A stretch of DNA of 64,000 bases from Antarctobacter sediminis (GTDB lineage Bacteria; Pseudomonadota; Alphaproteobacteria; Rhodobacterales; Rhodobacteraceae): positions 1,116,001-1,180,000 of the forward strand of contig NZ_JAHUZG010000001.1 of assembly GCF_019218285.1 (NCBI RefSeq). Direction: 5' to 3'. Below are positions 1-64,000 of the stretch, piece after piece (positions within the stretch are counted from its first letter, which is position 1; the number at the start of each line of letters is the position of its first letter). Below the pieces are notes generated by a model that saw only the letters and a program-made list of their open reading frames with translations, was not told where the DNA came from and searched no databases. The position numbers and the translations under genes are program-made.

Positions 1-753
1 GAAAATACGTTCCGCCGCCGGATTGAACCGCTGGATGTCCCCTTTCATATCCGCCACGATCACCGCATCCAGCGAGGTGTCGAGGATCGTGTTCAGGCGT
101 GCATAGGCGGCCGAAAGCTCATGCCCGCGCCGTTCTGTCTGACGCGAGGCGGTCTGGGCGAGGCGCAGCAGAAACAACAGAACCAGCACCAGGATCACCG
201 TCAGCAGAGCCAGCCGCATCAGCGTTACGGCCACGGAATTGCGCTGTGCGTCCGATTGCCGGGCAAAGAAATCCAGCCCCGAGGTCGCCAGCGCCCGCAA
301 GTCCGCGCGCACATCGTGCAACATGTCCTCAAGCCGCGGCAGATCGGCGATCAGCGCCTCTGTCGGGCCGTCGATCAGCGGAACAGAGGCGGCCAGCGTC
401 TGTTGAATGCGGGCAAGCGGCGCGCCGAAATCCGGCAAGCCGCGCAGATCCGTATAGATCCGACTGTTGGCCAGAGTCTGGATACGGCTGTAAAAAATGT
501 CGTATTCCTCTTTCAGCGAGTCGAGATCAGCGCCCTGATCCAGCTGCGCATGTTCCACCTCGTAGAGCAGTTCAAGGAATTCGACTTCGGCCTGTGACAG
601 GGTCCACTGCACGTTGTCCGACCGCGCATCGTTCAGCAGCCGCAGATCGCGGACGATCTCGACGGCGAGAATGCCGATGGCCACAACGCAGAGCAATGCG
701 ACGCCGAAAAAGATCGCGCGCCCGCCCTGCCGAAACAAACCGAGAAATTTCAT
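1..753 (-). CDS. Membrane sensor kinase, N-terminal part (PAS domain), truncated by window edge
   Basis: The frame reads leftward from ATG at 753 and is still open at base 1, giving 251 residues. A transmembrane segment at about residues 12-31 and a second at about 174-197 enclose a mostly helical periplasmic domain of about 140 residues. A PAS-like start follows (NTILDTSLDAVIVADMKGDI, about 221-240, then RFNPAAERIF). This is the layout of a membrane histidine kinase; the kinase core, and any receiver domain, would lie outside the window. It sits 33 bases downstream of the secreted protein at 787-1296 on the same strand, so the two probably share a transcript. By proximity it may be the partner of the response regulator at 3051-3665. 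A diguanylate cyclase with a PAS domain cannot be excluded because the output domain is not seen. Confidence 0.75.
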   Translation of the reverse strand, partial: MKFLGLFRQGGRAIFFGVALLCVVAIGILAVEIVRDLRLLNDARSDNVQWTLSQAEVEFLELLYEVEHAQLDQGADLDSLKEEYDIFYSRIQTLANSRIYTDLRGLPDFGAPLARIQQTLAASVPLIDGPTEALIADLPRLEDMLHDVRADLRALATSGLDFFARQSDAQRNSVAVTLMRLALLTVILVLVLLFLLRLAQTASRQTERRGHELSAAYARLNTILDTSLDAVIVADMKGDIQRFNPAAERIF

Positions 754-786
754 AGCCTGTCCGTTCCCTGGGCCGGCGTTGCGGCC

Positions 787-1296
787 TTACTTGCGAATGT
801 CCATCCGGTCCAATTGCCAGATGCTGCGCGCGTAGATGACTTCTGTCCGGTATTCAGAGGACGCGGCATAGGGATAGATCAGCCACAGCGGCCCCTTGTC
901 CCGGCGCGACATGATCTTGCCGTCCATTTCGAATGCGATGATCGGTCCACCGTCCACGCCGTCGGCTACCGGCACACTGACGGCGTAATCATTGATGGCG
1001 CGGGCCTCGATTTCGCCCCCGTCGGCCTGAAGGTAATCCAGCAGATCCTCCAGCTCGACCCCGGTGAAGGTCGATGTATCCGCCGTCCAGATCGTATCGG
1101 TGACAATCTCCGTCTCGCCGATGGCCCGCAACATGTCGAGATCGAAACGCGCGGCCCCGTCGCCGTTGGTGCGCCCTATCTCTCCGGTGACGGTCAGAAC
1201 CACGGGCCCGCGCGGTTCCGGCAGATCCTGTGCAAAAGCGGCACCCGCCAGCAGGACGGTACCGCAGGCGGCTGAAACAAGGCTCAAAGACGTCAT
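787..1296 (-). CDS. Secreted molybdopterin-oxidoreductase-fold protein, no cysteine in mature part
   Basis: A 169-residue protein with a clear Sec signal peptide (hydrophobic SLVSAACGTVLLAGAAFAQ, cleavage after AFA). ATG at 1296 is preceded by GGAAGGA, which favours it over an in-frame ATG at 1332. The body (VLTVTGEIG..., FTGVELEDLLDYL, YAVSVPVAD, PLWLIYPY) resembles the small periplasmic proteins annotated as oxidoreductase molybdopterin-binding domain, the sulfite oxidase fold. The mature chain contains no cysteine, so it lacks the usual Mo-ligating thiolate. It precedes the sensor kinase in the same orientation and may feed it a signal; that is inference. A palindrome shared with the neighbouring polysaccharide genes lies about 75 bases upstream. 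Confidence 0.65.
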   Translation of the reverse strand: MTSLSLVSAACGTVLLAGAAFAQDLPEPRGPVVLTVTGEIGRTNGDGAARFDLDMLRAIGETEIVTDTIWTADTSTFTGVELEDLLDYLQADGGEIEARAINDYAVSVPVADGVDGGPIIAFEMDGKIMSRRDKGPLWLIYPYAASSEYRTEVIYARSIWQLDRMDIRK

Positions 1297-1369
1297 TCGC
1301 AAAATCCTTCCGGTTCGATTCACTTGTGCCATAGCCGCCTTAATAGAGCATGGGGACTTTCGGATTGCC

Positions 1370-1391
1370 GCCCTATCCATCTGGATAGGGC
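1370..1391. promoter_or_regulatory. Palindrome copy 1 of the polysaccharide locus (CCCTATCC-N4-GGATAGGG)
   Basis: Perfect inverted repeat with 9-base arms, GCCCTATCC and GGATAGGGC, separated by ATCT. It lies between the end of the glycosyltransferase fusion and the start of the secreted protein, about 75 bases upstream of that start codon. Two related copies occur at 2934-2953 and 3685-3706. It is probably an operator; a small hairpin is the alternative, but there is no T-tract. Confidence 0.6.
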
Positions 1392-1407
1392 AGCGTAGCG
1401 GTGGCGA

Positions 1408-2787
1408 TCAATAGGCCCCCCGCCCCGAAATCACCGCGCGTGCCGTCATCGCCAGCAGCAACAGGTCCAGCAGCAGGCTGCGCGAACGCACATAGGCGAC
1501 GTCCATGTCGATCATCTTGTCGAACCCGATGTCCGCCCGCCCCGAAACCTGCCACAACCCGGTGATGCCCGGCTTGGCGTTCAGACGCTCTAGCGCGCGG
1601 GCCGGATAGGCGGCAACCTCCTTGGGCAGCGCCGGGCGCGGGCCGACCAGCGACATGTCACCTTTGAGAACGTTCAGGATCTGCGGCAGTTCGTCGATGG
1701 AGTAACGGCGCAGGATACGACCGATGCGGGTGACGCGCGGATCGTGGCGGGATTTGAAACAGATGCCCTCGCGGTCCGAGTTGGCCTCCAGCTCGGCGCG
1801 GCGCGCCTCTGCGTTGACGTGCATCGAGCGGAACTTGTACATGGTGAAAAATTCGCCGTTTTCACCCACGCGGACCTGCCGGAACAACACCGGGCCGCGG
1901 CTGTCGAGCCGGATCACCATCGCCACCAACAACAGGATCGGCGCCGCCGCAAGGATCAGCGCGGCGCTGGAAAAGGCGTCAAAGGCGCGTTTCACCGCAA
2001 CGTCCTTGCGAATGGTGCCCAGCGCATGACGGGCCGCCCGCGCAAGAAAGGTGAAATTGCCCACGAGATAGCGGTTCGCCATGCGGCGCGGTTCCATCGC
2101 AAGCCGCCAGACCCACTCGGCCTTGGCCTTGCGCACCAGTTCCGGCGCGCGGCGCACGTTGCCGGCAAGGAAGTCGAACAAGGCACCGACGCCAAGGATC
2201 AGCCGGGGCGAAAGTTTCTCGGCATTCCGGTCGATCCACAACTCTTGCATCGGCACGCCCATGGCAACCAGCAGGATGTCCGCGCCAGAGCGGTTGATGT
2301 GGGCGATGGCGGCCTCACTGTCGGCGGCACCTTCGTATCCGTCACGGGTGCCCGCGATCCGCAGGCCGGGAATGGTCAGCGCCAGCTTGCGGGCCGCCGA
2401 CTCCGCCGTGCCCGGCTTGGCCCCGAACAGATAGACCGACTTGCCCTGTCGCGCGGCTGCGCGCAGCAGTTCCGGGGTGAAATCCGTGCCGTTGAGATTT
2501 TCAGTCAGGCCCTTGCCGGTCATGCGGGCCGCCAGTTCCACACCGATGCCATCGGGCAGCACCATGTCGGCGTTTTCCAGCGCCGCGGCATAGGCGCTGT
2601 TGCGGACACGGACATTGGCGCAATGCGCATTCAGGAAATAAACCCGACGTGCCGTCCCGTCGAGCAACGCCTCGACCGTCTGGGCCGTGGTGGCATCCAC
2701 CAACGGCAGCCCCATGACGGTGCGGCGGCGCATCGGCAGGGCAACGGGGGTGGCGGTGGTGAAGGCGTCAGAGGCATAGGCGTGCAT
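1408..2787 (-). CDS. WecG/TagA/CpsF glycosyltransferase fused to polyprenyl-phosphate sugar transferase
   Basis: A 459-residue fusion for exopolysaccharide synthesis at the inner membrane. Residues about 20-240 match the WecG/TagA/CpsF (GT26) family: PDGIGVELAARM, NGTDFTPELL, LLVAMGVPMQELW, GVGALFDFLAGNVRRAP. Residues about 265-459 match the WcaJ/ExoY sugar transferase family: a membrane helix (ALILAAAPILLLVAMVIRL), GPVLFRQVRVGENG, MYKFRSM, SIDELPQILNVLKGDMSLVGPRP, KPGITGLWQVSGR. Known family roles are transfer of the first sugar-phosphate to undecaprenyl phosphate (C-terminal half) and addition of the second sugar (N-terminal half), so one chain may do both. The start at 2787 has AGGAGAA upstream. 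The open frame continues to 3162, but that part overlaps a promoter region and looks non-coding. Confidence 0.85.
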   Translation of the reverse strand: MHAYASDAFTTATPVALPMRRRTVMGLPLVDATTAQTVEALLDGTARRVYFLNAHCANVRVRNSAYAAALENADMVLPDGIGVELAARMTGKGLTENLNGTDFTPELLRAAARQGKSVYLFGAKPGTAESAARKLALTIPGLRIAGTRDGYEGAADSEAAIAHINRSGADILLVAMGVPMQELWIDRNAEKLSPRLILGVGALFDFLAGNVRRAPELVRKAKAEWVWRLAMEPRRMANRYLVGNFTFLARAARHALGTIRKDVAVKRAFDAFSSAALILAAAPILLLVAMVIRLDSRGPVLFRQVRVGENGEFFTMYKFRSMHVNAEARRAELEANSDREGICFKSRHDPRVTRIGRILRRYSIDELPQILNVLKGDMSLVGPRPALPKEVAAYPARALERLNAKPGITGLWQVSGRADIGFDKMIDMDVAYVRSRSLLLDLLLLAMTARAVISGRGAY

Positions 2788-2933
2788 TGTCGGATTCTCC
2801 TGGGCTGGATTTGATCCAATGCTTCCCCCATTCGGCCGCTTTGCCTCAATTCCCGCCATCGGACAGTCAGCGGCGCCGAGGCATGGCCCCGCCCCCCAAG
2901 CGGCCAGCGCCGCCGCCCCATCCGGATCGGTCG

Positions 2934-2953
2934 GCCTATACCGTGGCATAGGG
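2934..2953. promoter_or_regulatory. Palindrome copy 2 (CCTAT-N8-ATAGG), divergent promoter region
   Basis: GCCTAT, eight bases (ACCGTGGC), then ATAGGG. Outer arms and spacing are those of copies 1 and 3, but the inner bases are degenerate. It lies in the 263-base gap between the leftward glycosyltransferase fusion (start 2787) and the rightward response regulator (start 3051), about 97 bases before the latter. Confidence 0.45.
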
Positions 2954-3050
2954 CGCCCCCCATTTCCCCCTGTGCCTTGCCCTGCGAAAGGCGTAACGAA
3001 GACCGCAGAGCAGCGCTTTAACTCTGCGCCTGATCCAGTAAGGTACCGAT

Positions 3051-3665
3051 ATGCGAATTCTGATTGCCGACGATCATGACCTTCTGCGCGATACGCTGGT
3101 CGCCTTTCTGGGCGCCGAGCAGGGCTTCGAGATCGGCACCGCCGCCAGCTATCCCGAGGCACAGACCCGTATCCGCGAAGATGCCCCCTATGACCTTGTG
3201 CTGCTGGATTACAAGATGCCGGGCATGATGGGGCTGGACAGCCTGAAAGAGGCGCTGGAGATGGAAGGCGGCCAGCGCGTTGCCCTGATTTCCGGCGAGG
3301 CCACGCGCGAAATCGCGGAACAGGCGCTGGAAATGGGGGCCGCCGGTTTCGTGCCCAAAACGCTGCCCGCCAAATCGCTGGTGAACGCGGTGCGCTTTAT
3401 GGCCATGGGCGAGAAATACGCGCCCATCGACTTTATGACCGCACCCGAGGCCGAGGAAACCAATCCGCTAGCCAAAAAACTGACCCCGCGCGAAATGGAT
3501 GTTCTCAAGGGGCTTGGCGAAGGCAAGTCCAACAAGGAAATCGCCCGCGACCTTGGCCTGACCGAACCGACCATCAAGCTGCACATGAAGACGCTTTATC
3601 GCAAGCTGGAGGTCAACAACCGCACGCAGGCAGCGCTGGCCGCGCGCGAAGCCGGGCTGTTCTGA
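3051..3665 (+). CDS. NarL/LuxR-family response regulator
   Basis: A 204-residue two-domain regulator. The receiver domain (about 1-120) has the acidic pair D7-D8, the phospho-acceptor D53 in LVLLDYKMPG, and K363-like region PKTLPAKSL near the end of the domain. The C-terminal LuxR helix-turn-helix (about 140-200) reads LTPREMDVLKGLGEGKSNKE then IARDLGLTEPTIKLHMKTLY. The start is preceded by TAAGG. It lies between polysaccharide genes on both strands and is the only dedicated transcription factor there, so it is the natural candidate to bind the three shared palindromes; that link is inference. Its cognate kinase may be the truncated sensor at 1-753. Confidence 0.9.
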   Translation: MRILIADDHDLLRDTLVAFLGAEQGFEIGTAASYPEAQTRIREDAPYDLVLLDYKMPGMMGLDSLKEALEMEGGQRVALISGEATREIAEQALEMGAAGFVPKTLPAKSLVNAVRFMAMGEKYAPIDFMTAPEAEETNPLAKKLTPREMDVLKGLGEGKSNKEIARDLGLTEPTIKLHMKTLYRKLEVNNRTQAALAAREAGLF

Positions 3666-3684
3666 CTGGGCTTGTTTCCGGCGC

Positions 3685-3706
3685 ACCCTATCCGCCCGGA
3701 TAGGGT
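3685..3706. promoter_or_regulatory. Palindrome copy 3 (CCCTATCC-N4-GGATAGGG) upstream of wzz-like gene
   Basis: Perfect inverted repeat ACCCTATCC - GCCC - GGATAGGGT. It lies 90 bases upstream of the chain-length determinant and 20 bases after the response regulator stop. The eight inner arm bases are identical to copy 1 and the spacer length is the same. No T-run follows, so an operator is more likely than a terminator. Confidence 0.6.
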
Positions 3707-3795
3707 CACGGGCCGGATGCGCCCCTGCGCCCTCCCCCCGCGTGCAAGCCATGCGCGGCCCCGTCCTGTAGGTCTTCGGTCAAAGGAGACCCGCC

Positions 3796-5244
3796 ATGAC
3801 CCTTCAGGACACATTCGCCCCCGAACCGCGCCGCCGCAAGGTGCCCGCCATCATCCGCACGCCGCTGCGGCAGCTGTCGATCAAGCGCCTGTTCCTTGGT
3901 GGCCGCGCCGGTGATCTTGGCCGCCTGCCGCGTTACGCCGGCATCTTCCTGATGGGCTCGACCGCGATCTGGGCGCCGATCACCGGCTATCTCAAGACCG
4001 CGCCGCTGAGTTTTTCCAGCCACATGTCGCTGATCCTGCCGGGGTCCGGGGCCTCGGCCTCGGTCAACCTTGCGGACATCGGGCAGGCCTCGTCCTTTGC
4101 CAGTTCGGCCTTTGCCTCGAACTCGATCAGCCCGACGGAAACCTACAAGCGCCTGCTGGGTGCGGGCCGCATTCTCAAGGATGCCGCCGACCGGCATGGC
4201 GTCGACTGGCGCGCCTTTGGCCAGCCCAAGATCCGGCTGGTGGACCAGACCGCCTTTATCCACGTGGAAATGACCGGCTCCACACCCGAGGACGCCCGCG
4301 ACCGCAACAGCGCCTTGCTGGCCGCCTTCTTCGAGGAAATCGACCGGCTGCGGGCCGATGAACTGGCCACGCGCGAGGGCGGCGGCTTGAACGCGATCCG
4401 CGAATATCAGGCCTCGGTCGCGGGAACGCGGGACGAAATCGCCCTGCTGCAGAAATCCACCGGGCTGTATTCGGTCGATCAATACGCACGACAGGTGGAC
4501 GAACTGGACGCCCTGCGCACACAGGCCGATCGCCTGACCACCGAGTTGCAGCGCGCCGAAGGCGCCGTTGCCCGGCTGGAGGCCCGGCTGGGCACCGATG
4601 CGGAACGCGCGGCGCTGATCCTGCGGGTCAACGCCGACAGCAATTACCTTGCGCTGCTGGAAACCATGGCCGAGGCCGCCGCCGATCTTGCCGATGCGCG
4701 GTCGCGCTATGGCTCGCGCCATCCCCGCGTGTTGAGCGCACAGGCCGCCCATGACGAGGCGCGCTCCGATGCCGATACGCTGGTGGCCGAAATCACCGGC
4801 AACGCGCTGGATCTGGAACGTGCCGCCAACGGTGGTCGCACCGACCTGCTGACCGATCTTGTCCGGCAAGAGGCCGAACGCACCGGACTTGCCGCGCAGC
4901 TTGCCGAACTGAGCGCCCAGTTACAGACGGAAACCGCGCGTCTGGACGCCCTGGCCCCCGCCGCCGCCCGTCTGGAAGACATGCAGCGCGATTTCAACGT
5001 GGCCGAGGCAGTCTTTGCCTCTGCCATCGCGCGCACGCAGTCCTCGAAAGCGGACATCTACGCTTCGTATCCGCTGGTGCAGGTGCTGGAGGATCCGACG
5101 CTGGCCGAGGAGCCGACCTCGCCCAAGCGCAAGCTGGCCATCGCCGCCGGGGGCGCCGCGACCTTCATGCTGTTCATGGGGCTGATGCTGGGCTGGCTGC
5201 GCAAGCCGCTGATCGAAAAGCTGCTGGTCAAGAAGGACAAGTAA
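3796..5244 (+). CDS. Wzz/GumC-type polysaccharide chain-length/co-polymerase protein
   Basis: A 482-residue inner-membrane protein with two flanking membrane segments (about 47-66 and 447-468). Between them is a large periplasmic domain rich in coiled coil (for example DELDALRTQADRLTTELQRA and DMQRDFNVAEAVFASAIART). The PxxP-like stretch EEPTSPKRKLAIAAGG just before the second segment is typical of polysaccharide co-polymerases. There is no C-terminal tyrosine kinase domain, unlike BY-kinase fusions. The start follows AAAGGAGA. It is followed after three bases by the Wzy/ligase-like gene, so the two form an operon. The expected role is control of exopolysaccharide length or export. Confidence 0.85.
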   Translation: MTLQDTFAPEPRRRKVPAIIRTPLRQLSIKRLFLGGRAGDLGRLPRYAGIFLMGSTAIWAPITGYLKTAPLSFSSHMSLILPGSGASASVNLADIGQASSFASSAFASNSISPTETYKRLLGAGRILKDAADRHGVDWRAFGQPKIRLVDQTAFIHVEMTGSTPEDARDRNSALLAAFFEEIDRLRADELATREGGGLNAIREYQASVAGTRDEIALLQKSTGLYSVDQYARQVDELDALRTQADRLTTELQRAEGAVARLEARLGTDAERAALILRVNADSNYLALLETMAEAAADLADARSRYGSRHPRVLSAQAAHDEARSDADTLVAEITGNALDLERAANGGRTDLLTDLVRQEAERTGLAAQLAELSAQLQTETARLDALAPAAARLEDMQRDFNVAEAVFASAIARTQSSKADIYASYPLVQVLEDPTLAEEPTSPKRKLAIAAGGAATFMLFMGLMLGWLRKPLIEKLLVKKDK

Positions 5245-5247
5245 GCC

Positions 5248-6567
5248 ATGACGCCCGATCCGGTCCTGCCCCGCAACCCCGCCGAGGGCGCCTTTTACAA
5301 GATCATCGTCCTGACCTGGGTGTTCTACCTTTTCGGGGCGCTTTACGTGGTCGGCCCGGTTCTGGCCTGGACGATGGGCGGTCTGGCGGCGCTGTCGCTG
5401 TACCTTGGGCCGGCGGTGCGCGAAGACCTGCGCGCCACCGGGGGTATCCCGCCGATCATCTGGGGCTGGATCATCGGCATGATCGTCATGCTGGTGGCGC
5501 TGTGGGCCGGTCACATGGATTGGGCGCTGGGGACCAAGAAAACGATCAAATCCTCGATCGGCTGGGCCAAGGGCTGGGCGCTGCTGGCGCTGTTCCCGCT
5601 GATCGGGGCCGTTCTGCCGATCCGCCGCGAAGTCTTGGTGCGCGCGCAATGCCGGCTGGGCATGTGGACGCTGATCCTTGCGCCGGTCTTGATCGCCGCG
5701 CCCTATATCGGGATGCCGGAAAAGATCTTTACCTCCCCGCTCAAGGCCATTGGCGGCCCGGGCCCCGAGTATTTCTCGGTCTATTTCTTCACCTACGACC
5801 CGGCAAGCTGGACCCCGCGCTGGCAGTTCTATGCACCTTGGTCGCCCTTTGCCGCACTTCTGGGCGTGGTGCAGGTGCTGTTCGCGCTGGAGGAAAAGAA
5901 CCGCAAGTGGATGATGATGGGCGTGGCCGCGGGCGTGCTGATGATCCTTGCATCAAAGTCGCGCATGGGTCTGGTGGGACTTGTGGCCTGCACCATCGGC
6001 CCGCGCATGATGCCGCTGGTCTTCAAGGTCTGGGCATGGATGGCACTGTCGGCAATGACGGCCACCTTGTCGGTCATCGGCGGCTGGCTGGGCGAAAAGA
6101 TCGAGGCCTTCGTCGCCGCCTTCAAGGGCGCGCGCGCCGACAGCACCCGCGTCCGCGAAACGCTGCAACGCATCGCCCATGAACGCTGGGAAAACGAGGC
6201 CGTCTGGTTCGGTCATGGCACCGTGCATCCCGGCCCGCACCTTGTGGAATACATGCCCATCGGCAGCCATCACACGTGGTACGGCCTGCTGTTTGTCAAA
6301 GGGCTGACCGGTTTCTTTGCCCTGCTGGTGCCGCTGGTCTGGCAGACGCTGCTGGCGCTGTGGGATTCGGCGCGCGGTCCACGCGGCCGCCTGCCGCTGG
6401 GGATCATGATGGTGATCGTGCTGCTGTCGATGGGCGAGAACCTAGAAATCGAGGTCTACCTTCTGTGGCCCGCGCTGGTGGTTCTGGGCATCCATGCCCG
6501 CGAACTGGCCGACGAAAAGGCCGAAAAGCGGGCCGAGCGCGCCCTTGCCACCGCGCAACCCGCCTGA
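5248..6567 (+). CDS. O-antigen ligase/Wzy polymerase-like membrane protein
   Basis: A 439-residue polytopic membrane protein with roughly ten hydrophobic segments. A large loop before the C-terminal helices contains WFGHGTVHPGPHLVEYMPIG followed by SHHTWYGLLFVKGLTGFFAL. A conserved-looking basic motif SKSRMGLVGL precedes the loop. This is the arrangement of Wzy_C/O-antigen ligase family proteins, which polymerise or transfer lipid-linked glycans in the periplasm. It is coupled to the Wzz-like gene. No flippase, outer-membrane exporter or further glycosyltransferase is visible here, so the pathway is completed elsewhere. Confidence 0.8.
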   Translation: MTPDPVLPRNPAEGAFYKIIVLTWVFYLFGALYVVGPVLAWTMGGLAALSLYLGPAVREDLRATGGIPPIIWGWIIGMIVMLVALWAGHMDWALGTKKTIKSSIGWAKGWALLALFPLIGAVLPIRREVLVRAQCRLGMWTLILAPVLIAAPYIGMPEKIFTSPLKAIGGPGPEYFSVYFFTYDPASWTPRWQFYAPWSPFAALLGVVQVLFALEEKNRKWMMMGVAAGVLMILASKSRMGLVGLVACTIGPRMMPLVFKVWAWMALSAMTATLSVIGGWLGEKIEAFVAAFKGARADSTRVRETLQRIAHERWENEAVWFGHGTVHPGPHLVEYMPIGSHHTWYGLLFVKGLTGFFALLVPLVWQTLLALWDSARGPRGRLPLGIMMVIVLLSMGENLEIEVYLLWPALVVLGIHARELADEKAEKRAERALATAQPA

Positions 6568-6587
6568 TCCACCGGGCGCCCGGGCGC

Positions 6588-6615
6588 AAAAAAAGACCGG
6601 CCCACACAGGGCCGG
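6588..6615 (-). terminator. Intrinsic terminator of ectABC-ask
   Basis: Read leftward: CCGGCCC - TGTGT - GGGCCGG followed by TCTTTTTTT. It lies about 55 bases beyond the ask stop codon. The convergent Wzy-like gene ends at 6567 and has no T-run on its own strand. Confidence 0.85.
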
Positions 6616-6670
6616 CCCAATCCTGTCGGACCCGTCACAGGCCCGTTTGTCATTCCGGCCACGCCGCCCG

Positions 6671-8089
6671 TCAGGCGACCAGCGCGACCTCTGCTTTCTC
6701 ATCGTCGAAGAACGCGTCGTGCAGGCTCTTGATGGCCTTGGACATATCGCCCCGTTCGAGGATGAACTGGGTATCCACGTTGCGCGGCCCCTGACTCGCG
6801 CCAACCGAATAGATGCCGCTGTTGGCAAAGGATTCCAGCCCGCGTTGCAGCACCGACAAACCGCTGAGATCGCGGCCCACAACCGACACAAGCGACAGCT
6901 TGCGCGTCTTGATCTCGGCCTGCGGATAGCGTTCGGCAAGATCGGACTCGACCCGGCGTAGCGCCTTCAGCGTGGTGTCGACATAATGCGTCACCGTGTT
7001 GGCGTTAGAGACCTTGGACACGATCCGCACGTTGTGCCGCGTCAGAACATCAAGGATCGAGGCGTCATACCCCTTGACCCCCACCATGTCCTGCTCGAAC
7101 ACCTCCAGCGCAAAGACATCCAGACCGGTCACGATCTCGACGCCCGGCGTATCGGCGGGCTGATCGTCGATCAGCGTGCCCGGATCGCCCGGATCAAAGG
7201 CATTGGTCACCCGCAGTGGAACGCCGGCCTGACGCAGGGTCTTGGCCGCCGACGGATGGATCGCCTCCATCCCGAGGTTCGCCATCTGGTCCGCCACGTC
7301 ATAGTTGGTCCGGCCCAGCTTGCGCACCTTGCTCGCGCCCACGATCTTGGGATCGGCAGAGGACAGGTGAAACTCCTTGTGAATGATCGCCTCTCGCGCC
7401 CCTGTCTGGGCGGCAAGCTGCGAGAACGTCACCTCGGAATAGCCCCGGTCGAATTCCCGCATCAGACCTTCGCGGCACTGGGCATAACCGGTGACGATCG
7501 GCATTTCGGTCGAAGGGTCGATCCCCTCCATGCCGCGCGCCAGCCGTTCGTCCAGCGATACCTCGCCTTCATCGCGCCAGCCGGTCAGGTCGACCAGCCG
7601 CGCGTCTGCGCCCGCCCTTTGCAGCAGCAAGACCGCCACAAGTGCGGAATGCGCCTCGCCCAGACCGGACAGCAGCTCGCGGATGTGGAGCAGATGTGCA
7701 TTCAACCGAAAGTGCCCGTAGGAACACAGGCGTTGCAGATCGATCAGGCAGTTACGCGCGCCTTCGATACGTTCCTGCACAAAGGCCGTGGCCTGTTCCA
7801 CGTCGCCGGGATGATCCAGAACCGCCTCGTGAGCCTCGATCATCGCCTGGCTGACGCGGCTCAGCGCATCGTGCCAGCCGTGGTCGTCCTCGGCATTGGC
7901 AAAACGCGCATAGGCGCCCGCCTCGCCGGTTTTCTTATGCTCCAGCAGCAGGTTGGTGATGCCACCAAAGGCCGACACCACGAAGACGCGGCCATATTCC
8001 GGCTTGCCGTCTTTCAGGAACAGCGTATCCCGCAGTTCCGCGAGGCGGGACATGCTTGTCCCGCCGATCTTTTCAACAGTATGGGTCAT
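6671..8089 (-). CDS. ask: Ectoine-type aspartate kinase
   Basis: A 472-residue aspartokinase. The N-terminal MTHTVEKIGGTSM carries the kinase KxGGTS motif, GRVFVVSAFGGITNLLLEHK belongs to the nucleotide-binding part, and two ACT-like regions sit at the C-terminus (SKVSNANTVTHYV, KLSLVSVVGRDLSG). Chosen ATG at 8089; the reading frame continues upstream into ectC and is not used. It is the last gene of ectABC-ask, four bases after ectC. Operon-linked Ask_Ect enzymes are known to supply aspartyl phosphate for ectoine synthesis. Confidence 0.93.
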   Translation of the reverse strand: MTHTVEKIGGTSMSRLAELRDTLFLKDGKPEYGRVFVVSAFGGITNLLLEHKKTGEAGAYARFANAEDDHGWHDALSRVSQAMIEAHEAVLDHPGDVEQATAFVQERIEGARNCLIDLQRLCSYGHFRLNAHLLHIRELLSGLGEAHSALVAVLLLQRAGADARLVDLTGWRDEGEVSLDERLARGMEGIDPSTEMPIVTGYAQCREGLMREFDRGYSEVTFSQLAAQTGAREAIIHKEFHLSSADPKIVGASKVRKLGRTNYDVADQMANLGMEAIHPSAAKTLRQAGVPLRVTNAFDPGDPGTLIDDQPADTPGVEIVTGLDVFALEVFEQDMVGVKGYDASILDVLTRHNVRIVSKVSNANTVTHYVDTTLKALRRVESDLAERYPQAEIKTRKLSLVSVVGRDLSGLSVLQRGLESFANSGIYSVGASQGPRNVDTQFILERGDMSKAIKSLHDAFFDDEKAEVALVA

Positions 8090-8093
8090 CTGT

Positions 8094-8495
8094 TCAGGCC
8101 TCCACCTCCTCGGGGGCGGCATAGGAACCATCTTCGCGGTGCACCTCGTTCCCGGTGACCGGCGGATTGAAACAGCAGGCCATGACCAGTTCCTCATCCG
8201 CCTTCAGGCGGTGGCGGTCGTGCTGGTCCAGCGCATACATCACGCCCGGCTTGATCTGATGGACCTCGCCGGTGGCCAGATCGGTGATCGAGCCCTTGCC
8301 CTGCATGCAATAGACGCTTTCAAAGTGGTTCTTGTATTCAAACACATGTTCCGACCCCGCTTCGAGGAAGGTGATGTGGAACGAAAACCCCATGCCGTCA
8401 TCGGCCAGCAGCATCCGCACGCTGGTCCATTTCGCGTCCGAGACGACCCGGTCGCGCTGGTTCTTGCTGATTTCTTCGAAGTCTCTGACAATCAT
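8094..8495 (-). CDS. ectC: L-ectoine synthase
   Basis: A 133-residue cupin-fold enzyme of normal EctC length. Motifs include MIVRDFEEI at the start, [30 protein letters not shown] and [17 protein letters not shown]. It cyclises N-gamma-acetyl-diaminobutyrate to ectoine in the cytoplasm. It sits five bases after ectB and four before ask. Confidence 0.97.
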
Positions 8496-8500
8496 ACCTG

Positions 8501-9787
8501 TTACTCCGCTGCGATCTTCTGTGCCGACAGGACGGTGCGCGCCGCGTCGATGAGGATGTTCAACCCATCCTTGAGCTGTTCATCCGGTGTGGTCAGCGGG
8601 GCCAGAACCTTGACCACCTCATCCTCGGGGCCCGAGGTTTCGATGATCAGACCGTTTTCAAAGGCCTCGGCGCAGATGGCTGCCGCCAGATCGCCCGAGC
8701 CGACATCGACGCCGCGCATCATGCCACGCCCCTTCAGCTTGGCGCCCGGCACCATCGAGGCGATGGTTTCCAGCCCGTGCTCCACGGTCTTGGCGCGCCG
8801 TGCGATGTCCTTCTGGAAACCGTCGTCGCTCCAGAACTTCTCGATCGCCACGCGGGCGGTGACAAAGGCGTGGTTGTTGCCGCGGAAGGTGCCGTTGTGT
8901 TCGGCCGGTTTCCAGATGTCCAGTTCTGGCTTGATCAGCAGCGCCGCGAAAGGCAGGCCCATACCGCTCAGCGATTTGGCCATCGGGATCAGGTCCGGCT
9001 CGATTCCCATATCCTCGAACGAGAAGAAGGTGCCGGTACGGCCACAGCCCGCCTGAATGTCATCGACGATGAACAGCGCGCCATGTTCCTTGGCCAGCCG
9101 GGCGATGCCCTGCATGAATTCCTTGGAAGCCGCGTTCAGACCGCCCTCGCCCTGCACGGGTTCGATGATGAAGGCCGCGGGCGCGTCCACACCCGACGAA
9201 GGGTTGGACAGCATCTGTTCGATGATCTCAAGGCTGTCGATCTCATCGCCAAAGGCGCCTTCGAACGGCATATGCGTGGTTCCGCCCAGCGGTGTGCCCG
9301 CACCGTCGCGCTTGCCGGAATTGCCGGTCAGCGACAGCGCGCCCATGGTCATGCCATGAAAGCCGTTGGTGAAGGCGATCACGTTCTGGCGGCCGGTGAT
9401 CTTGCGGGCCAGTTTCATCGCGGCTTCGACGGCATTGGTGCCGGTCGGGCCGGTGAACATGACCTTGTGGTTCATGCCGCGCGGCTTGAGGATCACCTCC
9501 TCGAAGGTTTCAAGAAAGCGCGCCTTGACGCCGGTATGCATGTCCAGCCCGTGGGTCACACCGTTCTCGGACAGATGCGCCATCAGGGCGGCCTTCATGT
9601 CCGGATCGTTGTGGCCATAGTTCAACGAGGAACAGCCAGCGAGAAAGTCGATATAGGTCCGCCCGGCAGTGTCGGTCATTTCCGACCCAAGCGCGGTGGT
9701 GAAAACGGTATCGAATCCGCGGCAATAGCTGCGCGCCTCCGATTCCCGTCGTTTGAAGATGGTCGGGTGAAAGGTCTGTGATGACAT
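8501..9787 (-). CDS. ectB: Diaminobutyrate-2-oxoglutarate transaminase
   Basis: A 428-residue class III PLP aminotransferase. Visible motifs are [48 protein letters not shown] and the PLP lysine region [11 protein letters not shown]. It makes L-2,4-diaminobutyrate from aspartate semialdehyde for ectoine. ATG at 9787 was taken; an in-frame TTG at 9814 is possible but less likely. Confidence 0.96.
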
Positions 9788-9839
9788 CAGGTTTTCTCGG
9801 GTTTTCGTGATCAAAAAAAGGGTGACTTTGGCGGGCCGG

Positions 9840-10370
9840 TCAGGCGGCCTGCGCCAATTCCTCGGACAGCTTGATGGTCACGAGGTTCTCGGTCTTGTGG
9901 CGCTGACGAAAGTGCAGCGACTGCGTGTAATAGGGCTGAACGTCCAGACCCCGCCCCTGCGACCGGCCGAACTTGCGGAACAGCGCCCAGGAGGCATCGT
10001 TGTCGCCGGTGATCGTGGTCTGCATCCGGGTCACATCGGCACAAACATCGCGGTCGAGGATGGATTGCAGCATCAGCCCGCCCAGACCCAGCCCGCGCGC
10101 CTTTTCAGACACGGCGACCTGCCAGACAAACAGCGTGTCGGGATCGTTGGGCATGACATAGGCAGAGACCCAGCCCACCACCGCGCCGTTCAGTTCGGCG
10201 ACGACGCAGGTGTCGGCGAAATGATCACACTGCAACAGGTTACAGTACATCGAGTTTTCGTCGAGCGGCTTGCACGAGCGTACCAGCTCCCAGATCGCCG
10301 CCCCGTCTTCCGCAGTAGGGCACCGCAGGCTGGGCAGGGACGAACGGGCGATATCGCGCGGGTGTTGCAT
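9840..10370 (-). CDS. ectA: L-2,4-diaminobutyrate acetyltransferase
   Basis: A 176-residue GNAT acetyltransferase. The acetyl-CoA loop is VAVSEKARGLGLGGLML, and SCKPLDENSMYCNLLQCDHF is characteristic of EctA. ATG at 10370 has GGAGA upstream; an in-frame TTG at 10400 would add ten residues. First gene of the operon. The 210-base AT-rich spacer before ectR must hold its promoter, but no convincing -35/-10 pair was identified on this strand. Confidence 0.95.
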   Translation of the reverse strand: MQHPRDIARSSLPSLRCPTAEDGAAIWELVRSCKPLDENSMYCNLLQCDHFADTCVVAELNGAVVGWVSAYVMPNDPDTLFVWQVAVSEKARGLGLGGLMLQSILDRDVCADVTRMQTTITGDNDASWALFRKFGRSQGRGLDVQPYYTQSLHFRQRHKTENLVTIKLSEELAQAA

Positions 10371-10525
10371 CGGTTGCAGTCTCCATGATTGCTTCGCCAA
10401 TCGAAGTAGCCCGCACCCCGGAAAATTTCAACCGTCGAAGCAAATTTTCTTTCTTGCGCTGATTTTACTTCATAATTTCAAAGCACATGCCAAATTTTCA
10501 CTTAGCAAATCAAAGCAAGAAACGG

Positions 10526-10554
10526 TTGAATACCCTGCGAAACCCCTATATTCT
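10526..10554 (+). promoter_or_regulatory. Candidate sigma-70 promoter of the MarR regulator
   Basis: TTGAAT, 17 bases, TATTCT. A transcript would start near 10561, leaving a leader of about 20 bases before ATG 10581. The surrounding 10371-10559 region is strikingly AT-rich for this genome. Confidence 0.4.
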
Positions 10555-10580
10555 TTGGTATGCTAACCAATGGACTCTTG

Positions 10581-11063
10581 ATGGACCGCGTCGATACCTG
10601 CCTGATTGCCATTCGCCGTATCCTGCGCGCGACAGAGCTTTACGGACGTGAATTGAAACAGTCGGCGGGGATCACCGCCGTGCAATTCCGTGTGCTTCAG
10701 ATCATCGCCGAAAAGGGCCATGCCACCGCGAAAGAGATCTCGGTGCGGATGCGCGTGTCACAGGCGACGGTGACTTCGCTGGTCGACAAATTGGTGCGGC
10801 AGGACATGGTGGTGCGCGAAAAATCCGCCACTGACCGGCGCCAGACGGACATTCACATCACCCAAAAGGGCCGCACCACACTGGCCGAGGCCCCGGACCC
10901 GCTGCAACAGCGCTTTGTGCGCAAGTTCGATGCGATGGAAGATTGGGAACAATCGATGCTGGTGGCCAGTCTGGAGCGGGTCGCGGCCATGCTGGACGCC
11001 GAAGACATCGACGCCTCGCCGGTGTTGGACACGGGCGAACTGAAACGCCCGCTGGATCACTGA
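10581..11063 (+). CDS. ectR: MarR-family regulator divergent from ectABC (EctR-like)
   Basis: A 160-residue MarR-type winged-helix protein. The recognition region is ATAKEISVRMRVSQATVTSL and the wing is VVREKSATDRRQTDIHIT. Divergent transcription from ectABC-ask matches the known EctR/CosR repressors of ectoine operons. The start is uncertain: ATG 10560 is also in frame, but it coincides with the predicted transcription start, so ATG 10581 (MDRVDTCLIAIRR) was preferred. The gene symbol rests on family and position, not on a decisive motif. Confidence 0.8.
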   Translation: MDRVDTCLIAIRRILRATELYGRELKQSAGITAVQFRVLQIIAEKGHATAKEISVRMRVSQATVTSLVDKLVRQDMVVREKSATDRRQTDIHITQKGRTTLAEAPDPLQQRFVRKFDAMEDWEQSMLVASLERVAAMLDAEDIDASPVLDTGELKRPLDH

Positions 11064-11075
11064 TTACCTCGGGTG

Positions 11076-11552
11076 TCAGCTCTCCTGCGCCGCGCCGGAA
11101 CAATTGTCGGGGATAGACGGTCCCGCTGACAGCAGCTCGATCAGGCCGCAGTTGCCGCGCACCAGATCATCCAGCGTGACCATGTCCAGTTCATGATAGA
11201 ACGCCTCCAGCGCGCGGGTCACATACCCCCGCAGACGGCAGACCCCGATCAGGGGACAGCTGTTGTTTTCCGGGTCAAAACACTCGGCGAAAGGGATTTC
11301 CGTCTCGAACAGGCGAAAGACCGCGCCTATCGAAATCCTGTCCGCCGGGCGCGCCAGACGCAGGCCACCCGATCTCCCGCGCAGCGTTTCGATATAGCCC
11401 TCGGCCTGCAACTGCTGGACCACGCGCGCCACGTGGTTCGTCGATGCATTGCATTCGGTGGCGATGTCAGAGGTGCGGGCAAGGGTCCGATCATTGACAG
11501 CGCAGTACATCAGCACGCGCGCGGCTAGGTTGGTCCGTATGGTCAGGCGCAT
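11076..11552 (-). CDS. Rrf2-family regulator, NsrR-like, with three cysteines
   Basis: A 158-residue Rrf2 protein. The DNA-binding half (1-75) ends in LRGRSGGLRLARPADRI. A cluster-binding loop carries C91, C99 and C105, spaced like the Fe-S ligands of the nitric-oxide sensor NsrR. It is transcribed away from cydDC with a 122-base shared promoter region that contains an FNR-type box. Because cytochrome bd resists NO and sulfide, an NsrR-like regulator here makes sense; control of cyd is inference. It converges with ectR, with only 12 bases between them. Confidence 0.82.
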   Translation of the reverse strand: MRLTIRTNLAARVLMYCAVNDRTLARTSDIATECNASTNHVARVVQQLQAEGYIETLRGRSGGLRLARPADRISIGAVFRLFETEIPFAECFDPENNSCPLIGVCRLRGYVTRALEAFYHELDMVTLDDLVRGNCGLIELLSAGPSIPDNCSGAAQES

Positions 11553-11604
11553 GGCTTCTCTCGCTCGGGTCCGAATATATTTCGCATCTTTGGTGTGACT
11601 TACC

Positions 11605-11618
11605 TTGATCCAGATCAG
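11605..11618. promoter_or_regulatory. FNR/FnrL-type box between Rrf2 gene and cydD
   Basis: TTGAT-CCAG-ATCAG, one mismatch from the FNR consensus TTGAT-N4-ATCAA. It is about 57 bases upstream of cydD and 53 bases upstream of the divergent Rrf2 gene, so it could serve either. Confidence 0.65.
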
Positions 11619-11674
11619 GTCGCACCGGTCGCGAATGGGATACCGCCTGTTCGACGCGATTCAAAGGCATATCC

Positions 11675-13306
11675 ATGATGCGGATTTCTCAGGGCTATGG
11701 CAAATCCTCCGCTCCGCGCCGGGGGGCGATGCTGTCACTGGCTGCGGTACTGATCTGGCCCGTGCAGGCAGCGGTGATCGCCCTTGCTCTTGCCGATCTT
11801 CTGACCGCAGAAGCGCGCCTGTCGCCGGTGATCGCGGGATGTGCGGTATTCGCCCTTGCCGGCCTGCGCGCGTTTCTGGACGCCGCCGCCCAGCGCCACT
11901 TGTCCGATACCGCGACGCGACGCATTTCCGCGTTGCGGACCCAGATCCTGACCGCCGAAACCGCCGCCGCCGCCCCATCGCAAACCGGCGGCGCCGGGGC
12001 CATTGCCGCATTGGCGACGGAAAAACTCGAAGCCTTGCGCCCCGACGCGCTACGCTATCGCCCGGCCCGTTTGCGGGTCATGATCTTGCCGCCGCTGATC
12101 CTTGTCATCGCCGCCTACTTCAGCTGGGCCGTTGCCCTTGTTCTATTGATGGCCGGGCCGCTGATCCCGCTGTTCATGGCGCTGGTTGGCTGGGCCGCGA
12201 AAGAGGCCAGCGCCCGGCAAATGGCCGAAATCGGCACTCTCAGCGACCTGCTGGCCGACCGGTTGGCGGCCCTCGCGGACCTGCGGCTGATCGGGGCCGG
12301 ACCAGCGGTGATCGCAGGCTTTGCCAAGGCCACCGACCGCTTGCGCCTGCGCACCATGGCCGTTTTGCGCATCGCCTTTCTGTCCTCCACGGTGCTGGAG
12401 CTGTTTTCGGCGCTTGGTGTGGCCATGGTCGCCGTCTGGGTGGGCTTTTCACTGCTCGGAGAGATCGGTTGGGGCACATGGGGCGCACCGCTGACGCCTT
12501 TTGCCGGCCTCTTCCTGTTGCTGCTGGCGCCAGAGTTCTTTCAGCCCCTGCGCGATCTGGCCGCTGCCTGGCACGACAAGGCCGCCGCCGCCGCCGTCGA
12601 GGACGAACTGACCCAATGGCGTCAAGAGGCACGCCCGGCGCGGCTGGGCAGCGGCACACACCGCCCCGGGGTGAGGTTTGGCGGGCTGCGATGGCAGGGT
12701 CTGACGCTGAACCGGGAGGGCCAGACCTTGCGCTGGCCCGATGCCCGGATCCGCCCCGGCGACACCCTTGCCCTGACCGGCGCCAGCGGCACCGGCAAGA
12801 CCACGCTCTTGCGGATGCTTGCGGGATTGCAGAGCCCCTCGACCGGTCAGATCCTGATCGGTGACATGCCGCTGGACGACAGCACCGCCGATGCATGGCG
12901 CGCGCGGATCGGCTGGATGCCGCAGGCGCCGCATTTCCTCAACCGCTCGCTGCGGCACAACATCGGCTTTGGCGCGCCACCGGATCCCGATCTGCTGCGC
13001 CGGGTGCAACTGGACCGCGTCATCCGCGCCTTGCCGCGCGGGATGTTGACCCCTTTGGGCGAACGCGGTGCGGGACTCTCCGGGGGCGAGGCGCGGCGCG
13101 TCACGCTGGCGCGCGCGCTGAACGGCGCGCCCGACGTTCTGCTCGCGGATGAGCCGACCGCCGATCTGGACGCTGAGACCGCCGCAGAGGTGATCGACGG
13201 GCTGATGGATTTTGCCGCGGACGGCGGCACCCTGATTGTCGCAACACATGACCCGCGTCTGGTGCGTCGCATGGCCCGCGTCCTGCAAATGGAGCCTCTC
13301 GGATGA
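11675..13306 (+). CDS. cydD: Cysteine/glutathione ABC exporter subunit CydD
   Basis: A 543-residue half-transporter: six hydrophobic segments in the first 300 residues, then an ATPase domain with Walker A TGASGTGKTTL, signature LSGGEARRVTLARAL and Walker B VLLADEPTADLD. CydDC exports thiols to the periplasm and is needed for assembly of cytochrome bd. ATGATG at 11675 follows AAAGG. It overlaps cydC by four bases (ATGA). Confidence 0.93.
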   Translation: MMRISQGYGKSSAPRRGAMLSLAAVLIWPVQAAVIALALADLLTAEARLSPVIAGCAVFALAGLRAFLDAAAQRHLSDTATRRISALRTQILTAETAAAAPSQTGGAGAIAALATEKLEALRPDALRYRPARLRVMILPPLILVIAAYFSWAVALVLLMAGPLIPLFMALVGWAAKEASARQMAEIGTLSDLLADRLAALADLRLIGAGPAVIAGFAKATDRLRLRTMAVLRIAFLSSTVLELFSALGVAMVAVWVGFSLLGEIGWGTWGAPLTPFAGLFLLLLAPEFFQPLRDLAAAWHDKAAAAAVEDELTQWRQEARPARLGSGTHRPGVRFGGLRWQGLTLNREGQTLRWPDARIRPGDTLALTGASGTGKTTLLRMLAGLQSPSTGQILIGDMPLDDSTADAWRARIGWMPQAPHFLNRSLRHNIGFGAPPDPDLLRRVQLDRVIRALPRGMLTPLGERGAGLSGGEARRVTLARALNGAPDVLLADEPTADLDAETAAEVIDGLMDFAADGGTLIVATHDPRLVRRMARVLQMEPLG

Positions 13307-14946
13307 CCGCCATGATCCGCATCATGGCCCTGCTTTGGCAGGGTGAGCGCAGGTCCTTTCTGCGCGGTTTTGCCCTGTCGATCGCCGTGCTGGCCATGGG
13401 GGCCGCCCTGCTGGGTCTGTCGGGATGGTTCATCACCGCCGCTGCCGCCTCTGGTCTTGCGGGCACTGGCGTGCTGTTCAATGTCTTTGCTCCCTCGGCC
13501 ATGGTCCGCTTTCTGGCGCTGGGGCGCACCGCGGCCCGTTACGGAGAACGGCTGACGACGCATGACGCCACGCTGCGCGCCCTGTCGCGGCTACGGGTGC
13601 GCCTTTTGCAGGGCTTGCTGGCCAGCCCCTATCGCCGGTTGGAACGGCTGCGGGCCAATGCCGTGCTGAACCGGGTGACGGCGGATATCGACGCGCTGGA
13701 CGGGCTGGCCCTGCGGTTGATCCTGCCGGGGCTGGCCGGGCTGGCGGTGATCCTGATGTCAAGCCTTGCGCTGTGGTTCCTCGTTCATCCTTCGGTCGCG
13801 CTGGTGGTGGGCGCGGGCTATGCCGGGCTCCCCACGGTGATCTTTCTGACCGGGCAACGTCTGGCCCGCGCGCCATCGCGTCAGGCCGAAGCCGGGTTGA
13901 TGGCGTTGCGCAGCCGCTTGATCGACCTCGTAGCGGCGCGCGACGACCTGACCGTTCTTGGCCAGCTTCCCCACGCGCGGGACAGTGTCGCCACTGCCAT
14001 TTCGCGGCACGCTGCGGCGCAGGCCCGGACCGACCGGATCGAACGCCAAATGGGGCTGGCGCTGGACCTGATCGGCGCAGCCATTGCCGCCGCCACTCTG
14101 GCCATCGGGGCCACGCTGGCGCAGGCAGATCAGATCACCCCGGCCCGCGCCGCCATTGGCGTTTTCGTCGCGCTGGCGCTGGGGGAAACCGTCGCTCCGG
14201 TGCGCCGCGCCCTGGCCGAGATCGGCCGCATGATCCCCGCCGCGCGCCGGGTCGCCCCCGCGCTTGGTCACCTGAACTCGCCCGCCGCCTCGGGGCTGGC
14301 CCCTCGGGGCACAGATCTGCACCTGCGCCGTGTCAAATATACCCGCCCCGGTGGCACGCCCCTTTTTGCACCGCTCGACCTGCACCTTCGGGCGGGCGAA
14401 ACGCTTGCCCTGACCGGTCCCAGCGGTTGCGGCAAAAGTACCGTTCTCTTGATGGCCGCAGGCGAACTGCCCCCCTCTTCGGGCGATCTGAGCCTTGGTG
14501 GCGTGCCTTTTGCACAGATGTCGCCACAGATCCGGCGCGACCGGATCGCCATGGTGCCACAACGCCATGCGCTGATCGCGGGCACCGTGGCCGGGAACCT
14601 GCGACTGGCCGCGCCCGACGCCACCGATGACGACCTGTGGCATGCGCTGCGCGCCACCTGTCTGGACCGGACCATCGCCGCCCGGGGCGGGTTGGACATG
14701 CGGCTGGGCTTTCGCGGCGCGGGCCTGTCCGGCGGCGAGGCACGGCGGCTCGTACTGGCGCGGGCGCTGCTGCGCCGCCCTGCCCTGCTGATCCTTGACG
14801 AGCCGACCGAAGGTTTGGACAGCGACACCGCCCGCGCCGTGCTGGCCGGTGTCCGGCAGGCGTTGCCCCGGGCCGCAATCCTCATGGCGGCGCACCGGCC
14901 CGAGGAAACCGGTTTTGCCGACTGCCGCGTCGCGCTGACGGCCTGA
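13303..14946 (+). CDS. cydC: Cysteine/glutathione ABC exporter subunit CydC
   Basis: A 547-residue partner of CydD. The membrane domain contains SGWFITAAAASGLAG and the FNVFAPSAMVRFLALGRTAA region typical of CydC. The ATPase domain has Walker A TGPSGCGKSTVL, LSGGEARRLVLARAL and LLILDEPTEGLD. It is translationally coupled to cydD. About 140 bases with a second FNR-type box separate it from cydA, so cydABX may have its own promoter. Confidence 0.93.
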   Translation: MTAMIRIMALLWQGERRSFLRGFALSIAVLAMGAALLGLSGWFITAAAASGLAGTGVLFNVFAPSAMVRFLALGRTAARYGERLTTHDATLRALSRLRVRLLQGLLASPYRRLERLRANAVLNRVTADIDALDGLALRLILPGLAGLAVILMSSLALWFLVHPSVALVVGAGYAGLPTVIFLTGQRLARAPSRQAEAGLMALRSRLIDLVAARDDLTVLGQLPHARDSVATAISRHAAAQARTDRIERQMGLALDLIGAAIAAATLAIGATLAQADQITPARAAIGVFVALALGETVAPVRRALAEIGRMIPAARRVAPALGHLNSPAASGLAPRGTDLHLRRVKYTRPGGTPLFAPLDLHLRAGETLALTGPSGCGKSTVLLMAAGELPPSSGDLSLGGVPFAQMSPQIRRDRIAMVPQRHALIAGTVAGNLRLAAPDATDDDLWHALRATCLDRTIAARGGLDMRLGFRGAGLSGGEARRLVLARALLRRPALLILDEPTEGLDSDTARAVLAGVRQALPRAAILMAAHRPEETGFADCRVALTA

Positions 14947-14991
14947 CAGCCCGTATTGGGGCAGAATTATTCCGCAGCCATGATGTCGATT

Positions 14992-15005
14992 TTGACCCAG
15001 ATCAA
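14992..15005. promoter_or_regulatory. FNR/FnrL-type box upstream of cydA
   Basis: TTGAC-CCAG-ATCAA, one mismatch from consensus, centred about 90 bases upstream of cydA. The four-base centre CCAG is identical to the box before cydD. Confidence 0.65.
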
Positions 15006-15041
15006 GAACACATATCGCAAAAGGAATATAAGCCGCATTAA

Positions 15042-15060
15042 TCCGCATCCATGATGCGGA
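15042..15060. promoter_or_regulatory. Inverted repeat TCCGCAT-N5-ATGCGGA in cydA leader
   Basis: Perfect 7-base arms, 30 bases before the cydA start. Twelve bases (CCATGATGCGGA) recur at the cydD start (11673-11684), where they overlap the initiation codon. It could be an Rrf2/NsrR-type operator or a leader hairpin. Confidence 0.35.
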
Positions 15061-15089
15061 ATAAATGCATTGCTCAAGGAGCCCCGAAA

Positions 15090-16703
15090 ATGGAGATCGG
15101 ATTGGTCGAGCTGTCGCGCCTGCAATTTGCGATGACGGCCATGTATCACTTTCTCTTCGTGCCGCTGACGCTGGGTCTGTCGATCCTCGTCGCGATCATG
15201 GAGACCGTCTATGTCATGACAAACCGCCCCATCTGGCGGCAGATGACAAAATTCTGGGGCACGCTGTTCGGGATCAACTTTGTCCTCGGCGTCGCCACCG
15301 GCATCACCATGGAATTCCAGTTCGGCATGAACTGGAGCTATTACAGCCACTATGTCGGCGACATCTTTGGCGCGCCGCTGGCGATCGAAGGCTTGATGGC
15401 CTTCTTCCTCGAGGCGACCTTTGTCGGCTTGTTCTTCTTTGGTTGGGACAAGCTGACCAAGGTGCAGCACGCGGTTGTCGCCTGGCTGGTGGCCATCGGA
15501 TCGAATTTCTCCGCGCTCTGGATCCTGATCGCCAATGGCTGGATGCAGAACCCGGTGGGCGCGCAATTCAACCCAGACACCATGCGGATGGAAATGACCT
15601 CGTTCTTTGACGTGGTCTTCAACGAGGTGGCACAGGCGAAATTCGTACACACCGTCAGCGCCGGCTATGTGACCGCCGCCGTCTTTGTCCTTGGTGTATC
15701 GGCGCTGTACCTGATCCAGAACCGGCACAAGGATCTTGCGCGCCGTTCCATCGCGGTGGCCTCGGCCTTTGGCCTTGCCTCGGCGCTGTCGGTGGTCGTT
15801 CTGGGCGACGAATCCGGCTATTCCGCCAGCCACACCCAAAAGATGAAGCTCGCCGCGATCGAGGCGATGTGGGAAACCGAACCGGCCCCCGCCTCTTTCA
15901 CGCTGGTCGGTCTGCCGGACAAGCAGGCACGCGAAACCCACTACGCGGTGCACATCCCCTGGGCCATGGGCCTGATCGGAACCCGGTCGCTGACCGAGGA
16001 AATCCCCGGCATCAATGACCTTGTGATCGAAGCCGAGGCAAAGATCCGGCGCGGCATCATCGCCTATGACGCGCTGATGACCATCCGCGAGGCCCGCGAT
16101 GCCGCCCCCGCCGATGTCCGCGCCAGTTTCGAGGAACACTCGGACGATCTGGGCTTTGCCTTTCTGCTGAAGAAATACGTCGATGATCCGCGCGACGCGA
16201 CAGACACGCAGATCAAACAGGCCGCCGATGACACGATCCCCGGCGTCGCGCCTCTGTTCTGGGCTTTTCGGATCATGGTGGCGCTTGGCTTCAGCTTTAT
16301 CGCGGTCATGGCCTATTTCTTCTACCGCGCTTCGTTTCGGAACATGCAGTTCCCGCGCTGGTCGCTTTATGCCGCGGTGGCCATCATCCCGACACCATGG
16401 CTGGCCGCCGAACTGGGATGGTTCGTGGCCGAGTTCGGGCGCCAGCCATGGACCGTGGATGGCGTCTTGCCCACGGCCCTGTCCGCCAGCCATCTGAGCG
16501 TAGCCGATCTGCTGATCACGCTGGCGGGCTTTGTCACCTTCTACACGGTGCTCTTCGTCATCGAGATGAGCCTGATGGTCAAATACATTCGCAAAGGCCC
16601 GTTCCAGGACGTCGAAGAAACCAATGCATGGCAGCAACGCCACGAGGCGCGACTGCGCCAGATGCCCGGTGAGCCGACCGCGTCTGCCACCCCTGCGGAG
16701 TAA
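15090..16703 (+). CDS. cydA: Cytochrome bd ubiquinol oxidase subunit I
   Basis: A 537-residue membrane subunit of the high-affinity terminal quinol oxidase. The start [20 protein letters not shown] contains the N-terminal haem-ligand histidine region. [10 protein letters not shown] carries a second haem ligand, and [20 protein letters not shown] matches the conserved CydA motif after the quinol loop. ATG 15090 has AAGGAG at ideal spacing; an upstream in-frame ATG at 15051 lies inside an inverted repeat and was rejected. Order cydDC-cydABX, same strand. Confidence 0.96.
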
Positions 16704-16708
16704 CGGAC

Positions 16709-17872
16709 ATGATCCTTTATGAATTGATCGACTATGACACGCTGCGTGTCATCTGGTGGGCGCTGCTGGGCGTGCTGCTGATCGGATTTGCCCTGACGGA
16801 CGGGTTCGACATGGGGGTGGGCGCCTTGCTGCCCTTCGTCGCCAAGACGGACGTGGAACGCCGCGTGGCCATCAACACCGTTGGTCCCGTCTGGGAAGGC
16901 AACCAGGTCTGGTTCATCCTTGGCGGCGGCGCGATCTTTGCCGCATGGCCGCCGCTATACGCAGTGTCGTTCAGCGGCTTTTACCTTGCGATGTTCGTGG
17001 TGCTGGCCGCTTTCATCGTCCGCCCCGTGGCGTTCAAGTACCGCTCCAAGCGGGACAGCGCCGGCTGGCGTGCGCGCTGGGACTGGGCTCTGTTTGCCGG
17101 CGGCGCTGTTCCTGCCCTGCTGTTCGGCGTCGCCGTGGGCAATGTTTTGCTGGGGGTGCCCTTTCACCTGACCGACGACCTGATGCCCATGTATGATGGC
17201 AATGTCGCGGTAAAGTTCCTTGGCCTGCTGCGCCCCTTTGCGCTGTTGGCGGGCGTGGTGTCCCTGTCGATGCTGTTGATGCATGGTGCCGCGTGGCTCA
17301 GCCTCAAGACCGAGGGCAAAGTGGCCGAACGCGCCCGCACCATCGGCACAAGGGCCGGGCTTGTCGCCGCCACCGGCTATGCCCTTGCGGGGCTTTGGCT
17401 GGCGATCGGGGTCGATGGCTTTGCGCTGGTGAACGAGGTTGTGCCCAACGGCCCGTCGAACCCGCTGTATTCCGAAGTGACGCGCGGAGGCTCTTGGCTG
17501 GCCGCCTATTCCCTGCGGCCATGGATCGTCGCGGCACCGCTGATGGGCTTTGCGGGGATCGCCATGGCGGTGCGGGGGCTGCGGGCTGGCCGCGAAGTCT
17601 CGACCCTTCTGTGGTCGAAACTGGGCATCACCGGGATCATCGCCAGCGTCGGCCTGACCATGTTCCCCTTTGTCCTGCCCTCGACCGTCGATCCGAACAG
17701 TTCGCTTACGGTCTGGGATGCCTCCAGTTCCCACCAGACCCTGTTCATCATGCTGGTGGCCACGGTGATCTTCATGCCGCTGATCCTTGCCTACACCGCG
17801 TGGGTCTACCGGGTGCTCTGGGGCAAGGTCACAGATAGCCAAGTCACTGAAAATGCAGACACTGTGTACTGA
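16709..17872 (+). CDS. cydB: Cytochrome bd ubiquinol oxidase subunit II
   Basis: A 387-residue polytopic subunit. The N-terminus has the CydB hallmark [16 protein letters not shown], followed by [20 protein letters not shown]. The C-terminal MFPFVLPS motif is also family-typical. It starts five bases after cydA and is followed after 12 bases by cydX. Confidence 0.96.
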
Positions 17873-17884
17873 GGAGATCCCGAG

Positions 17885-18022
17885 ATGTGGTATTTTGCAT
17901 GGGCCCTTGGCCTGCCGTTGGCCGCCGGTTTCGCCGTGTTGAACGCGATGTGGCTGGAACTGCGGACCGACGCCTGTTTCACCGAAGAAGGCGACTGCCC
18001 CGTCGGAGAACATCATCGCTGA
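17885..18022 (+). CDS. cydX: Small cytochrome bd subunit CydX
   Basis: A 45-residue protein beginning MWYFAWALGLPLAAGFAVLN, with one membrane helix and a polar tail. The MWYFAW(x)LG start is the CydX/YbgT hallmark; the family stabilises the haems of CydAB. It starts 12 bases after cydB with GAGGAGATCCCGAG upstream. Its tail is longer than the E. coli protein (37 residues) and contains two cysteines (DACFTEEGDCPVG), which is unusual. A G/C-rich stem of uncertain strength follows at about 18026-18052; the rest of the gap to 18173 shows only the next ribosome binding site. Confidence 0.93.
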   Translation: MWYFAWALGLPLAAGFAVLNAMWLELRTDACFTEEGDCPVGEHHR

Positions 18023-18173
18023 GACACGGGGGGCCTTGTCCCTTCCCCCCCCGTTTCGCCGGATCTCTTGCCATCAGGCCGGGATCCGGCCCCGACATCG
18101 GCCCGGCCCGCGCAGGCTCTGCGCCGCGCCCGCCCGGCCAGTGCTGTTCACACAGCCCTCACGGAGAAGACAA

Positions 18174-19493
18174 ATGACACACCCGATCCACAACCGGTCG
18201 CGGCGGGCCGTTCTGGCGCTTGGTGCCGGGGCCAGTGCGATGGCCCTGACAGGCGGTTCCGCAAACGCAGCGCCGCGCCTGCCCACGACAGCCAAGATCA
18301 TTATCATCGGCGCAGGTGCCGGGGGCACGGCGCTGGCCAACCGGCTTGTCAGACGGCTGGAGGGCGCGCGGATCACCCTGCTGGACCCGCGCGCGAACCA
18401 CCTGTATCAGCCCGGCCTGTCGCTCGTCGCAGCCGGGCTGAAACCTGCAAGCTACGTGGTGTCGAAAACGACCGACTGGCTGCCGGACGGGGTGACGCTT
18501 GTCCCGGAACGGGCCGCGGCCATCGACCCCGAAGCACAGACCGTGTCGACAGACAGCGGCCAGACCCTTTCTTATGATTTTCTTGTGGTGGCACCGGGGC
18601 TGGTGCTGGACCATGACGCCATCGAAGGGTTTTCGCTGGACATGGTCGGGCGGAATGGCATCGGCGCGCTTTATGCCGGGCCGCAATATGCCGCAGCCAC
18701 GTGGAAGGCCGCGCAGACCTTTGCCGAAACCGGCGGCACCGGCATCTTTACCCGCCCGCAGACCGAGATGAAATGCGCGGGCGCACCGCTGAAACACACC
18801 TTTCTGATCGACGATATCGCGCGGACCAAGGGCACCCGGGGCAAGGCGCATTTTGTCTATGCCGCCCCACAGGAGACGCTGTTCGGCGTGCCAATCGTGG
18901 CCGAGAAATTGCGGATGCTGTTCGGGGATCGCGGCATCGACACGGCCATGAATCACCGGCTGCACGCCATCGACGCGGGCGCGAAAAAGGCGCAGTTTGT
19001 CGACCAATCGGGATCCAGGGTCGAAATAGACTATGACTATCTCCATGTCATCCCACCCCAGCGTGCGCCCGAAGTGATCCGCCAGTCGGGCTTGTCATGG
19101 GCTGACAAATGGACCGATCAAGGCTGGGTCGAGTGTGACAAGGCCAGCCTGCGCCATCTGCGCTATGACAGGATCTGGGCGCTTGGAGACGTGGCCGGCG
19201 TCCCCAAGGGCAAGACCGCCGCCAGCGTGAAATGGCAAGTGCCCGTGGTCGAAGACGGGCTGGTCGCCGCCATCGCCGACCGCGACCCGGTGGAAACCTA
19301 CAACGGTTACACGTCCTGCCCGATGATCACCCGCGTTGGCCGCGCGATGCTGGTCGAATTCGACTATGACAACAACCTTGTGCCCTCGTTCCCCGGGATC
19401 ATCGCCCCGCTGGAAGAGCTGTGGATCAGCTGGCTGATGAAAGAGGTTGCGCTGAAAGCCACCTACAACGCCATGCTGCGTGGCCGCGCCTGA
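18174..19493 (+). CDS. sqr: Type II sulfide:quinone oxidoreductase with Tat signal
   Basis: A 439-residue FAD enzyme that oxidises sulfide and reduces quinone. An N-terminal twin-arginine signal (SRRAVLALGAGASAMAL, from about residue 9) precedes the FAD loop IIIIGAGAGGTALANRL. Catalytic cysteines are C201 in MKCAGAP and C382 in YTSCP, the two expected for the SQOR-like type II class; HVIPPQRAPEV and EFDYDNNLVPSFP also fit. ATG 18174 follows GGAGAAG. It lies 151 bases after cydX on the same strand, suggesting sulfide electrons pass through quinone to bd oxidase. The Tat signal implies export, whereas most bacterial SQRs have no signal peptide. Confidence 0.88.
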   Translation: MTHPIHNRSRRAVLALGAGASAMALTGGSANAAPRLPTTAKIIIIGAGAGGTALANRLVRRLEGARITLLDPRANHLYQPGLSLVAAGLKPASYVVSKTTDWLPDGVTLVPERAAAIDPEAQTVSTDSGQTLSYDFLVVAPGLVLDHDAIEGFSLDMVGRNGIGALYAGPQYAAATWKAAQTFAETGGTGIFTRPQTEMKCAGAPLKHTFLIDDIARTKGTRGKAHFVYAAPQETLFGVPIVAEKLRMLFGDRGIDTAMNHRLHAIDAGAKKAQFVDQSGSRVEIDYDYLHVIPPQRAPEVIRQSGLSWADKWTDQGWVECDKASLRHLRYDRIWALGDVAGVPKGKTAASVKWQVPVVEDGLVAAIADRDPVETYNGYTSCPMITRVGRAMLVEFDYDNNLVPSFPGIIAPLEELWISWLMKEVALKATYNAMLRGRA

Positions 19494-19504
19494 GGAGACA
19501 GACC

Positions 19505-19864
19505 ATGAAAGACATGACATTCGGCACCATCCTTGCGGTCTTTGAGGAAATCTTTGGCAAGGGCCTGTTCTGGGCCATGGTCGTGGCGGCTGCTTTGGTC
19601 ACGCTGGCCTATCTTTACGTTCTGATCCGCGACCGGTCGATCAGCTGGCGAAAGTTCCTGCTGGCGCAACTTTCCATGCCCATCGGAGCAGTGGCGGCGG
19701 TCTGGTTCGTGCTGCACATGACGCATTCCAAACTGGCCAACCTTGGTGGCCCGGTGGATGTGATCGTCTTTCTTGGCATCGCGCTGGCGGGGGCCGTGGG
19801 ATTGGCGATCCTTGTTTACACGGTGCAATCGCTGATCGCGGCCCCGCACACCGACCGGCGCTAA
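19505..19864 (+). CDS. Small three-helix membrane protein next to sqr (DUF5368-like)
   Basis: A 119-residue protein with hydrophobic segments at about 20-43, 58-75 and 86-108. ATG 19505 has GAGGAGA upstream and lies 12 bases after sqr, so it is co-transcribed. It resembles the small membrane proteins I recall as DUF5368; that name needs a database check. No catalytic motif is seen. Its position suggests an accessory or anchor role for the quinone reductase. Confidence 0.75.
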   Translation: MKDMTFGTILAVFEEIFGKGLFWAMVVAAALVTLAYLYVLIRDRSISWRKFLLAQLSMPIGAVAAVWFVLHMTHSKLANLGGPVDVIVFLGIALAGAVGLAILVYTVQSLIAAPHTDRR

Positions 19865-19880
19865 CCGGCAAAGGCGGCGC

Positions 19881-21554
19881 TTACCCTTTGGCGGGCCCGC
19901 CCTTCATGTCCGGTGCCTTGCGTCCGCGATAGTGAACGGTCAGTTCCAGCGGGGTATCATTTTCGTCATAGACCCCCAGAACGACGCCGCGCCTCCCGGA
20001 TTTCCGGCGCATCTCCATCAGTTGCGCCTCGGACCGGGTGGTGCGTTGCGAAGGGCGGCGTGTCCATGCAAACAGCTTGTCATACAGTCCGGAAATGACC
20101 TCGGCATAGTCGGCGCTGTCGCCCAGATCCACCAGTTCCTGCGGATCGTTGCGAAGATCGAACAGCAGCGGGCGATAGCCGCCCTCGCAATGAATCAGCT
20201 TCCAGCGGTCGTCGATCAGGCAGAACATCACCGCGTCCCGCACCGGCGCCTGCATCAGCGCCGCCACCGGCGAGCCGGAATAGTCGTATTCGCAGATCGC
20301 ATAGTCGCGCCGCGTGCCGGTGCGTTCGCCATGCAGGATCGGCAGCAGGCTTTCGCCCTCCAGCACGTGATAGGCCGGTTCCGCCCCCGCGACCTCGACA
20401 AAGGTCGGGGCAAGGTCGATGGATTCGACCAGTGCATCACAGACGGTGCCGCGCGTAGAGTCCGCCTCGGGCGAAGGATCGTAGACGATCAGCGGCACAC
20501 GGGTCGATGTGTCGTGGAAAAAGGTCTTTTCCCCCATCCAGTGATCGCCAAGAAAATCGCCGTGGTCCGATGTCAGCACGATCAGCGTGTCCTGCATCCG
20601 TCCGGTCTTTTCCATCCAGTCGAACAAGCGCCCCATCTGGTCGTCCGCCTGTTTGATAAGTCCCATGTAGGCCGGGATCACCGCGTCGCGCACCTCGGCC
20701 CGGGAAAACGCTTCGCCCACGCGGGTGTCCATGAAGGCGCGCAGCACCGGATGCGTGTCCTCGCGTTCCGCATCCGAACGGATGACCTCTTGCACGTCCT
20801 CGGGCCCATACATGCTGGCATAGGGTTCGGGCACGATATAGGGCCAGTGCGGCTTGATATAGCTGAGATGACAGCACCACGGCCCCTCGGCCTGTTCCAT
20901 GAACTGGATGCCGCGCCCGGTCAGATAGGGGGTTTCGCTGTCCTCTTCGGCGATATTCGCCGCCTCGCGTGCGTGTTTGAGGAACCAGCCGGACAGGACA
21001 TTGCCATCCTCGTCGAGCCCGGAATTGGCAAAGTCATGCCATGGGTTGTCGCTCTCGTATCCCTTGGCGCGCAGGTAGGCGTTGTATTCCTTGGCACCGT
21101 TCGGATCGTAAGGCCCGTCCGGTCCCTCGGGCAGCATCCCGTCGTCGCGCTCAAAGACGTCAAAGCCGCATTCCGCCACCCGCGCGCCGATCAGGCTGTC
21201 CGGCTCCAGCCCCAACCGCGCCATCCCCTCGGCATCCGCCCGCATATGCGTCTTGCCGACAAGGTGACAGGACATGCCCGCCTTGCGCAGGTGATCGCCT
21301 AGCGTGACCTCTCCCACTTTCAGCGGGATACCGTTCCAGCTTGCGCCATGGCTGTGAACATAGCGGCCCGTGTAGGTGGACATGCGCGACGACCCGCAGA
21401 TCGGTGACTGGATATAGGCGCGGTCAAACCGCACCCCGCGCGCCGCCAGCCGGTCGATATTGGGCGTGTGCAATGTCTTGTGCCCATAACAGCTCAGGTA
21501 ATCCCAGCGCAGTTGGTCAAACATGATGAACAGGATGTTCTTTGCTTTTGCCAT
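19881..21554 (-). CDS. Sulfatase-family hydrolase (phosphonate monoester hydrolase-like)
   Basis: A 557-residue alkaline-phosphatase-superfamily enzyme. The metal-binding start is ILFIMFDQLRWDYLSCYG. The formylglycine site is C53 in SPICGSSR (CxSxR), and the C-terminal metal site is TSDHGDFLGDHWMGEK. The overall pattern is closer to phosphonate monoester hydrolases than to arylsulfatases, but the substrate cannot be fixed from sequence. No signal peptide, so cytoplasmic. A formylglycine-generating or anaerobic maturase enzyme is not in the window. ATG 21554 was chosen over an upstream frame extension. Confidence 0.85.
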   Translation of the reverse strand: MAKAKNILFIMFDQLRWDYLSCYGHKTLHTPNIDRLAARGVRFDRAYIQSPICGSSRMSTYTGRYVHSHGASWNGIPLKVGEVTLGDHLRKAGMSCHLVGKTHMRADAEGMARLGLEPDSLIGARVAECGFDVFERDDGMLPEGPDGPYDPNGAKEYNAYLRAKGYESDNPWHDFANSGLDEDGNVLSGWFLKHAREAANIAEEDSETPYLTGRGIQFMEQAEGPWCCHLSYIKPHWPYIVPEPYASMYGPEDVQEVIRSDAEREDTHPVLRAFMDTRVGEAFSRAEVRDAVIPAYMGLIKQADDQMGRLFDWMEKTGRMQDTLIVLTSDHGDFLGDHWMGEKTFFHDTSTRVPLIVYDPSPEADSTRGTVCDALVESIDLAPTFVEVAGAEPAYHVLEGESLLPILHGERTGTRRDYAICEYDYSGSPVAALMQAPVRDAVMFCLIDDRWKLIHCEGGYRPLLFDLRNDPQELVDLGDSADYAEVISGLYDKLFAWTRRPSQRTTRSEAQLMEMRRKSGRRGVVLGVYDENDTPLELTVHYRGRKAPDMKGGPAKG

Positions 21555-21757
21555 GATCCGCCCGCCCCCCAAGGCCACGCATATGCGCCCCCGGTTGGCC
21601 CCTTTCCTCCCCAATTCGGCACAAGCTGTACCGGGTTTCGGCGCGCAACGAAATCGTCGAAATCCGATGCCGCAAGGCGCAGGCTTTTGACCAAACGCCC
21701 ATGACGGACCAGCAACCGCCCAAAGGGCCGATCATCTAGCGGAATGTAAGGGAAATT

Positions 21758-21834
21758 TGGCGCACCCATGAGGATTCGAACCTCAGACCTCTGCCTTCGG
21801 AGGGCAGCGCTCTATCCAGCTGAGCTATGGGTGC
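21758..21834 (-). tRNA. tRNA-Arg (anticodon CCG)
   Basis: A 77-base cloverleaf read leftward. Acceptor GCACCCA pairs with TGGGTGC, the anticodon stem CTGCC/GGCAG encloses the loop CTCCGAA (anticodon CCG), the T-loop is TTCGAAT, and CCA is encoded. It reads CGG codons. No duplicated 3' end was noticed nearby that would mark an integration site. Confidence 0.97.
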
Positions 21835-21887
21835 TTCGCAGGCTTCTATAGCGGCTCATAAACTGCGCCGCAATGGGGGTTTGATGC

Positions 21888-21913
21888 AAAAGGGCGATGC
21901 AATTGCATCGCCC
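21888..21913 (-). terminator. Terminator of the suf operon
   Basis: A perfect 22-base palindrome at 21892-21913 (arms GGGCGATGCAA and TTGCATCGCCC), followed leftward by TTTT. It begins 11 bases after the sufS stop codon. Confidence 0.85.
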
Positions 21914-21923
21914 CGCATCGCGT

Positions 21924-23136
<1,213 letters not shown>

Positions 23137-23144
<8 letters not shown>

Positions 23145-23721
23145 AATCGCTCATCCCTTCCGGTGAGACCCCGGCAAGGGTCAGCAAGATCGACACGGCA
23201 AAGGCCATTGCCAACATCCCCAATACCAAGACGGCCAAGGCACGCAAGAGCCCGCCCAGCCCATGCGCTTCGTCGATGAAATTGACCGCGATCCAGACGC
23301 CCAGCCCGGTGGCCACCATGGTCAACAGCCCCGCCAGCGACAGCGAGACCGGCACCAGCAGAAGTGTCGCGGCCTGAACCAGCACCCGCAGCCCCTGCAT
23401 CCAGATCAGCAAAAGCGCGATTTCCTCGACCTTGGCCCGGCCACCGAACATCCGGCCCACCCATGTCAGCGCAAGGATCGAAGCCGCAAGCGCCCCGCCC
23501 TGCATCACGAGAAAGGCTACGGGACTGGACAGAAACGGCGGAACGCTGGACGGGTCCACCAGGATCGAGGCCGAAAACAACAGCGCGTTCAGAACCACGA
23601 CCAGCGCAAAGGCGGTCCACAGCGCTTCGCGGTTGGGCCGGATCGACAATAAAAGCGCGGCAACCTCACGCGGGTTGGTCACGCTTTGTGCCGCAAGTCG
23701 CAGAAAGCCGTCCAGCGTCAC
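23137..23721 (-). CDS. YIP1-family membrane protein of the suf operon
   Basis: A 194-residue protein with about five hydrophobic segments and a short polar N-terminus (MTLDGFLRLAAQSVTNPREV), the layout of YIP1-domain proteins. It lies between sufD and sufS and overlaps both its neighbours (4 bases with the gene before, 8 with sufS), so it is tightly coupled to Fe-S assembly. Function unknown. Confidence 0.75.
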
Positions 23722-24218
23722 GCCGCCACTCCGCTTGTCGCGATGCGCCGCGCCTCACGCAGGCCGGTGCTCCAGAACCACAGGAACGCCGCAAACCATG
23801 CCACGCCAACCAGCGTCAGCGCGCCGCCCGGCCCGATGAAACCAGCCACCAGCCCGTTCAGCAGCGCCAGTGGCGAGGCCGCAAGCAGCGCCCAGAACAG
23901 CGCCAAACGGGCGTCATAGCCCGTCACCGTGCGGCCAACCGCCCGCGATACCAGCTGTACCAGCCCGGCAACGACGTAAAAGATCAGCGGCAGGAACAAC
24001 ATGGTCGCCAGCAGCGCGCCACCAAGCGCCGGTTGCAGTTCAGTGTCCTGCAAATGCGCTTCGCGCGCCAGCCGGGGCCATTGCGCGACGAACATCACCC
24101 CGCAGGCGCCCATCAGATAGGCCAGCGCCCGCGGTTCCGAGGCGCCGCGCGCCATCAGGCCGCGCAGCACCTGTCCCGGCCTGCGATAGCTGGCCGCGAT
24201 ATCACGGGTGACGGGCAC
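23718..24218 (-). CDS. Second YIP1-like membrane protein of the suf operon
   Basis: A 166-residue protein with about four membrane segments, starting with GTG at 24218, three bases after sufD. The N-terminal ASYRRPGQVLRGLMARGASE and overall topology resemble its neighbour, suggesting an old duplication; this is judged by eye. The end overlaps the next start (ATGA type). Function unknown. Confidence 0.7.
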   Translation of the reverse strand: MPVTRDIAASYRRPGQVLRGLMARGASEPRALAYLMGACGVMFVAQWPRLAREAHLQDTELQPALGGALLATMLFLPLIFYVVAGLVQLVSRAVGRTVTGYDARLALFWALLAASPLALLNGLVAGFIGPGGALTLVGVAWFAAFLWFWSTGLREARRIATSGVAA

Positions 24219-24221
24219 GGC

Positions 24222-25499
24222 TCAGCCGCGCCGCCGTGCCAGCCAGGCCGCCACGCGATCCACCAGTTCCTCTTGCAGGCTCTCGTCTTCGACCTCCTGC
24301 ACCGCTTCGGCGATGAAGGCGATGGTCAACAGGTCCTCGGCGGTGCCACGCGGCACACCCCGCGCCCGCAAGTAAAACAGCCCATCCTCGTCGATCGCAC
24401 CAGAGGTGGAGCCATGCGAACAGGCCACGTCATCGGCGTAGATTTCCAGCTCGGGCTTGGCAAGGAACTGGCTGTCCTCGTCCAGCAACAGCGACTGGCT
24501 GATCTGGTAACCGTCGGTTTTCTGCGCGTCCGGTTTGACAAGGATCTTGCCCTGAAAGACGCCGGTCGCACCGTTGCGCAGCACCTTCTTGAACACCTGC
24601 CGGCTTTCGCAATTCACCGCGTCATGGGTCACAAAGACCGTATCGTCGTGATGGAACGCGCCGTCGCCCATGCAGGCCCCGGCCACATGCGCCACCGCAT
24701 CGTCACCGGTAAATTCGACCACAACCTCGTTGCGGGTCAGAACGCCATTAACAGTGAGCGTGAAGCTCTTGAAAACGCTTTCTTTCTCCAGCCGCGCAAA
24801 GATATGCGTCGCCGCGCGGCGTTCGTGGTCGCGGCCCTGAGCACGGATGTGGTGCAGCTTGGCACCCTCGGCGATGTCGATCTCCATGCATTTGTTGAAA
24901 CGCGCCGCCGCCGGGCCGTTTTCAAGGATCGTCGCCTCCGCGCCCGCGTCCAGCTTGATGACATGATGCAGCATCGCGTCCGAGCTGTCCGAGACATGGC
25001 GATAGATCAGGCTGATCGGCTTTGACAGTTTGCCGGTCACATGGATCAGCAGCCCGTCAGTGGCAAAAGCGGTGTTCAGCGCCGCCAGAGGGCGCGCCAC
25101 CGGCACCTGGCCGCGCGCTTCAAGTTCGCCGTACAAGCCCTTGGCCCAATGAATATCTTTTGCATCGGCCAGCCGGTCGATGGTGACCGCCTCAAGGCTG
25201 AGATCATCCGAATCCTCGGCCGAGAACACGCCATCGACAAAGACGATCTTCAGGCGGTCGCGGTCGTTGAACAGCGGCGCTTCGTCATGGGCGAACACGC
25301 TGGCCTTTGGGGCCTCTGCAGCGACCAGAGTGTCGGGTCGGGTGTACTTCCAGTATTCGTCGCGCGCGCCCGGCAGGCCCATAGCCCGCACCCGCGCCAG
25401 CGCCTCGCGCCGGGCCGTTTCGGCCCAGCCGCCTTCGGGCAACACCAGCGCGTCAATCCGCGCCTCGGTTGCGTCCTGCTTTGCTTGCGGCAGCGCCAT
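24222..25499 (-). CDS. sufD: Fe-S cluster scaffold component SufD
   Basis: A 425-residue beta-helix protein of the SufBCD scaffold. Recognisable stretches are DEYWKYTRPDTL near the start, NCESRQVFKKVLRNGATGVF and DDVACSHGSTSGAIDEDGLF at the C-terminus. Its start codon shares one base with the sufC stop (TAATG). Confidence 0.94.
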   Translation of the reverse strand: MALPQAKQDATEARIDALVLPEGGWAETARREALARVRAMGLPGARDEYWKYTRPDTLVAAEAPKASVFAHDEAPLFNDRDRLKIVFVDGVFSAEDSDDLSLEAVTIDRLADAKDIHWAKGLYGELEARGQVPVARPLAALNTAFATDGLLIHVTGKLSKPISLIYRHVSDSSDAMLHHVIKLDAGAEATILENGPAAARFNKCMEIDIAEGAKLHHIRAQGRDHERRAATHIFARLEKESVFKSFTLTVNGVLTRNEVVVEFTGDDAVAHVAGACMGDGAFHHDDTVFVTHDAVNCESRQVFKKVLRNGATGVFQGKILVKPDAQKTDGYQISQSLLLDEDSQFLAKPELEIYADDVACSHGSTSGAIDEDGLFYLRARGVPRGTAEDLLTIAFIAEAVQEVEDESLQEELVDRVAAWLARRRG

Positions 25500-26254
25500 T
25501 ACGCCACCTCCGCAAGGATGTCTGCATAACCGTTCTGTTCGACCTCAAGCGCCAGCTCGGGGCCACCGGTTTTGATGATACGGCCATTGGCCATGATGTG
25601 CACAACGTCCGGTTTGATGTGGTCCAGAAGCCGCTGATAGTGCGTGATGACAAGGAAACCCCGGCCCTCGTCGCGCAGCGCGTTCACGCCATCGGCCACC
25701 AGTTTCATCGCGTCCACGTCAAGACCCGAGTCGGTCTCGTCCAGGATGCACATCTTGGGTTCCAGCATGGCCATCTGAAGGATTTCGTTGCGCTTTTTCT
25801 CACCGCCCGAGAAACCGACGTTGACCGGACGCTTCAGCATCTCGGCGTCGATCTTGAGGTCCTTCGCCTTGGCGCGGATCACCTTGAGGAACTCGGCCGA
25901 GGACATTTCCTCTTCGCCGCGCGCCTTGCGCTGCGCGTTCACCGCCGTGCGCAGGAAGGTCATGTTGCCAACACCGGGGATCTCGACCGGGTACTGGAAC
26001 GCAAGGAACAGGCCCGCCGCGGCGCGCTCTTCCACTTCCATGTCCAGCAGGTCGTCGCCTTCCAGCGTGGCCGACCCGTCGGTCACCTCATAGCCGTCGC
26101 GGCCCGAAAGAACGTAGGACAGGGTCGATTTGCCCGACCCGTTCGGCCCCATGATCGCATGGACCTTGCCCGCCTCGACGGTCAGGTCGACACCTTTGAG
26201 GATCTGCTTGTCCTCTTCTTCAAGTTTGACGTGCAGGTTTTTGATTTCCAGCAT
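25499..26254 (-). CDS. sufC: Fe-S assembly ATPase SufC
   Basis: A 251-residue ABC-type ATPase: Walker A MGPNGSGKSTLSYVL, signature FSGGEKKRNEILQ, Walker B CILDETDSGLD. It powers the SufBCD scaffold. ATG 26254 has AGAGGAAG upstream; the longer frame to 26269 lacks a ribosome site. Confidence 0.96.
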   Translation of the reverse strand: MLEIKNLHVKLEEEDKQILKGVDLTVEAGKVHAIMGPNGSGKSTLSYVLSGRDGYEVTDGSATLEGDDLLDMEVEERAAAGLFLAFQYPVEIPGVGNMTFLRTAVNAQRKARGEEEMSSAEFLKVIRAKAKDLKIDAEMLKRPVNVGFSGGEKKRNEILQMAMLEPKMCILDETDSGLDVDAMKLVADGVNALRDEGRGFLVITHYQRLLDHIKPDVVHIMANGRIIKTGGPELALEVEQNGYADILAEVA

Positions 26255-26300
26255 TTTTCTTCCTCTCAAGTCTTTCGCCGCAACGGCGGCTGGCCTTGGC

Positions 26301-26414
26301 TCAGACGGCCGCCGCAGGGGCGCCCGTGGCCGAGACCGTCAGCATGGTGTTGAAGTCATCTTTTCCGTCGCGGACCGCAGGTTTCTGCGGGGCGAAACTT
26401 TTGTACCGGGTCAC
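26301..26414 (-). CDS. Possible 37-residue ORF coupled to the cupin gene
   Basis: GTG at 26414 overlaps the cupin stop (GTGA) and has GGGAGGG seven bases upstream. It would encode VTRYKSFAPQKPAVRDGKDD and a short hydrophobic tail ending TGAPAAAV. It fills the gap between the cupin gene and sufC. No known family; it may be chance. Confidence 0.35.
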   Translation of the reverse strand: MTRYKSFAPQKPAVRDGKDDFNTMLTVSATGAPAAAV

Positions 26415-26908
26415 AGTTCGCCCTCCCAGTAATCGACCTGCGTCTCCCGCTTGCCGATCACCTTCAGGTGGGCATTCCACCAATCCTTGCCGGGCGCGAT
26501 GGCCATGGCCGAGTATTTGCCGCTGTCGGGATATTCCACGATATCCGGGTCGCCCATGGTGCCGATGCCAAGGTACCGCAGCGCCACGTCACCGGTATTG
26601 ATCAGCTGATGCGCCTTGTCCGGCCCGCCGCGCGGCGCGGCACAGACATCCCCCGGTTTGACCGGATGCTCCTGCTCGCCAAAGCGATAGGTTCCGGTGC
26701 CTTCAAGGATCACGAACAGCTCATCATTGCCCAGATGGTTGTGGAAAGGAAAGGCGCGTTTGCCCGGCTCGACCGTGACATACATCGCGCCCAGACCGGT
26801 GGACCCGATGACCTCGCCGATGGGCGCGATGCGCGCGGCGAATTTCTCGCCGTCGCCGCCCGCGAAATCCATCGCCTCGGCCTCGTGAATGTTCACAACC
26901 GGTTTCAT
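26411..26908 (-). CDS. Cupin-domain protein of the suf operon
   Basis: A 165-residue single cupin. The metal-site motif is FPFHNHLGNDELFVILEGTG (cupin 1) and KAHQLINTGDVALRYLGIGT (cupin 2). ATG 26908 follows GAGGGAA. It sits inside the sufB-sufC interval, as in some other Rhodobacteraceae suf operons from memory. It could bind iron or a small ligand; the function is unknown. Confidence 0.85.
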   Translation of the reverse strand: MKPVVNIHEAEAMDFAGGDGEKFAARIAPIGEVIGSTGLGAMYVTVEPGKRAFPFHNHLGNDELFVILEGTGTYRFGEQEHPVKPGDVCAAPRGGPDKAHQLINTGDVALRYLGIGTMGDPDIVEYPDSGKYSAMAIAPGKDWWNAHLKVIGKRETQVDYWEGEL

Positions 26909-26925
26909 CGCGTTTCCCTCGGGTC

Positions 26926-27144
26926 CTACATCCACCAACCGCAGAAACGCGGCATGAACAGGGGCGCAACACACTCGCGGACGTTCTGCGCGGCGGCAAT
27001 GTCCAGTCCGGGCAGCAAGGGCGGGTCGAACCGCGGACCGGCGGCCAGCGCCGGCTCGTGCCACCCAAGTCCCGCGGACAGCGCCAGCGCAAAAGACACG
27101 CCGGTCACCGCCACGACCACCTTGCCTGCCCGCGACAGGCTCAC
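26926..27144 (-). CDS. Small exported/membrane-anchored protein coupled to sufB
   Basis: A 72-residue frame starting with GTG at 27144 that overlaps the sufB stop codon (GTGA). An N-terminal hydrophobic segment ([20 protein letters not shown]) is followed by a polar part ending [17 protein letters not shown], with two cysteines. The overlap and the absence of any other reading between sufB and the cupin gene support it as real. Family not recognised. Confidence 0.6.
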
Positions 27145-28661
27145 CCCACCGATCCTTCCAGCGAGATCGCCACAAGCTGTTGCGCTTCCATGGCGAATTC
27201 CATCGGCAGTGCCTGCAGCACGTCGCGGCAGAAGCCGTTGACCACGAGGGCCACCGCCTCTTCCTCGTCCATGCCACGCTGACGGCAATAGAACAGCTGG
27301 TCGTCGTCCACCTTGGACGTGGTCGCCTCGTGTTCCACCCGGCTCGAGTTGTTCTTGACCTCGATGTAGGGCACCGTATGCGCCCCGCATTTGTCACCGA
27401 TCAGCAACGAGTCACACTGGGTGTAGTTGCGGCTGTTCTTGGCCTTGGGGTGCATGGACACAAGGCCGCGATAAGTGTTCTGCGCCACGCCAGCGCTGAT
27501 GCCCTTGGACACGATGCGCGAGCGCGTGTTCTTGCCCAGATGCACCATCTTGGTGCCGGTATCGGCCTGCTGGTGATTGTTGGTGATGGCGATGGAATAG
27601 AACTCGCCCTGGCTTTCGTCGCCGCGCAGGATGCAGGACGGGTATTTCCACGTCACCGCGCTGCCGGTTTCGACCTGCGTCCACATCACCTTGGACCGGT
27701 CGCCACGGCAATCCGCGCGCTTGGTCACAAAGTTGTAGATGCCACCCTTGCCTTCCTCGTTGCCCGGATACCAGTTCTGGACCGTCGAGTATTTCACCTC
27801 GGCGTCTTCCTCGATGATGATCTCGACCACGGCGGCATGCAGCTGCGCGGTATCCCGCTGCGGGGCGGTACAGCCTTCCAGATAGCTGACATAGCTGCCC
27901 TTGTCGGCGATGATCAGCGTGCGTTCGAACTGGCCGGTGTTTTCGGCGTTGATGCGGAAATAGGTCGACAGCTCCATCGGGCAGCGCACGCCCGGCGGCA
28001 CGTAGACAAACGACCCGTCGCTGAAAACGGCGCTGTTCAGCGTCGCATAGAAGTTGTCAGACACCGGGACCACCGAACCCAGGTATTTCTTGACCAGCTC
28101 GGGATGTTCGCGGATCGCCTCGGAGATCGAGCAAAAGATCACGCCCGCTTTCTTCAGCTCCGCCTGAAAGGTGGTGCCCACCGACACGGAATCGAAAACC
28201 GCGTCCACGGCCACCTTGCGCCCCTCGGCGGGCATGTTCTCGGCGCCCTCGACCCCGGCAAGGATCATCTGCTCTTTCAGCGGGATACCCAGCTTTTCAT
28301 AGGTCGCCAACAGTTTCGGATCGACCTCGTCCAGCGACTTGGGCTTTTCCGTCATGCTCTTGGGGCGGGCGTAGTAATACTGATCCTGGAAATCGATTTC
28401 CGGATAGTCGACCATGGCCCAGTCCGGTTCTTTCAACTGCACCCAGCGGTCATAGGCCGCCAGCCGCCAGTCGGTCATCCACTGCGGCTCGTCATTCTTT
28501 TCCGAGATCAGCCGAACGATATCCGGCGTCAGCCCCTTGGGGGCATATTCCATCTCGATGTCGGTGTCCCAGCCGTGCTTGTAGGTGCCAACGGATTTGA
28601 CCGCATCCACGGTCTCCTGGTCGACACCCTCCTTGACCGTCACTTCTTCGAAAGCCGCCAT
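27141..28661 (-). CDS. sufB: Fe-S cluster scaffold component SufB
   Basis: A 506-residue core of the SufBCD scaffold. Conserved stretches include [52 protein letters not shown] and NCQCDSLL-type [20 protein letters not shown], which carries the conserved cysteine. ATG 28661 follows AGGAAGGGAA, 15 bases after iscS. Confidence 0.95.
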
Positions 28662-28676
28662 CGGGTTCCCTTCCTC

Positions 28677-29777
28677 TCACGCGGCCCTGTCGCGGTGCCG
28701 CTTGTACTTGCCGATCCATGCCGCGCAGAACCGCGACACGTCGTCTTCGGTTGTATCCAGGCCAAGACTCACCCTGATGGCCGAGCTTGACACGTCTTCT
28801 TCGTATCCCATCGCCTCGAGCACACGGCTCCGGCGCACCTTGCCGCTTGAACAGGCCGACCCCGCGCTGACCGCGAAGCCCGCCAGATCCATCTGCATGA
28901 CCTGCGTTTCGCCCTTCCATCCGGGGGTGGCGAAACAGGTGGTGTTCGGCAGACGCGGCGAATCTTTCCCGACAAAAATAGTCACGTCGGAGGCAGCCTC
29001 AAGAGATTCTTCTAGAATGTTTCTAAGTTTTTCCACACGGGCCCATGCGCCTGCCTCAACGTCATGCCGCGCCGCCTCGGCGGCGGCCCCGAATCCAGCG
29101 ATGCCGATGACATTTTCCGTCCCGGACCGCCGCCCCATTTCCTGCCCGCCGCCGCGCAGGATCGGCTGCGGATCGTCACGGGTGAAATTGATCAACGCAC
29201 CCACACCCTTGGGCCCACCGATCTTATGCGCGGACAGGATCATATAGGCCGGCTTGCGCCCGCCGGGATAGCGCGGCGCCACCTTGCCGGCCAACTGGGT
29301 GATGTCGCAAACCACGGCGCCCCCCTCGGGCGAGGCCACCACCTCACCGCCAAAGGTGATCCCGGTTTCGCTGTTGGCCGCCGACACCGCCAACAGGCGG
29401 CCCCGCGCCAGATTGTCCACTGTCTCGGGCACCGGTCCCGCCACAGGATGCGGGCTCGGCAAATCCACCGCGCTCCAGGCGGCGAAGCAATCGTGTTCGG
29501 TGGCCAAGGCCGCGAAATCGCCGCCGTGCCGCTCCTTCTGCGCCACGGCCAACGCCGCCGCCTCGGTGGCCGACCCGGTAAAAACAACCTGCGTCGGCAA
29601 ACAGCCCACCAATGCCGCCACCTGCGCCCGCGCCGCCTCGACCAGCCCCTTGGCCGCCCGACCCTCGGCATGAACCGACGAAGGATTGCCGACCACGTCC
29701 ATGGCCCGCAACATCGCCTCGCGCGCCTCTGCGCGCAGAGGGGTTGTCGCGTTATGATCCAGATAGACCCGGCTCAT
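28677..29777 (-). CDS. iscS: IscS/NifS-type cysteine desulfurase
   Basis: A 366-residue class I PLP desulfurase: YLDHNATTPL at the start, SAHKIGGPKGVGAL with the PLP lysine, SAGSACSSGK with the catalytic cysteine. It follows iscR and precedes sufB. The stretch 29005-29035 uses codons rare in this genome (CTT AGA ... ATT CTA ... TCT CTT) and contains an IscR-type palindrome, suggesting a regulatory signal written inside the gene. Confidence 0.92.
   Translation of the reverse strand: MSRVYLDHNATTPLRAEAREAMLRAMDVVGNPSSVHAEGRAAKGLVEAARAQVAALVGCLPTQVVFTGSATEAAALAVAQKERHGGDFAALATEHDCFAAWSAVDLPSPHPVAGPVPETVDNLARGRLLAVSAANSETGITFGGEVVASPEGGAVVCDITQLAGKVAPRYPGGRKPAYMILSAHKIGGPKGVGALINFTRDDPQPILRGGGQEMGRRSGTENVIGIAGFGAAAEAARHDVEAGAWARVEKLRNILEESLEAASDVTIFVGKDSPRLPNTTCFATPGWKGETQVMQMDLAGFAVSAGSACSSGKVRRSRVLEAMGYEEDVSSSAIRVSLGLDTTEDDVSRFCAAWIGKYKRHRDRAA
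29011..29027. promoter_or_regulatory. IscR-type palindrome inside iscS (TCTAGAA-TGT-TTCTAAG)
   Basis: Same core and three-base spacing as the palindrome before iscR (30429-30445), with two arm mismatches. It lies about 350 bases upstream of sufB in an AT-rich patch with rare codons. It may control an internal or antisense promoter. Confidence 0.45.
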
Positions 29778-29791
29778 TCCTCCGCTCCCGG

Positions 29792-29856
29792 CTTCTTCTG
29801 TCCGAAAATATCCCGGGGGGAATGCGCGCCAGCGCAGGGGGGCAGAGCCCCCCCCC
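29792..29856 (-). repeat. Intergenic repeat copy a (hairpin + CCGGGATATT + AAGAAG)
   Basis: Read leftward: GGGGGGCTCTGCCCCCC, a 16-base spacer, CCCCCCGGGATATTTT, then CAGAAGAAG. It fills the 99-base space between iscR (3' end) and iscS (start). One of six copies. Confidence 0.7.
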
Positions 29857-29876
29857 GCATGCCGCCAGACCGGCGA

Positions 29877-30341
29877 TCAGCGTTCATCGTCAACCACGGC
29901 AAAGATCGACGGCACCGCCGGGCAAGGCGCCAGCGTGTTCTCGATCACATCCGACAACCGCGCCTGATGCAGAAAGACATAGACATGCGCCGACAGGCTC
30001 TGCCACAGGCGGTTGGTCAGCGATTGCGCCCGACTGCCCGACAGCGCGCCCGAGGCCCCGGCCCCCTTGTGCATCGCATCCACCGTCTCGTCGACGGCGG
30101 CCAGAACTTCGACCACGCGAATCTCGGTCGCCGGGCGCGCAAGGCGATACCCCCCGCCCGGACCGCGCACCGACTCCACCAGACCGGCCCGGCGCAGCTT
30201 CACGAACAGCTGTTCAAGATACGGCAGCGACACATCCTGCCGCCGCGAGATATCCCCCAGCGTCACCAGGTCGCCGTCGGGTTGCAACGCAATATCTGCC
30301 AGCGCCACCATTGCATAGCGCCCCTTGGTGCTCAGTTTCAC
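29877..30341 (-). CDS. iscR: Rrf2-family regulator IscR with a single cysteine
   Basis: A 154-residue Rrf2 regulator. The DNA-binding part reads MKLSTKGRYAMVALADIALQ and RGPGGGYRLARPATEIRV. The three clustered cysteines of E. coli IscR are missing; the only cysteine is C140 (TLAPCPAV). Rhodobacter IscR is known to be of this atypical type and to repress iron-sulfur genes. A perfect palindrome lies 88 bases upstream. It is the first gene of the isc-suf operon. Confidence 0.93.
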   Translation of the reverse strand: MKLSTKGRYAMVALADIALQPDGDLVTLGDISRRQDVSLPYLEQLFVKLRRAGLVESVRGPGGGYRLARPATEIRVVEVLAAVDETVDAMHKGAGASGALSGSRAQSLTNRLWQSLSAHVYVFLHQARLSDVIENTLAPCPAVPSIFAVVDDER

Positions 30342-30428
30342 GGCTATCTCGCCCCCACGTGCCGTGGCAATTGACCTTGACCGCCCAATTGCCTATCTGC
30401 TTCGCAGCCCGGATCACGCCCGCGCTGG

Positions 30429-30445
30429 TTTAGAAGCTTTCTAAA
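30429..30445. promoter_or_regulatory. IscR-type palindrome upstream of iscR
   Basis: TTTAGAA-GCT-TTCTAAA, perfect 7-base arms, in the divergent region between iscR and the hydrolase at 30529. Position and symmetry fit the iron-responsive motif reported for Rhodobacterales IscR; the exact published consensus was not checked. Confidence 0.6.
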
Positions 30446-30528
30446 GTAGCCGCGTGTTTTGGTCAAGAATATCAGGCAGGCCGTGATTCACCCCGGCCAA
30501 AGCCATTGTGAAGGAGCAACTCCGCCCC

Positions 30529-31182
30529 ATGCCCGAGGTCATCTTTCCCGGACCCGAAGGCCGCCTCGAAGGCCGCTACCACCCGCAGAAGGACCGCGAT
30601 GCGCCGATTGCCATCGTGCTCCATCCGCATCCGCAATTCGGCGGGACCATGAACAACAAGGTGGTCTACAACCTTCATTACGCCTTTTACAACATGGGCT
30701 TCACCGTGCTGCGCTTCAACTTCCGCGGCGTCGGACGCAGCCAGGGCGAATATGATCAAGGCGTGGGCGAATTGTCCGACGCCGCCTCGGCGCTGGATTA
30801 TCTCCAGTCGATGAACCAGAACTCCAAGCATTGCTGGGTGGCCGGGTTCTCTTTCGGGGCATGGATCGGCATGCAGCTGCTGATGCGCCGCCCGGAAATC
30901 ACCGGCTTTGTCTCGGTCTCGCCCCCGGCGAACATGTATGACTTCAGCTTCCTTGCGCCCTGCCCGTCCTCGGGTCTGATCATCAACGGCAGCAATGACC
31001 GCGTGGCTCCGCCCGCGGACACGCGCTCGCTTGTGTCCAAACTGCACGAGCAGAAGGGCATCCAGATCACCCATGAAGAGGTCGATGGTTCCGGCCACTT
31101 CTTCGAAGAGCCGCATATGGACACGCTGATCGACTCGGTCACCGGCTACGTCAAGCGGCGCCTGACCGAGAACACTCGCTAA
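30529..31182 (+). CDS. Alpha/beta hydrolase
   Basis: A 217-residue alpha/beta hydrolase. The nucleophile elbow is GFSFGAW with S108, the acid is likely in INGSNDRVAPP, and the histidine is in VDGSGHFFEE. The early HPHPQFGGTMNNKVV is typical of the COG2945-type small hydrolases. ATG 30529 was preferred to GTG 30508, which overlaps the GAAGGAG site. It pairs with the small gene that follows (12 bases). Substrate unknown; no signal peptide. Confidence 0.85.
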   Translation: MPEVIFPGPEGRLEGRYHPQKDRDAPIAIVLHPHPQFGGTMNNKVVYNLHYAFYNMGFTVLRFNFRGVGRSQGEYDQGVGELSDAASALDYLQSMNQNSKHCWVAGFSFGAWIGMQLLMRRPEITGFVSVSPPANMYDFSFLAPCPSSGLIINGSNDRVAPPADTRSLVSKLHEQKGIQITHEEVDGSGHFFEEPHMDTLIDSVTGYVKRRLTENTR

Positions 31183-31194
31183 GCAGAGGCCCCC

Positions 31195-31476
31195 ATGTCC
31201 GTCGTTGATGATCTGGCCGACAAGCTCGCCCGCGATACGATCAAGGCGATGGACGCCTTGGGGGATGAAAACCTTCCCGAGCAGGTGGCCAAGGTTCTGG
31301 GGGCGTCTTCGCCCTCGTCCGAAGAAATCTTTCGCGCCGCCGTCCGCATCCGCCTTGCCGAAAGGCGGGCGCGGAACTTCCTGAACGATCACGTCAAGCG
31401 CGCGCTCGAAGCAAGGAAACGCGGTGAAACAGCGCCCAAGGCGCTGGCGCCGGGGTCGGACAACGAAGATCTCTGA
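31195..31476 (+). CDS. Small helical protein (DUF6280-like)
   Basis: A 93-residue acidic, helical, soluble protein: DDLADKLARDTIKAMDALGD and FRAAVRIRLAERRARNFLND. It resembles proteins I recall as DUF6280, limited to Rhodobacteraceae; needs checking. Co-transcribed with the hydrolase before it. Function unknown. Confidence 0.7.
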   Translation: MSVVDDLADKLARDTIKAMDALGDENLPEQVAKVLGASSPSSEEIFRAAVRIRLAERRARNFLNDHVKRALEARKRGETAPKALAPGSDNEDL

Positions 31477-31529
31477 CTTTCTTTTCCACACAATATCAAG
31501 AAATTACCTCACGAAACTGATGTAAGACG

Positions 31530-31958
31530 TCAGCTTGGGGTAATATCCCAACGGCTGCCCAGGTCGGCAAGGCCCGCGCGGATCAACTCTGCCAGAACAT
31601 CCAGATCGACCTTGGCAATCGCGCCAAGGTAAAGGCACGACTTGCCCAGACGATGCGGCCCCAACCGCCCGAGGATCTCGGCGAAATCGGCGTATCCCGG
31701 CATGATGTAGACAACCATATTGGCCTTGCGCGGAGCAAAACCGGTGGCAAGGCTCTGCCCGGAATGGCCGCTGGCATAGGTATAGGCATAGCGTCCATAG
31801 CCCACGATGGACGTCCCCCACAGCACCGGTTCCCATCCCGTCACCTGCCGGAACAACCGATCCAGTTGCACCGCGTCTTCCCGTCGTCGCACCGGGTCCA
31901 CCGTTTTCAGAAGTTCTGCCACCGGGACATCCGAGGGCACGGTCATGCGATCCGCCAA
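31530..31958 (-). CDS. DUF1801 (YdhG-like) protein
   Basis: A 142-residue protein with the DUF1801 features WEPVLWGTSIVGYGRYAYTY, KANMVVYIMPGY and GKSCLYLGAIAKVDLDVLAE. Small soluble fold of unknown role. It converges with the gene at 31195 and diverges from that at 32054. Confidence 0.85.
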   Translation of the reverse strand: MADRMTVPSDVPVAELLKTVDPVRRREDAVQLDRLFRQVTGWEPVLWGTSIVGYGRYAYTYASGHSGQSLATGFAPRKANMVVYIMPGYADFAEILGRLGPHRLGKSCLYLGAIAKVDLDVLAELIRAGLADLGSRWDITPS

Positions 31959-32017
31959 GGGTCTGCCTCCTGTTTCAGCCGTTCATTCGTATAGGAACAC
32001 GGATTGGCGCTTTCAGC

Positions 32018-32035
32018 TTTGTGAAAGTTTTGTGA
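32018..32035. repeat. Tandem heptamer TTTGTGA, 11 bases apart, in a promoter region
   Basis: TTTGTGA at 32018-32024 and again at 32029-32035, one helical turn apart, about 20-35 bases upstream of the secreted HELVH protein. Possible activator site, or chance. Confidence 0.25.
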
Positions 32036-32053
32036 CACTAGACTATAGTTTAC

Positions 32054-32545
32054 ATGACCAACCGCCACTCACACCCTTTTCTTATTGCCGCCCTGCTGAT
32101 TGCAGGGCCCGCCGCCGCGATCGAGGTTTCAGATCACATGACTCCCTGCGCCGTGGCGCAGGCGCTTGGGGCCGAACTGACATTGCTCAGCGGCTATGCC
32201 CCGCCCGCCACCTGTCCACGCATCACGCGCAGCCTGCCCGCTGCCGGAACCAACCCGGAGGCGCAGCTTGGCGAATACCTGCCGGACAGCGGCACCATCG
32301 CTTTGGCCGCGGATCTGGACCTGACGACCGCATGGGGGCAAAGCGTGCTGTTGCATGAACTGGTTCACTTGGCCCAGCATCGCGACAATGGCCTGCCCGA
32401 CTGCCGCGCCGCCATGGAGTACGAGGCATATGCCGCGCAGGCCGCCTATCTGCGCCGCAACGGGCACGAACGGGACGCTGTGATGCTGTATGTCTTTGGT
32501 GCTTTGGTTTCGACCTGCGGCAACCCTGAACCCTGGATGGACTGA
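32054..32545 (+). CDS. Secreted zincin-like protein with HELVH motif
   Basis: A 163-residue exported protein: signal peptide FLIAALLIAGPAAA, then a short domain with the zinc-protease motif H101-E-L-V-H105 and glutamates at 122 and 124 in AMEYEAYAAQAAYL that could be the third ligand. Four cysteines in the mature part suggest disulfides. It resembles proteins I recall as DUF6647. A gluzincin-type minimal metallopeptidase is likely; the substrate is unknown. Confidence 0.7.
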   Translation: MTNRHSHPFLIAALLIAGPAAAIEVSDHMTPCAVAQALGAELTLLSGYAPPATCPRITRSLPAAGTNPEAQLGEYLPDSGTIALAADLDLTTAWGQSVLLHELVHLAQHRDNGLPDCRAAMEYEAYAAQAAYLRRNGHERDAVMLYVFGALVSTCGNPEPWMD

Positions 32546-32561
32546 CCACGGGCCGGCAGGC

Positions 32562-33956
32562 TCAGAAATGAATCGCGCGGCCCCATGCGTCCAGAACGCT
32601 TTCGTGCATCATCTCGCTGAGGGTCGGATGCGGGAAAACCGTCTGCATCAGGTCCTCTTCGGTGGTTTCCAACTGGCGGCCCACCACGTAGCCCTGGATC
32701 AGCTCTGTCACCTCGGCCCCGACCATATGCGCGCCCAACAGGGCACCGGTTTGCGCGTCAAAGATGGTTTTCACCATGCCCTCGGGTTCGCCCAAGGCGA
32801 TGGCCTTGCCGTTGCCGATGAAGGGAAAACGCCCAACGCGGATATTGTGCCCTGCCGCTATGGCCTCTGCCTCGGTCAGCCCGACGCTGGCGATCTGTGG
32901 CTGGCAATAGGTGCAACCGGCGATGCTGTCGGGGTCGACCGCATGCGGCTGACCGCCCGCGATCAATTCGGCCACCATGACACCTTCGTGGCTGGCCTTG
33001 TGCGCAAGCCATGGCGCACCGGCAAGATCGCCAATGGCAAAGACGCCGGGAACCCCGGTGCGGCACATCGGGTCCGTCACCACATGGGTCCGCTCGACGC
33101 GAACGCCCAGTTCCTCCAATCCCAGATCTTCGACATTTCCAACAATACCCACAGCGGAAACCACCGTATCCACGGATATTTTTGACTTTTCCCCATTTTT
33201 ATCCACATGCGCCACAACCTCGTCGGCGCCCCGGTCCAACTGCGTGACCATAGCACCTTCGAGGATCGTCATCCCCTGCTTGACGAACTGCTTCCTGGCA
33301 AATGCCGCGATCTCGGCATCTTCGACCGGCAGAATACGGTCCATCACCTCGATCACCGTGACATCGGCGCCCAGCGTGTTGTAAAAGCTGGCAAATTCGA
33401 TACCGATGGCACCAGACCCGATCACCAGCAGCTTTTTCGGCATATGCGGCGGCACCAGCGCGTGCTTGTATGTCCAGACCCGCTTGCCGTCTGCCTCAAG
33501 GCCCGGCAGTTCGCGCGCCCGCGCGCCGGTGGCCAGTACGATGTTGGCCGCCTCCAACACCTGTTCGCCCTTGTCGGTCGTGACAAGCACCCGCCCCGGA
33601 CCATCCAGCCGCGCGCGGCCCATGATCGCCGTGACCTTGTTCTTTTTCAGCAGATGGCCCACGCCCGAATTCAGCTGTTTGGCCACCCCGCGCGACCGTT
33701 TGACAACTGCGTCAAGGTCATAGCCCAACCCCTCGGCCCTGAGCCCGAAATCACCCGCGCGCTGCATCAGGTGGAACACCTCGGCGGAACGCAACATCGC
33801 CTTGGTCGGGATACAGCCCCAGTTCAGGCAGATGCCGCCCATGTGCTCACGCTCGACCACGGCCACTTTCAGGCCCAGTTGCGCGCCGCGGATCGCCGCC
33901 ACATACCCACCGGGCCCGGCGCCGATCACCACCATGTCAAAGCGTTGCGCGGTCAT
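32562..33956 (-). CDS. lpdA: Dihydrolipoyl dehydrogenase
   Basis: A 464-residue FAD disulfide oxidoreductase (E3 of 2-oxoacid dehydrogenase complexes). FAD loop VVIGAGPGGYVAAIRG, redox cysteines in GGICLNWGCIPTKAM, NAD loop LVIGSGAIGIEFASFY, FAIGDLAGAPWLAHKA, and the C-terminal HPTLSEMMHE with the catalytic histidine. No dehydrogenase E1/E2 genes are adjacent. The segment 33165-33215 is AT-rich with rare ATA and TCA codons and includes a perfect TTATCCACA. Confidence 0.94.
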   Translation of the reverse strand: MTAQRFDMVVIGAGPGGYVAAIRGAQLGLKVAVVEREHMGGICLNWGCIPTKAMLRSAEVFHLMQRAGDFGLRAEGLGYDLDAVVKRSRGVAKQLNSGVGHLLKKNKVTAIMGRARLDGPGRVLVTTDKGEQVLEAANIVLATGARARELPGLEADGKRVWTYKHALVPPHMPKKLLVIGSGAIGIEFASFYNTLGADVTVIEVMDRILPVEDAEIAAFARKQFVKQGMTILEGAMVTQLDRGADEVVAHVDKNGEKSKISVDTVVSAVGIVGNVEDLGLEELGVRVERTHVVTDPMCRTGVPGVFAIGDLAGAPWLAHKASHEGVMVAELIAGGQPHAVDPDSIAGCTYCQPQIASVGLTEAEAIAAGHNIRVGRFPFIGNGKAIALGEPEGMVKTIFDAQTGALLGAHMVGAEVTELIQGYVVGRQLETTEEDLMQTVFPHPTLSEMMHESVLDAWGRAIHF

Positions 33957-34035
33957 GCCGTTCCTCCCTGCACTTGCCTTGCAGGGAGGCTAGCCCGTCG
34001 CCGCACCCGGGGCAATCACCCCGCGCAGCCCGCTG

Positions 34036-34617
34036 TCATGCAGCCAGACGTTGCTGCAATTCCCGCAGCGTCGCACCATAACCGCCGGCATCCAGAAAGC
34101 CCTGCTCGGGCTCGGTGGTATTGCGCGCCATCACGGCATTGCGATGCGGGAACCGTCCGAACATGCGGATCACCTCGCGGTGCGCGCGGGCATGCAGCAG
34201 GTTGCCTTCGGCCTCGGGCATCCGCTCCTTGATCAGGCGCACACATCGGTCCTGATCGCAGAGATTCTCGGAATGCGACAGCGGCAGGTAAAAGAACTGC
34301 CGCGCGGGCACGTCAATCTTCATGTCCCAGCCACGGTGGATCGCCTGTTTGGCCGCGGCCCGGGCGATTTCGTCCGCAGCATAGGCGCGTGCGTCCTCGC
34401 GGTACATGTTGCGCGGGAACTGGTCTGCCAGAATGATATAGGCCAACGCACCCGAAGGATAGGTCAGCCACAGACCATAACGGCCCTGCATCAGCCCCTC
34501 CAGCGCGGGACCAAAACGCTGTGCGATCTCCGCGTCCAGCGCATCGTCCTTGGCGTACCAGCCCTTGGGGCCCACCTCGTCCAGCCAAAAGGCCAGTATG
34601 TCGTCGGGCGTGCTCAT
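34036..34617 (-). CDS. DUF924 family protein
   Basis: A 193-residue soluble protein with the DUF924 hallmarks ILAFWLDEVGPKGWYAKDDA, ILADQFPRNMYRED, PARQFFYLPLSHSENLCDQD and FGRFPHRNAVMAR. Structures of the family are TPR-like; the function is not established. ATG 34617 has GAGGAGA upstream. Confidence 0.9.
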   Translation of the reverse strand: MSTPDDILAFWLDEVGPKGWYAKDDALDAEIAQRFGPALEGLMQGRYGLWLTYPSGALAYIILADQFPRNMYREDARAYAADEIARAAAKQAIHRGWDMKIDVPARQFFYLPLSHSENLCDQDRCVRLIKERMPEAEGNLLHARAHREVIRMFGRFPHRNAVMARNTTEPEQGFLDAGGYGATLRELQQRLAA

Positions 34618-34697
34618 CTTGCTCTCCTCTGTCACCCGTTGATCACTCCACCGCGAAATATTATTGCGCGAAGCCTTGCCGGTCCCAAATCACGAAT

Positions 34698-34716
34698 TCT
34701 GACAGGTTCTGACAGC
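34698..34716. repeat. Tandem TTCTGACAG repeat upstream of the DUF924 gene
   Basis: TTCTGACAG at 34698-34706 and 34708-34716, period 10, in the 105-base spacer between the MFS gene (ends 34723) and the DUF924 gene (starts 34617). Confidence 0.3.
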
Positions 34717-34722
34717 AAGTCC

Positions 34723-35985
34723 TCACTGAGAGGTCTCCTCCCCCTCTTCGTCCTGGTGGTCGATGAAGTATTCCTGCGCCACTTCGACGGCGACCGGGGT
34801 CGCCGACGGCATGACCGGGGCATAGGCCCCCGTGTCACTGACAGAGGGCGCAGCCCGCTGCGTCATTCGGTACAGCGCGTAAAGCGCCATCAAGGCAAGC
34901 AGCGTGAAGATCAGCATAAAGAAGCCCTGCGGCCCGGCGGCTTCCATCACCCAGCCGATGATCAGCGGACCGGCAATCGCGCCCAGCCCGTTGACAAACA
35001 GAAGCCCCGCCGAGGCGCTGGCCATATCTTCGGGTTCAAGAAAGTCGTTCGTATAGGCAATCAGCAAGGAATACAGAGGGTTGGAGCATCCACCGATGAC
35101 AAAGGCCGCCCCCATCAAAACGGTGAAAGTGCCACCCGACACGGTGGCCAGCGTCGCCGCAGCGGCCCCCGCCGCCGCCACGACCATAATCAGCTTGCGC
35201 CGATCCATCCGGTCCGACAGCCAACCCAGCGGATATTGCAGCACCAAAGCGCCGACATAGAAAGAGGCCACAAAGATCGAGATCTGTCCAAGGGTCAGGC
35301 CGACCTCGGTGCCATAGACCGCCGCCATGCCGAATTGCGCCGCAAAGACCCCCCCCAGAAGGAACATGCCCACCATGCCCAGCGGAGACACGCCATAGAG
35401 CTCACGAAGGGTCATCGGCTTGGAGGACTCGAAGGCCGGTGTCGGTGAAATCGACAGCAAAATAGGCGCAAACGATATGGAAACGAGCACCGAAGGAATG
35501 ACGAACAAAAGGAACCCGGATACATCGGGCACCACCAGCAGCGCCTGGCTGGCGATGATGCCCAGCATCTGAACGATCATATAGGCCGAAAGCGTCTGGC
35601 CGCGCGTTTCGTTGTCAGCGGCATTGTTCAGCCAGCTTTCGGCGGTCACGTAGACGCCGCAAAAACAGAAACCCAGCACCAGCCGCCCCACGGTCCAGGC
35701 AATCGGGTCCTGCACCGCCGGGAACAGGATCAGCACCGCCGAGACAAAAGACCCCAGCGCCGCAAAAACCCGCACGTGCCCGACCCGCCGGATCATGCCC
35801 GGAACGGTGCGCGACGCCAGCAGGAACCCGGCGAAATACCCCGCCATGACGATCGACATGGTGCCCGCGGAAAACCCCGCCGCCGCACCGCGCACGCCCA
35901 GCAAAGAGCCCTGAAGCCCGTTGCCGATCATCAGGAGCAACATGCCGAGCAATAGCGCCCAGGAGTTTTTCAGCACATAGAGCAA
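34723..35985 (-). CDS. MFS transporter
   Basis: A 420-residue major-facilitator protein with twelve hydrophobic segments. Motif A-like loop LSDRMDRRKLIMV lies between helices in the second half, and VGRLVLGFCFCGVYVTAESW in the first half is typical of the sugar/YcaD-like branch. The start is TTG at 35985, supported by AAAGGA seven bases upstream. The acidic C-terminal tail (HQDEEGEETSQ) is unusual. Substrate unknown. Confidence 0.85.
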   Translation of the reverse strand: MLYVLKNSWALLLGMLLLMIGNGLQGSLLGVRGAAAGFSAGTMSIVMAGYFAGFLLASRTVPGMIRRVGHVRVFAALGSFVSAVLILFPAVQDPIAWTVGRLVLGFCFCGVYVTAESWLNNAADNETRGQTLSAYMIVQMLGIIASQALLVVPDVSGFLLFVIPSVLVSISFAPILLSISPTPAFESSKPMTLRELYGVSPLGMVGMFLLGGVFAAQFGMAAVYGTEVGLTLGQISIFVASFYVGALVLQYPLGWLSDRMDRRKLIMVVAAAGAAAATLATVSGGTFTVLMGAAFVIGGCSNPLYSLLIAYTNDFLEPEDMASASAGLLFVNGLGAIAGPLIIGWVMEAAGPQGFFMLIFTLLALMALYALYRMTQRAAPSVSDTGAYAPVMPSATPVAVEVAQEYFIDHQDEEGEETSQ

Positions 35986-36151
35986 TGGTCTGTCCTTTCG
36001 CGTTTCCAGACTGACGGCAGCGCGCAGCCGCAGGATGGCCGTTGGCGACGCCCTGCACGATTCTGTGTCGCTGTGAAAGCATCCCGGGCGTGGAAAAGCG
36101 AATTGCCGCGCGTTTTTTGCCGCGACGCCGGGGATTTCGGCAGCCGGGCAT

Positions 36152-36212
36152 GGGGGCTCTGCCCCCGTCTCGCGCCGGGAGACTCCCCCGGAGTATTTCC
36201 GCCAAGAAGAAG
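36152..36212 (+). repeat. Intergenic repeat copy b
   Basis: GGGGGCTCTGCCCCC at 36152-36166, CCCCCGGAGTATTT at 36185-36198, AAGAAGAAG at 36204-36212. It lies between queA (3' end, opposite strand) and the MFS gene start. Confidence 0.75.
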
Positions 36213-36226
36213 CCCGGACCCCGCGT

Positions 36227-37282
36227 TCAGCGGGCGGGCGGGATCAGCAGGGAGGCGTCGCCATAGGAGAAGAAACGATAGTTTTCGGCGATGGCATGGG
36301 CGTAGATCTTGCGGATCCGCTCGGGCCCCATCAGGGCCGAGACCAGCATCATCAGCGTCGATTTGGGCAGGTGAAAATTGGTCATCAGAGCATCGGCCAC
36401 GTGGAAGGTGAACCCGGGATAGATGAAAATATCGGTCACGCCCCTGAACGGGGCGATGGCACCGCCGCGCGCGGCGGTTTCGATCAGGCGCAGCGCAGTG
36501 GTGCCCACCGGGATGACGCGGCCGCCCTCGGCCCGGGTGGCGGCGATTTCTTCTGCGGCCTGTTCCGAAACCTCGCCCCATTCGCCGTGCATTTTGTGGG
36601 TGGTCACGTCCTCGACCTTGACGGGCAGGAAGGTTCCCGCGCCCACATGCAGCGTGACATGGGTGAAGGCGACGCCGCGCGCCCGCAGGGCGGCCAGCAG
36701 GGCGTCATCGAAATGCAGCGAGGCCGTAGGAGCCGCGACCGCGCCCGAATTCCGCGCCCAGACGGTTTGGTAATCTTCGCGGTCGCGGTCGTCCGCAGGC
36801 CGTTTGGCGGCGATATAGGGCGGCAGAGGCATGGCACCCGCAGCGTTGAGCGCGGCGTCGAAATCCGCGCCCTGAAGGTTGAAGCGCAACTGGCCCTGCC
36901 CTTCACTGCGCGATTGAAGAGTGGCGCTCAGGCCATTGGAAAAGATGATTTCTTCGCCGTCGCGCACCTTTTTCAGCGGTTTGATCAGCGCCGTCCATGT
37001 GCCATCGGCCGCAGGTTCCAGCAGGGTGACTTCGATCCGCGCCTCTGTTTGGCCGGCTTCGGAGGATCGGCGCCGCAGGCCTTGCAACCGGGCCGGGATC
37101 ACCCGCGTGTCGTTCAGCACCAGGCGGTCGCCCGGGCGCAGCCAGTCCGGCAGGTCGATGACAGTTGCATCGGTGATCAGATCACCTTCGGCCACCAGCA
37201 GCCGCGCCGAAGACCGTGGGCGTGCGGGCCGGGTGGCGATCAGACCTTCGGGCAGATCGAAATCGAAATCGCTGAGCTTCAT
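36227..37282 (-). CDS. queA: tRNA preQ1(34) S-adenosylmethionine ribosyltransferase-isomerase
   Basis: A 351-residue enzyme making epoxyqueuosine in tRNA wobble positions. Signatures: [63 protein letters not shown] and [17 protein letters not shown]. It starts 17 bases after the AsmA-like gene on the same strand. Confidence 0.96.
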
Positions 37283-37299
37283 GGGTCAACCCGTTGGAA

Positions 37300-40200
37300 T
37301 CACTGTGACAGCTTGGGAGGGGGCCGGCGGAAGATGTCACGGAACATGCCGGGGGTGAAGGCCGAAAGCGGGTTCACCGTCACGCGCGGATTGTCCGGGG
37401 CGCCGCGCAGGTTGAAATTGAAACCGATCAGCCCCTCACCGCGACGGGAAAAGATCTGACCGACGCCATTGAGCAGGTAGATCGGCGACAGCACGCCCTG
37501 CATGTCCATCCGGCCCCTTTCAAGATCGTAGTAGCCGTCCAGCGAGATCCCCATCGACGGGCCGACCGCGCTGGACCGGCTGACGATCACGCGGGTCGGT
37601 GTCAGGCGAAAGCGGGCTTCGACATCGGTAAAGAAGATCCCCGGGCCGTTGAGCTGATCCAGCAGGCCGACGATGCTGACCGCATCCAGCAGCGCGGCGA
37701 TGGCCGGGGCCTTGCGCAACCGCGTGCCCTGAATTTGCAGGAAACCGTCGTAGCTGCCGGTTTGTCCGCGCACCGGGGCCAGATCCAGCCGGAAGGTGCC
37801 GTTGCTGACCGTCCGCAGCAAGCCCGCGCCGCGCAGCACGTCCCCCGCATCTTCGGCGGTGATCAGGAAAGCCGTTCCCGCCGCCTGCGGCACGGCAAAG
37901 CCCTGCACATCGGCCCGCCCGCCCAGCTTGGCGTCGAACCTCCCGTCCAGCCCGCGATTGGTGTCGAAATCGCCGCGAAACTCCTCCAGCACGATGCTGT
38001 CGGTCAGCCGCAAACTGTCGAGGGACAGCGACAGCGGCGCACCGCCGCCACCCGCCCCGGCGCTGCCGGCGCCGCCCGAACTGGACGTGAAGGGCGCGCT
38101 GCGCATGTCGATCCGTCCGCTGGCGATCTCGACCGCGGGCACCGTATCGGCACCGCGCCCGCGCAGTGTGCCGGCGATGTCCATCCAGTCATCCACGACC
38201 AGCCGCTCCAGCTCCAGCCGGTCAAACCCGCCGCTCCGGGTCAGCAGAACGCGTCCCTCGGCCTGAAGCCCCGCGCCCTCCAGTTCCAGCCGGTCGATGG
38301 TGTGGACCGCGCCAAGGGTGCCGGCAACCTCGAACCGGCCACGGCTGGCGGGGGGCAGATCCCACCCGAGTTGCGGCAGCGACAGGCCAAGCCCGTCAAG
38401 ATCGCTGGTCACGGAAAACCGCGCCGGAGCGCCGCGCGGCATGTCGATGCGCAGGATCCCCTTGCCACTGCCGCGCACGGTGCCCGGTGGCAGGCCGATC
38501 CCCAATGCCGCGATGCTGTCGGGGGTCAGCGTGACCTCGGCATCGACCTCGCCGCCGCTGCCCGTGAAGGGGCGCGCCCAGCGGCCCGTGGCGGGCACCC
38601 CGTCGACCAGAACCGCGCCTTCCAGCGCCACGGACTCGTTGGTGATGCTCAGCGCCAGCCGGTCGGCGGTCAGCGGCTTGCCAGGGATCGCGGTGGGCGC
38701 ATCCACGTCGCGCAATGTTCCTTTGAGATCCAGCGCCACCTTGGCAAAGGTCAGCCCGCGGATCAGCGGCAAGGCGATGCGACCGGTCATCTGCGCCCGC
38801 CCGCTGGCCATGTCGACGGTGCGGTCCGCCTTGTCCATCAGCCGCCATGCGTCGTTGTTGAGATAGGCCAGCGCCTCGGTGATACCGCTTTGCGCCGCAA
38901 GACGGATTTCTCCGACCGCGGGTCGTTGGCCAAGGTCGGGGATCACAAATTCCGTGCCGCTGAGGTCGATGGGACCGCGCCCGCCGTCGGTGGTGCCGCC
39001 GGTCAGCCGCAGGCCCAGCCGCCCGCCGTAAATCGTCAGCCGCCCGGACGCGTCGGTCAGTTCCGGCAGGTTGGGGTTGATCGTGGCCAGCCCCTCCGAA
39101 AAGGCGAAATCGATGTAGGTGCTGGGCCGGGTTGCCCCCGGATCGGCACGCAGGGCAAACTGGATGTCGTGCAGGCGTCCGCTCTTGACGTTGTTTTCCA
39201 CCCAGCGGCGCGGGCCGGGATGCAGATCCGCCGGCCAGAAGCTCATGACCTGTTCAGGCGTGGTTTCAGCAATGCGCGTGTCCAGCGCCAGCCGCCAGCC
39301 GTCGCTTTGTGCCGACAGCGTGCCCTTGGCGCGCAGCGGATAATCGGGATCGGTCAGGCGCAATTCGCCCAGCGTGACCTCGAATGGATCCAGCCGCACC
39401 TTGAAGGCCGCCTCGGCCCCCGACAGGCTGACCGCGCGTTCCAGCAGCGCCCCCTCGGCCAGTGCAAGATTACTGAGCGAAAACTGACCGGTCAGCCCCT
39501 GCGGCCAGCCGGTTTCGATCCCGTTCAGCCGCGCGGTTCCGGCCGCCGTGACCTGCCCCAGAGGCGAGGCAATGCGAATCCGCTGGAACCGCAACAGGCC
39601 CTCGGTCGGCGCATAGGTAAAGGCGGTCTCGGCCGAATCGAAAGGCAGCGCGCGGGTGGCCGCAGTGGGTTGCAGCGCGCCCTTGCCGATCTGCAAGGAG
39701 GCCTCCAGCGGTTGCAGCCGCCCCTCGTCGTCCACCCCCGAACGCAGCGCCCCCGAGATCGGCGCATCGAGATCCTCAAGCCAGGCCAGCGCCGGGCTTT
39801 GCGTGGCGATATCGCGCGAGGCCAGCCCGTGCAGAAGGATGCCGAAATCAATGCTGGGCCGACCGATCGGGCTTTGCGCCTCGACCTCGACGGTGGCGAC
39901 CCCGTCGCCGCCCGCCAGCAGGGCCACGTCACCGGTCAGCCGCAAGTCGCCGTTTTCGCGTGCAAGACGCATCCGGCCGCCATCGGCGGTCCAGCCGCGC
40001 CGGGCGCGCTGATCCTCGTAGCGCAGCGTCAGCGCGTCCGCCTCGAAAACCTTGAGCCCGGCAAGGCGCGGATCGGCCATGATCTCATCGACCGTCGTCA
40101 TGATCTGGCCGAAATAGGGCATCTCGGCCCCTTCGGAAAAGGCATCGCCAAGCGCCAGACCCAGCCGCCCCTCGCGGTCCCGCCGCAGGGTGACGAAAGC

Positions 40201-40602
40201 ACCGGACACCTGCGCCTCGCGCAGTTCCACCTGCCCGTTCAGCAGCGCGGTGGGTGACAGGCCCGCCTCGATGTCCGACAGTTGCGCCACGGTTTCACCG
40301 TTGAGATTGCGGATCTGCACGTCCCAGAGAATGACCCGCGCCAACCCCGAGGATTGCACCAGCAGGCTCATCCGGCCGAAATCGACCCGGATGCCGGGCA
40401 AGGCCTGGGCGATGCGGGCCTCGATACGCTCGCGCACCCAGCCGGGGGCATCGACGGGCCGGTCGACCATGGCATAACCTGCCACCCCCAGCGCCGTCAG
40501 CAGCGCCGCGACAGCCAGCAAAAGCCGCCGCCCGCGCCGCCGGCGGCGTGGCAGGCTGCGCGCCCCCTTGCGCGCTTTGGCGATTTCGCTGTCATTGCTC
40601 AC
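37300..40602 (-). CDS. AsmA/YhdP-like (DUF3971) envelope protein
   Basis: A 1100-residue protein: basic cytoplasmic N-terminus (RRRRRGRR), one membrane helix at about 27-46, then a very long periplasmic beta-rich domain of repeated short strands. The C-terminal FNFNLRGAPDNPRVTVNPLS matches the DUF3971/AsmA C-terminal region. Family members are thought to form lipid-transfer bridges between the membranes. The start is probably GTG at 40602. A Gly/Ala/Ser linker (SSSGGAGSAGAGGGGAPLSL) lies at about residue 840. Confidence 0.85.
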   Translation of the reverse strand: MSNDSEIAKARKGARSLPRRRRRGRRLLLAVAALLTALGVAGYAMVDRPVDAPGWVRERIEARIAQALPGIRVDFGRMSLLVQSSGLARVILWDVQIRNLNGETVAQLSDIEAGLSPTALLNGQVELREAQVSGAFVTLRRDREGRLGLALGDAFSEGAEMPYFGQIMTTVDEIMADPRLAGLKVFEADALTLRYEDQRARRGWTADGGRMRLARENGDLRLTGDVALLAGGDGVATVEVEAQSPIGRPSIDFGILLHGLASRDIATQSPALAWLEDLDAPISGALRSGVDDEGRLQPLEASLQIGKGALQPTAATRALPFDSAETAFTYAPTEGLLRFQRIRIASPLGQVTAAGTARLNGIETGWPQGLTGQFSLSNLALAEGALLERAVSLSGAEAAFKVRLDPFEVTLGELRLTDPDYPLRAKGTLSAQSDGWRLALDTRIAETTPEQVMSFWPADLHPGPRRWVENNVKSGRLHDIQFALRADPGATRPSTYIDFAFSEGLATINPNLPELTDASGRLTIYGGRLGLRLTGGTTDGGRGPIDLSGTEFVIPDLGQRPAVGEIRLAAQSGITEALAYLNNDAWRLMDKADRTVDMASGRAQMTGRIALPLIRGLTFAKVALDLKGTLRDVDAPTAIPGKPLTADRLALSITNESVALEGAVLVDGVPATGRWARPFTGSGGEVDAEVTLTPDSIAALGIGLPPGTVRGSGKGILRIDMPRGAPARFSVTSDLDGLGLSLPQLGWDLPPASRGRFEVAGTLGAVHTIDRLELEGAGLQAEGRVLLTRSGGFDRLELERLVVDDWMDIAGTLRGRGADTVPAVEIASGRIDMRSAPFTSSSGGAGSAGAGGGGAPLSLSLDSLRLTDSIVLEEFRGDFDTNRGLDGRFDAKLGGRADVQGFAVPQAAGTAFLITAEDAGDVLRGAGLLRTVSNGTFRLDLAPVRGQTGSYDGFLQIQGTRLRKAPAIAALLDAVSIVGLLDQLNGPGIFFTDVEARFRLTPTRVIVSRSSAVGPSMGISLDGYYDLERGRMDMQGVLSPIYLLNGVGQIFSRRGEGLIGFNFNLRGAPDNPRVTVNPLSAFTPGMFRDIFRRPPPKLSQ

Positions 40603-40705
40603 TGGAAGCCCGCCGCCAATGTCTTACTCTCCCTAGCCAGCATCCCATGACTGGCCAATGGCCCGCTCTAGCGCAGTTTAGCGTATCAACACAAAGGAGA
40701 CACCC

Positions 40706-41167
40706 ATGACCGACACCACAGCCGCCGCCGCACCGGATTTCACCCTGCCTTCGACCGATGGCGAGGTCACGCTTTCGGCATTGAAGGGTGCGCCGGTGGT
40801 GCTGTTTTTCTATCCCCGCGACGACACATCGGGCTGCACCAAGGAAAACGAAGCCTTCACCGCGCTGAAACCCGAGTTCGAAACCCTTGGCGTGAAACTC
40901 TATGGCGTGTCCAAGGATTCGATGGCCAGTCACGAGAAGTTCATGGCCAAGAAGGCGCTGACGGTGCCGCTGATCTCGGACGAGGGTTCGGACATGTGCG
41001 AGGCATACGGCGTCTGGAAGGAAAAGAAGATGTACGGCAAGACCTTTATGGGCATCGAGCGCAGCACCTTCCTGATCGATGCCGATGGCCGGATCGCGCG
41101 GGAATGGCGCAAGGTGAAGGTGCCGAGCCATGCCGAAGAGGTGCTGGAGGCCGCGCGGGCGCTGTAG
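40706..41167 (+). CDS. bcp: Thioredoxin-dependent peroxiredoxin (Bcp/PrxQ)
   Basis: A 153-residue peroxiredoxin. Peroxidatic cysteine C44 is in FYPRDDTSGCTKE. The resolving cysteine five residues later, seen in E. coli Bcp, is absent (E49 instead); the only other cysteine is C98. A 1-Cys or alternative 2-Cys mechanism follows. ATG 40706 has AAAGGAGA. Divergent from the AsmA-like gene with a 103-base spacer. Confidence 0.92.
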   Translation: MTDTTAAAAPDFTLPSTDGEVTLSALKGAPVVLFFYPRDDTSGCTKENEAFTALKPEFETLGVKLYGVSKDSMASHEKFMAKKALTVPLISDEGSDMCEAYGVWKEKKMYGKTFMGIERSTFLIDADGRIAREWRKVKVPSHAEEVLEAARAL

Positions 41168-41197
41168 ACCCGAGGTCGCGGCGGAGACTTGCGTCAT

Positions 41198-41244
41198 GGG
41201 GGCTCTGCCCCCATACCCCCGGAGGTATTTTCACCAAGAAGAAG
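41198..41244 (+). repeat. Intergenic repeat copy c
   Basis: GGGGGCTCTGCCCCC (41198-41212), CCCCCGGAGGTATTTT (41216-41231), AAGAAGAAG (41236-41244). The most compact copy, between bcp and the DUF455 gene, in the direction of both. Confidence 0.8.
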
Positions 41245-41260
41245 ACAAAGGGGGCGCGGC

Positions 41261-42085
41261 ATGATGAGCCTGTGCGAGATGGCGGTGGATGTTCTGACGA
41301 CCGCGGATGGCCGGCAGAAGACCGCCAAGTCACGGGCCTATGCGGCGCAATGGTTTGCCGCGCAGGAGGCCGGGACGCCGATCCCGCTGGGGGTTGCGCA
41401 GCCCCCCTTGCGGCCCGCGCGGCCCGCGCAGCCGGAGCTGTTGGATCCGCGCGACGTGCCCAAGCGCAAGCCGGGCAGCCCGCAGGGGCGCATCGCCTTG
41501 CTGCATGCGGTGGCGCATATCGAACTGAATGCGGTCGACCTGCACTGGGACATCATCCCGCGTTTTGCCGAGACGCCGATGCCGGTGGGTTTCTACGATG
41601 ACTGGGTCAAGGCGGCGGACGAGGAATCGAAACATTTCAACCTGATCTGCGACTGCCTTGAGGAGCTGGGCAGTTATTACGGTGCCCTGCCCGCCCATGC
41701 CGGCATGTGGCGGGCCGCAGAGGATACGGTCGGGGATTTCATGGGCCGGCTGGCGGTGGTGCCCATGGTGCTGGAGGCACGCGGGCTGGATGTGACCCCG
41801 GGCATGATCGAGATCTTTCGAAAGGCCGGTGCCGACAGCGCGGTAGCCGCCCTGGAGGTGATCTATTCCGAGGAGGTCAGCCATGTGGCCTATGGGTCCA
41901 AGTGGTTCCATTTCCTCTGTGGCCGACATGACACTGATCCGAAACTTGTGTTTCACAAGCTGGTGAGGCGCTACTTCAAGGGGGCGCTGAAACCGCCGTT
42001 CAACGAGGAGAAGCGCGCCGAGGCCGGACTGCCGCCGGACTTCTACTGGCCATTGGCCGAGGAGACCCCGCAGCGAAGCCGTTGA
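41261..42085 (+). CDS. Ferritin-like DUF455 protein
   Basis: A 274-residue helical protein. Likely di-metal ligands are in LLHAVAHIELNAVDLHWDII, ADEESKHFNLICDCLEELG and YSEEVSHVAYGSKWF, the pattern of the DUF455 ferritin-like group. Function not established. ATGATG at 41261 sits 16 bases after repeat copy c. Confidence 0.85.
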   Translation: MMSLCEMAVDVLTTADGRQKTAKSRAYAAQWFAAQEAGTPIPLGVAQPPLRPARPAQPELLDPRDVPKRKPGSPQGRIALLHAVAHIELNAVDLHWDIIPRFAETPMPVGFYDDWVKAADEESKHFNLICDCLEELGSYYGALPAHAGMWRAAEDTVGDFMGRLAVVPMVLEARGLDVTPGMIEIFRKAGADSAVAALEVIYSEEVSHVAYGSKWFHFLCGRHDTDPKLVFHKLVRRYFKGALKPPFNEEKRAEAGLPPDFYWPLAEETPQRSR

Positions 42086-42249
42086 ATCGGCGGATTTTTG
42101 CCATTTCGGCTTTTCCCCGCCGGTGCGACCGAATCGCATCGCCAAAATTCTTGCGGTTCCGTGAATTGCTGGGGTAAGCCCGTGTGCAGGGTGCCGGCAT
42201 GTGGGGACAGCGTGCACCTTGTACAGGGACGGGACGAGGGGACAGTCAG

Positions 42250-43560
42250 GTGAGATCACGTCTGACGATCAGACTTCATGCGCTTGTCGAGCGTTTTTTT
42301 CCCGAGCGGCGGTTGTTTCTGCGCTCGGACAACGACACCCGGTTCATCCGGCTGAGGTCCGAAACGCAGGCGGTGGCCGTGATCGGCATCACCGCGCTTG
42401 TGGGTTGGACCACCGTTGCGACCTCGATCCTGCTGATGGACTCGATCGGTGCAGGCAATTTCCGTGAACAGGCCCGCCGCGACCAGTTGACCTATCAGCA
42501 GCGTCTGAACGCCCTGTCGGCGGAACGTGACGCCCGCGCCGCAGAGGCCGTGGCCGCGCAGGACCGTTTTTCCGCCGCGCTGAAACAGATTTCGGTCATG
42601 CAGACCGAACTGCTGAGTTCGGAGGCGCGCCGCCGCGAACTGGAAACCGGCATCGACGTCATCCAGGGAACGCTGCGCGAAGTGATGAAGGCCCGCGAGG
42701 CCGCCACCGCGCGCCTGACCGAACTGGAATCCCAGCTCAAGGGCGAAGTGGCGCTGGCCCGTGCCAGCGGTGACGACGCCACCGTCAAGCTGCTGAACGA
42801 GGCGCTGACCCGTGTCGCCACCGAGCGTGACCAGGTCATCGCGGATGCACAGGCCGCGCTGATCCGTGCCGCCGAGATGCAGGCCGAGATCGAGATCCTC
42901 GAAGACAAGAACGACCGCATCTTTCGCCAGCTTGAAGAGGCAATGACCGTCTCGGTCATGCCGCTGGACAAGATGTTCGAAAAGGCCGGCATGAACCCCG
43001 ACCGCATCCTTGACGAGGTGCGCAAAGGCTATTCCGGACAGGGCGGTCCGCTGACCCCGCTGAGCTTTTCAACCAAGGGCGAAGGGCCGGAAACGCCGGA
43101 CACCATGCGCGCCAACCGCATCCTGAACCAGATGGACCGGTTGAACCTGTACCGGATCGCCGCGCAGAAGGCGCCGTTTGCTTCGCCGCTGAAGGATGCC
43201 TTCCGCTTTACCTCGGGCTTTGGCTATCGCTGGGGCCGGTTGCATGCGGGCACGGATTTCGCCGCGCCGCATGGCACCCCGATCTATTCCACCGCCGATG
43301 GCGTGGTCATTCACGCCGGCTGGCAATCCGGTTACGGCAAGCTGGTCAAGATCCAGCATGAGTTCGGCATCGAAACCCGCTATGCCCATATGTCCAAAAT
43401 CCGCGTGAAGGTCGGCCAAAGGGTCTCGCGCGGGCAGCGGATCGGTGATATGGGGAACACCGGACGCTCGACCGGGACGCATCTCCACTATGAAGTCCGA
43501 GTCGGCGGCGAACCCGTCAATCCGATGATCTATATCAAGGCTGCGAAAGATGTTTTCTAA
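42250..43560 (+). CDS. M23 (LytM) peptidoglycan endopeptidase
   Basis: A 436-residue inner-membrane-anchored peptidase if GTG 42250 is the start (GAGGGG eight bases upstream); ATG 42199 is an alternative. One membrane helix at about 40-62, a long coiled coil (about 75-240), and a C-terminal M23 domain with zinc ligands in HAGTDFAAPHGTPI and THLHYEVRVGG. It overlaps the bactofilin gene by 11 bases. Such pairs shape the cell wall in other bacteria. Confidence 0.9.
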   Translation: MRSRLTIRLHALVERFFPERRLFLRSDNDTRFIRLRSETQAVAVIGITALVGWTTVATSILLMDSIGAGNFREQARRDQLTYQQRLNALSAERDARAAEAVAAQDRFSAALKQISVMQTELLSSEARRRELETGIDVIQGTLREVMKAREAATARLTELESQLKGEVALARASGDDATVKLLNEALTRVATERDQVIADAQAALIRAAEMQAEIEILEDKNDRIFRQLEEAMTVSVMPLDKMFEKAGMNPDRILDEVRKGYSGQGGPLTPLSFSTKGEGPETPDTMRANRILNQMDRLNLYRIAAQKAPFASPLKDAFRFTSGFGYRWGRLHAGTDFAAPHGTPIYSTADGVVIHAGWQSGYGKLVKIQHEFGIETRYAHMSKIRVKVGQRVSRGQRIGDMGNTGRSTGTHLHYEVRVGGEPVNPMIYIKAAKDVF

Positions 43561-44059
43561 GAGCAAGATCAATGAGCCCGGCCACAAGGCCGACGATACG
43601 TCGAAACCGGCCATGCCCGAGCCTTCGAAACCTGCCGCAGGTGACTACAAGCCCGCAGCCACGCCCAAGGCCAAGCCCCCGGCGTCTGTCCTGTCGGCCG
43701 ATCTGCACGTGACCGGCAACATCAAGACCACCGGCGACATTCAGGTCGAAGGCACGGTCGAAGGTGACATCCGCGCGCATCTTCTGACCATCGGCGAAAG
43801 CGCCACCATAAAGGGCGAAGTGGTCGCCGATGACGTGGTGGTGAATGGCCGGATCGTGGGCCGCGTGCGTGGCCTGAAGGTCCGCCTGACCGCGACCGCC
43901 CGCGTTGAGGGTGACATCATCCACAAGACCATCGCGATCGAATCCGGCGCCCATTTCGAGGGGTCGGTGCAGCGTCAGGACGATCCGCTGAACGGCGGCA
44001 AGCGTCCGGCCCAGCCCGCGCCGCAGGCCCCCGCAGCGGCCCCGGCTGGCAACGGCTGA
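43550..44059 (+). CDS. Bactofilin
   Basis: A 169-residue bactofilin: disordered proline/lysine-rich ends and a central beta-helix (about 48-140) with LHVTGNIKTTGDIQVEGTVE and GDDVVVNGRIVGRVRG-like rungs. It polymerises without nucleotide. Coupled to the M23 peptidase, and followed by a strong terminator. Confidence 0.92.
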   Translation: MFSKSKINEPGHKADDTSKPAMPEPSKPAAGDYKPAATPKAKPPASVLSADLHVTGNIKTTGDIQVEGTVEGDIRAHLLTIGESATIKGEVVADDVVVNGRIVGRVRGLKVRLTATARVEGDIIHKTIAIESGAHFEGSVQRQDDPLNGGKRPAQPAPQAPAAAPAGNG

Positions 44060-44086
44060 TCGCCAAGCGTCCTCGCCCCCCAATAG

Positions 44087-44115
44087 AAAAGGCCCCGCAT
44101 AGTGCGGGGCCTTTT
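44087..44115. terminator. Bidirectional intrinsic terminator after bactofilin
   Basis: A 13-base perfect stem AAAAGGCCCCGCA / TGCGGGGCCTTTT with a TAG loop. It serves bactofilin rightward and the lipoprotein gene leftward (A and T runs on both sides). Confidence 0.92.
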
Positions 44116-44167
44116 GCATTTTGCAGGTCGGGCCATGGCACATCGCGCGCGCCCGGCCCCGGCGACC

Positions 44168-44458
44168 TCAGCCGCCCTTTTTCTGCTGCTGGGTCTGAAC
44201 CTGCTGGGTCTGCTGGCTCTGATACTGCTGTTGGGTCTGTTCTCGGTGACGATACTGGTTCCCCGCGGCCACGTCCGGACTGACCGGTCCGACCACCGTG
44301 CCATCGTCCAGCACGAAATAGCCATCGACGATGCTGCCGCCTACCACGTCACCGTATTTGTCAAAGGTGACGGGCACATAGACAGTGTCCGTTTCGGTTT
44401 GTGCGCAGGCAGCGGCAAGCGACACCAGGGCCACGGCGGCCAGGGCTTGGATACGCAT
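44168..44458 (-). CDS. Small lipoprotein with glutamine-rich tail
   Basis: A 96-residue protein. Signal peptide with lipobox SLAAAC gives a lipid-anchored protein. The middle (GDVVGGSIVDGYFVLDDGTV) is followed by a Gln-rich tail of QQ and TQQ units encoded by CAG-rich DNA. ATG 44458 follows GAGGGAAAG. No family recognised. Confidence 0.75.
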   Translation of the reverse strand: MRIQALAAVALVSLAAACAQTETDTVYVPVTFDKYGDVVGGSIVDGYFVLDDGTVVGPVSPDVAAGNQYRHREQTQQQYQSQQTQQVQTQQQKKGG

Positions 44459-44674
44459 GAGTCTTTCCCTCGTTCTTGGACTCCTTGCAGGAGTTTGCAC
44501 CGCGGCTCACAGGCGCACAAGAAAACAATTCCATGTATGGAATATGTACCTTTGCCCGTAGCCCCCCGGCCAGACCGGCCCCGGGACGGGAAAGGACGAG
44601 ACGGGGATGCACCGGACCGAAATGGCTCGCATTACAGGGCACAGTTTGCTTTTGTCCGGGCAGGAGGTGATGTC

Positions 44675-46045
44675 ATGTTCCGATTTGTCCTGCTTGCATG
44701 GGCAGCACTTGTCTTGCCCGCCGCATCCCATGCCGCGCAACTGGCGCTGGTCGACGATGCCGAATTCGGCTGTCTCATCACTCTGGATGGAGAGATCGCG
44801 GACGGCGATACAGAGCGGCTTCTTGAGTTGATCCGGCGCGCTTCGACCGAGTCGCGTTTCGCCGATACGATCTGGTACACCGACTATCCCGACGCGCCGC
44901 CGGACATCGACTTCAAGACGCCGCTGAACCTTTGCCTGAACAGCCCCGGCGGTTCGCTGGCCGCGGCTGTCTCGCTGACCGAGGCGGTGCATGGCCGGCT
45001 GGGGACGATGATCCGGCCCGGCGCGCGCTGTGAAAGCGCCTGCGCACTTGTCTTTATGGCCGGGGCCTACAACACCGCCAGCGACATCGGCATCATTCCC
45101 AGCCGCCATCTGCACGTGGACGGGCGATTGGGCTTTCACGCGCCCAGCTTGACGGTGCCGCAGGGCAATTACGACGCCGAAACCGTGGCCCGCGCCTATC
45201 AGATCTCCGTTGCGGCGACCTCACTGATCTTTCGCAACCTCGTGAAATTCCGCTTTGCGCCCTCGCTGGCCGCCAAGATGCACGACACCCCGCCCCAAGA
45301 GATGTTCTACATCACCACCGTGCGCGAGGCCGCGCGCTGGGGCATCTCGGTGCTTGGGATCGACGCGCCCAGCCCGCTGTCGGATGCGGCGATCCGCACT
45401 GCCTGTGCCAATCTTTACCTCTCGACCACGGACCGGCTCAGCAGCAACCCCGACGACTGGTACAGCGGTGGTGACACCGGCGTGCCCGTGACCCGGCGCA
45501 ACGACGGCACCTTTTCCTTTGGCGGCTTCGGCATGGAGGCGCTTGGCTTTTGCGAAGGGCGTTTCATAGATCCCGCGGATGAGTTCAGCTTTGCCCGGCA
45601 GGTCTGGGGTCCGGCGCGCGCGGTGCAGGAAACGGTCTGGGCCGGCGGTGCCTTTCCCGAGGCGGAACCGCCGCTGTTCTACGCCTTCATGCAGCATTTC
45701 ATGGCCTATCCGCCCGAAATGCCGCTGGCTGCCCTGCCCCGCAGCGGCCAGACCCGAACCCTGACGCGCCAAGGTACCTGTTTCATCTACAACAGCGACG
45801 ATGTGCTGACCGATCGCGATCCCTGCACCCAAGAGGCGACCGTCGGCCGTGATGCCGCGCTGACAGCGGTGCATATCTGGCCCTCCGGCGCCCGGACCGT
45901 GGTGCAGACCGCCGGGCTTGAAACCACGATCAACGGCAAACCGGCCTTCAACTGGTATTGGCCCGATCCGCGCCCGGACGGGGCCGCGAACGACTGTCCG
46001 CGCAGCGAAGCCTCGCGCAATATCTTCTGTTTTCACCCAGATTAA
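44675..46045 (+). CDS. Secreted ClpP/crotonase-like (COG3904-type) protein
   Basis: A 456-residue exported protein (signal FVLLAWAALVLPAASHA). The domain at about 70-200 has the ClpP-like features NLCLNSPGGSLAAAVSL and RCESACALVFMAGA, with a serine in the expected nucleophile position, then RLGFHAP with a possible catalytic histidine. The C-terminal half is unique with several cysteines. ATG 44675 has CAGGAGG. The 216 bases before it hold only the divergent promoter region. Confidence 0.75.
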   Translation: MFRFVLLAWAALVLPAASHAAQLALVDDAEFGCLITLDGEIADGDTERLLELIRRASTESRFADTIWYTDYPDAPPDIDFKTPLNLCLNSPGGSLAAAVSLTEAVHGRLGTMIRPGARCESACALVFMAGAYNTASDIGIIPSRHLHVDGRLGFHAPSLTVPQGNYDAETVARAYQISVAATSLIFRNLVKFRFAPSLAAKMHDTPPQEMFYITTVREAARWGISVLGIDAPSPLSDAAIRTACANLYLSTTDRLSSNPDDWYSGGDTGVPVTRRNDGTFSFGGFGMEALGFCEGRFIDPADEFSFARQVWGPARAVQETVWAGGAFPEAEPPLFYAFMQHFMAYPPEMPLAALPRSGQTRTLTRQGTCFIYNSDDVLTDRDPCTQEATVGRDAALTAVHIWPSGARTVVQTAGLETTINGKPAFNWYWPDPRPDGAANDCPRSEASRNIFCFHPD

Positions 46046-46058
46046 GGCCCGCCCCGAA

Positions 46059-46886
46059 ATGAACGATGTCCCGGCGCTTGCCGATCGCGTTGCCCGCACG
46101 CGCAGCCGCCTTGATGCCCATGGCCGCATGGCCGTGCCTTTTGACCTGATGGAAACGCACCCGGCACCCGGACTGCTGGACAACCGCGCTGGCGGCCCGC
46201 TGGCATGGCCCGCCAGAACGCCGCTGCCCCTGGATGCCGAAGGGCAACCCATGGTCCAGTTGCTTCAGGTCCGGTTGCAGGATCTGGCGCCTCTGCCGGG
46301 TTTTCCGCGCGACGGCCTGTTACAACTGTTCCTTTCCGCGAACATGGATGCCGCCATTCTGGCTGCCGACGACACAGACACCGACCTGGTGCAACCGCGC
46401 GGCTTTCGGCTGGTCCATCATCCCGATCCCTCGCAGCTGGTCACCACCCCCGCCCCAGCCCCAGAGGTCGACTATCCCATCGTCGATGAGCATTGGTTCA
46501 CCACGGCGCGCAAACTGGCGCTGTTCGATCCGGTCCCGACCCCCGCCCCCCAGTTCAACATCCACAACCGCGATCTCGAAGCCGAGATCGCGCAATGGCC
46601 CGAACTGGTTTCGCGGCAGGTTTCACCGTTCGAGGTCGAAGAGGCGCTTTGGGATCCGATCCGCATGGAGGCACCCGGTTTCATGTTCGGCGGGTTTGCC
46701 GCCCCGCTACAGGTCGACCAGCGCACGGAATGGAAGGGTGCCGCAAATCACCTGCGCTGCATCATCGGGTTTGGCGACCATCATGAATGGATGCTCGAAG
46801 GCCTCAGCATGGCGGTTGTCATGCGCGACGCCGATCTGGCGGCGGCCCGTTGGGACCGCGCCCTGCTGATCATGGACAGCGATTGA
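46059..46886 (+). CDS. DUF1963 (YwqG-like) protein
   Basis: A 275-residue soluble protein. GGPLAWPARTPLPLDAEG near the start, LLQVRLQDLAPLPGFPRDGL, LQLFLSAN and FMFGGFAAPLQVDQ follow the DUF1963/YwqG pattern. Function unknown. It starts 13 bases after the previous gene. Confidence 0.8.
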   Translation: MNDVPALADRVARTRSRLDAHGRMAVPFDLMETHPAPGLLDNRAGGPLAWPARTPLPLDAEGQPMVQLLQVRLQDLAPLPGFPRDGLLQLFLSANMDAAILAADDTDTDLVQPRGFRLVHHPDPSQLVTTPAPAPEVDYPIVDEHWFTTARKLALFDPVPTPAPQFNIHNRDLEAEIAQWPELVSRQVSPFEVEEALWDPIRMEAPGFMFGGFAAPLQVDQRTEWKGAANHLRCIIGFGDHHEWMLEGLSMAVVMRDADLAAARWDRALLIMDSD

Positions 46887-46897
46887 TACGCAGGCGC

Positions 46898-47482
46898 TCA
46901 GGCCTCCAGAACCGCATCCCAATAGAGGAAATCCAGCCAGCTTTCATGCAGGTGGTTTGGCGGGAACCGACGTCCCATGTTCAACAGCTCCGAGGCCGAG
47001 GGCTGCCGCGGCGGCTTGCGCAGTGCCATGCCCACCTGCCGCAGGCTCTTTGACCCTTTGCGCAGGTTGCAGGGTGCACAGGCCGCCACCACGTTTTCCC
47101 AACTGGTGATGCCGCCCGAGGCGCGCGGGATCACGTGGTCAAAGGTCAGCTCCGTCTTGGCCCCGCAGTACTGACAGCGGAATTCGTCCCTCAGAAATAA
47201 ATTAAAGCGCGTGAAGGCCACGCGCTTTTGAGGTTTGACGAAATCCTTGAGAACAACGACCGAGGGTATCCTGATCGACATGCTCGGACTGCGCACAACC
47301 TCGTCATATTCGGCAACGATATCCACTCGGTCGAGGAAGGCCGCCTTGATGGCATCCTGCCAAGGCCAGAGCGACAGCGGATAGTAGGACAAGGGCCGGT
47401 AATCCGCATTCAGCACCAGCGCGGGATGGTTCTTCAGCGCGCCGGGTTCGCGTACGAAATTGGTTCTGAACTCGGTATTCAT
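46898..47482 (-). CDS. HNH endonuclease
   Basis: A 194-residue protein with a zinc-stabilised HNH site: FRCQYCGAKTELTFDHVIPR, then SGGITSWENVVAACAPCNLR. The N-terminal ALVLNADYRPLSYYPLSLWP is shared by a widespread chromosomal HNH family of unknown role. A short AT-rich codon run including rare TTA occurs near 47195-47206. Confidence 0.9.
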   Translation of the reverse strand: MNTEFRTNFVREPGALKNHPALVLNADYRPLSYYPLSLWPWQDAIKAAFLDRVDIVAEYDEVVRSPSMSIRIPSVVVLKDFVKPQKRVAFTRFNLFLRDEFRCQYCGAKTELTFDHVIPRASGGITSWENVVAACAPCNLRKGSKSLRQVGMALRKPPRQPSASELLNMGRRFPPNHLHESWLDFLYWDAVLEA

Positions 47483-47690
47483 TGGGGACTCTTCCCTCGC
47501 CCTGCCTGCTCACCCTCGAAGCACCAGAGCGGGGAACCCGCCCCAGCCTGTAAAACACTATATCTCGCGTTTTGCCTCTGGCAAGCCCCGCAAGATGAAG
47601 TGCCCGGAACGATGGGTAGCCTGCTTAGGTAAAAGGCATGTGACACTCCGCGGGCCAGATGCCGACCTGATCGCTCACCGGCCCGGCGGT

Positions 47691-48421
47691 TCAGGCGGTT
47701 CGGGCGGTATTGGCTTCTTGCGGCAGGCGCCGGCGCTCTTCTTCGGCCTGCAGCCGCCTGCGCTCGGCCTCGATCTTGCCAAGGTCCAGATCGGCGAGCG
47801 GCGGTCGCCTTCAGGGCTCTGGATTGCGCCAGAATTCACCCATCGGATGGCCGATCCCCCGGAACGGATCACGATCCGATGGCAGGGGGGAAACAGTTCC
47901 AGCGCGCCGAACGCGGCACTGGCATCCCCGCCGGCGATCTGGAGAACCGAATAATCCAGCGCCTTGTTGGTTTCGATCGGCATCGGGTTGACGTGGAACA
48001 TGCGGGTGCCGTCCACGATCCCGTCGCGCAGCTAGCCCATGCGCAACTGCACCGCGACGATGGCGCTGGCACCCAGCTTTTCATTCTCTATCACGCCCGG
48101 AACACAGTGGTGATTGGCCACCAGCCGGTTGCCTTCGACAAGGAAGGCCCTGCAGGGCGCGTGCCCCTCGTCGGTGAGGATATCCAGCCGCCCCACCGCG
48201 CGCCCGGTCCGCGCAAAGGCCGAACTGGCGCCGTAGTTCGAAAGGAACTCGTTGCTATCGGACCCGATCCGCGCCTTCAGATCGGCGCGGTGCAAGGCCG
48301 TCTGGTTGCGGGACCAGACGGCGCGCCCAAAGGTATCGGGATCGACCATCAACAGGCTCTGCGCCGGAACGGCGGAGCCAAGAAATGACAGGAAAACGGC
48401 AAATGAAATGGACTTTGTCAT
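47691..48421 (-). pseudogene. Degraded trypsin-like serine protease
   Basis: Starts at ATG 48421 with signal peptide SFAVFLSFLGSAVPAQS. The histidine motif LVANHHCVPG is intact and the aspartate region ALDYSVLQIAGG lies after an in-frame TAG (at about 48032). A run of six C (about 47886-47891) marks a frameshift, after which another frame reads GIGHPMGEFW and then meets a TGA. The tail frame DLDLGKIEAERRRLQAEEE follows. The serine motif (GNSGSP-type) is absent, so part of the domain is deleted. Confidence 0.8.
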
Positions 48422-48444
48422 GAAACACCCGATGGTTACGGGCA

Positions 48445-48464
48445 TCCGGCCAAAAAAGGCCGGA
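48445..48464. terminator. Hairpin TCCGGCC-A6-GGCCGGA
   Basis: A 7-base stem with a six-A loop between the esterase (ends 48537, leftward) and the pseudogene start. No T-run follows the stem, so termination is only possible. Confidence 0.35.
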
Positions 48465-48536
48465 GACCGCATCGGTCGGGTCAGGACTATCGCATCCCAA
48501 AGGCATCTATTGCCCCCGGGATAGACCTGCCCCGGT

Positions 48537-49202
48537 TCAGAACCCGCACTTGTCCCGCAAAAAGGCCAGCGCAACCCCAAGGCCATCGGGCGCGATGCCA
48601 TGGGCGGTGCCCTCCATGATGTGGGCGAAGACCTCGGTAAAGCCTGCCTCCTGCAAGGCCTCTGCGGCCTGCGGCAGCGATTGCACCGGCACCACGTCAT
48701 CCTGATCGCCATGGATCAGCAGGATCGGCGGTTTGCTTCTGTATTCATCCGCCAGCAGTTCCGGCGCCAGCAGGCGGCCGGAAAAGCCGACGATCCCCGC
48801 CAGTTCATCTTCGCGCCGGGGACCGACGTGCAGGCTCATCATGGTGCCCTGGCTGAAACCGACCAGCGCCACCTGTTCCGGCAACAGATCCTCGTCCACC
48901 ATCAGTGCGTCCAGAAAGGCATTCAGGTCGTCAATGGCGCGCGCCATCCCGGCCATGCTTTCCTCTTCGGACGATCCGTCGATCCAGGGGATCGGGAACC
49001 ACTGAAAACCGAAAGGCGCCCCGGCACAGGCCTCGGGCGCATCGGGGGCCACGAACAAGGTGTCCGGCAGATGTTCGCCCAGCGGATCGGCAAGGCCCAG
49101 CAGGTCGGCCCCGTTGGCGCCATACCCGTGCAGGAACACCACGCAAGAGCGCTTGTCCCCCGATACCGGCTCCTTGCGGCCGGTTTGCAAAACTCGTGTC
49201 AT
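48537..49202 (-). CDS. Phospholipase/carboxylesterase family hydrolase
   Basis: A 221-residue alpha/beta hydrolase of the COG0400 type. Oxyanion region VVFLHGYGANGADLLGL, nucleophile S117 in VGFSQGTMM, acid in IHGDQDDVVPV and histidine in GTAHGIAPDG. Cytoplasmic. ATG 49202 has GGGAGA. It follows the LecA-like gene by 27 bases on the same strand. Confidence 0.92.
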   Translation of the reverse strand: MTRVLQTGRKEPVSGDKRSCVVFLHGYGANGADLLGLADPLGEHLPDTLFVAPDAPEACAGAPFGFQWFPIPWIDGSSEEESMAGMARAIDDLNAFLDALMVDEDLLPEQVALVGFSQGTMMSLHVGPRREDELAGIVGFSGRLLAPELLADEYRSKPPILLIHGDQDDVVPVQSLPQAAEALQEAGFTEVFAHIMEGTAHGIAPDGLGVALAFLRDKCGF

Positions 49203-49229
49203 ACTCTGTCTCCCGTGATGAGCCCGAGG

Positions 49230-49712
49230 TCAGCGTTTCTCGAAAAGGCAAACCTCGACCGCGCCCGCATTGTCCTGTAGCGCCGTGTCGTTGATGCGAA
49301 AATCCATGACCCGCGACAGCGCCTCGGGATTAAAGGTCCATCCGCTGCCGCTATGGCCCAGTGCGCCGCTTTCCACCCGGAACAACAGCCGGCCAAAGGG
49401 CAGCGACGGCACCTCCTTGTAACCCGCATAAGGGGCAAGGCGCGCCTCGTCCGCCGGGCCATGACCGTCGGGGCCCACGCGGCCATAGGTATTGGCATCC
49501 ACGGTCCAGCCGTCGCCCCGTCCAAGGCGCATCGCTTCCAGCGGGCCACCCATCCGGGTCACATGCCGCTGCCAGCCCTGCCGGGCCGAGATCGACAGGC
49601 ATTCGACACCCGGTGCCGTCCCGATAACCCGTGCCGTGACGAATTCCTGTGCCTGCGCGCCGCCGGACAGCGATGCCGCCAATACACCGGCGGCCACCAA
49701 TACATGTTTCAT
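49230..49712 (-). CDS. Secreted LecA-like (PA-IL fold) protein
   Basis: A 160-residue exported protein (signal VLVAAGVLAASLSGGAQAQ). The C-terminal MDFRINDTALQDNAGAVEVC (N141-D142, D147-N148) matches the calcium/sugar-binding edge of PA-IL-type lectins, and WTVDANTYGRVGPDGH and GRLLFRVESG fit the same beta-sandwich. Only remote similarity is claimed. ATG 49712 overlaps the alkA stop (ATGA). Confidence 0.6.
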   Translation of the reverse strand: MKHVLVAAGVLAASLSGGAQAQEFVTARVIGTAPGVECLSISARQGWQRHVTRMGGPLEAMRLGRGDGWTVDANTYGRVGPDGHGPADEARLAPYAGYKEVPSLPFGRLLFRVESGALGHSGSGWTFNPEALSRVMDFRINDTALQDNAGAVEVCLFEKR

Positions 49713-50353
49713 GCGATCCCCTCGCGGTTCTTGTCCACACGGTAGTAGGCCCAGAGGATGCGCGCCGCAACCGATCGCCACGGCGCCCAGTGCCCGGCCA
49801 TGGCGCGCAGGGCGCGTTCCTTTGGCCGCTCGGGCAGATCGAACAGATGCCGCGCGGCGTCTTGCAGGGCCAGATCACCCGGGGCAAAGACATCCGCCCG
49901 CCCAAGGCTGAACATGGCGTAGATCTCGGCGGTCCAGACGCCGATACCCTTGACCGCCACCAGTTGCGCGATCACCTCTGCCGTGGGCATTGCGCGCAGC
50001 GCATCAAAATCAATCCCCGCCTCGGCCAGCGCCCGTGCATAGACCGCCTTCTGCCGGCTCAGACCCAGCGCGCGCAGCCCGTCCTCCGTCTCGGCGCGCA
50101 CCGCCTCGGGGGTGGTCATGCCCGCCGCCTCCAGCCGCGCCCAGATCGCCCGGGCCGAGGCGACACTGACCTGCTGGCTGACAATGGCGCTCAAGAGCTG
50201 GTCAAACCCGTCAGGCCGCAACCGCAGCGGCAAAGGCCCGGTCAGGCGCAACGCATGGGCAAAACGCGGCTCCCGCGTTGCCAGCCAGCCCGCGCCTTCG
50301 GCCACGCAGGCGTCGCCGCGAATGATCCGCCCTATCTCTGCGTCTCCAGCCAT
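49709..50353 (-). CDS. alkA: DNA-3-methyladenine glycosylase II
   Basis: A 214-residue HhH-GPD glycosylase: hairpin VKGIGVWTAEIYAMFSLGRA, catalytic aspartate in FAPGDLALQ, and DGFDQLLSAIVSQQVSVASA at the front. It lacks the N-terminal domain of E. coli AlkA. It removes alkylated purines. It overlaps cobK by 22 bases and the LecA-like gene by 4. Confidence 0.9.
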   Translation of the reverse strand: MAGDAEIGRIIRGDACVAEGAGWLATREPRFAHALRLTGPLPLRLRPDGFDQLLSAIVSQQVSVASARAIWARLEAAGMTTPEAVRAETEDGLRALGLSRQKAVYARALAEAGIDFDALRAMPTAEVIAQLVAVKGIGVWTAEIYAMFSLGRADVFAPGDLALQDAARHLFDLPERPKERALRAMAGHWAPWRSVAARILWAYYRVDKNREGIA

Positions 50354-51036
50354 GCCAGCGCCTCCTTCACCGTCGCCACCCGCGGCCCGCCCGGACGCCG
50401 CGGCCGCGCCACCAGCGCCACCGGCAGTTGCAGCGCACGCGCCGCCGCCAGCTTGGGCCAGCCACCGGGCCCGCCTGCATCATGGACCATCAACCAGTCA
50501 ATCCGTTCCCTGCGCAACAGGCGGATCTCGTCGGCCACGGTAAACGGCCCCGCGCCGCAAATCATCCGCCCGCGCCACAAGGGCAGCGGCGCGCAATCAT
50601 TGCCGATGCGCCGCATCAGTACCTCCGCCCGCAAGGCCCGCAACTCGGGCAAAACCTCGCGCCCCGTGGTCACAAGAACCCGCGCGCCGCGCGGGATCAC
50701 CCGCACCGCATCGCTGGCCCGGCGCAAAGGAACCCAGCGGTCCCGATGCCCCGCCCGCCAGCCCGGCCGCACCAATTGCAGATGCGGCACCCCCGCATTG
50801 GCCGAGGCCCGCGCCGCCGCAAAAGCGGTGCCCGCATCACAGGGATGCGCCGCCTCCACCACTGCCACGGCCCCCCATGCATGCAGATCCGCCGCTGTCA
50901 GCGGCCCGCGCAACAAGGCGTTGTCCCAAGACCGCGCCACGCGCTCGGCCTCGGGCAGAACCACAAGCGCCTCCGGCAGCGCCCGCGCCAAGGCGCGCGC
51001 CTCTCCCGATCCGGCAATGATGACGATCCTCTTCAT
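50332..51036 (-). CDS. cobK: Cobalt-precorrin-6A reductase
   Basis: A 234-residue CobK/CbiJ enzyme of cobalamin synthesis. IVIIAGSGEARALARAL at the start, VVEAAHPCDAGTAFAAARAS, and VHDAGGPGGWPKLAAARALQ fit the family. ATG 51036 was chosen; the frame extends upstream without a ribosome site. No other cobalamin gene is nearby, so it stands alone with alkA. Confidence 0.88.
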   Translation of the reverse strand: MKRIVIIAGSGEARALARALPEALVVLPEAERVARSWDNALLRGPLTAADLHAWGAVAVVEAAHPCDAGTAFAAARASANAGVPHLQLVRPGWRAGHRDRWVPLRRASDAVRVIPRGARVLVTTGREVLPELRALRAEVLMRRIGNDCAPLPLWRGRMICGAGPFTVADEIRLLRRERIDWLMVHDAGGPGGWPKLAAARALQLPVALVARPRRPGGPRVATVKEALAWLETQR

Positions 51037-51128
51037 GACTGAAACCCCTACCCCAGCCATTCCGCCAAAGGAACCTCCGCCAAGACCGACTCCAGACACC
51101 TGTCCAGACACCCAGCCCGGGCTTCGGC

Positions 51129-51186
51129 CTTCTTTGGTTCCCTAAATACCTCGGGGGGGCCGCAGGCGGGGGGCAGAGCCCCCCTC
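51129..51186 (-). repeat. Intergenic repeat copy d
   Basis: Read leftward: GGGGGGCTCTGCCCCCC, spacer, CCCCCCGAGGTATTT, and an imperfect AAAGAAG tail. It sits in the 274-base divergent space between cobK and the MFS gene. Nothing else recognisable in that space. Confidence 0.65.
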
Positions 51187-51310
51187 CCGCCCGGACAACA
51201 CAGCCCCCCGGCCCGCCCCAACTCTGCCCCGGGTCCCTCTTCCGACCCCGGCGTCTTTGCGCGAAACAATCCGCTTGCCCCCGCCGACAAGCAGGCCTAC
51301 CCATCACATC

Positions 51311-52525
51311 ATGAACGTTGAACATGATACCAAGGCCCGCCGCAACGTCGCCGTCCTCGTACTGGCTCAGGCCATTCTCGGCGCGCAGATGCCGATGATC
51401 TTCACCATCGGCGGGCTGGCCGGTCAGTCGCTGGCTGCCAACGCCTGTTTCGCCACGCTGCCGATCTCGCTGATCGTGCTGGGGTCGATGCTTTCGGCCA
51501 CGCCGGTCTCGGCGCTGATGCAACGCTACGGGCGGCGCGCGGGTTTCTTCATCGGCGCGGGCGGCGGGGCGCTTGGCGGCGCGGTCGGGGCCTACGGGCT
51601 CTACGTGGCCTCTTTCCCGATCTTCCTGCTGGGCTCGCTGCTGACCGGGATCTACATGTCGGCGCAGGGCTTTTACCGGTTTGCCGCCGCCGACACCGCT
51701 TCGGACGATTTCCGCCCCAAGGCCATCTCTTACGTCATGGCGGGCGGTCTGGCCTCGGCCATCATCGGCCCGCAACTGGTCAAGGTCACCTCCGATACCT
51801 TCCTGATCCCCTTTCTCGGCACCTATGCCGCGGTGATCGCGCTGAACCTTGGCGGCGCGCTGCTGTTCCTCTTTCTCGACATCCCGCGCCCGCCGCGCCC
51901 TTCCGAGGACGCCCCCCGGGGCCGTACCCGCTGGGAGCTGCTGACCACGCCGCGCATCGCCGTCGCGGTGATCTGCGCCACGGTGTCATACGCGCTCATG
52001 AACCTTGTCATGACCTCGACGCCGCTGGCGGTGGTGGGCTGCGGTTTCGAAACCGACGATGCCGCCAATGTCGTCACCGCGCATGTCCTTGCCATGTTCG
52101 CGCCCAGCTTCTTTACCGGGCACCTGATCGCCCGGTTCGGCGTCGAAAAGATCATGGCCACCGGTCTGGTGATCCTTGCGGGCGCCGGGATCGTCGGCCT
52201 TTCAGGCGTGGCACTGGAACAGTTCTTCGTGGCGCTGGTGCTGCTGGGGCTGGGCTGGAACTTCGGGTTCATCGGCGCAACCTCGATGCTGGCCGCCGCG
52301 CATGAACCGCATGAACGCGGCCGGATGCAGGGCCTGAACGATCTGATCGTCTTTGGCGGCGTGACCTTTGCCTCGCTGGCCTCGGGCGGGCTGATGAACT
52401 GCTCGGGCGGCTCGCCGGAACAGGGCTGGACCGCGGTGAACCTTGCCATGGCCCCCTTCCTCGCGCTGGCCGGTGGCGCGCTGATCTGGTTGGTGCTGCG
52501 GCCCAAGGACACGGCCGAGGCCTAG
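51311..52525 (+). CDS. MFS transporter
   Basis: A 404-residue major-facilitator protein with about twelve membrane segments; the loop MQRYGRRAGFFIGAGGGALG matches motif A. The stretch AAHEPHERGRMQGLNDLIVF before the last helices is common in the YjiJ-like/drug-efflux branch. ATG 51311 has only a weak ribosome site. Substrate unknown. Confidence 0.85.
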   Translation: MNVEHDTKARRNVAVLVLAQAILGAQMPMIFTIGGLAGQSLAANACFATLPISLIVLGSMLSATPVSALMQRYGRRAGFFIGAGGGALGGAVGAYGLYVASFPIFLLGSLLTGIYMSAQGFYRFAAADTASDDFRPKAISYVMAGGLASAIIGPQLVKVTSDTFLIPFLGTYAAVIALNLGGALLFLFLDIPRPPRPSEDAPRGRTRWELLTTPRIAVAVICATVSYALMNLVMTSTPLAVVGCGFETDDAANVVTAHVLAMFAPSFFTGHLIARFGVEKIMATGLVILAGAGIVGLSGVALEQFFVALVLLGLGWNFGFIGATSMLAAAHEPHERGRMQGLNDLIVFGGVTFASLASGGLMNCSGGSPEQGWTAVNLAMAPFLALAGGALIWLVLRPKDTAEA

Positions 52526-52584
52526 GCGCACCGGCCACGGCCGGTTGACCCGGTGCCGGGCCTGACCCGGCACCTCTTGCCACC

Positions 52585-53361
52585 TCAGCTTGTCAGCAGA
52601 CGCCAGCGACGCTGGAACTCGCTCAGCGTCACCCGGCCCTCGGCCACCGCCGCCGGATCGCGTGCCACGATCTCCAGCAAAGACCGCGCCTGCGCAAATT
52701 CGCGCAACGCCGCCCCCGCCACCCCCAGCTGCCGCCGCAATCCGCGCAGGCCGGGCTGTCCGCGCAGCTCGGCCAGCCGCGCCTGTGCCAGCGCCGCCAG
52801 CGCCTCGGGCCGCCCGTCGGGCAAGGGCAGCTTGCCGCGCGCCTCCAGCTCGGGCACCGCTTGCAGATAGCGCGCCAGCGCCGCGGCCCGCGCATGGGCC
52901 AGCACCGCCCCGCGATGCTGCGGCCCCACCCCCAGCGCCGCAACCCCGGCCAGCGCCAATTCGCCCGCCGTCGCATCCAGATAGGCCATCAAGGCCGCTT
53001 CGTCGGCAAAGGGCGCGCGCTCCAGATCCATCTCGCGCGCATCCACCGCCGCCCGCAACCCGGACAGGTCGACCCCGGCCAGACCCTGCGCCAGAGGCGT
53101 GACAACCTCGTGCCGGCGGACAAAACCGCCCGCCTCGATCTCGTCCAGGGCATCCAGCCACCATTGCAACCGCATCCGCGCGATCATCGGCTCCTGCGTG
53201 ACCCAGGGCGCGCGCGCCACCTCGACGTTGAAGGCATACAAAGGCATCAGCACGGCGCGCGCCTCCACCGGCGCAGCCATGGCGGCGGCAAAGCGTTCGG
53301 GATCGCCCTTCTCGACGATCTGCGCGCAGGAATGCAGGTCTGTTCCGGGATGCCAACTCAT
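52585..53361 (-). CDS. Squalene/phytoene-synthase-like protein lacking the Asp motifs (NDUFAF6-like)
   Basis: A 258-residue trans-isoprenyl-synthase-fold protein. Where phytoene synthases have the first aspartate motif, this one reads LYAFNVEVARAPWV, followed by RLQWWLDALDEIEAG. That pattern is shared by NDUFAF6-type proteins, which help assemble complex I, so prenyl-synthase activity is doubtful. It overlaps the methyltransferase by 4 bases (ATGA). Confidence 0.75.
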   Translation of the reverse strand: MSWHPGTDLHSCAQIVEKGDPERFAAAMAAPVEARAVLMPLYAFNVEVARAPWVTQEPMIARMRLQWWLDALDEIEAGGFVRRHEVVTPLAQGLAGVDLSGLRAAVDAREMDLERAPFADEAALMAYLDATAGELALAGVAALGVGPQHRGAVLAHARAAALARYLQAVPELEARGKLPLPDGRPEALAALAQARLAELRGQPGLRGLRRQLGVAGAALREFAQARSLLEIVARDPAAVAEGRVTLSEFQRRWRLLTS

Positions 53362-54071
53362 GTGCGGCGCGCCACGGTCAACAGATAGCCGGTCTGTTCG
53401 CGCACAGCCCGCCAGTCGCGGGCCTCTTGCGCGCAAAGGTCCAGAACTCCGGTCAACGACGGCGAGGCACCGGGCCGCAGATCCGCGATACGCGCCTCCA
53501 TCGGTTGGTAATAAGCCTCCCATCCGGCGTCGGGCACCGGGCGCGATCCCAACACCTCGAACCCCGCTGCCGAAACCGCCGACAGGATGCCGCCCGCATC
53601 GCGCGTGGGATAGCCCTCCCAAAAGGCACGCGCGGCCTCTCCCGGTGTGTCCGTAAAATAGCAGGGTTCGGAAAACGCCAGCACGCCGCCGGGTTTCAAC
53701 CCCGCCCGCAGGGTGGCCAATCCATCCTCCAGCCCAAGGAAATACAAGGCCCCGGCGCACCAGATCAGGTCAAACGGCGCTTCGGGGAAATCCGCGATAC
53801 CCGCCATGTCCGCCCGGCGCACCGTCACAGCCGGCAGATCGGCAAAACGCGCCTGCATCTGCGTCACGAACCCCTCTTGCAGATCGACCGCCAGAACGCG
53901 CCCCGCGCCGGACAGGGCGGCCACGTCACCACCCGCACCGGCCCCGGCATCGCAAATCGCCGCGCCCTCGGGCAAGGCCGCCAGTTCCAGCGCCCAGGCC
54001 ACGTCCGAGGCCGTGCCCGGCCCCTCGCGCGGCAAATCCTTGTGCACCTCGAAAAAGGCGTCCCAGTCCAT
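53358..54071 (-). CDS. Class I SAM-dependent methyltransferase
   Basis: A 237-residue methyltransferase: motif I ICDAGAGAGGDVAALSG, acidic VLAVDLQ, motif IV-like FDLIWCAGALYFLG, LKPGGVLAFSEP. It starts on the cimA stop (TGATG) and overlaps the following gene, so all three are one coupled unit. The substrate is unknown; a protein substrate linked to complex I assembly is a guess based on the next gene. Confidence 0.85.
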   Translation of the reverse strand: MDWDAFFEVHKDLPREGPGTASDVAWALELAALPEGAAICDAGAGAGGDVAALSGAGRVLAVDLQEGFVTQMQARFADLPAVTVRRADMAGIADFPEAPFDLIWCAGALYFLGLEDGLATLRAGLKPGGVLAFSEPCYFTDTPGEAARAFWEGYPTRDAGGILSAVSAAGFEVLGSRPVPDAGWEAYYQPMEARIADLRPGASPSLTGVLDLCAQEARDWRAVREQTGYLLTVARRT

Positions 54072-55690
54072 CAACCCGCCGCCCCGTCGCGCACCAGCTT
54101 CCAGCGCACCGCGTCCAGCAACGCCTCGAAAGAGGCATCGACTATGTTGGCGCTGACGCCCACGGTGGCCCAACGCCGCCCCTGCCCGTCCTCGCTGTCG
54201 ATGATGACGCGGGTCACGGCCTCGGTCCCGCCCTGAGTGATGCGCACCTTGAAATCCACCAGCCGCATGTCGTCGATGGCCTCCTGATAGCGGCCCAGGT
54301 CCTTGGCCAGCGCCTTGGACAGCGCGTTGACCGGCCCGCGATCACTACCCGCCTCATCCATGGATTCGCTGACCGACAGCTTCTTTTCACCATCGACCTT
54401 GACGACAACCACCGCCTCGGACAGCGACACCATCCGGTCGTACTTGTTCTTGCGCCGCTCCACCGTCACCCGATAGCGCTTGACCTCGAAAAATTCGGGC
54501 AGAACCCCCAGCTCCTCGCGCGCCAGCAACTCGAACGAGGCCTGCGCCGTGTCATAGGAATAGCCCTCGGCCTCGCGCGCCTTGACCCGGTCAAGGATCC
54601 GCGCCAGCGCCGGATCGCCCGGCTCCACCTCCAGCCCGGCCTCGGCCAGACGTTTGCGCAGGTTCGACTGCCCGGCCTGGTTCGACATCGGCACCACGCG
54701 CCGGTTCCCCACCAGCGCCGGGTCGATATGCTCATAAGTCGTCGGATCCTTGAGGATCGCCGAGGCATGCAACCCCGCCTTATGCGCAAAGGCCGAGGCC
54801 CCCACATAGGCCACCTGCTTCTGCGGCACCCGGTTCAGGATGTCGTCCAGCATTCGGCTGGTGCGGGTCAGCCCGGCCAAAGCCTCGTCGCTGATGCCGG
54901 TCTCGAACACCTCGCAATAAGGCGCCTTCAACAGCAGCGTCGGGATCAGGGCGGTCAGATTGGCATTGCCACAGCGCTCTCCCAGCCCGTTCAGCGTGCC
55001 CTGAATCTGGCGCGCGCCCGCCATGACGGCGGCCAGTGACCCGGCCACGGCGGTTTCGGTGTCATTATGTGTGTGAATGCCCAGTCTTTCGCCCGGCACC
55101 CCGTTTGCGATCACCTCGCGCACGATCCGCCCTATTTCGTCGGGCAACGTCCCGCCATTGGTATCACACAGCACGATCCAGCGCACCCCCGCCTCCAGCG
55201 CGGCCCGCAGGCAATCCAGCGCATAAGGCGCATTCGCCTTGTAGCCGTCAAAGAAATGCTCGGCATCGAACAGCGCCTCGCGGTCCTGCCCCACAATATG
55301 CGAAACGGAGGCCGCGATATTGGCGACATTCTCCTCCAGCGTGATCCCCAGCGCCGTGGTCACATGGAAATCATGCGTCTTGCCCACAAGGCAAACCGCC
55401 TGCGTCCCGGCATTCAGAACCGCCGCCAAAACCTCGTCATTGGCGGCGGACCGCCCCGCCCGCTTGGTCATGCCAAAGGCGGTCATCCGCGCCCGCGTTG
55501 CGCCCACCTCTTCGAAAAAGGCCGAATCCGTCGGATTCGCCCCGGGCCAGCCACCTTCGATGTAATCGACGCCCAAGGCATCCAGCGCCCCGGCAATCCT
55601 CAACTTCTCGGCGGTCGAGAACTGAACGCCCTGCGTCTGCTGCCCGTCGCGCAAGGTGGTGTCATATAGCCAAAGCCGTTCCCTGCCCAT
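54071..55690 (-). CDS. cimA: Citramalate synthase
   Basis: A 539-residue enzyme of the LeuA/CimA family. LWLYDTTLRDGQQTQGVQFS at the start, IEGGWPGANPTD, GIHTHNDTETAVAGSLAAV, NGLGERCGNANL and a C-terminal LeuA-dimer regulatory domain. It condenses pyruvate and acetyl-CoA for isoleucine synthesis. ATG 55690. Confidence 0.93.
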   Translation of the reverse strand: MGRERLWLYDTTLRDGQQTQGVQFSTAEKLRIAGALDALGVDYIEGGWPGANPTDSAFFEEVGATRARMTAFGMTKRAGRSAANDEVLAAVLNAGTQAVCLVGKTHDFHVTTALGITLEENVANIAASVSHIVGQDREALFDAEHFFDGYKANAPYALDCLRAALEAGVRWIVLCDTNGGTLPDEIGRIVREVIANGVPGERLGIHTHNDTETAVAGSLAAVMAGARQIQGTLNGLGERCGNANLTALIPTLLLKAPYCEVFETGISDEALAGLTRTSRMLDDILNRVPQKQVAYVGASAFAHKAGLHASAILKDPTTYEHIDPALVGNRRVVPMSNQAGQSNLRKRLAEAGLEVEPGDPALARILDRVKAREAEGYSYDTAQASFELLAREELGVLPEFFEVKRYRVTVERRKNKYDRMVSLSEAVVVVKVDGEKKLSVSESMDEAGSDRGPVNALSKALAKDLGRYQEAIDDMRLVDFKVRITQGGTEAVTRVIIDSEDGQGRRWATVGVSANIVDASFEALLDAVRWKLVRDGAAG

Positions 55691-55704
55691 CACGACACCC
55701 CTGC

Positions 55705-55754
55705 CTTCTTCTGTCCGGAAATATCCCGGGGAGCGCGAGGGGCTGGCCCCTCGC
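55705..55754 (-). repeat. Intergenic repeat copy e (variant hairpin)
   Basis: Read leftward: GCGAGGGGCCAGCCCCTCGC, CTCCCCGGGATATTT, then CAGAAGAAG. The stem differs in sequence from the other copies but keeps its place and pairing. It lies between cysS (3' end) and cimA (start). Confidence 0.7.
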
Positions 55755-55781
55755 TCCCGCCCGCCGCCGCCACGCGCACCC

Positions 55782-57170
55782 TCATCCCAAAGCCTCCAGC
55801 TTGGCCGCGTCGAACCCGGCACCCGGCACCAGCTCGACGCCCGCCTTGGACATGCGCACCTCGACCCCGGCAGCAACCAGCGCCTGTTTCATCGCATCCA
55901 CGGCGCTGAAATCCTTGCTCTGCATGGCCTCCGTCCGTGCCGTGGCCAGACGTTCGGCCAAGGCGGAAAGATCCACGGAAACAGCCTCCCATCCCGCCAG
56001 ATCCGGCGTCAGCAACCCCAGCAACCCCGCCCCGGCCCTAAGCGCCGGGGCCTCGCCCGCCGCTGCAAGACGATGCAATTCGGAAATCGCACCGGCCGTG
56101 TTCAGATCATCTGCCAGGGCCGAAACCACGCCCAAGGGCATCACCCCTGCCTCGACTCCCTCCACCATACCGCGCCATTTGCGCAGGGTCGCTTCCGCGT
56201 CCCGCGCCTTCTCCGCCGTCCAGTCCATGGGCTTGCGGTAATGCGTCGACAGCATCACGAAACGGATCACCTCACCGGGCACACCCTGATCCAGCAGGTC
56301 GCGCACGGTAAAGAAATTGCCAAGGCTCTTGGACATCTTCTTGCCCTCCACCTGCAACATCTCGTTATGCAGCCAGACCCGCGCAAACTCTCCCTCGGGA
56401 TGGGCGCATTTCGACTGGGCGATCTCGTTCTCATGATGCGGGAAACTCAGATCGTTGCCGCCGCCGTGAATGTCGAATGTCTCCCCCAATAGCGCATGGC
56501 TCATGGCCGAACATTCGATATGCCAGCCCGGTCGCCCCCGGCCCCAGGGGCTGTCCCACCCCGGCAATTCGTCCGAAGACGGCTTCCACAACACGAAATC
56601 CATCGGGTTCTTCTTGTAGGGCGCCACCTCGACCCGGGCCCCCGCGATCATGTCATCCACGGACCGCCCCGACAGCGCGCCATACTCCTTGTAGCTGTCC
56701 ACCGCGAACAGCACATGCCCCTCGGCCTCATAGGCGTGGCCCTTGTCGATCAGGTCCGAGATCATGGCGATCATCTGCCCGATATAGGCCGTCGCACGCG
56801 GCTCATGCGTGGGCCGCAACGCCCCCAGCGCATCCATGTCCGAATGATACCAGGCAATCGTCTCGTCCGAGCGCTCCTGAACCAGTTCTTCCAAACTGCC
56901 CGAGGCCCCCGCCTCCTTGCGCGCCAGCGCAGTGGCGTTGATCTTGTCATCGACGTCGGTGAAATTGCGCACATAGGTCACGTGATCCGGCCCATAGACA
57001 TGCCGCATCAGCCGGAACAACACGTCAAACACCAGCACGGGCCGCGCATTGCCCAGATGCGCCCGGTCATAGACCGTCGGGCCGCAGACATAAATCCGCA
57101 CGTTTTCCGGGTCGATCGGGCGAAAGTCTTCCTTCTTCCGCGTCCGCGAATTGGTAAAGCGAATGTCCAT
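55782..57170 (-). CDS. cysS: Cysteinyl-tRNA synthetase
   Basis: A 462-residue class I synthetase: zinc/cysteine site [13 protein letters not shown]-like [37 protein letters not shown] and [11 protein letters not shown] 57170. Preceded by a 322-base non-coding stretch. Confidence 0.96.
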
Positions 57171-57492
57171 GGCCTCGTCCTTCGCAAATGGTGCGGCGGG
57201 ACTAGCAAGTCTATCATTGAATTGGAATAGAAGACCGTCCCGCCATTGGCCGGGAGCCCCCGACCTATGTCAGCAGGTAATGCAGCAAATGATGGTTGCA
57301 TTGGTGGTCATGCGGCGCACCTACCACGCGCGCCGCCCGCTGCCAAGGGCGATCCGCCCCCACGGCCTTCAGGCCGCCGCCAACAACCACCCGGCTCAAG
57401 GACCTTCGCTCCTCCTGGCTTCTTCTTGGGGACAATACTCCGGGGGTTTGGGGGCAGAGCCCCCACCTGCCGCAGGCAGCGCAAACCGCCGG
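57171..57492. other. 322-base intergenic region between cysS and the VOC gene
   Basis: Contains the cysS promoter side (AT-rich near 57205-57230) and repeat copy f at its far end. No convincing gene or RNA was found in the remainder. Confidence 0.6.
57419..57464 (-). repeat. Intergenic repeat copy f
   Basis: Read leftward: GGGGGCTCTGCCCCC, AAA, CCCCCGGAGTATT, then AAGAAGAAG. A compact copy, 29 bases beyond the VOC stop codon. Confidence 0.75.
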
Positions 57493-57870
57493 TCAGCCAT
57501 AGCTGATCATCTCGTATTCCACCGCATCCGGCCCGTCGAAATAGAACCGGCGTCCCGGTTCGTAATCCGCGTGATTGTGGGTTTCGATGCCCATGTCACG
57601 GACCCGCGCCTCAACCGCGTCCAGATCGTCGACGACGATTCCCACATGGTTCAGGCCAGCCGCGTTGCCATAGCGCGGGATCGCCCCGGCGGGCGGGGTT
57701 TTCGGCGTGTAAAGCGCAAGATAGCTGTCTTCGCTGCCGACATGTACCGAATAACCTTCGTGGATCGACGCGCCTTCCCAGCGGATCTTCCAGCCCAGCA
57801 GGCGGCAGAGAAACGCGGCGGTGGCATGGGCGTCGGGCACGGTGATGTTCACATGTTCAAGGCGGGCCAT
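57493..57870 (-). CDS. VOC/glyoxalase-family protein
   Basis: A 125-residue single vicinal-oxygen-chelate domain: MARLEHVNITVPDAHATAAF, LNHVGIVVDDLDAVEARV, and a final glutamate in AVEYEMISYG; the histidines H6 and H75-region and E121-region are plausible metal ligands. ATG 57870 follows AAAGGAAAG. Divergent from soxR with a SoxR-type palindrome between them, so it is probably a SoxR target. Confidence 0.87.
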   Translation of the reverse strand: MARLEHVNITVPDAHATAAFLCRLLGWKIRWEGASIHEGYSVHVGSEDSYLALYTPKTPPAGAIPRYGNAAGLNHVGIVVDDLDAVEARVRDMGIETHNHADYEPGRRFYFDGPDAVEYEMISYG

Positions 57871-57909
57871 GATGTCTTTCCTTTCATTTGTTGTGCCGTC
57901 AGGGTAATT

Positions 57910-57927
57910 CTTCAAGCATACTTTAAG
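57910..57927. promoter_or_regulatory. SoxR box
   Basis: CTTCAAG-CATA-CTTTAAG, matching 12 of 18 positions of the E. coli SoxR site CCTCAAGTTAACTTGAGG. It is centred between soxR (start 57955) and the VOC gene (start 57870). Confidence 0.6.
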
Positions 57928-57954
57928 GCAAACGGAGAGTTTCGTTTTAAATCA

Positions 57955-58410
57955 ATGCCAAAAGATGGATTGAGCATTTCCCATGTGGCGCAAAGGACCG
58001 GGCTGGCGGCCTCGGCGATCCGCCACTACGAAGCCGAGGGCCTGGTATTTCCCGACCGTAATGCCGGCGGGCAGCGACGCTATCGGGCGGCGGACATCCG
58101 GCGGCTGTCCTTTGTCATGATCGCCCAGCAGCTTGGCTTTACCCTGGCCGAGATCCGGGCCGAGATGGACCGCCTGCCGCGCGACCGCGCCCCCGCCAAG
58201 GCGGACTGGAGCCGGATCTCGCGCCGGTTCGGGCGGGTCCTGGATGCGCGGATCGCACGGATGCAGGCGCTGCGCGACAGGCTGGACGGCTGTATCGGCT
58301 GCGGCTGCCTGTCGTTGCAAAGCTGTGCGCTGTACAACCCCGAGGACCGCGCAGCGCGCAGCGGACAGGGGCCGCGTTACCTGATGGGCGACCGCCCGCT
58401 GTCCGAGTGA
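57955..58410 (+). CDS. soxR: Redox-sensing MerR-family activator SoxR
   Basis: A 151-residue MerR regulator. HTH LSISHVAQRTGLAASAIRHY, dimer helix, and the [2Fe-2S] site C113-x2-C116-x-C118-x5-C124 in CIGCGCLSLQSCALYNPED, the exact SoxR spacing. ATG 57955. No soxS; as in other non-enteric bacteria it probably controls its targets directly. The 250 bases after it show only a small hairpin. Confidence 0.95.
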   Translation: MPKDGLSISHVAQRTGLAASAIRHYEAEGLVFPDRNAGGQRRYRAADIRRLSFVMIAQQLGFTLAEIRAEMDRLPRDRAPAKADWSRISRRFGRVLDARIARMQALRDRLDGCIGCGCLSLQSCALYNPEDRAARSGQGPRYLMGDRPLSE

Positions 58411-58630
58411 CGCGCCTGCGCCCGCCAGCGGCAGTTCTGCCGGGCGGGGTCAGGTGGTTCGGTGGCAAAAGCCAAAGGCTGAAAACGGCGGCCGCCGGAC
58501 GGATCTTGCGTGCCGGGGTGTCACTCCCGGCCCTTTCGGGGCGTCGCCCCCTCGTTCCGCGCAGATCGAAAGGCCCCCGAGCGGGGTCATGATCCGGTTT
58601 TCAGTGCTAGCGAGGGGGAAGATGCGCCGC

Positions 58631-58648
58631 CACGGTTGAGAAACCGTG
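58631..58648. terminator. Hairpin CACGGTT-GAGA-AACCGTG after mltG
   Basis: A 7-base perfect stem 14 bases beyond the mltG stop. No T-run, so at best a weak or Rho-assisted terminator. Confidence 0.35.
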
Positions 58649-58661
58649 ACGGCAGCGTGCG

Positions 58662-59819
58662 CTACTGGTCGCGCTGCGCCTCGAGCGCGCGATAGGCGGC
58701 GACGTTGCGGTTGTGCTCGTCCAGCGTCACCGCGAAATTGTGGCCGTCGGCCGGGTTCAGCGTCTTGGCCACGAAGTAGATATAGTCCGTATCCGCCGGG
58801 TTCAGCGCGGCCTCGATGCTGGCGCGGCCCGGGTTGGCGATGGGCGTCGGTGGCAGACCGTCGATCCGATAGGTGTTCCAGGGTGTTTCGCGGTCCAGTT
58901 CGGACCGGCGCAGGCCCCGGCCCAGCTGCCCCTCGCCCTTGGTGATGCCATAGATCACCGTCGGGTCGGTTTGCAGGCGCATCCCCTTGTCCAGCCGGTT
59001 GACGAAGACGCTGGCCACCTCGCGGCGCTCCTGCGGGCCGCCGGTTTCCTTCTCGATGATCGAGGCAAGGATCAACGCCTCTTCGGGTGTCTCAAGCGGC
59101 AGACCAGAGGCCCGGTTGGCCCAGGCCTGGGCCAGGATCACCTCTTGCCGTTCGGCCATGCGCGCGATGACATCGGCGCGGCTGTCACCGGGCAGGATCT
59201 CATAGCTGTCGGGCGCAAGGCTGCCCTCCGGGGGCACATCGACCTCGCCGTCCAGCACGTCGATCTGTTTCAGCTCTTCAACCACCTGCCAGCTGGTCAC
59301 ACCCTCGGCCAGCGCCACGCGGAAACGGGTGCCGGTGGTGTCCTTGACCTGTGCATAGATCTCGGGCGTGTCGCCTTCGGCGGGGTCAAAGCTGGTGCGT
59401 TCCTCGTAGCGGCCCGTTGCCGGGTCGACTTCGCGCACCTGCACCGTGGCGCGGGTGACACCGATCCGATAGACCACTTCGGTCCCGCAGGTCGACGCGC
59501 CGCCACGGGTCACGATCTCGGTGATTTCCGCCATCGAGGCGCCCTCGGGCACCAGATAGCTGCCCGCCTTCAGCGCCTGCGTCTTGTCGGCGTAATCGGC
59601 ACCGACGCGGAACATCATGGCGCTGCTGATCGCGCCCTGCCCCGACAGGTTTTCCGACACGGACCGCATGTTGGTGCCACGCGGCACCTCAAGGCAGATC
59701 GGCGCCGTCAACGGGCCCTGCGCGGTATATTCGCGCTGCGCCCAGATCAGGAGCCCGCCAAAGAGAAACAGCGCGACGACCAGAAAGGTCAGCGCGTTCG
59801 AGGCGATGCTGCGCCACAT
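58662..59819 (-). CDS. mltG: Endolytic murein transglycosylase MltG
   Basis: A 385-residue inner-membrane enzyme: N-terminal helix (ALTFLVVALFLFGGLLIWA), LysM-like region, and YceG domain with catalytic glutamate in LILASIIEKETGGPQERREV, then RLQTDPTVIYGI and TYRIDGLPPTPIANPG. It cuts nascent glycan strands. Six bases after fabF on the same strand. Confidence 0.95.
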   Translation of the reverse strand: MWRSIASNALTFLVVALFLFGGLLIWAQREYTAQGPLTAPICLEVPRGTNMRSVSENLSGQGAISSAMMFRVGADYADKTQALKAGSYLVPEGASMAEITEIVTRGGASTCGTEVVYRIGVTRATVQVREVDPATGRYEERTSFDPAEGDTPEIYAQVKDTTGTRFRVALAEGVTSWQVVEELKQIDVLDGEVDVPPEGSLAPDSYEILPGDSRADVIARMAERQEVILAQAWANRASGLPLETPEEALILASIIEKETGGPQERREVASVFVNRLDKGMRLQTDPTVIYGITKGEGQLGRGLRRSELDRETPWNTYRIDGLPPTPIANPGRASIEAALNPADTDYIYFVAKTLNPADGHNFAVTLDEHNRNVAAYRALEAQRDQ

Positions 59820-59825
59820 GGCGGG

Positions 59826-61088
59826 TTACTCCACCTTTCCGAAGATCACGCTGGCGTTGGTGCCGCCAAAGCCAAAGGAATTCGACAACGCGTAGCCCAC
59901 CTTGCGGTCACGCTTGGCGTTGGGCGCAAGGTCGATCGGCGTTTCCACCGCCGGGGTGTCAAGGTTGATCGTCGGCGGCGCGACCTGATCGCGGATCGCG
60001 AGGATCGAAAAGATCGCCTCGATCGCACCGGCGGCCCCCAGCAGGTGGCCGGTGGCGGATTTGGTCGAGGACATGGTGACATTGCCCGCGTGATCGCCCA
60101 GCAGCCGTTCCACCGCGCCAAGTTCGATGGTGTCCGCCATGGTCGAGGTGCCATGCGCGTTGATGTAGTCCAGCGCCGAAGGCTCCAGCCCCGCGTCCTT
60201 CAACGCGGCGCGCATGGACCGTTCGCCACCTTCGCCGTCCTCGGAGGGCGCGGTGATATGATAGGCGTCGCCCGACAGGCCATAACCGCAGACCTCGGCA
60301 TAGATCCGCGCGCCGCGCGCCTTGGCGTGTTCGTATTCTTCCAGCACCACGACGCCTGCGCCTTCGCCCATGACAAAACCGTCACGGTCGGCGTCATAGG
60401 GGCGGCTGGCCGCCTTGGGGTCATCGCCACGCTTGGTCGACAATGCCTTGCAGGCGTTGAAGCCCGCGATACCGATTTCCGAGATCGCCGCCTCGGCCCC
60501 GCCGGCCACCATCACGTCGGCGTCGCCGTATTTGATCAGGCGGGCCGCGTCACCGATGGCATGGGCGCCGGTCGAACAGGCGGTCACAACCGCGTGGTTC
60601 GGTCCCTTGAAGCCGTATTTGATCGACACGTTGCCCGAGATCAGGTTGATCAGCGCGCCCGGAATAAAGAAAGGCGATACGCGGCGCGGACCCTTGTCCC
60701 GGATCAACAACGCCGTTTCGGCGATAGAGTTCAGCCCGCCGATCCCCGATCCGATCATCACGCCGGTGCGCAGGCGGTCCTCTTCGTCCTCGGGCATCCA
60801 GCCCGCATCGGTCACGGCCTGATGCGCGGCGGCGATGCCAAAGCGGATGAACTCGTCAACCTTGCGCTGTTCTTTCTTGTCCATGTAGAGGTCGGGATTG
60901 AACGTCCCGTCCGAACCGTCGCCATAAGGCACTTCGCAGGCATAGGTCGTGGCCAGATGGCTGGCGTCGAACTTGCTGATCGTGCCCGCGCCCGACTGAC
61001 CGTCCAGAATGCGCGACCAGGTTTCATCGACTCCGCAAGCCAGCGGCGTGACCAATCCCAATCCGGTGACAACAACGCGACGTGTCAT
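59826..61088 (-). CDS. fabF: 3-oxoacyl-ACP synthase II
   Basis: A 420-residue condensing enzyme: active cysteine in VVTACSTGAHAIGDA, histidines in INAHGTSTMAD and TKSATGHLLGAAG. It elongates fatty acids. The fabF-mltG order is common in proteobacteria (usually acpP-fabF-mltG); acpP is not directly upstream here. Confidence 0.96.
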   Translation of the reverse strand: MTRRVVVTGLGLVTPLACGVDETWSRILDGQSGAGTISKFDASHLATTYACEVPYGDGSDGTFNPDLYMDKKEQRKVDEFIRFGIAAAHQAVTDAGWMPEDEEDRLRTGVMIGSGIGGLNSIAETALLIRDKGPRRVSPFFIPGALINLISGNVSIKYGFKGPNHAVVTACSTGAHAIGDAARLIKYGDADVMVAGGAEAAISEIGIAGFNACKALSTKRGDDPKAASRPYDADRDGFVMGEGAGVVVLEEYEHAKARGARIYAEVCGYGLSGDAYHITAPSEDGEGGERSMRAALKDAGLEPSALDYINAHGTSTMADTIELGAVERLLGDHAGNVTMSSTKSATGHLLGAAGAIEAIFSILAIRDQVAPPTINLDTPAVETPIDLAPNAKRDRKVGYALSNSFGFGGTNASVIFGKVE

Positions 61089-61287
61089 GCGCCTGCCCTT
61101 CTATCCTGTGTTCTTTGCTCCGCTCTTACCGCGCCTTGGCGGGCGGGGGCAAGTGCGGCGCGGCAACAGCGGCGCGCCGCCAGGTTCGGGGGGCATGTTT
61201 TCGCTGGGCAGAAGGCGGGGCGCGGATTGGCCGGGTTTCCCATCAGGTCAGAGGGGCGCGCGCGCCCCGCGTGGCATCCGCCCCGTG

Positions 61288-61304
61288 GGCCTTTCCCAAA
61301 GGCC
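61288..61304. terminator. Hairpin GGCCTTT-CCC-AAAGGCC after map
   Basis: A 7-base perfect stem 16 bases beyond the map stop codon. No T-run on either side beyond the stem. The rest of the 231-base gap to fabF holds nothing recognised. Confidence 0.4.
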
Positions 61305-61319
61305 AAGTGGGCCGCGCGA

Positions 61320-62063
61320 TCAGCCGGGCAGCGTCAAGACCATGGCACCGCGGGGCGTGGCAACGACCGTATGTTCGAATTGCACGGTCTCGGCAGGCGG
61401 CACGCTGTGCAGGGTCCATCCGTCCGGTGCCTCGTCCGCCATCCGCCCGCCACGCGACAGAAAGGGTTCAACGGTCAAGACAAGGCCCTTGGTGATGCGG
61501 CGGCGGTCGCCCCGGTTGGGCCAAGTGGCGATTTCCTGCGGGTATTCGTGCAGGCTCCGCCCGACGCCGTGACTTGCGAGGTTGCGAATGAGTGTATAGC
61601 CGCGCTTTTCGGCAAAGCGCCCGATGGCAGCCCCGATACCTGCCAGCGGTTTGCCTGCCGCAACCTGCGCGATGCCGATCTGCATGGCGCGGCGACCGTC
61701 CTTGCACAGCCGGTCAGGCTGTGCCGCGGCAAGGCGAAAGCTGGCCCCGGTGTCTGCGAAATAGCCATCCTTGCTGGCAGAGACGTCGATGTTCACCAGA
61801 TCCCCGGCCCGCAGCAGCCGGTCACCGGGAATTCCGTGGGCGATTTCTTCGTTGACGCTGATACAGGTGGCCCCCGGAAAGCCATAGGTCGCCTCTGGCG
61901 CCGGCACCGCGCCCGCCTGGTCCAGCAGGCGGCGCCCGAGATCGTCGAGTTCGCAGGTCGTCATGCCCGGCTCTGCCGCGCGGATCATCGCCTGCAAAGT
62001 GTTGGCGACGATGCGCCCGATGACCCGCATCCCGTCAAGTTCCCGTTCCTGAGTGATCGTCAT
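61320..62063 (-). CDS. map: Type I methionine aminopeptidase
   Basis: A 247-residue M24 peptidase. Metal ligands: aspartates in VNIDVSASKDGYFADTG, histidine in NLASHGVGRSLHEYP, glutamates in LVLTVEPF and VQFEHTVV. Removes N-terminal methionine. The sequence is rather divergent, so it may be a second copy in the genome. ATG 62063 with GAAAGG. Confidence 0.9.
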   Translation of the reverse strand: MTITQERELDGMRVIGRIVANTLQAMIRAAEPGMTTCELDDLGRRLLDQAGAVPAPEATYGFPGATCISVNEEIAHGIPGDRLLRAGDLVNIDVSASKDGYFADTGASFRLAAAQPDRLCKDGRRAMQIGIAQVAAGKPLAGIGAAIGRFAEKRGYTLIRNLASHGVGRSLHEYPQEIATWPNRGDRRRITKGLVLTVEPFLSRGGRMADEAPDGWTLHSVPPAETVQFEHTVVATPRGAMVLTLPG

Positions 62064-62134
62064 GACGTGCCTTTCGTGTTCCACCGCCTTGGCCTGCCGG
62101 TCGGTCAGGCCGAAGGCAGGCCATGTTTTTCGCC

Positions 62135-62932
62135 TCAGGCCCAGTCGGCCCCAAGATCCGCCCGCGCACGGTCAATCCAATGGTCGGCCAGCCAGCCGCA
62201 GGGTTTGGAATAGCGGATGAAAGACCCGGAATAGCCGCCGATGGCATCGGTCATCTTGGGCCGCCCGTGAAAACAGACCACCCGCGCATCGGCGGGCAGT
62301 TTCGGCGCGCGAAAATAGTTCAGAGGGAAGGGGTTGCAGTCATATTTGAACGACACGACCCAAGGGTCCGGGATATAGGTGAACAGGTCGCGATCCATCG
62401 CCTTGTGCGAGGTATAGCGCTGCTCCGACCCGCGCGCCTGCTCGACCTCTTCATAAGGATTCGCGGCAAGGTCATCGTACAGAAACCCATGATCCACCGG
62501 ATCAAAGCGAAACACAGATCCGTGGCCGGTGGGGCGCCCCTTGCGTTTCTCGGTCCAGTCGTGGCGCATGGCCACCGTGCCCGGGGCCAGATCGTGGATC
62601 TCGTCCAGCGAGCCGGTGATGACCACGTCAAGGTCGAAACCCAGCACCGGCCCTTGCAGGTCGGGCACAAGCCCGGGGCGAAACAGGGACGTCTTGCGCA
62701 TCGCGCCTTGACGGTTGGCCACCGCAAGCGCCGCGTTCATCGGTTCGGCGAAAGGTTCGACCGGCAGATCCAGCACCTCGATGTCCGGGTGCAGGCCCTG
62801 CGCGTCCTCGGTCATCACCATGAAACGGATCGGCCGCGTCATGTTGCGCCGCACGCCGGAATACAGCCGGTTGACATATTCGGGACCAAAGAGCGTGCCC
62901 CATTTGATGCACATGATGTTGACGGTACTCAT
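62135..62932 (-). CDS. Glycosyltransferase-like protein
   Basis: A 265-residue soluble protein resembling nucleotide-sugar transferases: VNIMCIKWGTLFGPEYVNRL at the start, a DxD motif in VLGFDLDVVITGSLDE, and VCFHGRPKM near the end. Such proteins occur in Rhodobacteraceae genomes outside polysaccharide clusters. Acceptor and donor unknown. The 241 bases between it and rsgA show nothing recognised. Confidence 0.7.
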   Translation of the reverse strand: MSTVNIMCIKWGTLFGPEYVNRLYSGVRRNMTRPIRFMVMTEDAQGLHPDIEVLDLPVEPFAEPMNAALAVANRQGAMRKTSLFRPGLVPDLQGPVLGFDLDVVITGSLDEIHDLAPGTVAMRHDWTEKRKGRPTGHGSVFRFDPVDHGFLYDDLAANPYEEVEQARGSEQRYTSHKAMDRDLFTYIPDPWVVSFKYDCNPFPLNYFRAPKLPADARVVCFHGRPKMTDAIGGYSGSFIRYSKPCGWLADHWIDRARADLGADWA

Positions 62933-63173
62933 GCCGCGCCCCTGCCCGTTCCAGATGTCTTGCCCCGATAACAATGCCCGGCACGGAATACCAGCGCTTG
63001 CCGCGGCGCGCGGCGGACGCTAGGGTCAGGACGGACCCGAAACAGGACGGAGGCCATGATGGAGATTGCATGCCCCCTCCGGGCCGCGCGCTAAGTTTCA
63101 GCTCGCCGCCCGTGCACGCTGACCTGACCGCCCCGGCGGTCCTGATACGCATGTCTGAACGGGACTTCTAACA

Positions 63174-64000
63174 TTGACTGATACCACTCTCGCCGACCTT
63201 GGATGGTCGGCACGTTTCGCGCGCCAATTGGGCACCGAGGACGCCGGGCTGACCCCCGCCCGGCTCGTCGAGGTGCATCGCGACCGGCTCCGGGCGCTCA
63301 CGCCCGGGGGGCCCTGCGCGCTCTTGCCCAGCGAAAATACCGGCGCCTATGCCGTGGGCGACTGGGTGCTGAGCGACGGCACACAGGCTGTGCGCCGGTT
63401 GGAACCCACAAGCGACCTGACGCGCCGCGCCGCCGGGCGCGAGGCAAAGATCCAGCGCATCGCCGCCAATGTCGATACGCTGGGAATCGTCACCAGCTGC
63501 AACGCGGATTTCAACGTCGCGCGGCTGGAACGCTATCTTGCGCTGGCCCATACGGCGGGATGCCTGCCGCTGGTGGTTCTGACCAAGGCCGATATGGCCG
63601 AGGATCCGGGCGACTATCTGCGCGCCGCAGAGCGGCTCTCGCCGCTGCTCACCGCGCTGTCACTGGATGCCACCGATCCCGAAGAGGCGCTGCGCCTCCA
63701 GCCTTGGTGCCGTGACGGGCAAACGCTGGCTCTGGTCGGGTCGTCGGGCGTGGGCAAGACCACGCTGCGCAACGCCCTGACCGGGGAAACCGCCGCCACG
63801 CAGGGCATCCGCGAGGATGACGCCAAGGGGCGGCACACCACCACGCACCGCAGCCTTGTGCCCACCACAGCGGGCGGATGGCTGATCGACACGCCCGGAA
63901 TGCGGGAACTGCAACTGGCCGAGGCCGATGACGGGATCGAGGCGGTTTTCGAGGATCTCGAGGAACTTGCCGCCCAATGCCGTTTTCGCAACTGCGCCCA
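63174..64000 (+). CDS. rsgA: Ribosome small-subunit-dependent GTPase A, truncated by window edge
   Basis: 275 codons seen. Circularly permuted GTPase: G4 LVVLTKADMA, G1 VGSSGVGKTTLRNAL, G3 DTPGMREL in that order, an N-terminal OB-like part (TGAYAVGDWVL), and the start of the zinc motif CRFRNCA. It helps mature the 30S subunit. The start is most likely TTG 63174 (LTDTTLADLGWSARFARQLG), since an in-frame stop lies 16 bases upstream and no ATG fits. Confidence 0.92.
   Translation, partial: MTDTTLADLGWSARFARQLGTEDAGLTPARLVEVHRDRLRALTPGGPCALLPSENTGAYAVGDWVLSDGTQAVRRLEPTSDLTRRAAGREAKIQRIAANVDTLGIVTSCNADFNVARLERYLALAHTAGCLPLVVLTKADMAEDPGDYLRAAERLSPLLTALSLDATDPEEALRLQPWCRDGQTLALVGSSGVGKTTLRNALTGETAATQGIREDDAKGRHTTTHRSLVPTTAGGWLIDTPGMRELQLAEADDGIEAVFEDLEELAAQCRFRNCA

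Follow-up and report, generated by a model that had tools for sequence, protein, structure and literature searches.

A 20-base palindrome in a marine polysaccharide gene cluster and the one regulator that very probably binds it

A palindrome recurs between the genes of a polysaccharide cluster of Antarctobacter sediminis. One regulator very probably docks on it and would thereby control slime-polysaccharide clusters of this type in marine bacteria. The genes around it point to a pterin, a vitamin-like molecule perceived outside the inner membrane, as the signal to which this regulator answers. What was computed directly is the operator with its conservation, spacer and placement, its links to regulator and pruR, and what each part of the locus is. 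Taken whole, an operator read by a LuxR-type regulator under a pterin-responsive phosphorelay is the best explanation, and a probable one.

The palindrome and its locus

The window is the whole stretch of 64,000 nucleotides that was analysed. Its relevant features are as follows.

1-753, minus strand: N-terminal part of a DTB-type hybrid histidine kinase (whole gene, L116:15246-17753)
787-1296, minus strand: PruR-like (pterin-binding-type) protein of 169 aa (PF00174, 1.2e-06; PDB 7kos/7kou, 7rkb, 7kp2, 7kom)
1370-1391, no strand: putative operator 1, 9-base arms with N4, upstream of the genes for the PruR-like protein and the hybrid kinase
1408-2787, minus strand: WecG/TagA-type glycosyltransferase (PF03808) fused to a bacterial sugar transferase (PF02397)
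2934-2953, no strand: putative operator 2, weak, 5-base arms, between the glycosyltransferase fusion (minus) and the response regulator (plus)
3051-3665, plus strand: NarL/FixJ (LuxR-type) response regulator with receiver and GerE helix-turn-helix (Pfam); presumed operator binder
3685-3706, no strand: putative operator 3, 9-base arms, N4, about 20 bases past the regulator stop codon and before the wzz-like gene
3796-5244, plus strand: Wzz-like polysaccharide chain-length determinant (TIGR03007, GNVR; below curated cut-offs)
5248-6567, plus strand: polytopic membrane protein without Pfam or NCBIfam match; at a guess by eye, perhaps a polymerase or ligase

An earlier note on this DNA had reported three copies of CCTAT-N8-ATAGG at these positions with shared arms and spacing, two of them perfect with 9-base arms; all of this is confirmed. 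Sites 1 (GCCCTATCCATCTGGATAGGGC) and 3 (ACCCTATCCGCCCGGATAGGGT) are the perfect palindromes. Site 2 (GCCTATACCGTGGCATAGGG) keeps only 5-base arms, and its profile score is 13.6 versus 22-23 for the other three sites. The distances to start codons, given earlier as 75-150 bases, measure about 75 from site 1 to the pruR ATG (1296), about 97 and 147 from site 2 to the regulator (3051) and glycosyltransferase (2787) starts, and, for site 3, about 90 to the start of the wzz-like gene (3796). Three intergenic promoters do carry the motif, but three is not the total: just beyond the window, the gap that separates wzx from wza holds another copy, with a single mismatch (L116:13930-13949, equal to G000:C1:1112930-1112949), so that four gaps of the locus bear the palindrome.

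At up to one mismatch the window contains three copies of CCTAT-N8-ATAGG, all exact (shuffles average 0.29, and none of 100 reaches three). The 5.12 Mb genome has three exact copies, all in this locus within 2.3 kb, so the motif is not scattered at random; the backwards-read control pattern has one exact match. The 10-base core is selective only if exact, since with one mismatch it gives 62 matches and the reversed control 58. While the exact copies stand, the core is not the conserved unit it was taken for: this unit is 20 bases, ACCTATCC-N4-GGATAGGT.

A looser genome scan (up to three mismatches of 16) gives 13 matches against one for the control; three are in the locus and ten elsewhere. 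All ten, in eight stretches, fall within open reading frames of a simple gene-calling script; consequently none is counted as a target, and a wider regulon in this genome was rejected. Two of the enclosing frames look like antisense frames, still within coding DNA.

Conservation in related loci and genomes

The spacer is strict. In a scan of 80 loci, each holding a relative of the response regulator, inverted CCTATCC half-sites with a 4-base spacer gave 43 exact matches and 97 with up to one mismatch, found in 58 loci. Twelve other spacers (0 to 12) gave no exact match and 0-2 with up to one mismatch; 100 permuted half-sites gave at most one match in the same loci. The motif thus recurs, spacer included, at the same gaps of orthologous loci.

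The best-conserved operator is the one before pruR and the kinase (class A). At up to four mismatches of 16 it is found in 64 of the 68 loci where pruR was found and is absent from four. A class B site, in the gap between glycosyltransferase and regulator, is found at this threshold in 31 of 52 loci and not in 21; none of the 52 has one with fewer than two mismatches of 16. The gap between regulator and wzz has a class C site in 45 of 50 loci. Four other genomes (L220-L223), chosen for having strict sites, carry a site in all four gaps at up to two mismatches of 14. Strains of Thioclava, Salipiger and Ruegeria (L046, L043 and L097) are among the bacteria with the complete locus. Polysaccharide promoters, where the earlier note expected the sites, bear them in this locus, but the operator also stands at modules without detected neighbouring polysaccharide genes.

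The strict 14-base form occurs in 34 of 295 family genomes and its reversed control in none. A relative of the regulator is present in 32 of these 34 versus 102 of the 261 others (Fisher p 4e-10 by hand tally, a value made optimistic because the genomes are related), and of the 47 strict sites at least 31 have one within 10 kb. Sixteen are not near a listed regulator relative; two of these are next to pruR with its kinase or next to a gene judged by eye to be wzz-like, and the rest are not tied to the module. Such sites would fit the operator of another transcription factor, for example a global regulator under whose control the locus happens to fall, as would a strict site found in the same gap in two genomes (L033, L122), between genes named by eye as MarR-type and ubiG-like. 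This is nevertheless very unlikely: the operator co-occurs with the regulator across family genomes, it is kept by modules pared down to regulator, pruR and kinase, and the recognition-helix region is strongly conserved among regulator orthologues. Strict matches also turn up in 9 of 332 genomes from outside the family (control 2), so there is a background of matches; the nine 3-kb loci around them contain no module gene.

RNA hairpins at gene ends, either terminators or mRNA-stabilising stems, would also produce palindromes. Sites 1 and 3 stand about 20 bases or fewer past the glycosyltransferase and regulator stop codons, and 9-bp arms enclose a 4-base loop. In addition, of the 51 sites that bear two mismatches, 10 carry the two within a single pair (3.9 expected by chance), and five of the ten are still paired; symmetric change is, however, equally expected of a dimer's operator. 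The letters of the arms are fixed: over pairs 2-8 of 171 sites there are 148 one-sided changes versus 5 two-sided paired ones, a count weaker than it looks because sites were collected at up to two mismatches, which itself limits two-sided changes. No site has a terminator-like match (the lone one in 1200-4000 is at 2642-2665) or the stem and following T-run of an intrinsic terminator, and there is no Rfam match in positions 1-7000 of the window. Sites adjoining wzz or pruR stay put where about 0.9-1.4 kb has been inserted after the regulator or glycosyltransferase (L076, L110, and loci with a site near -2580), which argues for a protein operator rather than a hairpin. Divergent gaps hold sites 2 and 4, as well as the sites of modules that have no polysaccharide genes. 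The hairpin reading is highly improbable and was rejected, mainly on placement and fixed letters.

On co-occurrence and placement, the regulator at 3051-3665 is very probably the protein that binds the operator. It matches Pfam PF00072 (receiver, 5e-21) and PF00196 (GerE, 1e-20) and reaches none of the NCBIfam equivalog cut-offs among the best 25 matches listed. The earlier proposal of a private regulon under the LuxR-type regulator encoded mid-locus gains support from the confinement of the motif, its recurrence in orthologous loci and its co-occurrence with the regulator.

The PruR-like protein and its kinase

The gene that site 1 precedes had been described only as a secreted protein. By homology its product is PruR-like and the neighbouring kinase is DTB-type; on this assignment the operator is primarily that of the sensor module. 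A profile of the protein matches 7kos at E 1e-50 and 7kp2 at 1e-31 (2e-32 with a single sequence); 7KOS is the solved structure of the pterin-binding protein PruR, to which the protein is homologous. Its length is that of the roughly 170-aa SUOX-fold pterin-binding proteins. A molybdenum-ligating Cys appears to be missing, on a count of mature columns in which 67 of 69 PruR-like proteins have no Cys. By eye, the N-terminus has a hydrophobic start and an AxA-like cleavage site.

Pterin binding has been tied to a Trp, Asn102 and a Tyr of PruR, according to a review (PMC13259868). By our reading these are W70, N102 and Y104 here, which are invariant in 42 PruR-like members and align with the same residues of 7kos. 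This argues against a version in which regulator and operator act as proposed and the PruR-like protein senses another ligand or is a purely structural partner of the kinase; that version is rather unlikely.

In L116, pruR (17787-18296) lies directly upstream of the kinase gene (15246-17753), both on the minus strand. The kinase has a sensor with WX7E, PAS, HisKA, HATPase, receiver and Hpt domains. Its WX7E motif, WTLSQAEVE at residue 50, is kept in 67 of 69 orthologue matches, the other two having D for E; by eye the region is periplasmic. Its best match among the NCBIfam matches listed is TorS (2e-102, 344 bits, below the cut-off of 676), and none of the equivalog cut-offs is reached among the best 25 listed.

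The operator is linked to pruR in distant modules, which were not picked for having a site. With a profile trained only on L036-L115, the window and L116, the best match beats all 100 shuffles in 11 of the 20 modules with an adjacent pruR and in none of the 10 that lack one (p 0.004; none of 9 and p 0.005 once a contig-edge case is left out). These figures are preferred to those of a profile trained partly on tested loci (12 of 20 versus 0 of 10, p 0.0016). The other nine modules with pruR have no site better than all shuffles. L206 and L209, where pruR was not found, carry a site after the regulator; the link is therefore not strict. A paralogue in the same genome (L174:5595-9077) has a kinase with WX7E and no pruR found adjoining. 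A separate operator was sought there and rejected: there is no palindrome of the same geometry with 7 of 8 pairs, and the profile never beats shuffles.

Proposed mechanism and known systems

The following sequence of events is proposed. The periplasmic PruR-like protein would bind a reduced pterin and act on the periplasmic WX7E region of the kinase; PruR and pterin are a likely input. Phosphate would then pass His-Asp-His within the kinase (HisKA, receiver, Hpt) and on to the regulator, an order held with considerable confidence. Phosphorylated regulator dimers would bind the operators and activate the pruR-kinase promoter, giving positive feedback. Where polysaccharide genes adjoin the module, the glycosyltransferase/regulator, wzz and wzx/wza promoters would be activated too.

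Activation is moderately favoured over repression. At pruR promoters the palindrome is followed by a further xxCTATCC half-site and then by TG-N-CATA, about 41 bases after the palindrome. The palindrome is thus upstream of the likely promoter box and not over it, and a half-site between palindrome and poor -35 would be a usual activator layout. The same regulator and operator might instead form a repressor system, in which the palindrome blocks the polysaccharide promoters until phosphorylation changes. The upstream placement rests solely on the TG-N-CATA-like box, and operators at other promoters stand at distances unlike that at the pruR promoter. In Agrobacterium, biofilm is lowered by PruR-pterin (PMC13259868). 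Repression is a possible but clearly less likely arrangement. Two results count against the proposal as a whole: no promoter elements are conserved next to the class B site, and scanning by consensus gave no sigma-70-type promoter.

PruR-DTB systems are DcpA-TorS-BaeS pterin-linked sensor kinases of Proteobacteria; the DTB kinase of Ruegeria pomeroyi DSS-3 is the example in Figure 5 of PMC13259868. The present module resembles them in having pruR right upstream of a kinase with a periplasmic WX7E region, and in the TorS-like kinase with PAS and receiver domains. It differs in bringing along a LuxR-type response regulator with a DNA operator and, as targets, polysaccharide genes. In that review, DTB domains are described, no response regulator is named and the term "response regulator" does not occur; titles and abstract beginnings among the literature matches listed mention neither this operator nor a PruR-DTB response regulator. 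Agrobacterium tumefaciens PruR-DcpA shares the periplasmic PruR, the WX7E sensor region and the control of adhesive polysaccharide (PMC13259868). There, DcpA turns over c-di-GMP; the present sensor has a kinase on its cytoplasmic side and would act through transcription.

As presented in the same source, pterins as bacterial signals have one worked-out pathway, which ends in c-di-GMP, and the range of pterin-controlled functions is under active investigation (PMC13259868). The module may well be the output arm missing from PruR-DTB pterin sensing. Periplasmic pterin redox state or supply would then set exopolysaccharide transcription in Rhodobacteraceae through the phosphorelay, with a single regulator acting at a 20-bp operator that would drive the sensor operon as well. 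The ancestral unit would be regulator, operator, pruR and kinase, with polysaccharide genes recruited by gaining operator copies. For marine bacteria the analysis puts forward a candidate partner regulator, together with an exact operator and a group of target promoters; the question of pterin output can therefore be tested by gel shift and reporter assays.

More distant likenesses exist. In BarA/GacA, EvgS/EvgA and Rcs-type phosphorelays, a hybrid kinase with receiver and Hpt domains feeds a NarL/FixJ-family regulator. The architecture proposed here is the same; operator and sensor are different, and the listed NCBIfam equivalog cut-offs are not reached. NarL 7-2-7 heptamer sites and lux boxes are inverted repeats read by GerE-type helix-turn-helix domains. 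ACCTAT resembles the NarL heptamer, but the spacing is not 7-2-7, as only spacer 4 occurs between CCTATCC arms, and the regulator scores 109 bits against a NarL equivalog cut-off of 250. Unlike quorum-sensing LuxR, it has a receiver and no detected autoinducer-binding domain (Pfam at E 0.001 finds only receiver, GerE and a sub-cut-off Sigma70_r4_2). The 20-bp ACCTRT-N8-AYAGGT layout is similar to that of a lux box.

Palindromes in the polysaccharide locus

The operators share the core CCTAT-N8-ATAGG (one mismatch in the fourth) within a full unit of 20 bases. They and their neighbouring genes are arranged as follows (window positions unless stated):

787..1296 (-), pruR, encoding a PruR-like 169-aa product; adjoins a hybrid histidine kinase gene
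1370-1391, site 1
1408..2787 (-), WecG/TagA-type glycosyltransferase fusion
2934-2953, site 2
3051..3665 (+), NarL/FixJ (LuxR-type) response regulator, the presumed binder
3685-3706, site 3
3796..5244 (+), wzz-like gene
L116:13930-13949 (own locus extended), fourth operator, divergent wzx/wza gap, ~3 kb beyond the window

The three palindromes that the earlier note placed at the promoters of the polysaccharide locus are all found at those positions. In the whole genome (5,120,735 bases, 21 contigs; window at G000:C1:1116001-1180000) the exact core has three matches, every one here, and the reversed pattern has one. With one mismatch the count is at background level (62 versus 58 in the control), so only exact copies of the 10-base core are selective. 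The fourth operator, between a wzx-type flippase and wza, is one of these one-mismatch matches. The 20-base form (≤3 mismatches in 16) gives 13 matches versus one in the control; three are in the polysaccharide locus and ten elsewhere, all ten within called ORFs. Site 2, with 4 deviations in 16 positions, is absent from the 13.

Conservation and placement in orthologous loci

The best 80 of 509 orthologous loci (62-88% identity, 821,633 bases in total) were compared. The two top-ranking are titled Maliponia aquimaris and Mameliella alba, and the genus names of most others are ones we take to be Rhodobacteraceae. Two Rhodobacteraceae-type loci carry the actinobacterial names Enemella evansiae (L040) and Nocardioides marinus (L065); these records are perhaps mislabelled or contaminated.

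The motif recurs in these loci: there are 43 exact copies of inverted CCTATCC with a spacer of 4, and 97 copies once a single mismatch is allowed (58 of the 80 loci). The other twelve spacers within 0-12 give no exact match and at most two with one mismatch, and 100 permuted half-sites give one match at most in the same loci. This constancy of both half-site sequence and spacing is the strongest single finding. The spacer prefers G-W-W-C.

With ≤4 mismatches in 16 allowed within the relevant gap, a site lies upstream of pruR in 64 of the 68 loci where pruR was found, between glycosyltransferase and regulator in 31 of 52, and between regulator and wzz in 45 of 50. By mismatch distribution, sites at pruR rank best and those before the regulator worst (pruR, 0:19, 1:17, 2:18, 3:8, 4:2; regulator, 2:6, 3:17, 4:8; wzz, 1:5, 2:12, 3:20, 4:8). 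An insertion of ~0.9 kb separating glycosyltransferase from pruR leaves the site next to pruR (near -2580, not -1700, from the regulator start); one of ~1-1.4 kb downstream of the regulator (L076, L110) leaves it next to wzz. The sites track promoters, not gene ends. In the complete locus of L220-L223, from genomes chosen for having strict sites, a site (≤2 mismatches in 14) occupies all four gaps, including wza/wzx.

The arms could also be read as an RNA hairpin. Among 171 non-redundant sites (≤2 mismatches, a cut that itself restricts two-sided changes), arm pairs 2-8 show 148 one-sided, five two-sided paired and five two-sided unpaired changes. Both changes fall in one pair in 10 of 51 two-mismatch sites (3.9 expected); the operator of a dimer would likewise be expected to show such mild symmetry. 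More weight falls on the placement and the fixed letters, which make the hairpin very unlikely; there is no terminator-like hit at any site (window 1200-4000) and no Rfam match within window 1-7000.

The pruR promoters (57 non-redundant among 63 rows that include the own one; ≤3 mismatches in 16) often show, downstream of the palindrome, an additional half-site (xxCTATCC), then GATGCCC-like bases, TG-N-CATA-like bases and the start codon. The TG-N-CATA-like box is ~41 bases downstream of the palindrome, with single positions conserved at only 39-63%. No consensus sigma-70 promoter occurs in 1200-4000 of the window. Activated promoters commonly have a weak -35 preceded by the activator's site, and the pruR layout would fit such a promoter.

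The PruR-kinase module and its proposed regulator

Pfam gives the 169-aa product no more than a weak match (Oxidored_molyb); a profile of 42 PruR-like homologues matches the solved pterin-binding proteins 7kos/7kou, 7rkb, 7kp2 and 7kom at 1e-50 to 3e-29. According to a review (PMC13259868), 7KOS is Agrobacterium PruR, PruR has Trp instead of the molybdenum Cys, Asn102 and a Tyr are named, and many PruR genes lie upstream of a 'DTB' kinase with WX7E in its periplasmic region. The 169-aa product and the kinase show those PruR-DTB features described there that the sequence analysis covered. The kinase (sensor-PAS-HisKA-HATPase-receiver-Hpt) is TorS-like, scoring below the TorS cut-off. Phosphorylation residues are seen by eye in HisKA, receiver, Hpt and regulator, whose recognition-helix region is strongly conserved, with a few substitutions in the 80 relatives.

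The analysis establishes the parts, the operator, its conservation and the co-occurrence; from these we infer operator binding, direction of control and the pterin ligand. PruR carrying reduced pterin would act on the kinase and phosphate would pass via the relay to the regulator, a dimer of which would bind the palindromes; bound regulator would raise its own sensor operon and, where polysaccharide genes adjoin, those too. PruR-DTB systems are already known. 'Response regulator' occurs 0 times in the review (PMC13259868). Among the titles and abstract beginnings listed by literature searches, which cover few subscription papers, none concerned this operator or regulator; their pairing with PruR-DTB may have been noted earlier in the primary PNAS paper on PruR.

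In several loci the genes detected were regulator, pruR and kinase alone, with a site in the divergent regulator-pruR gap (L036, L037, L053, L057 and others; L202-L205, L207, L208). Maliponia (L036) and Mameliella (L037), the closest relatives by regulator among the best 80 of 509, retain regulator, pruR, kinase and operator, with no glycosyltransferase or wzz homologue within 5-kb flanks. In Maliponia the aspartate-kinase gene, which in the window is three genes downstream of the regulator, lies ~1.8 kb after the regulator; the pruR operator is still present.

A profile trained on L036-L115, the window and L116 alone was run over ≤300 bases upstream of the regulator in more distant modules (52-62% identity). 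The test used 30 of 41 modules in L174 and L181-L220, leaving out L201-L210 and L220, nearly all fetched for a known site. The best hit exceeded all 100 shuffles in 11 of 20 modules with adjacent pruR versus 0 of 10 without (p 0.004), or 0 of 9 minus the contig-edge L217 (p 0.005). In L206 and L209 pruR was not found, yet a site follows the regulator. Our reading is that the operator is primarily a feature of the pruR-kinase unit, as a tendency and not a rule.

A pruR-kinase pair at L224:3181-6290 has an exact operator, and no regulator relative was found within the surrounding 13 kb; one may act there in trans. On contig C2 of the own genome, a paralogous regulator (~55%; L174:5595-6197, -) accompanies a DTB-type hybrid kinase with WX7E (L174:6468-9077, +). 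Neither adjacent pruR nor operator was found at this pair, whose kinase may share the genome's one PruR.

Occurrence across genomes

Of 295 family genomes, 34 contain the strict 14-base form, at 47 sites in all; none of the 295 contains the reversed control. Regulator relatives at E 1e-50, including paralogues near 55%, occur in 134 of the 295: by hand tally, in 32 of 34 motif-positive genomes versus 102 of 261 others (p 4e-10, optimistic because the genomes are related). For at least 31 of the 47 strict sites, a regulator relative among the matches listed is no more than 10 kb away (49 listed rows used; the remainder add none by eye). Of the 16 others, one precedes the L224 pruR-kinase pair and one (L123) adjoins a gene that by eye is wzz-like; no tie to the module was found for the rest.

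Two of that remainder, the strict palindromes at L033:1500 and L122:1500, occupy the same gap between MarR-type and ubiG-like genes (named by eye) in two genomes, with no module gene found in either locus; they perhaps mark another target or another regulator. Elsewhere in the class, outside the family, a match is present in 9 of 332 genomes, versus two for the control.
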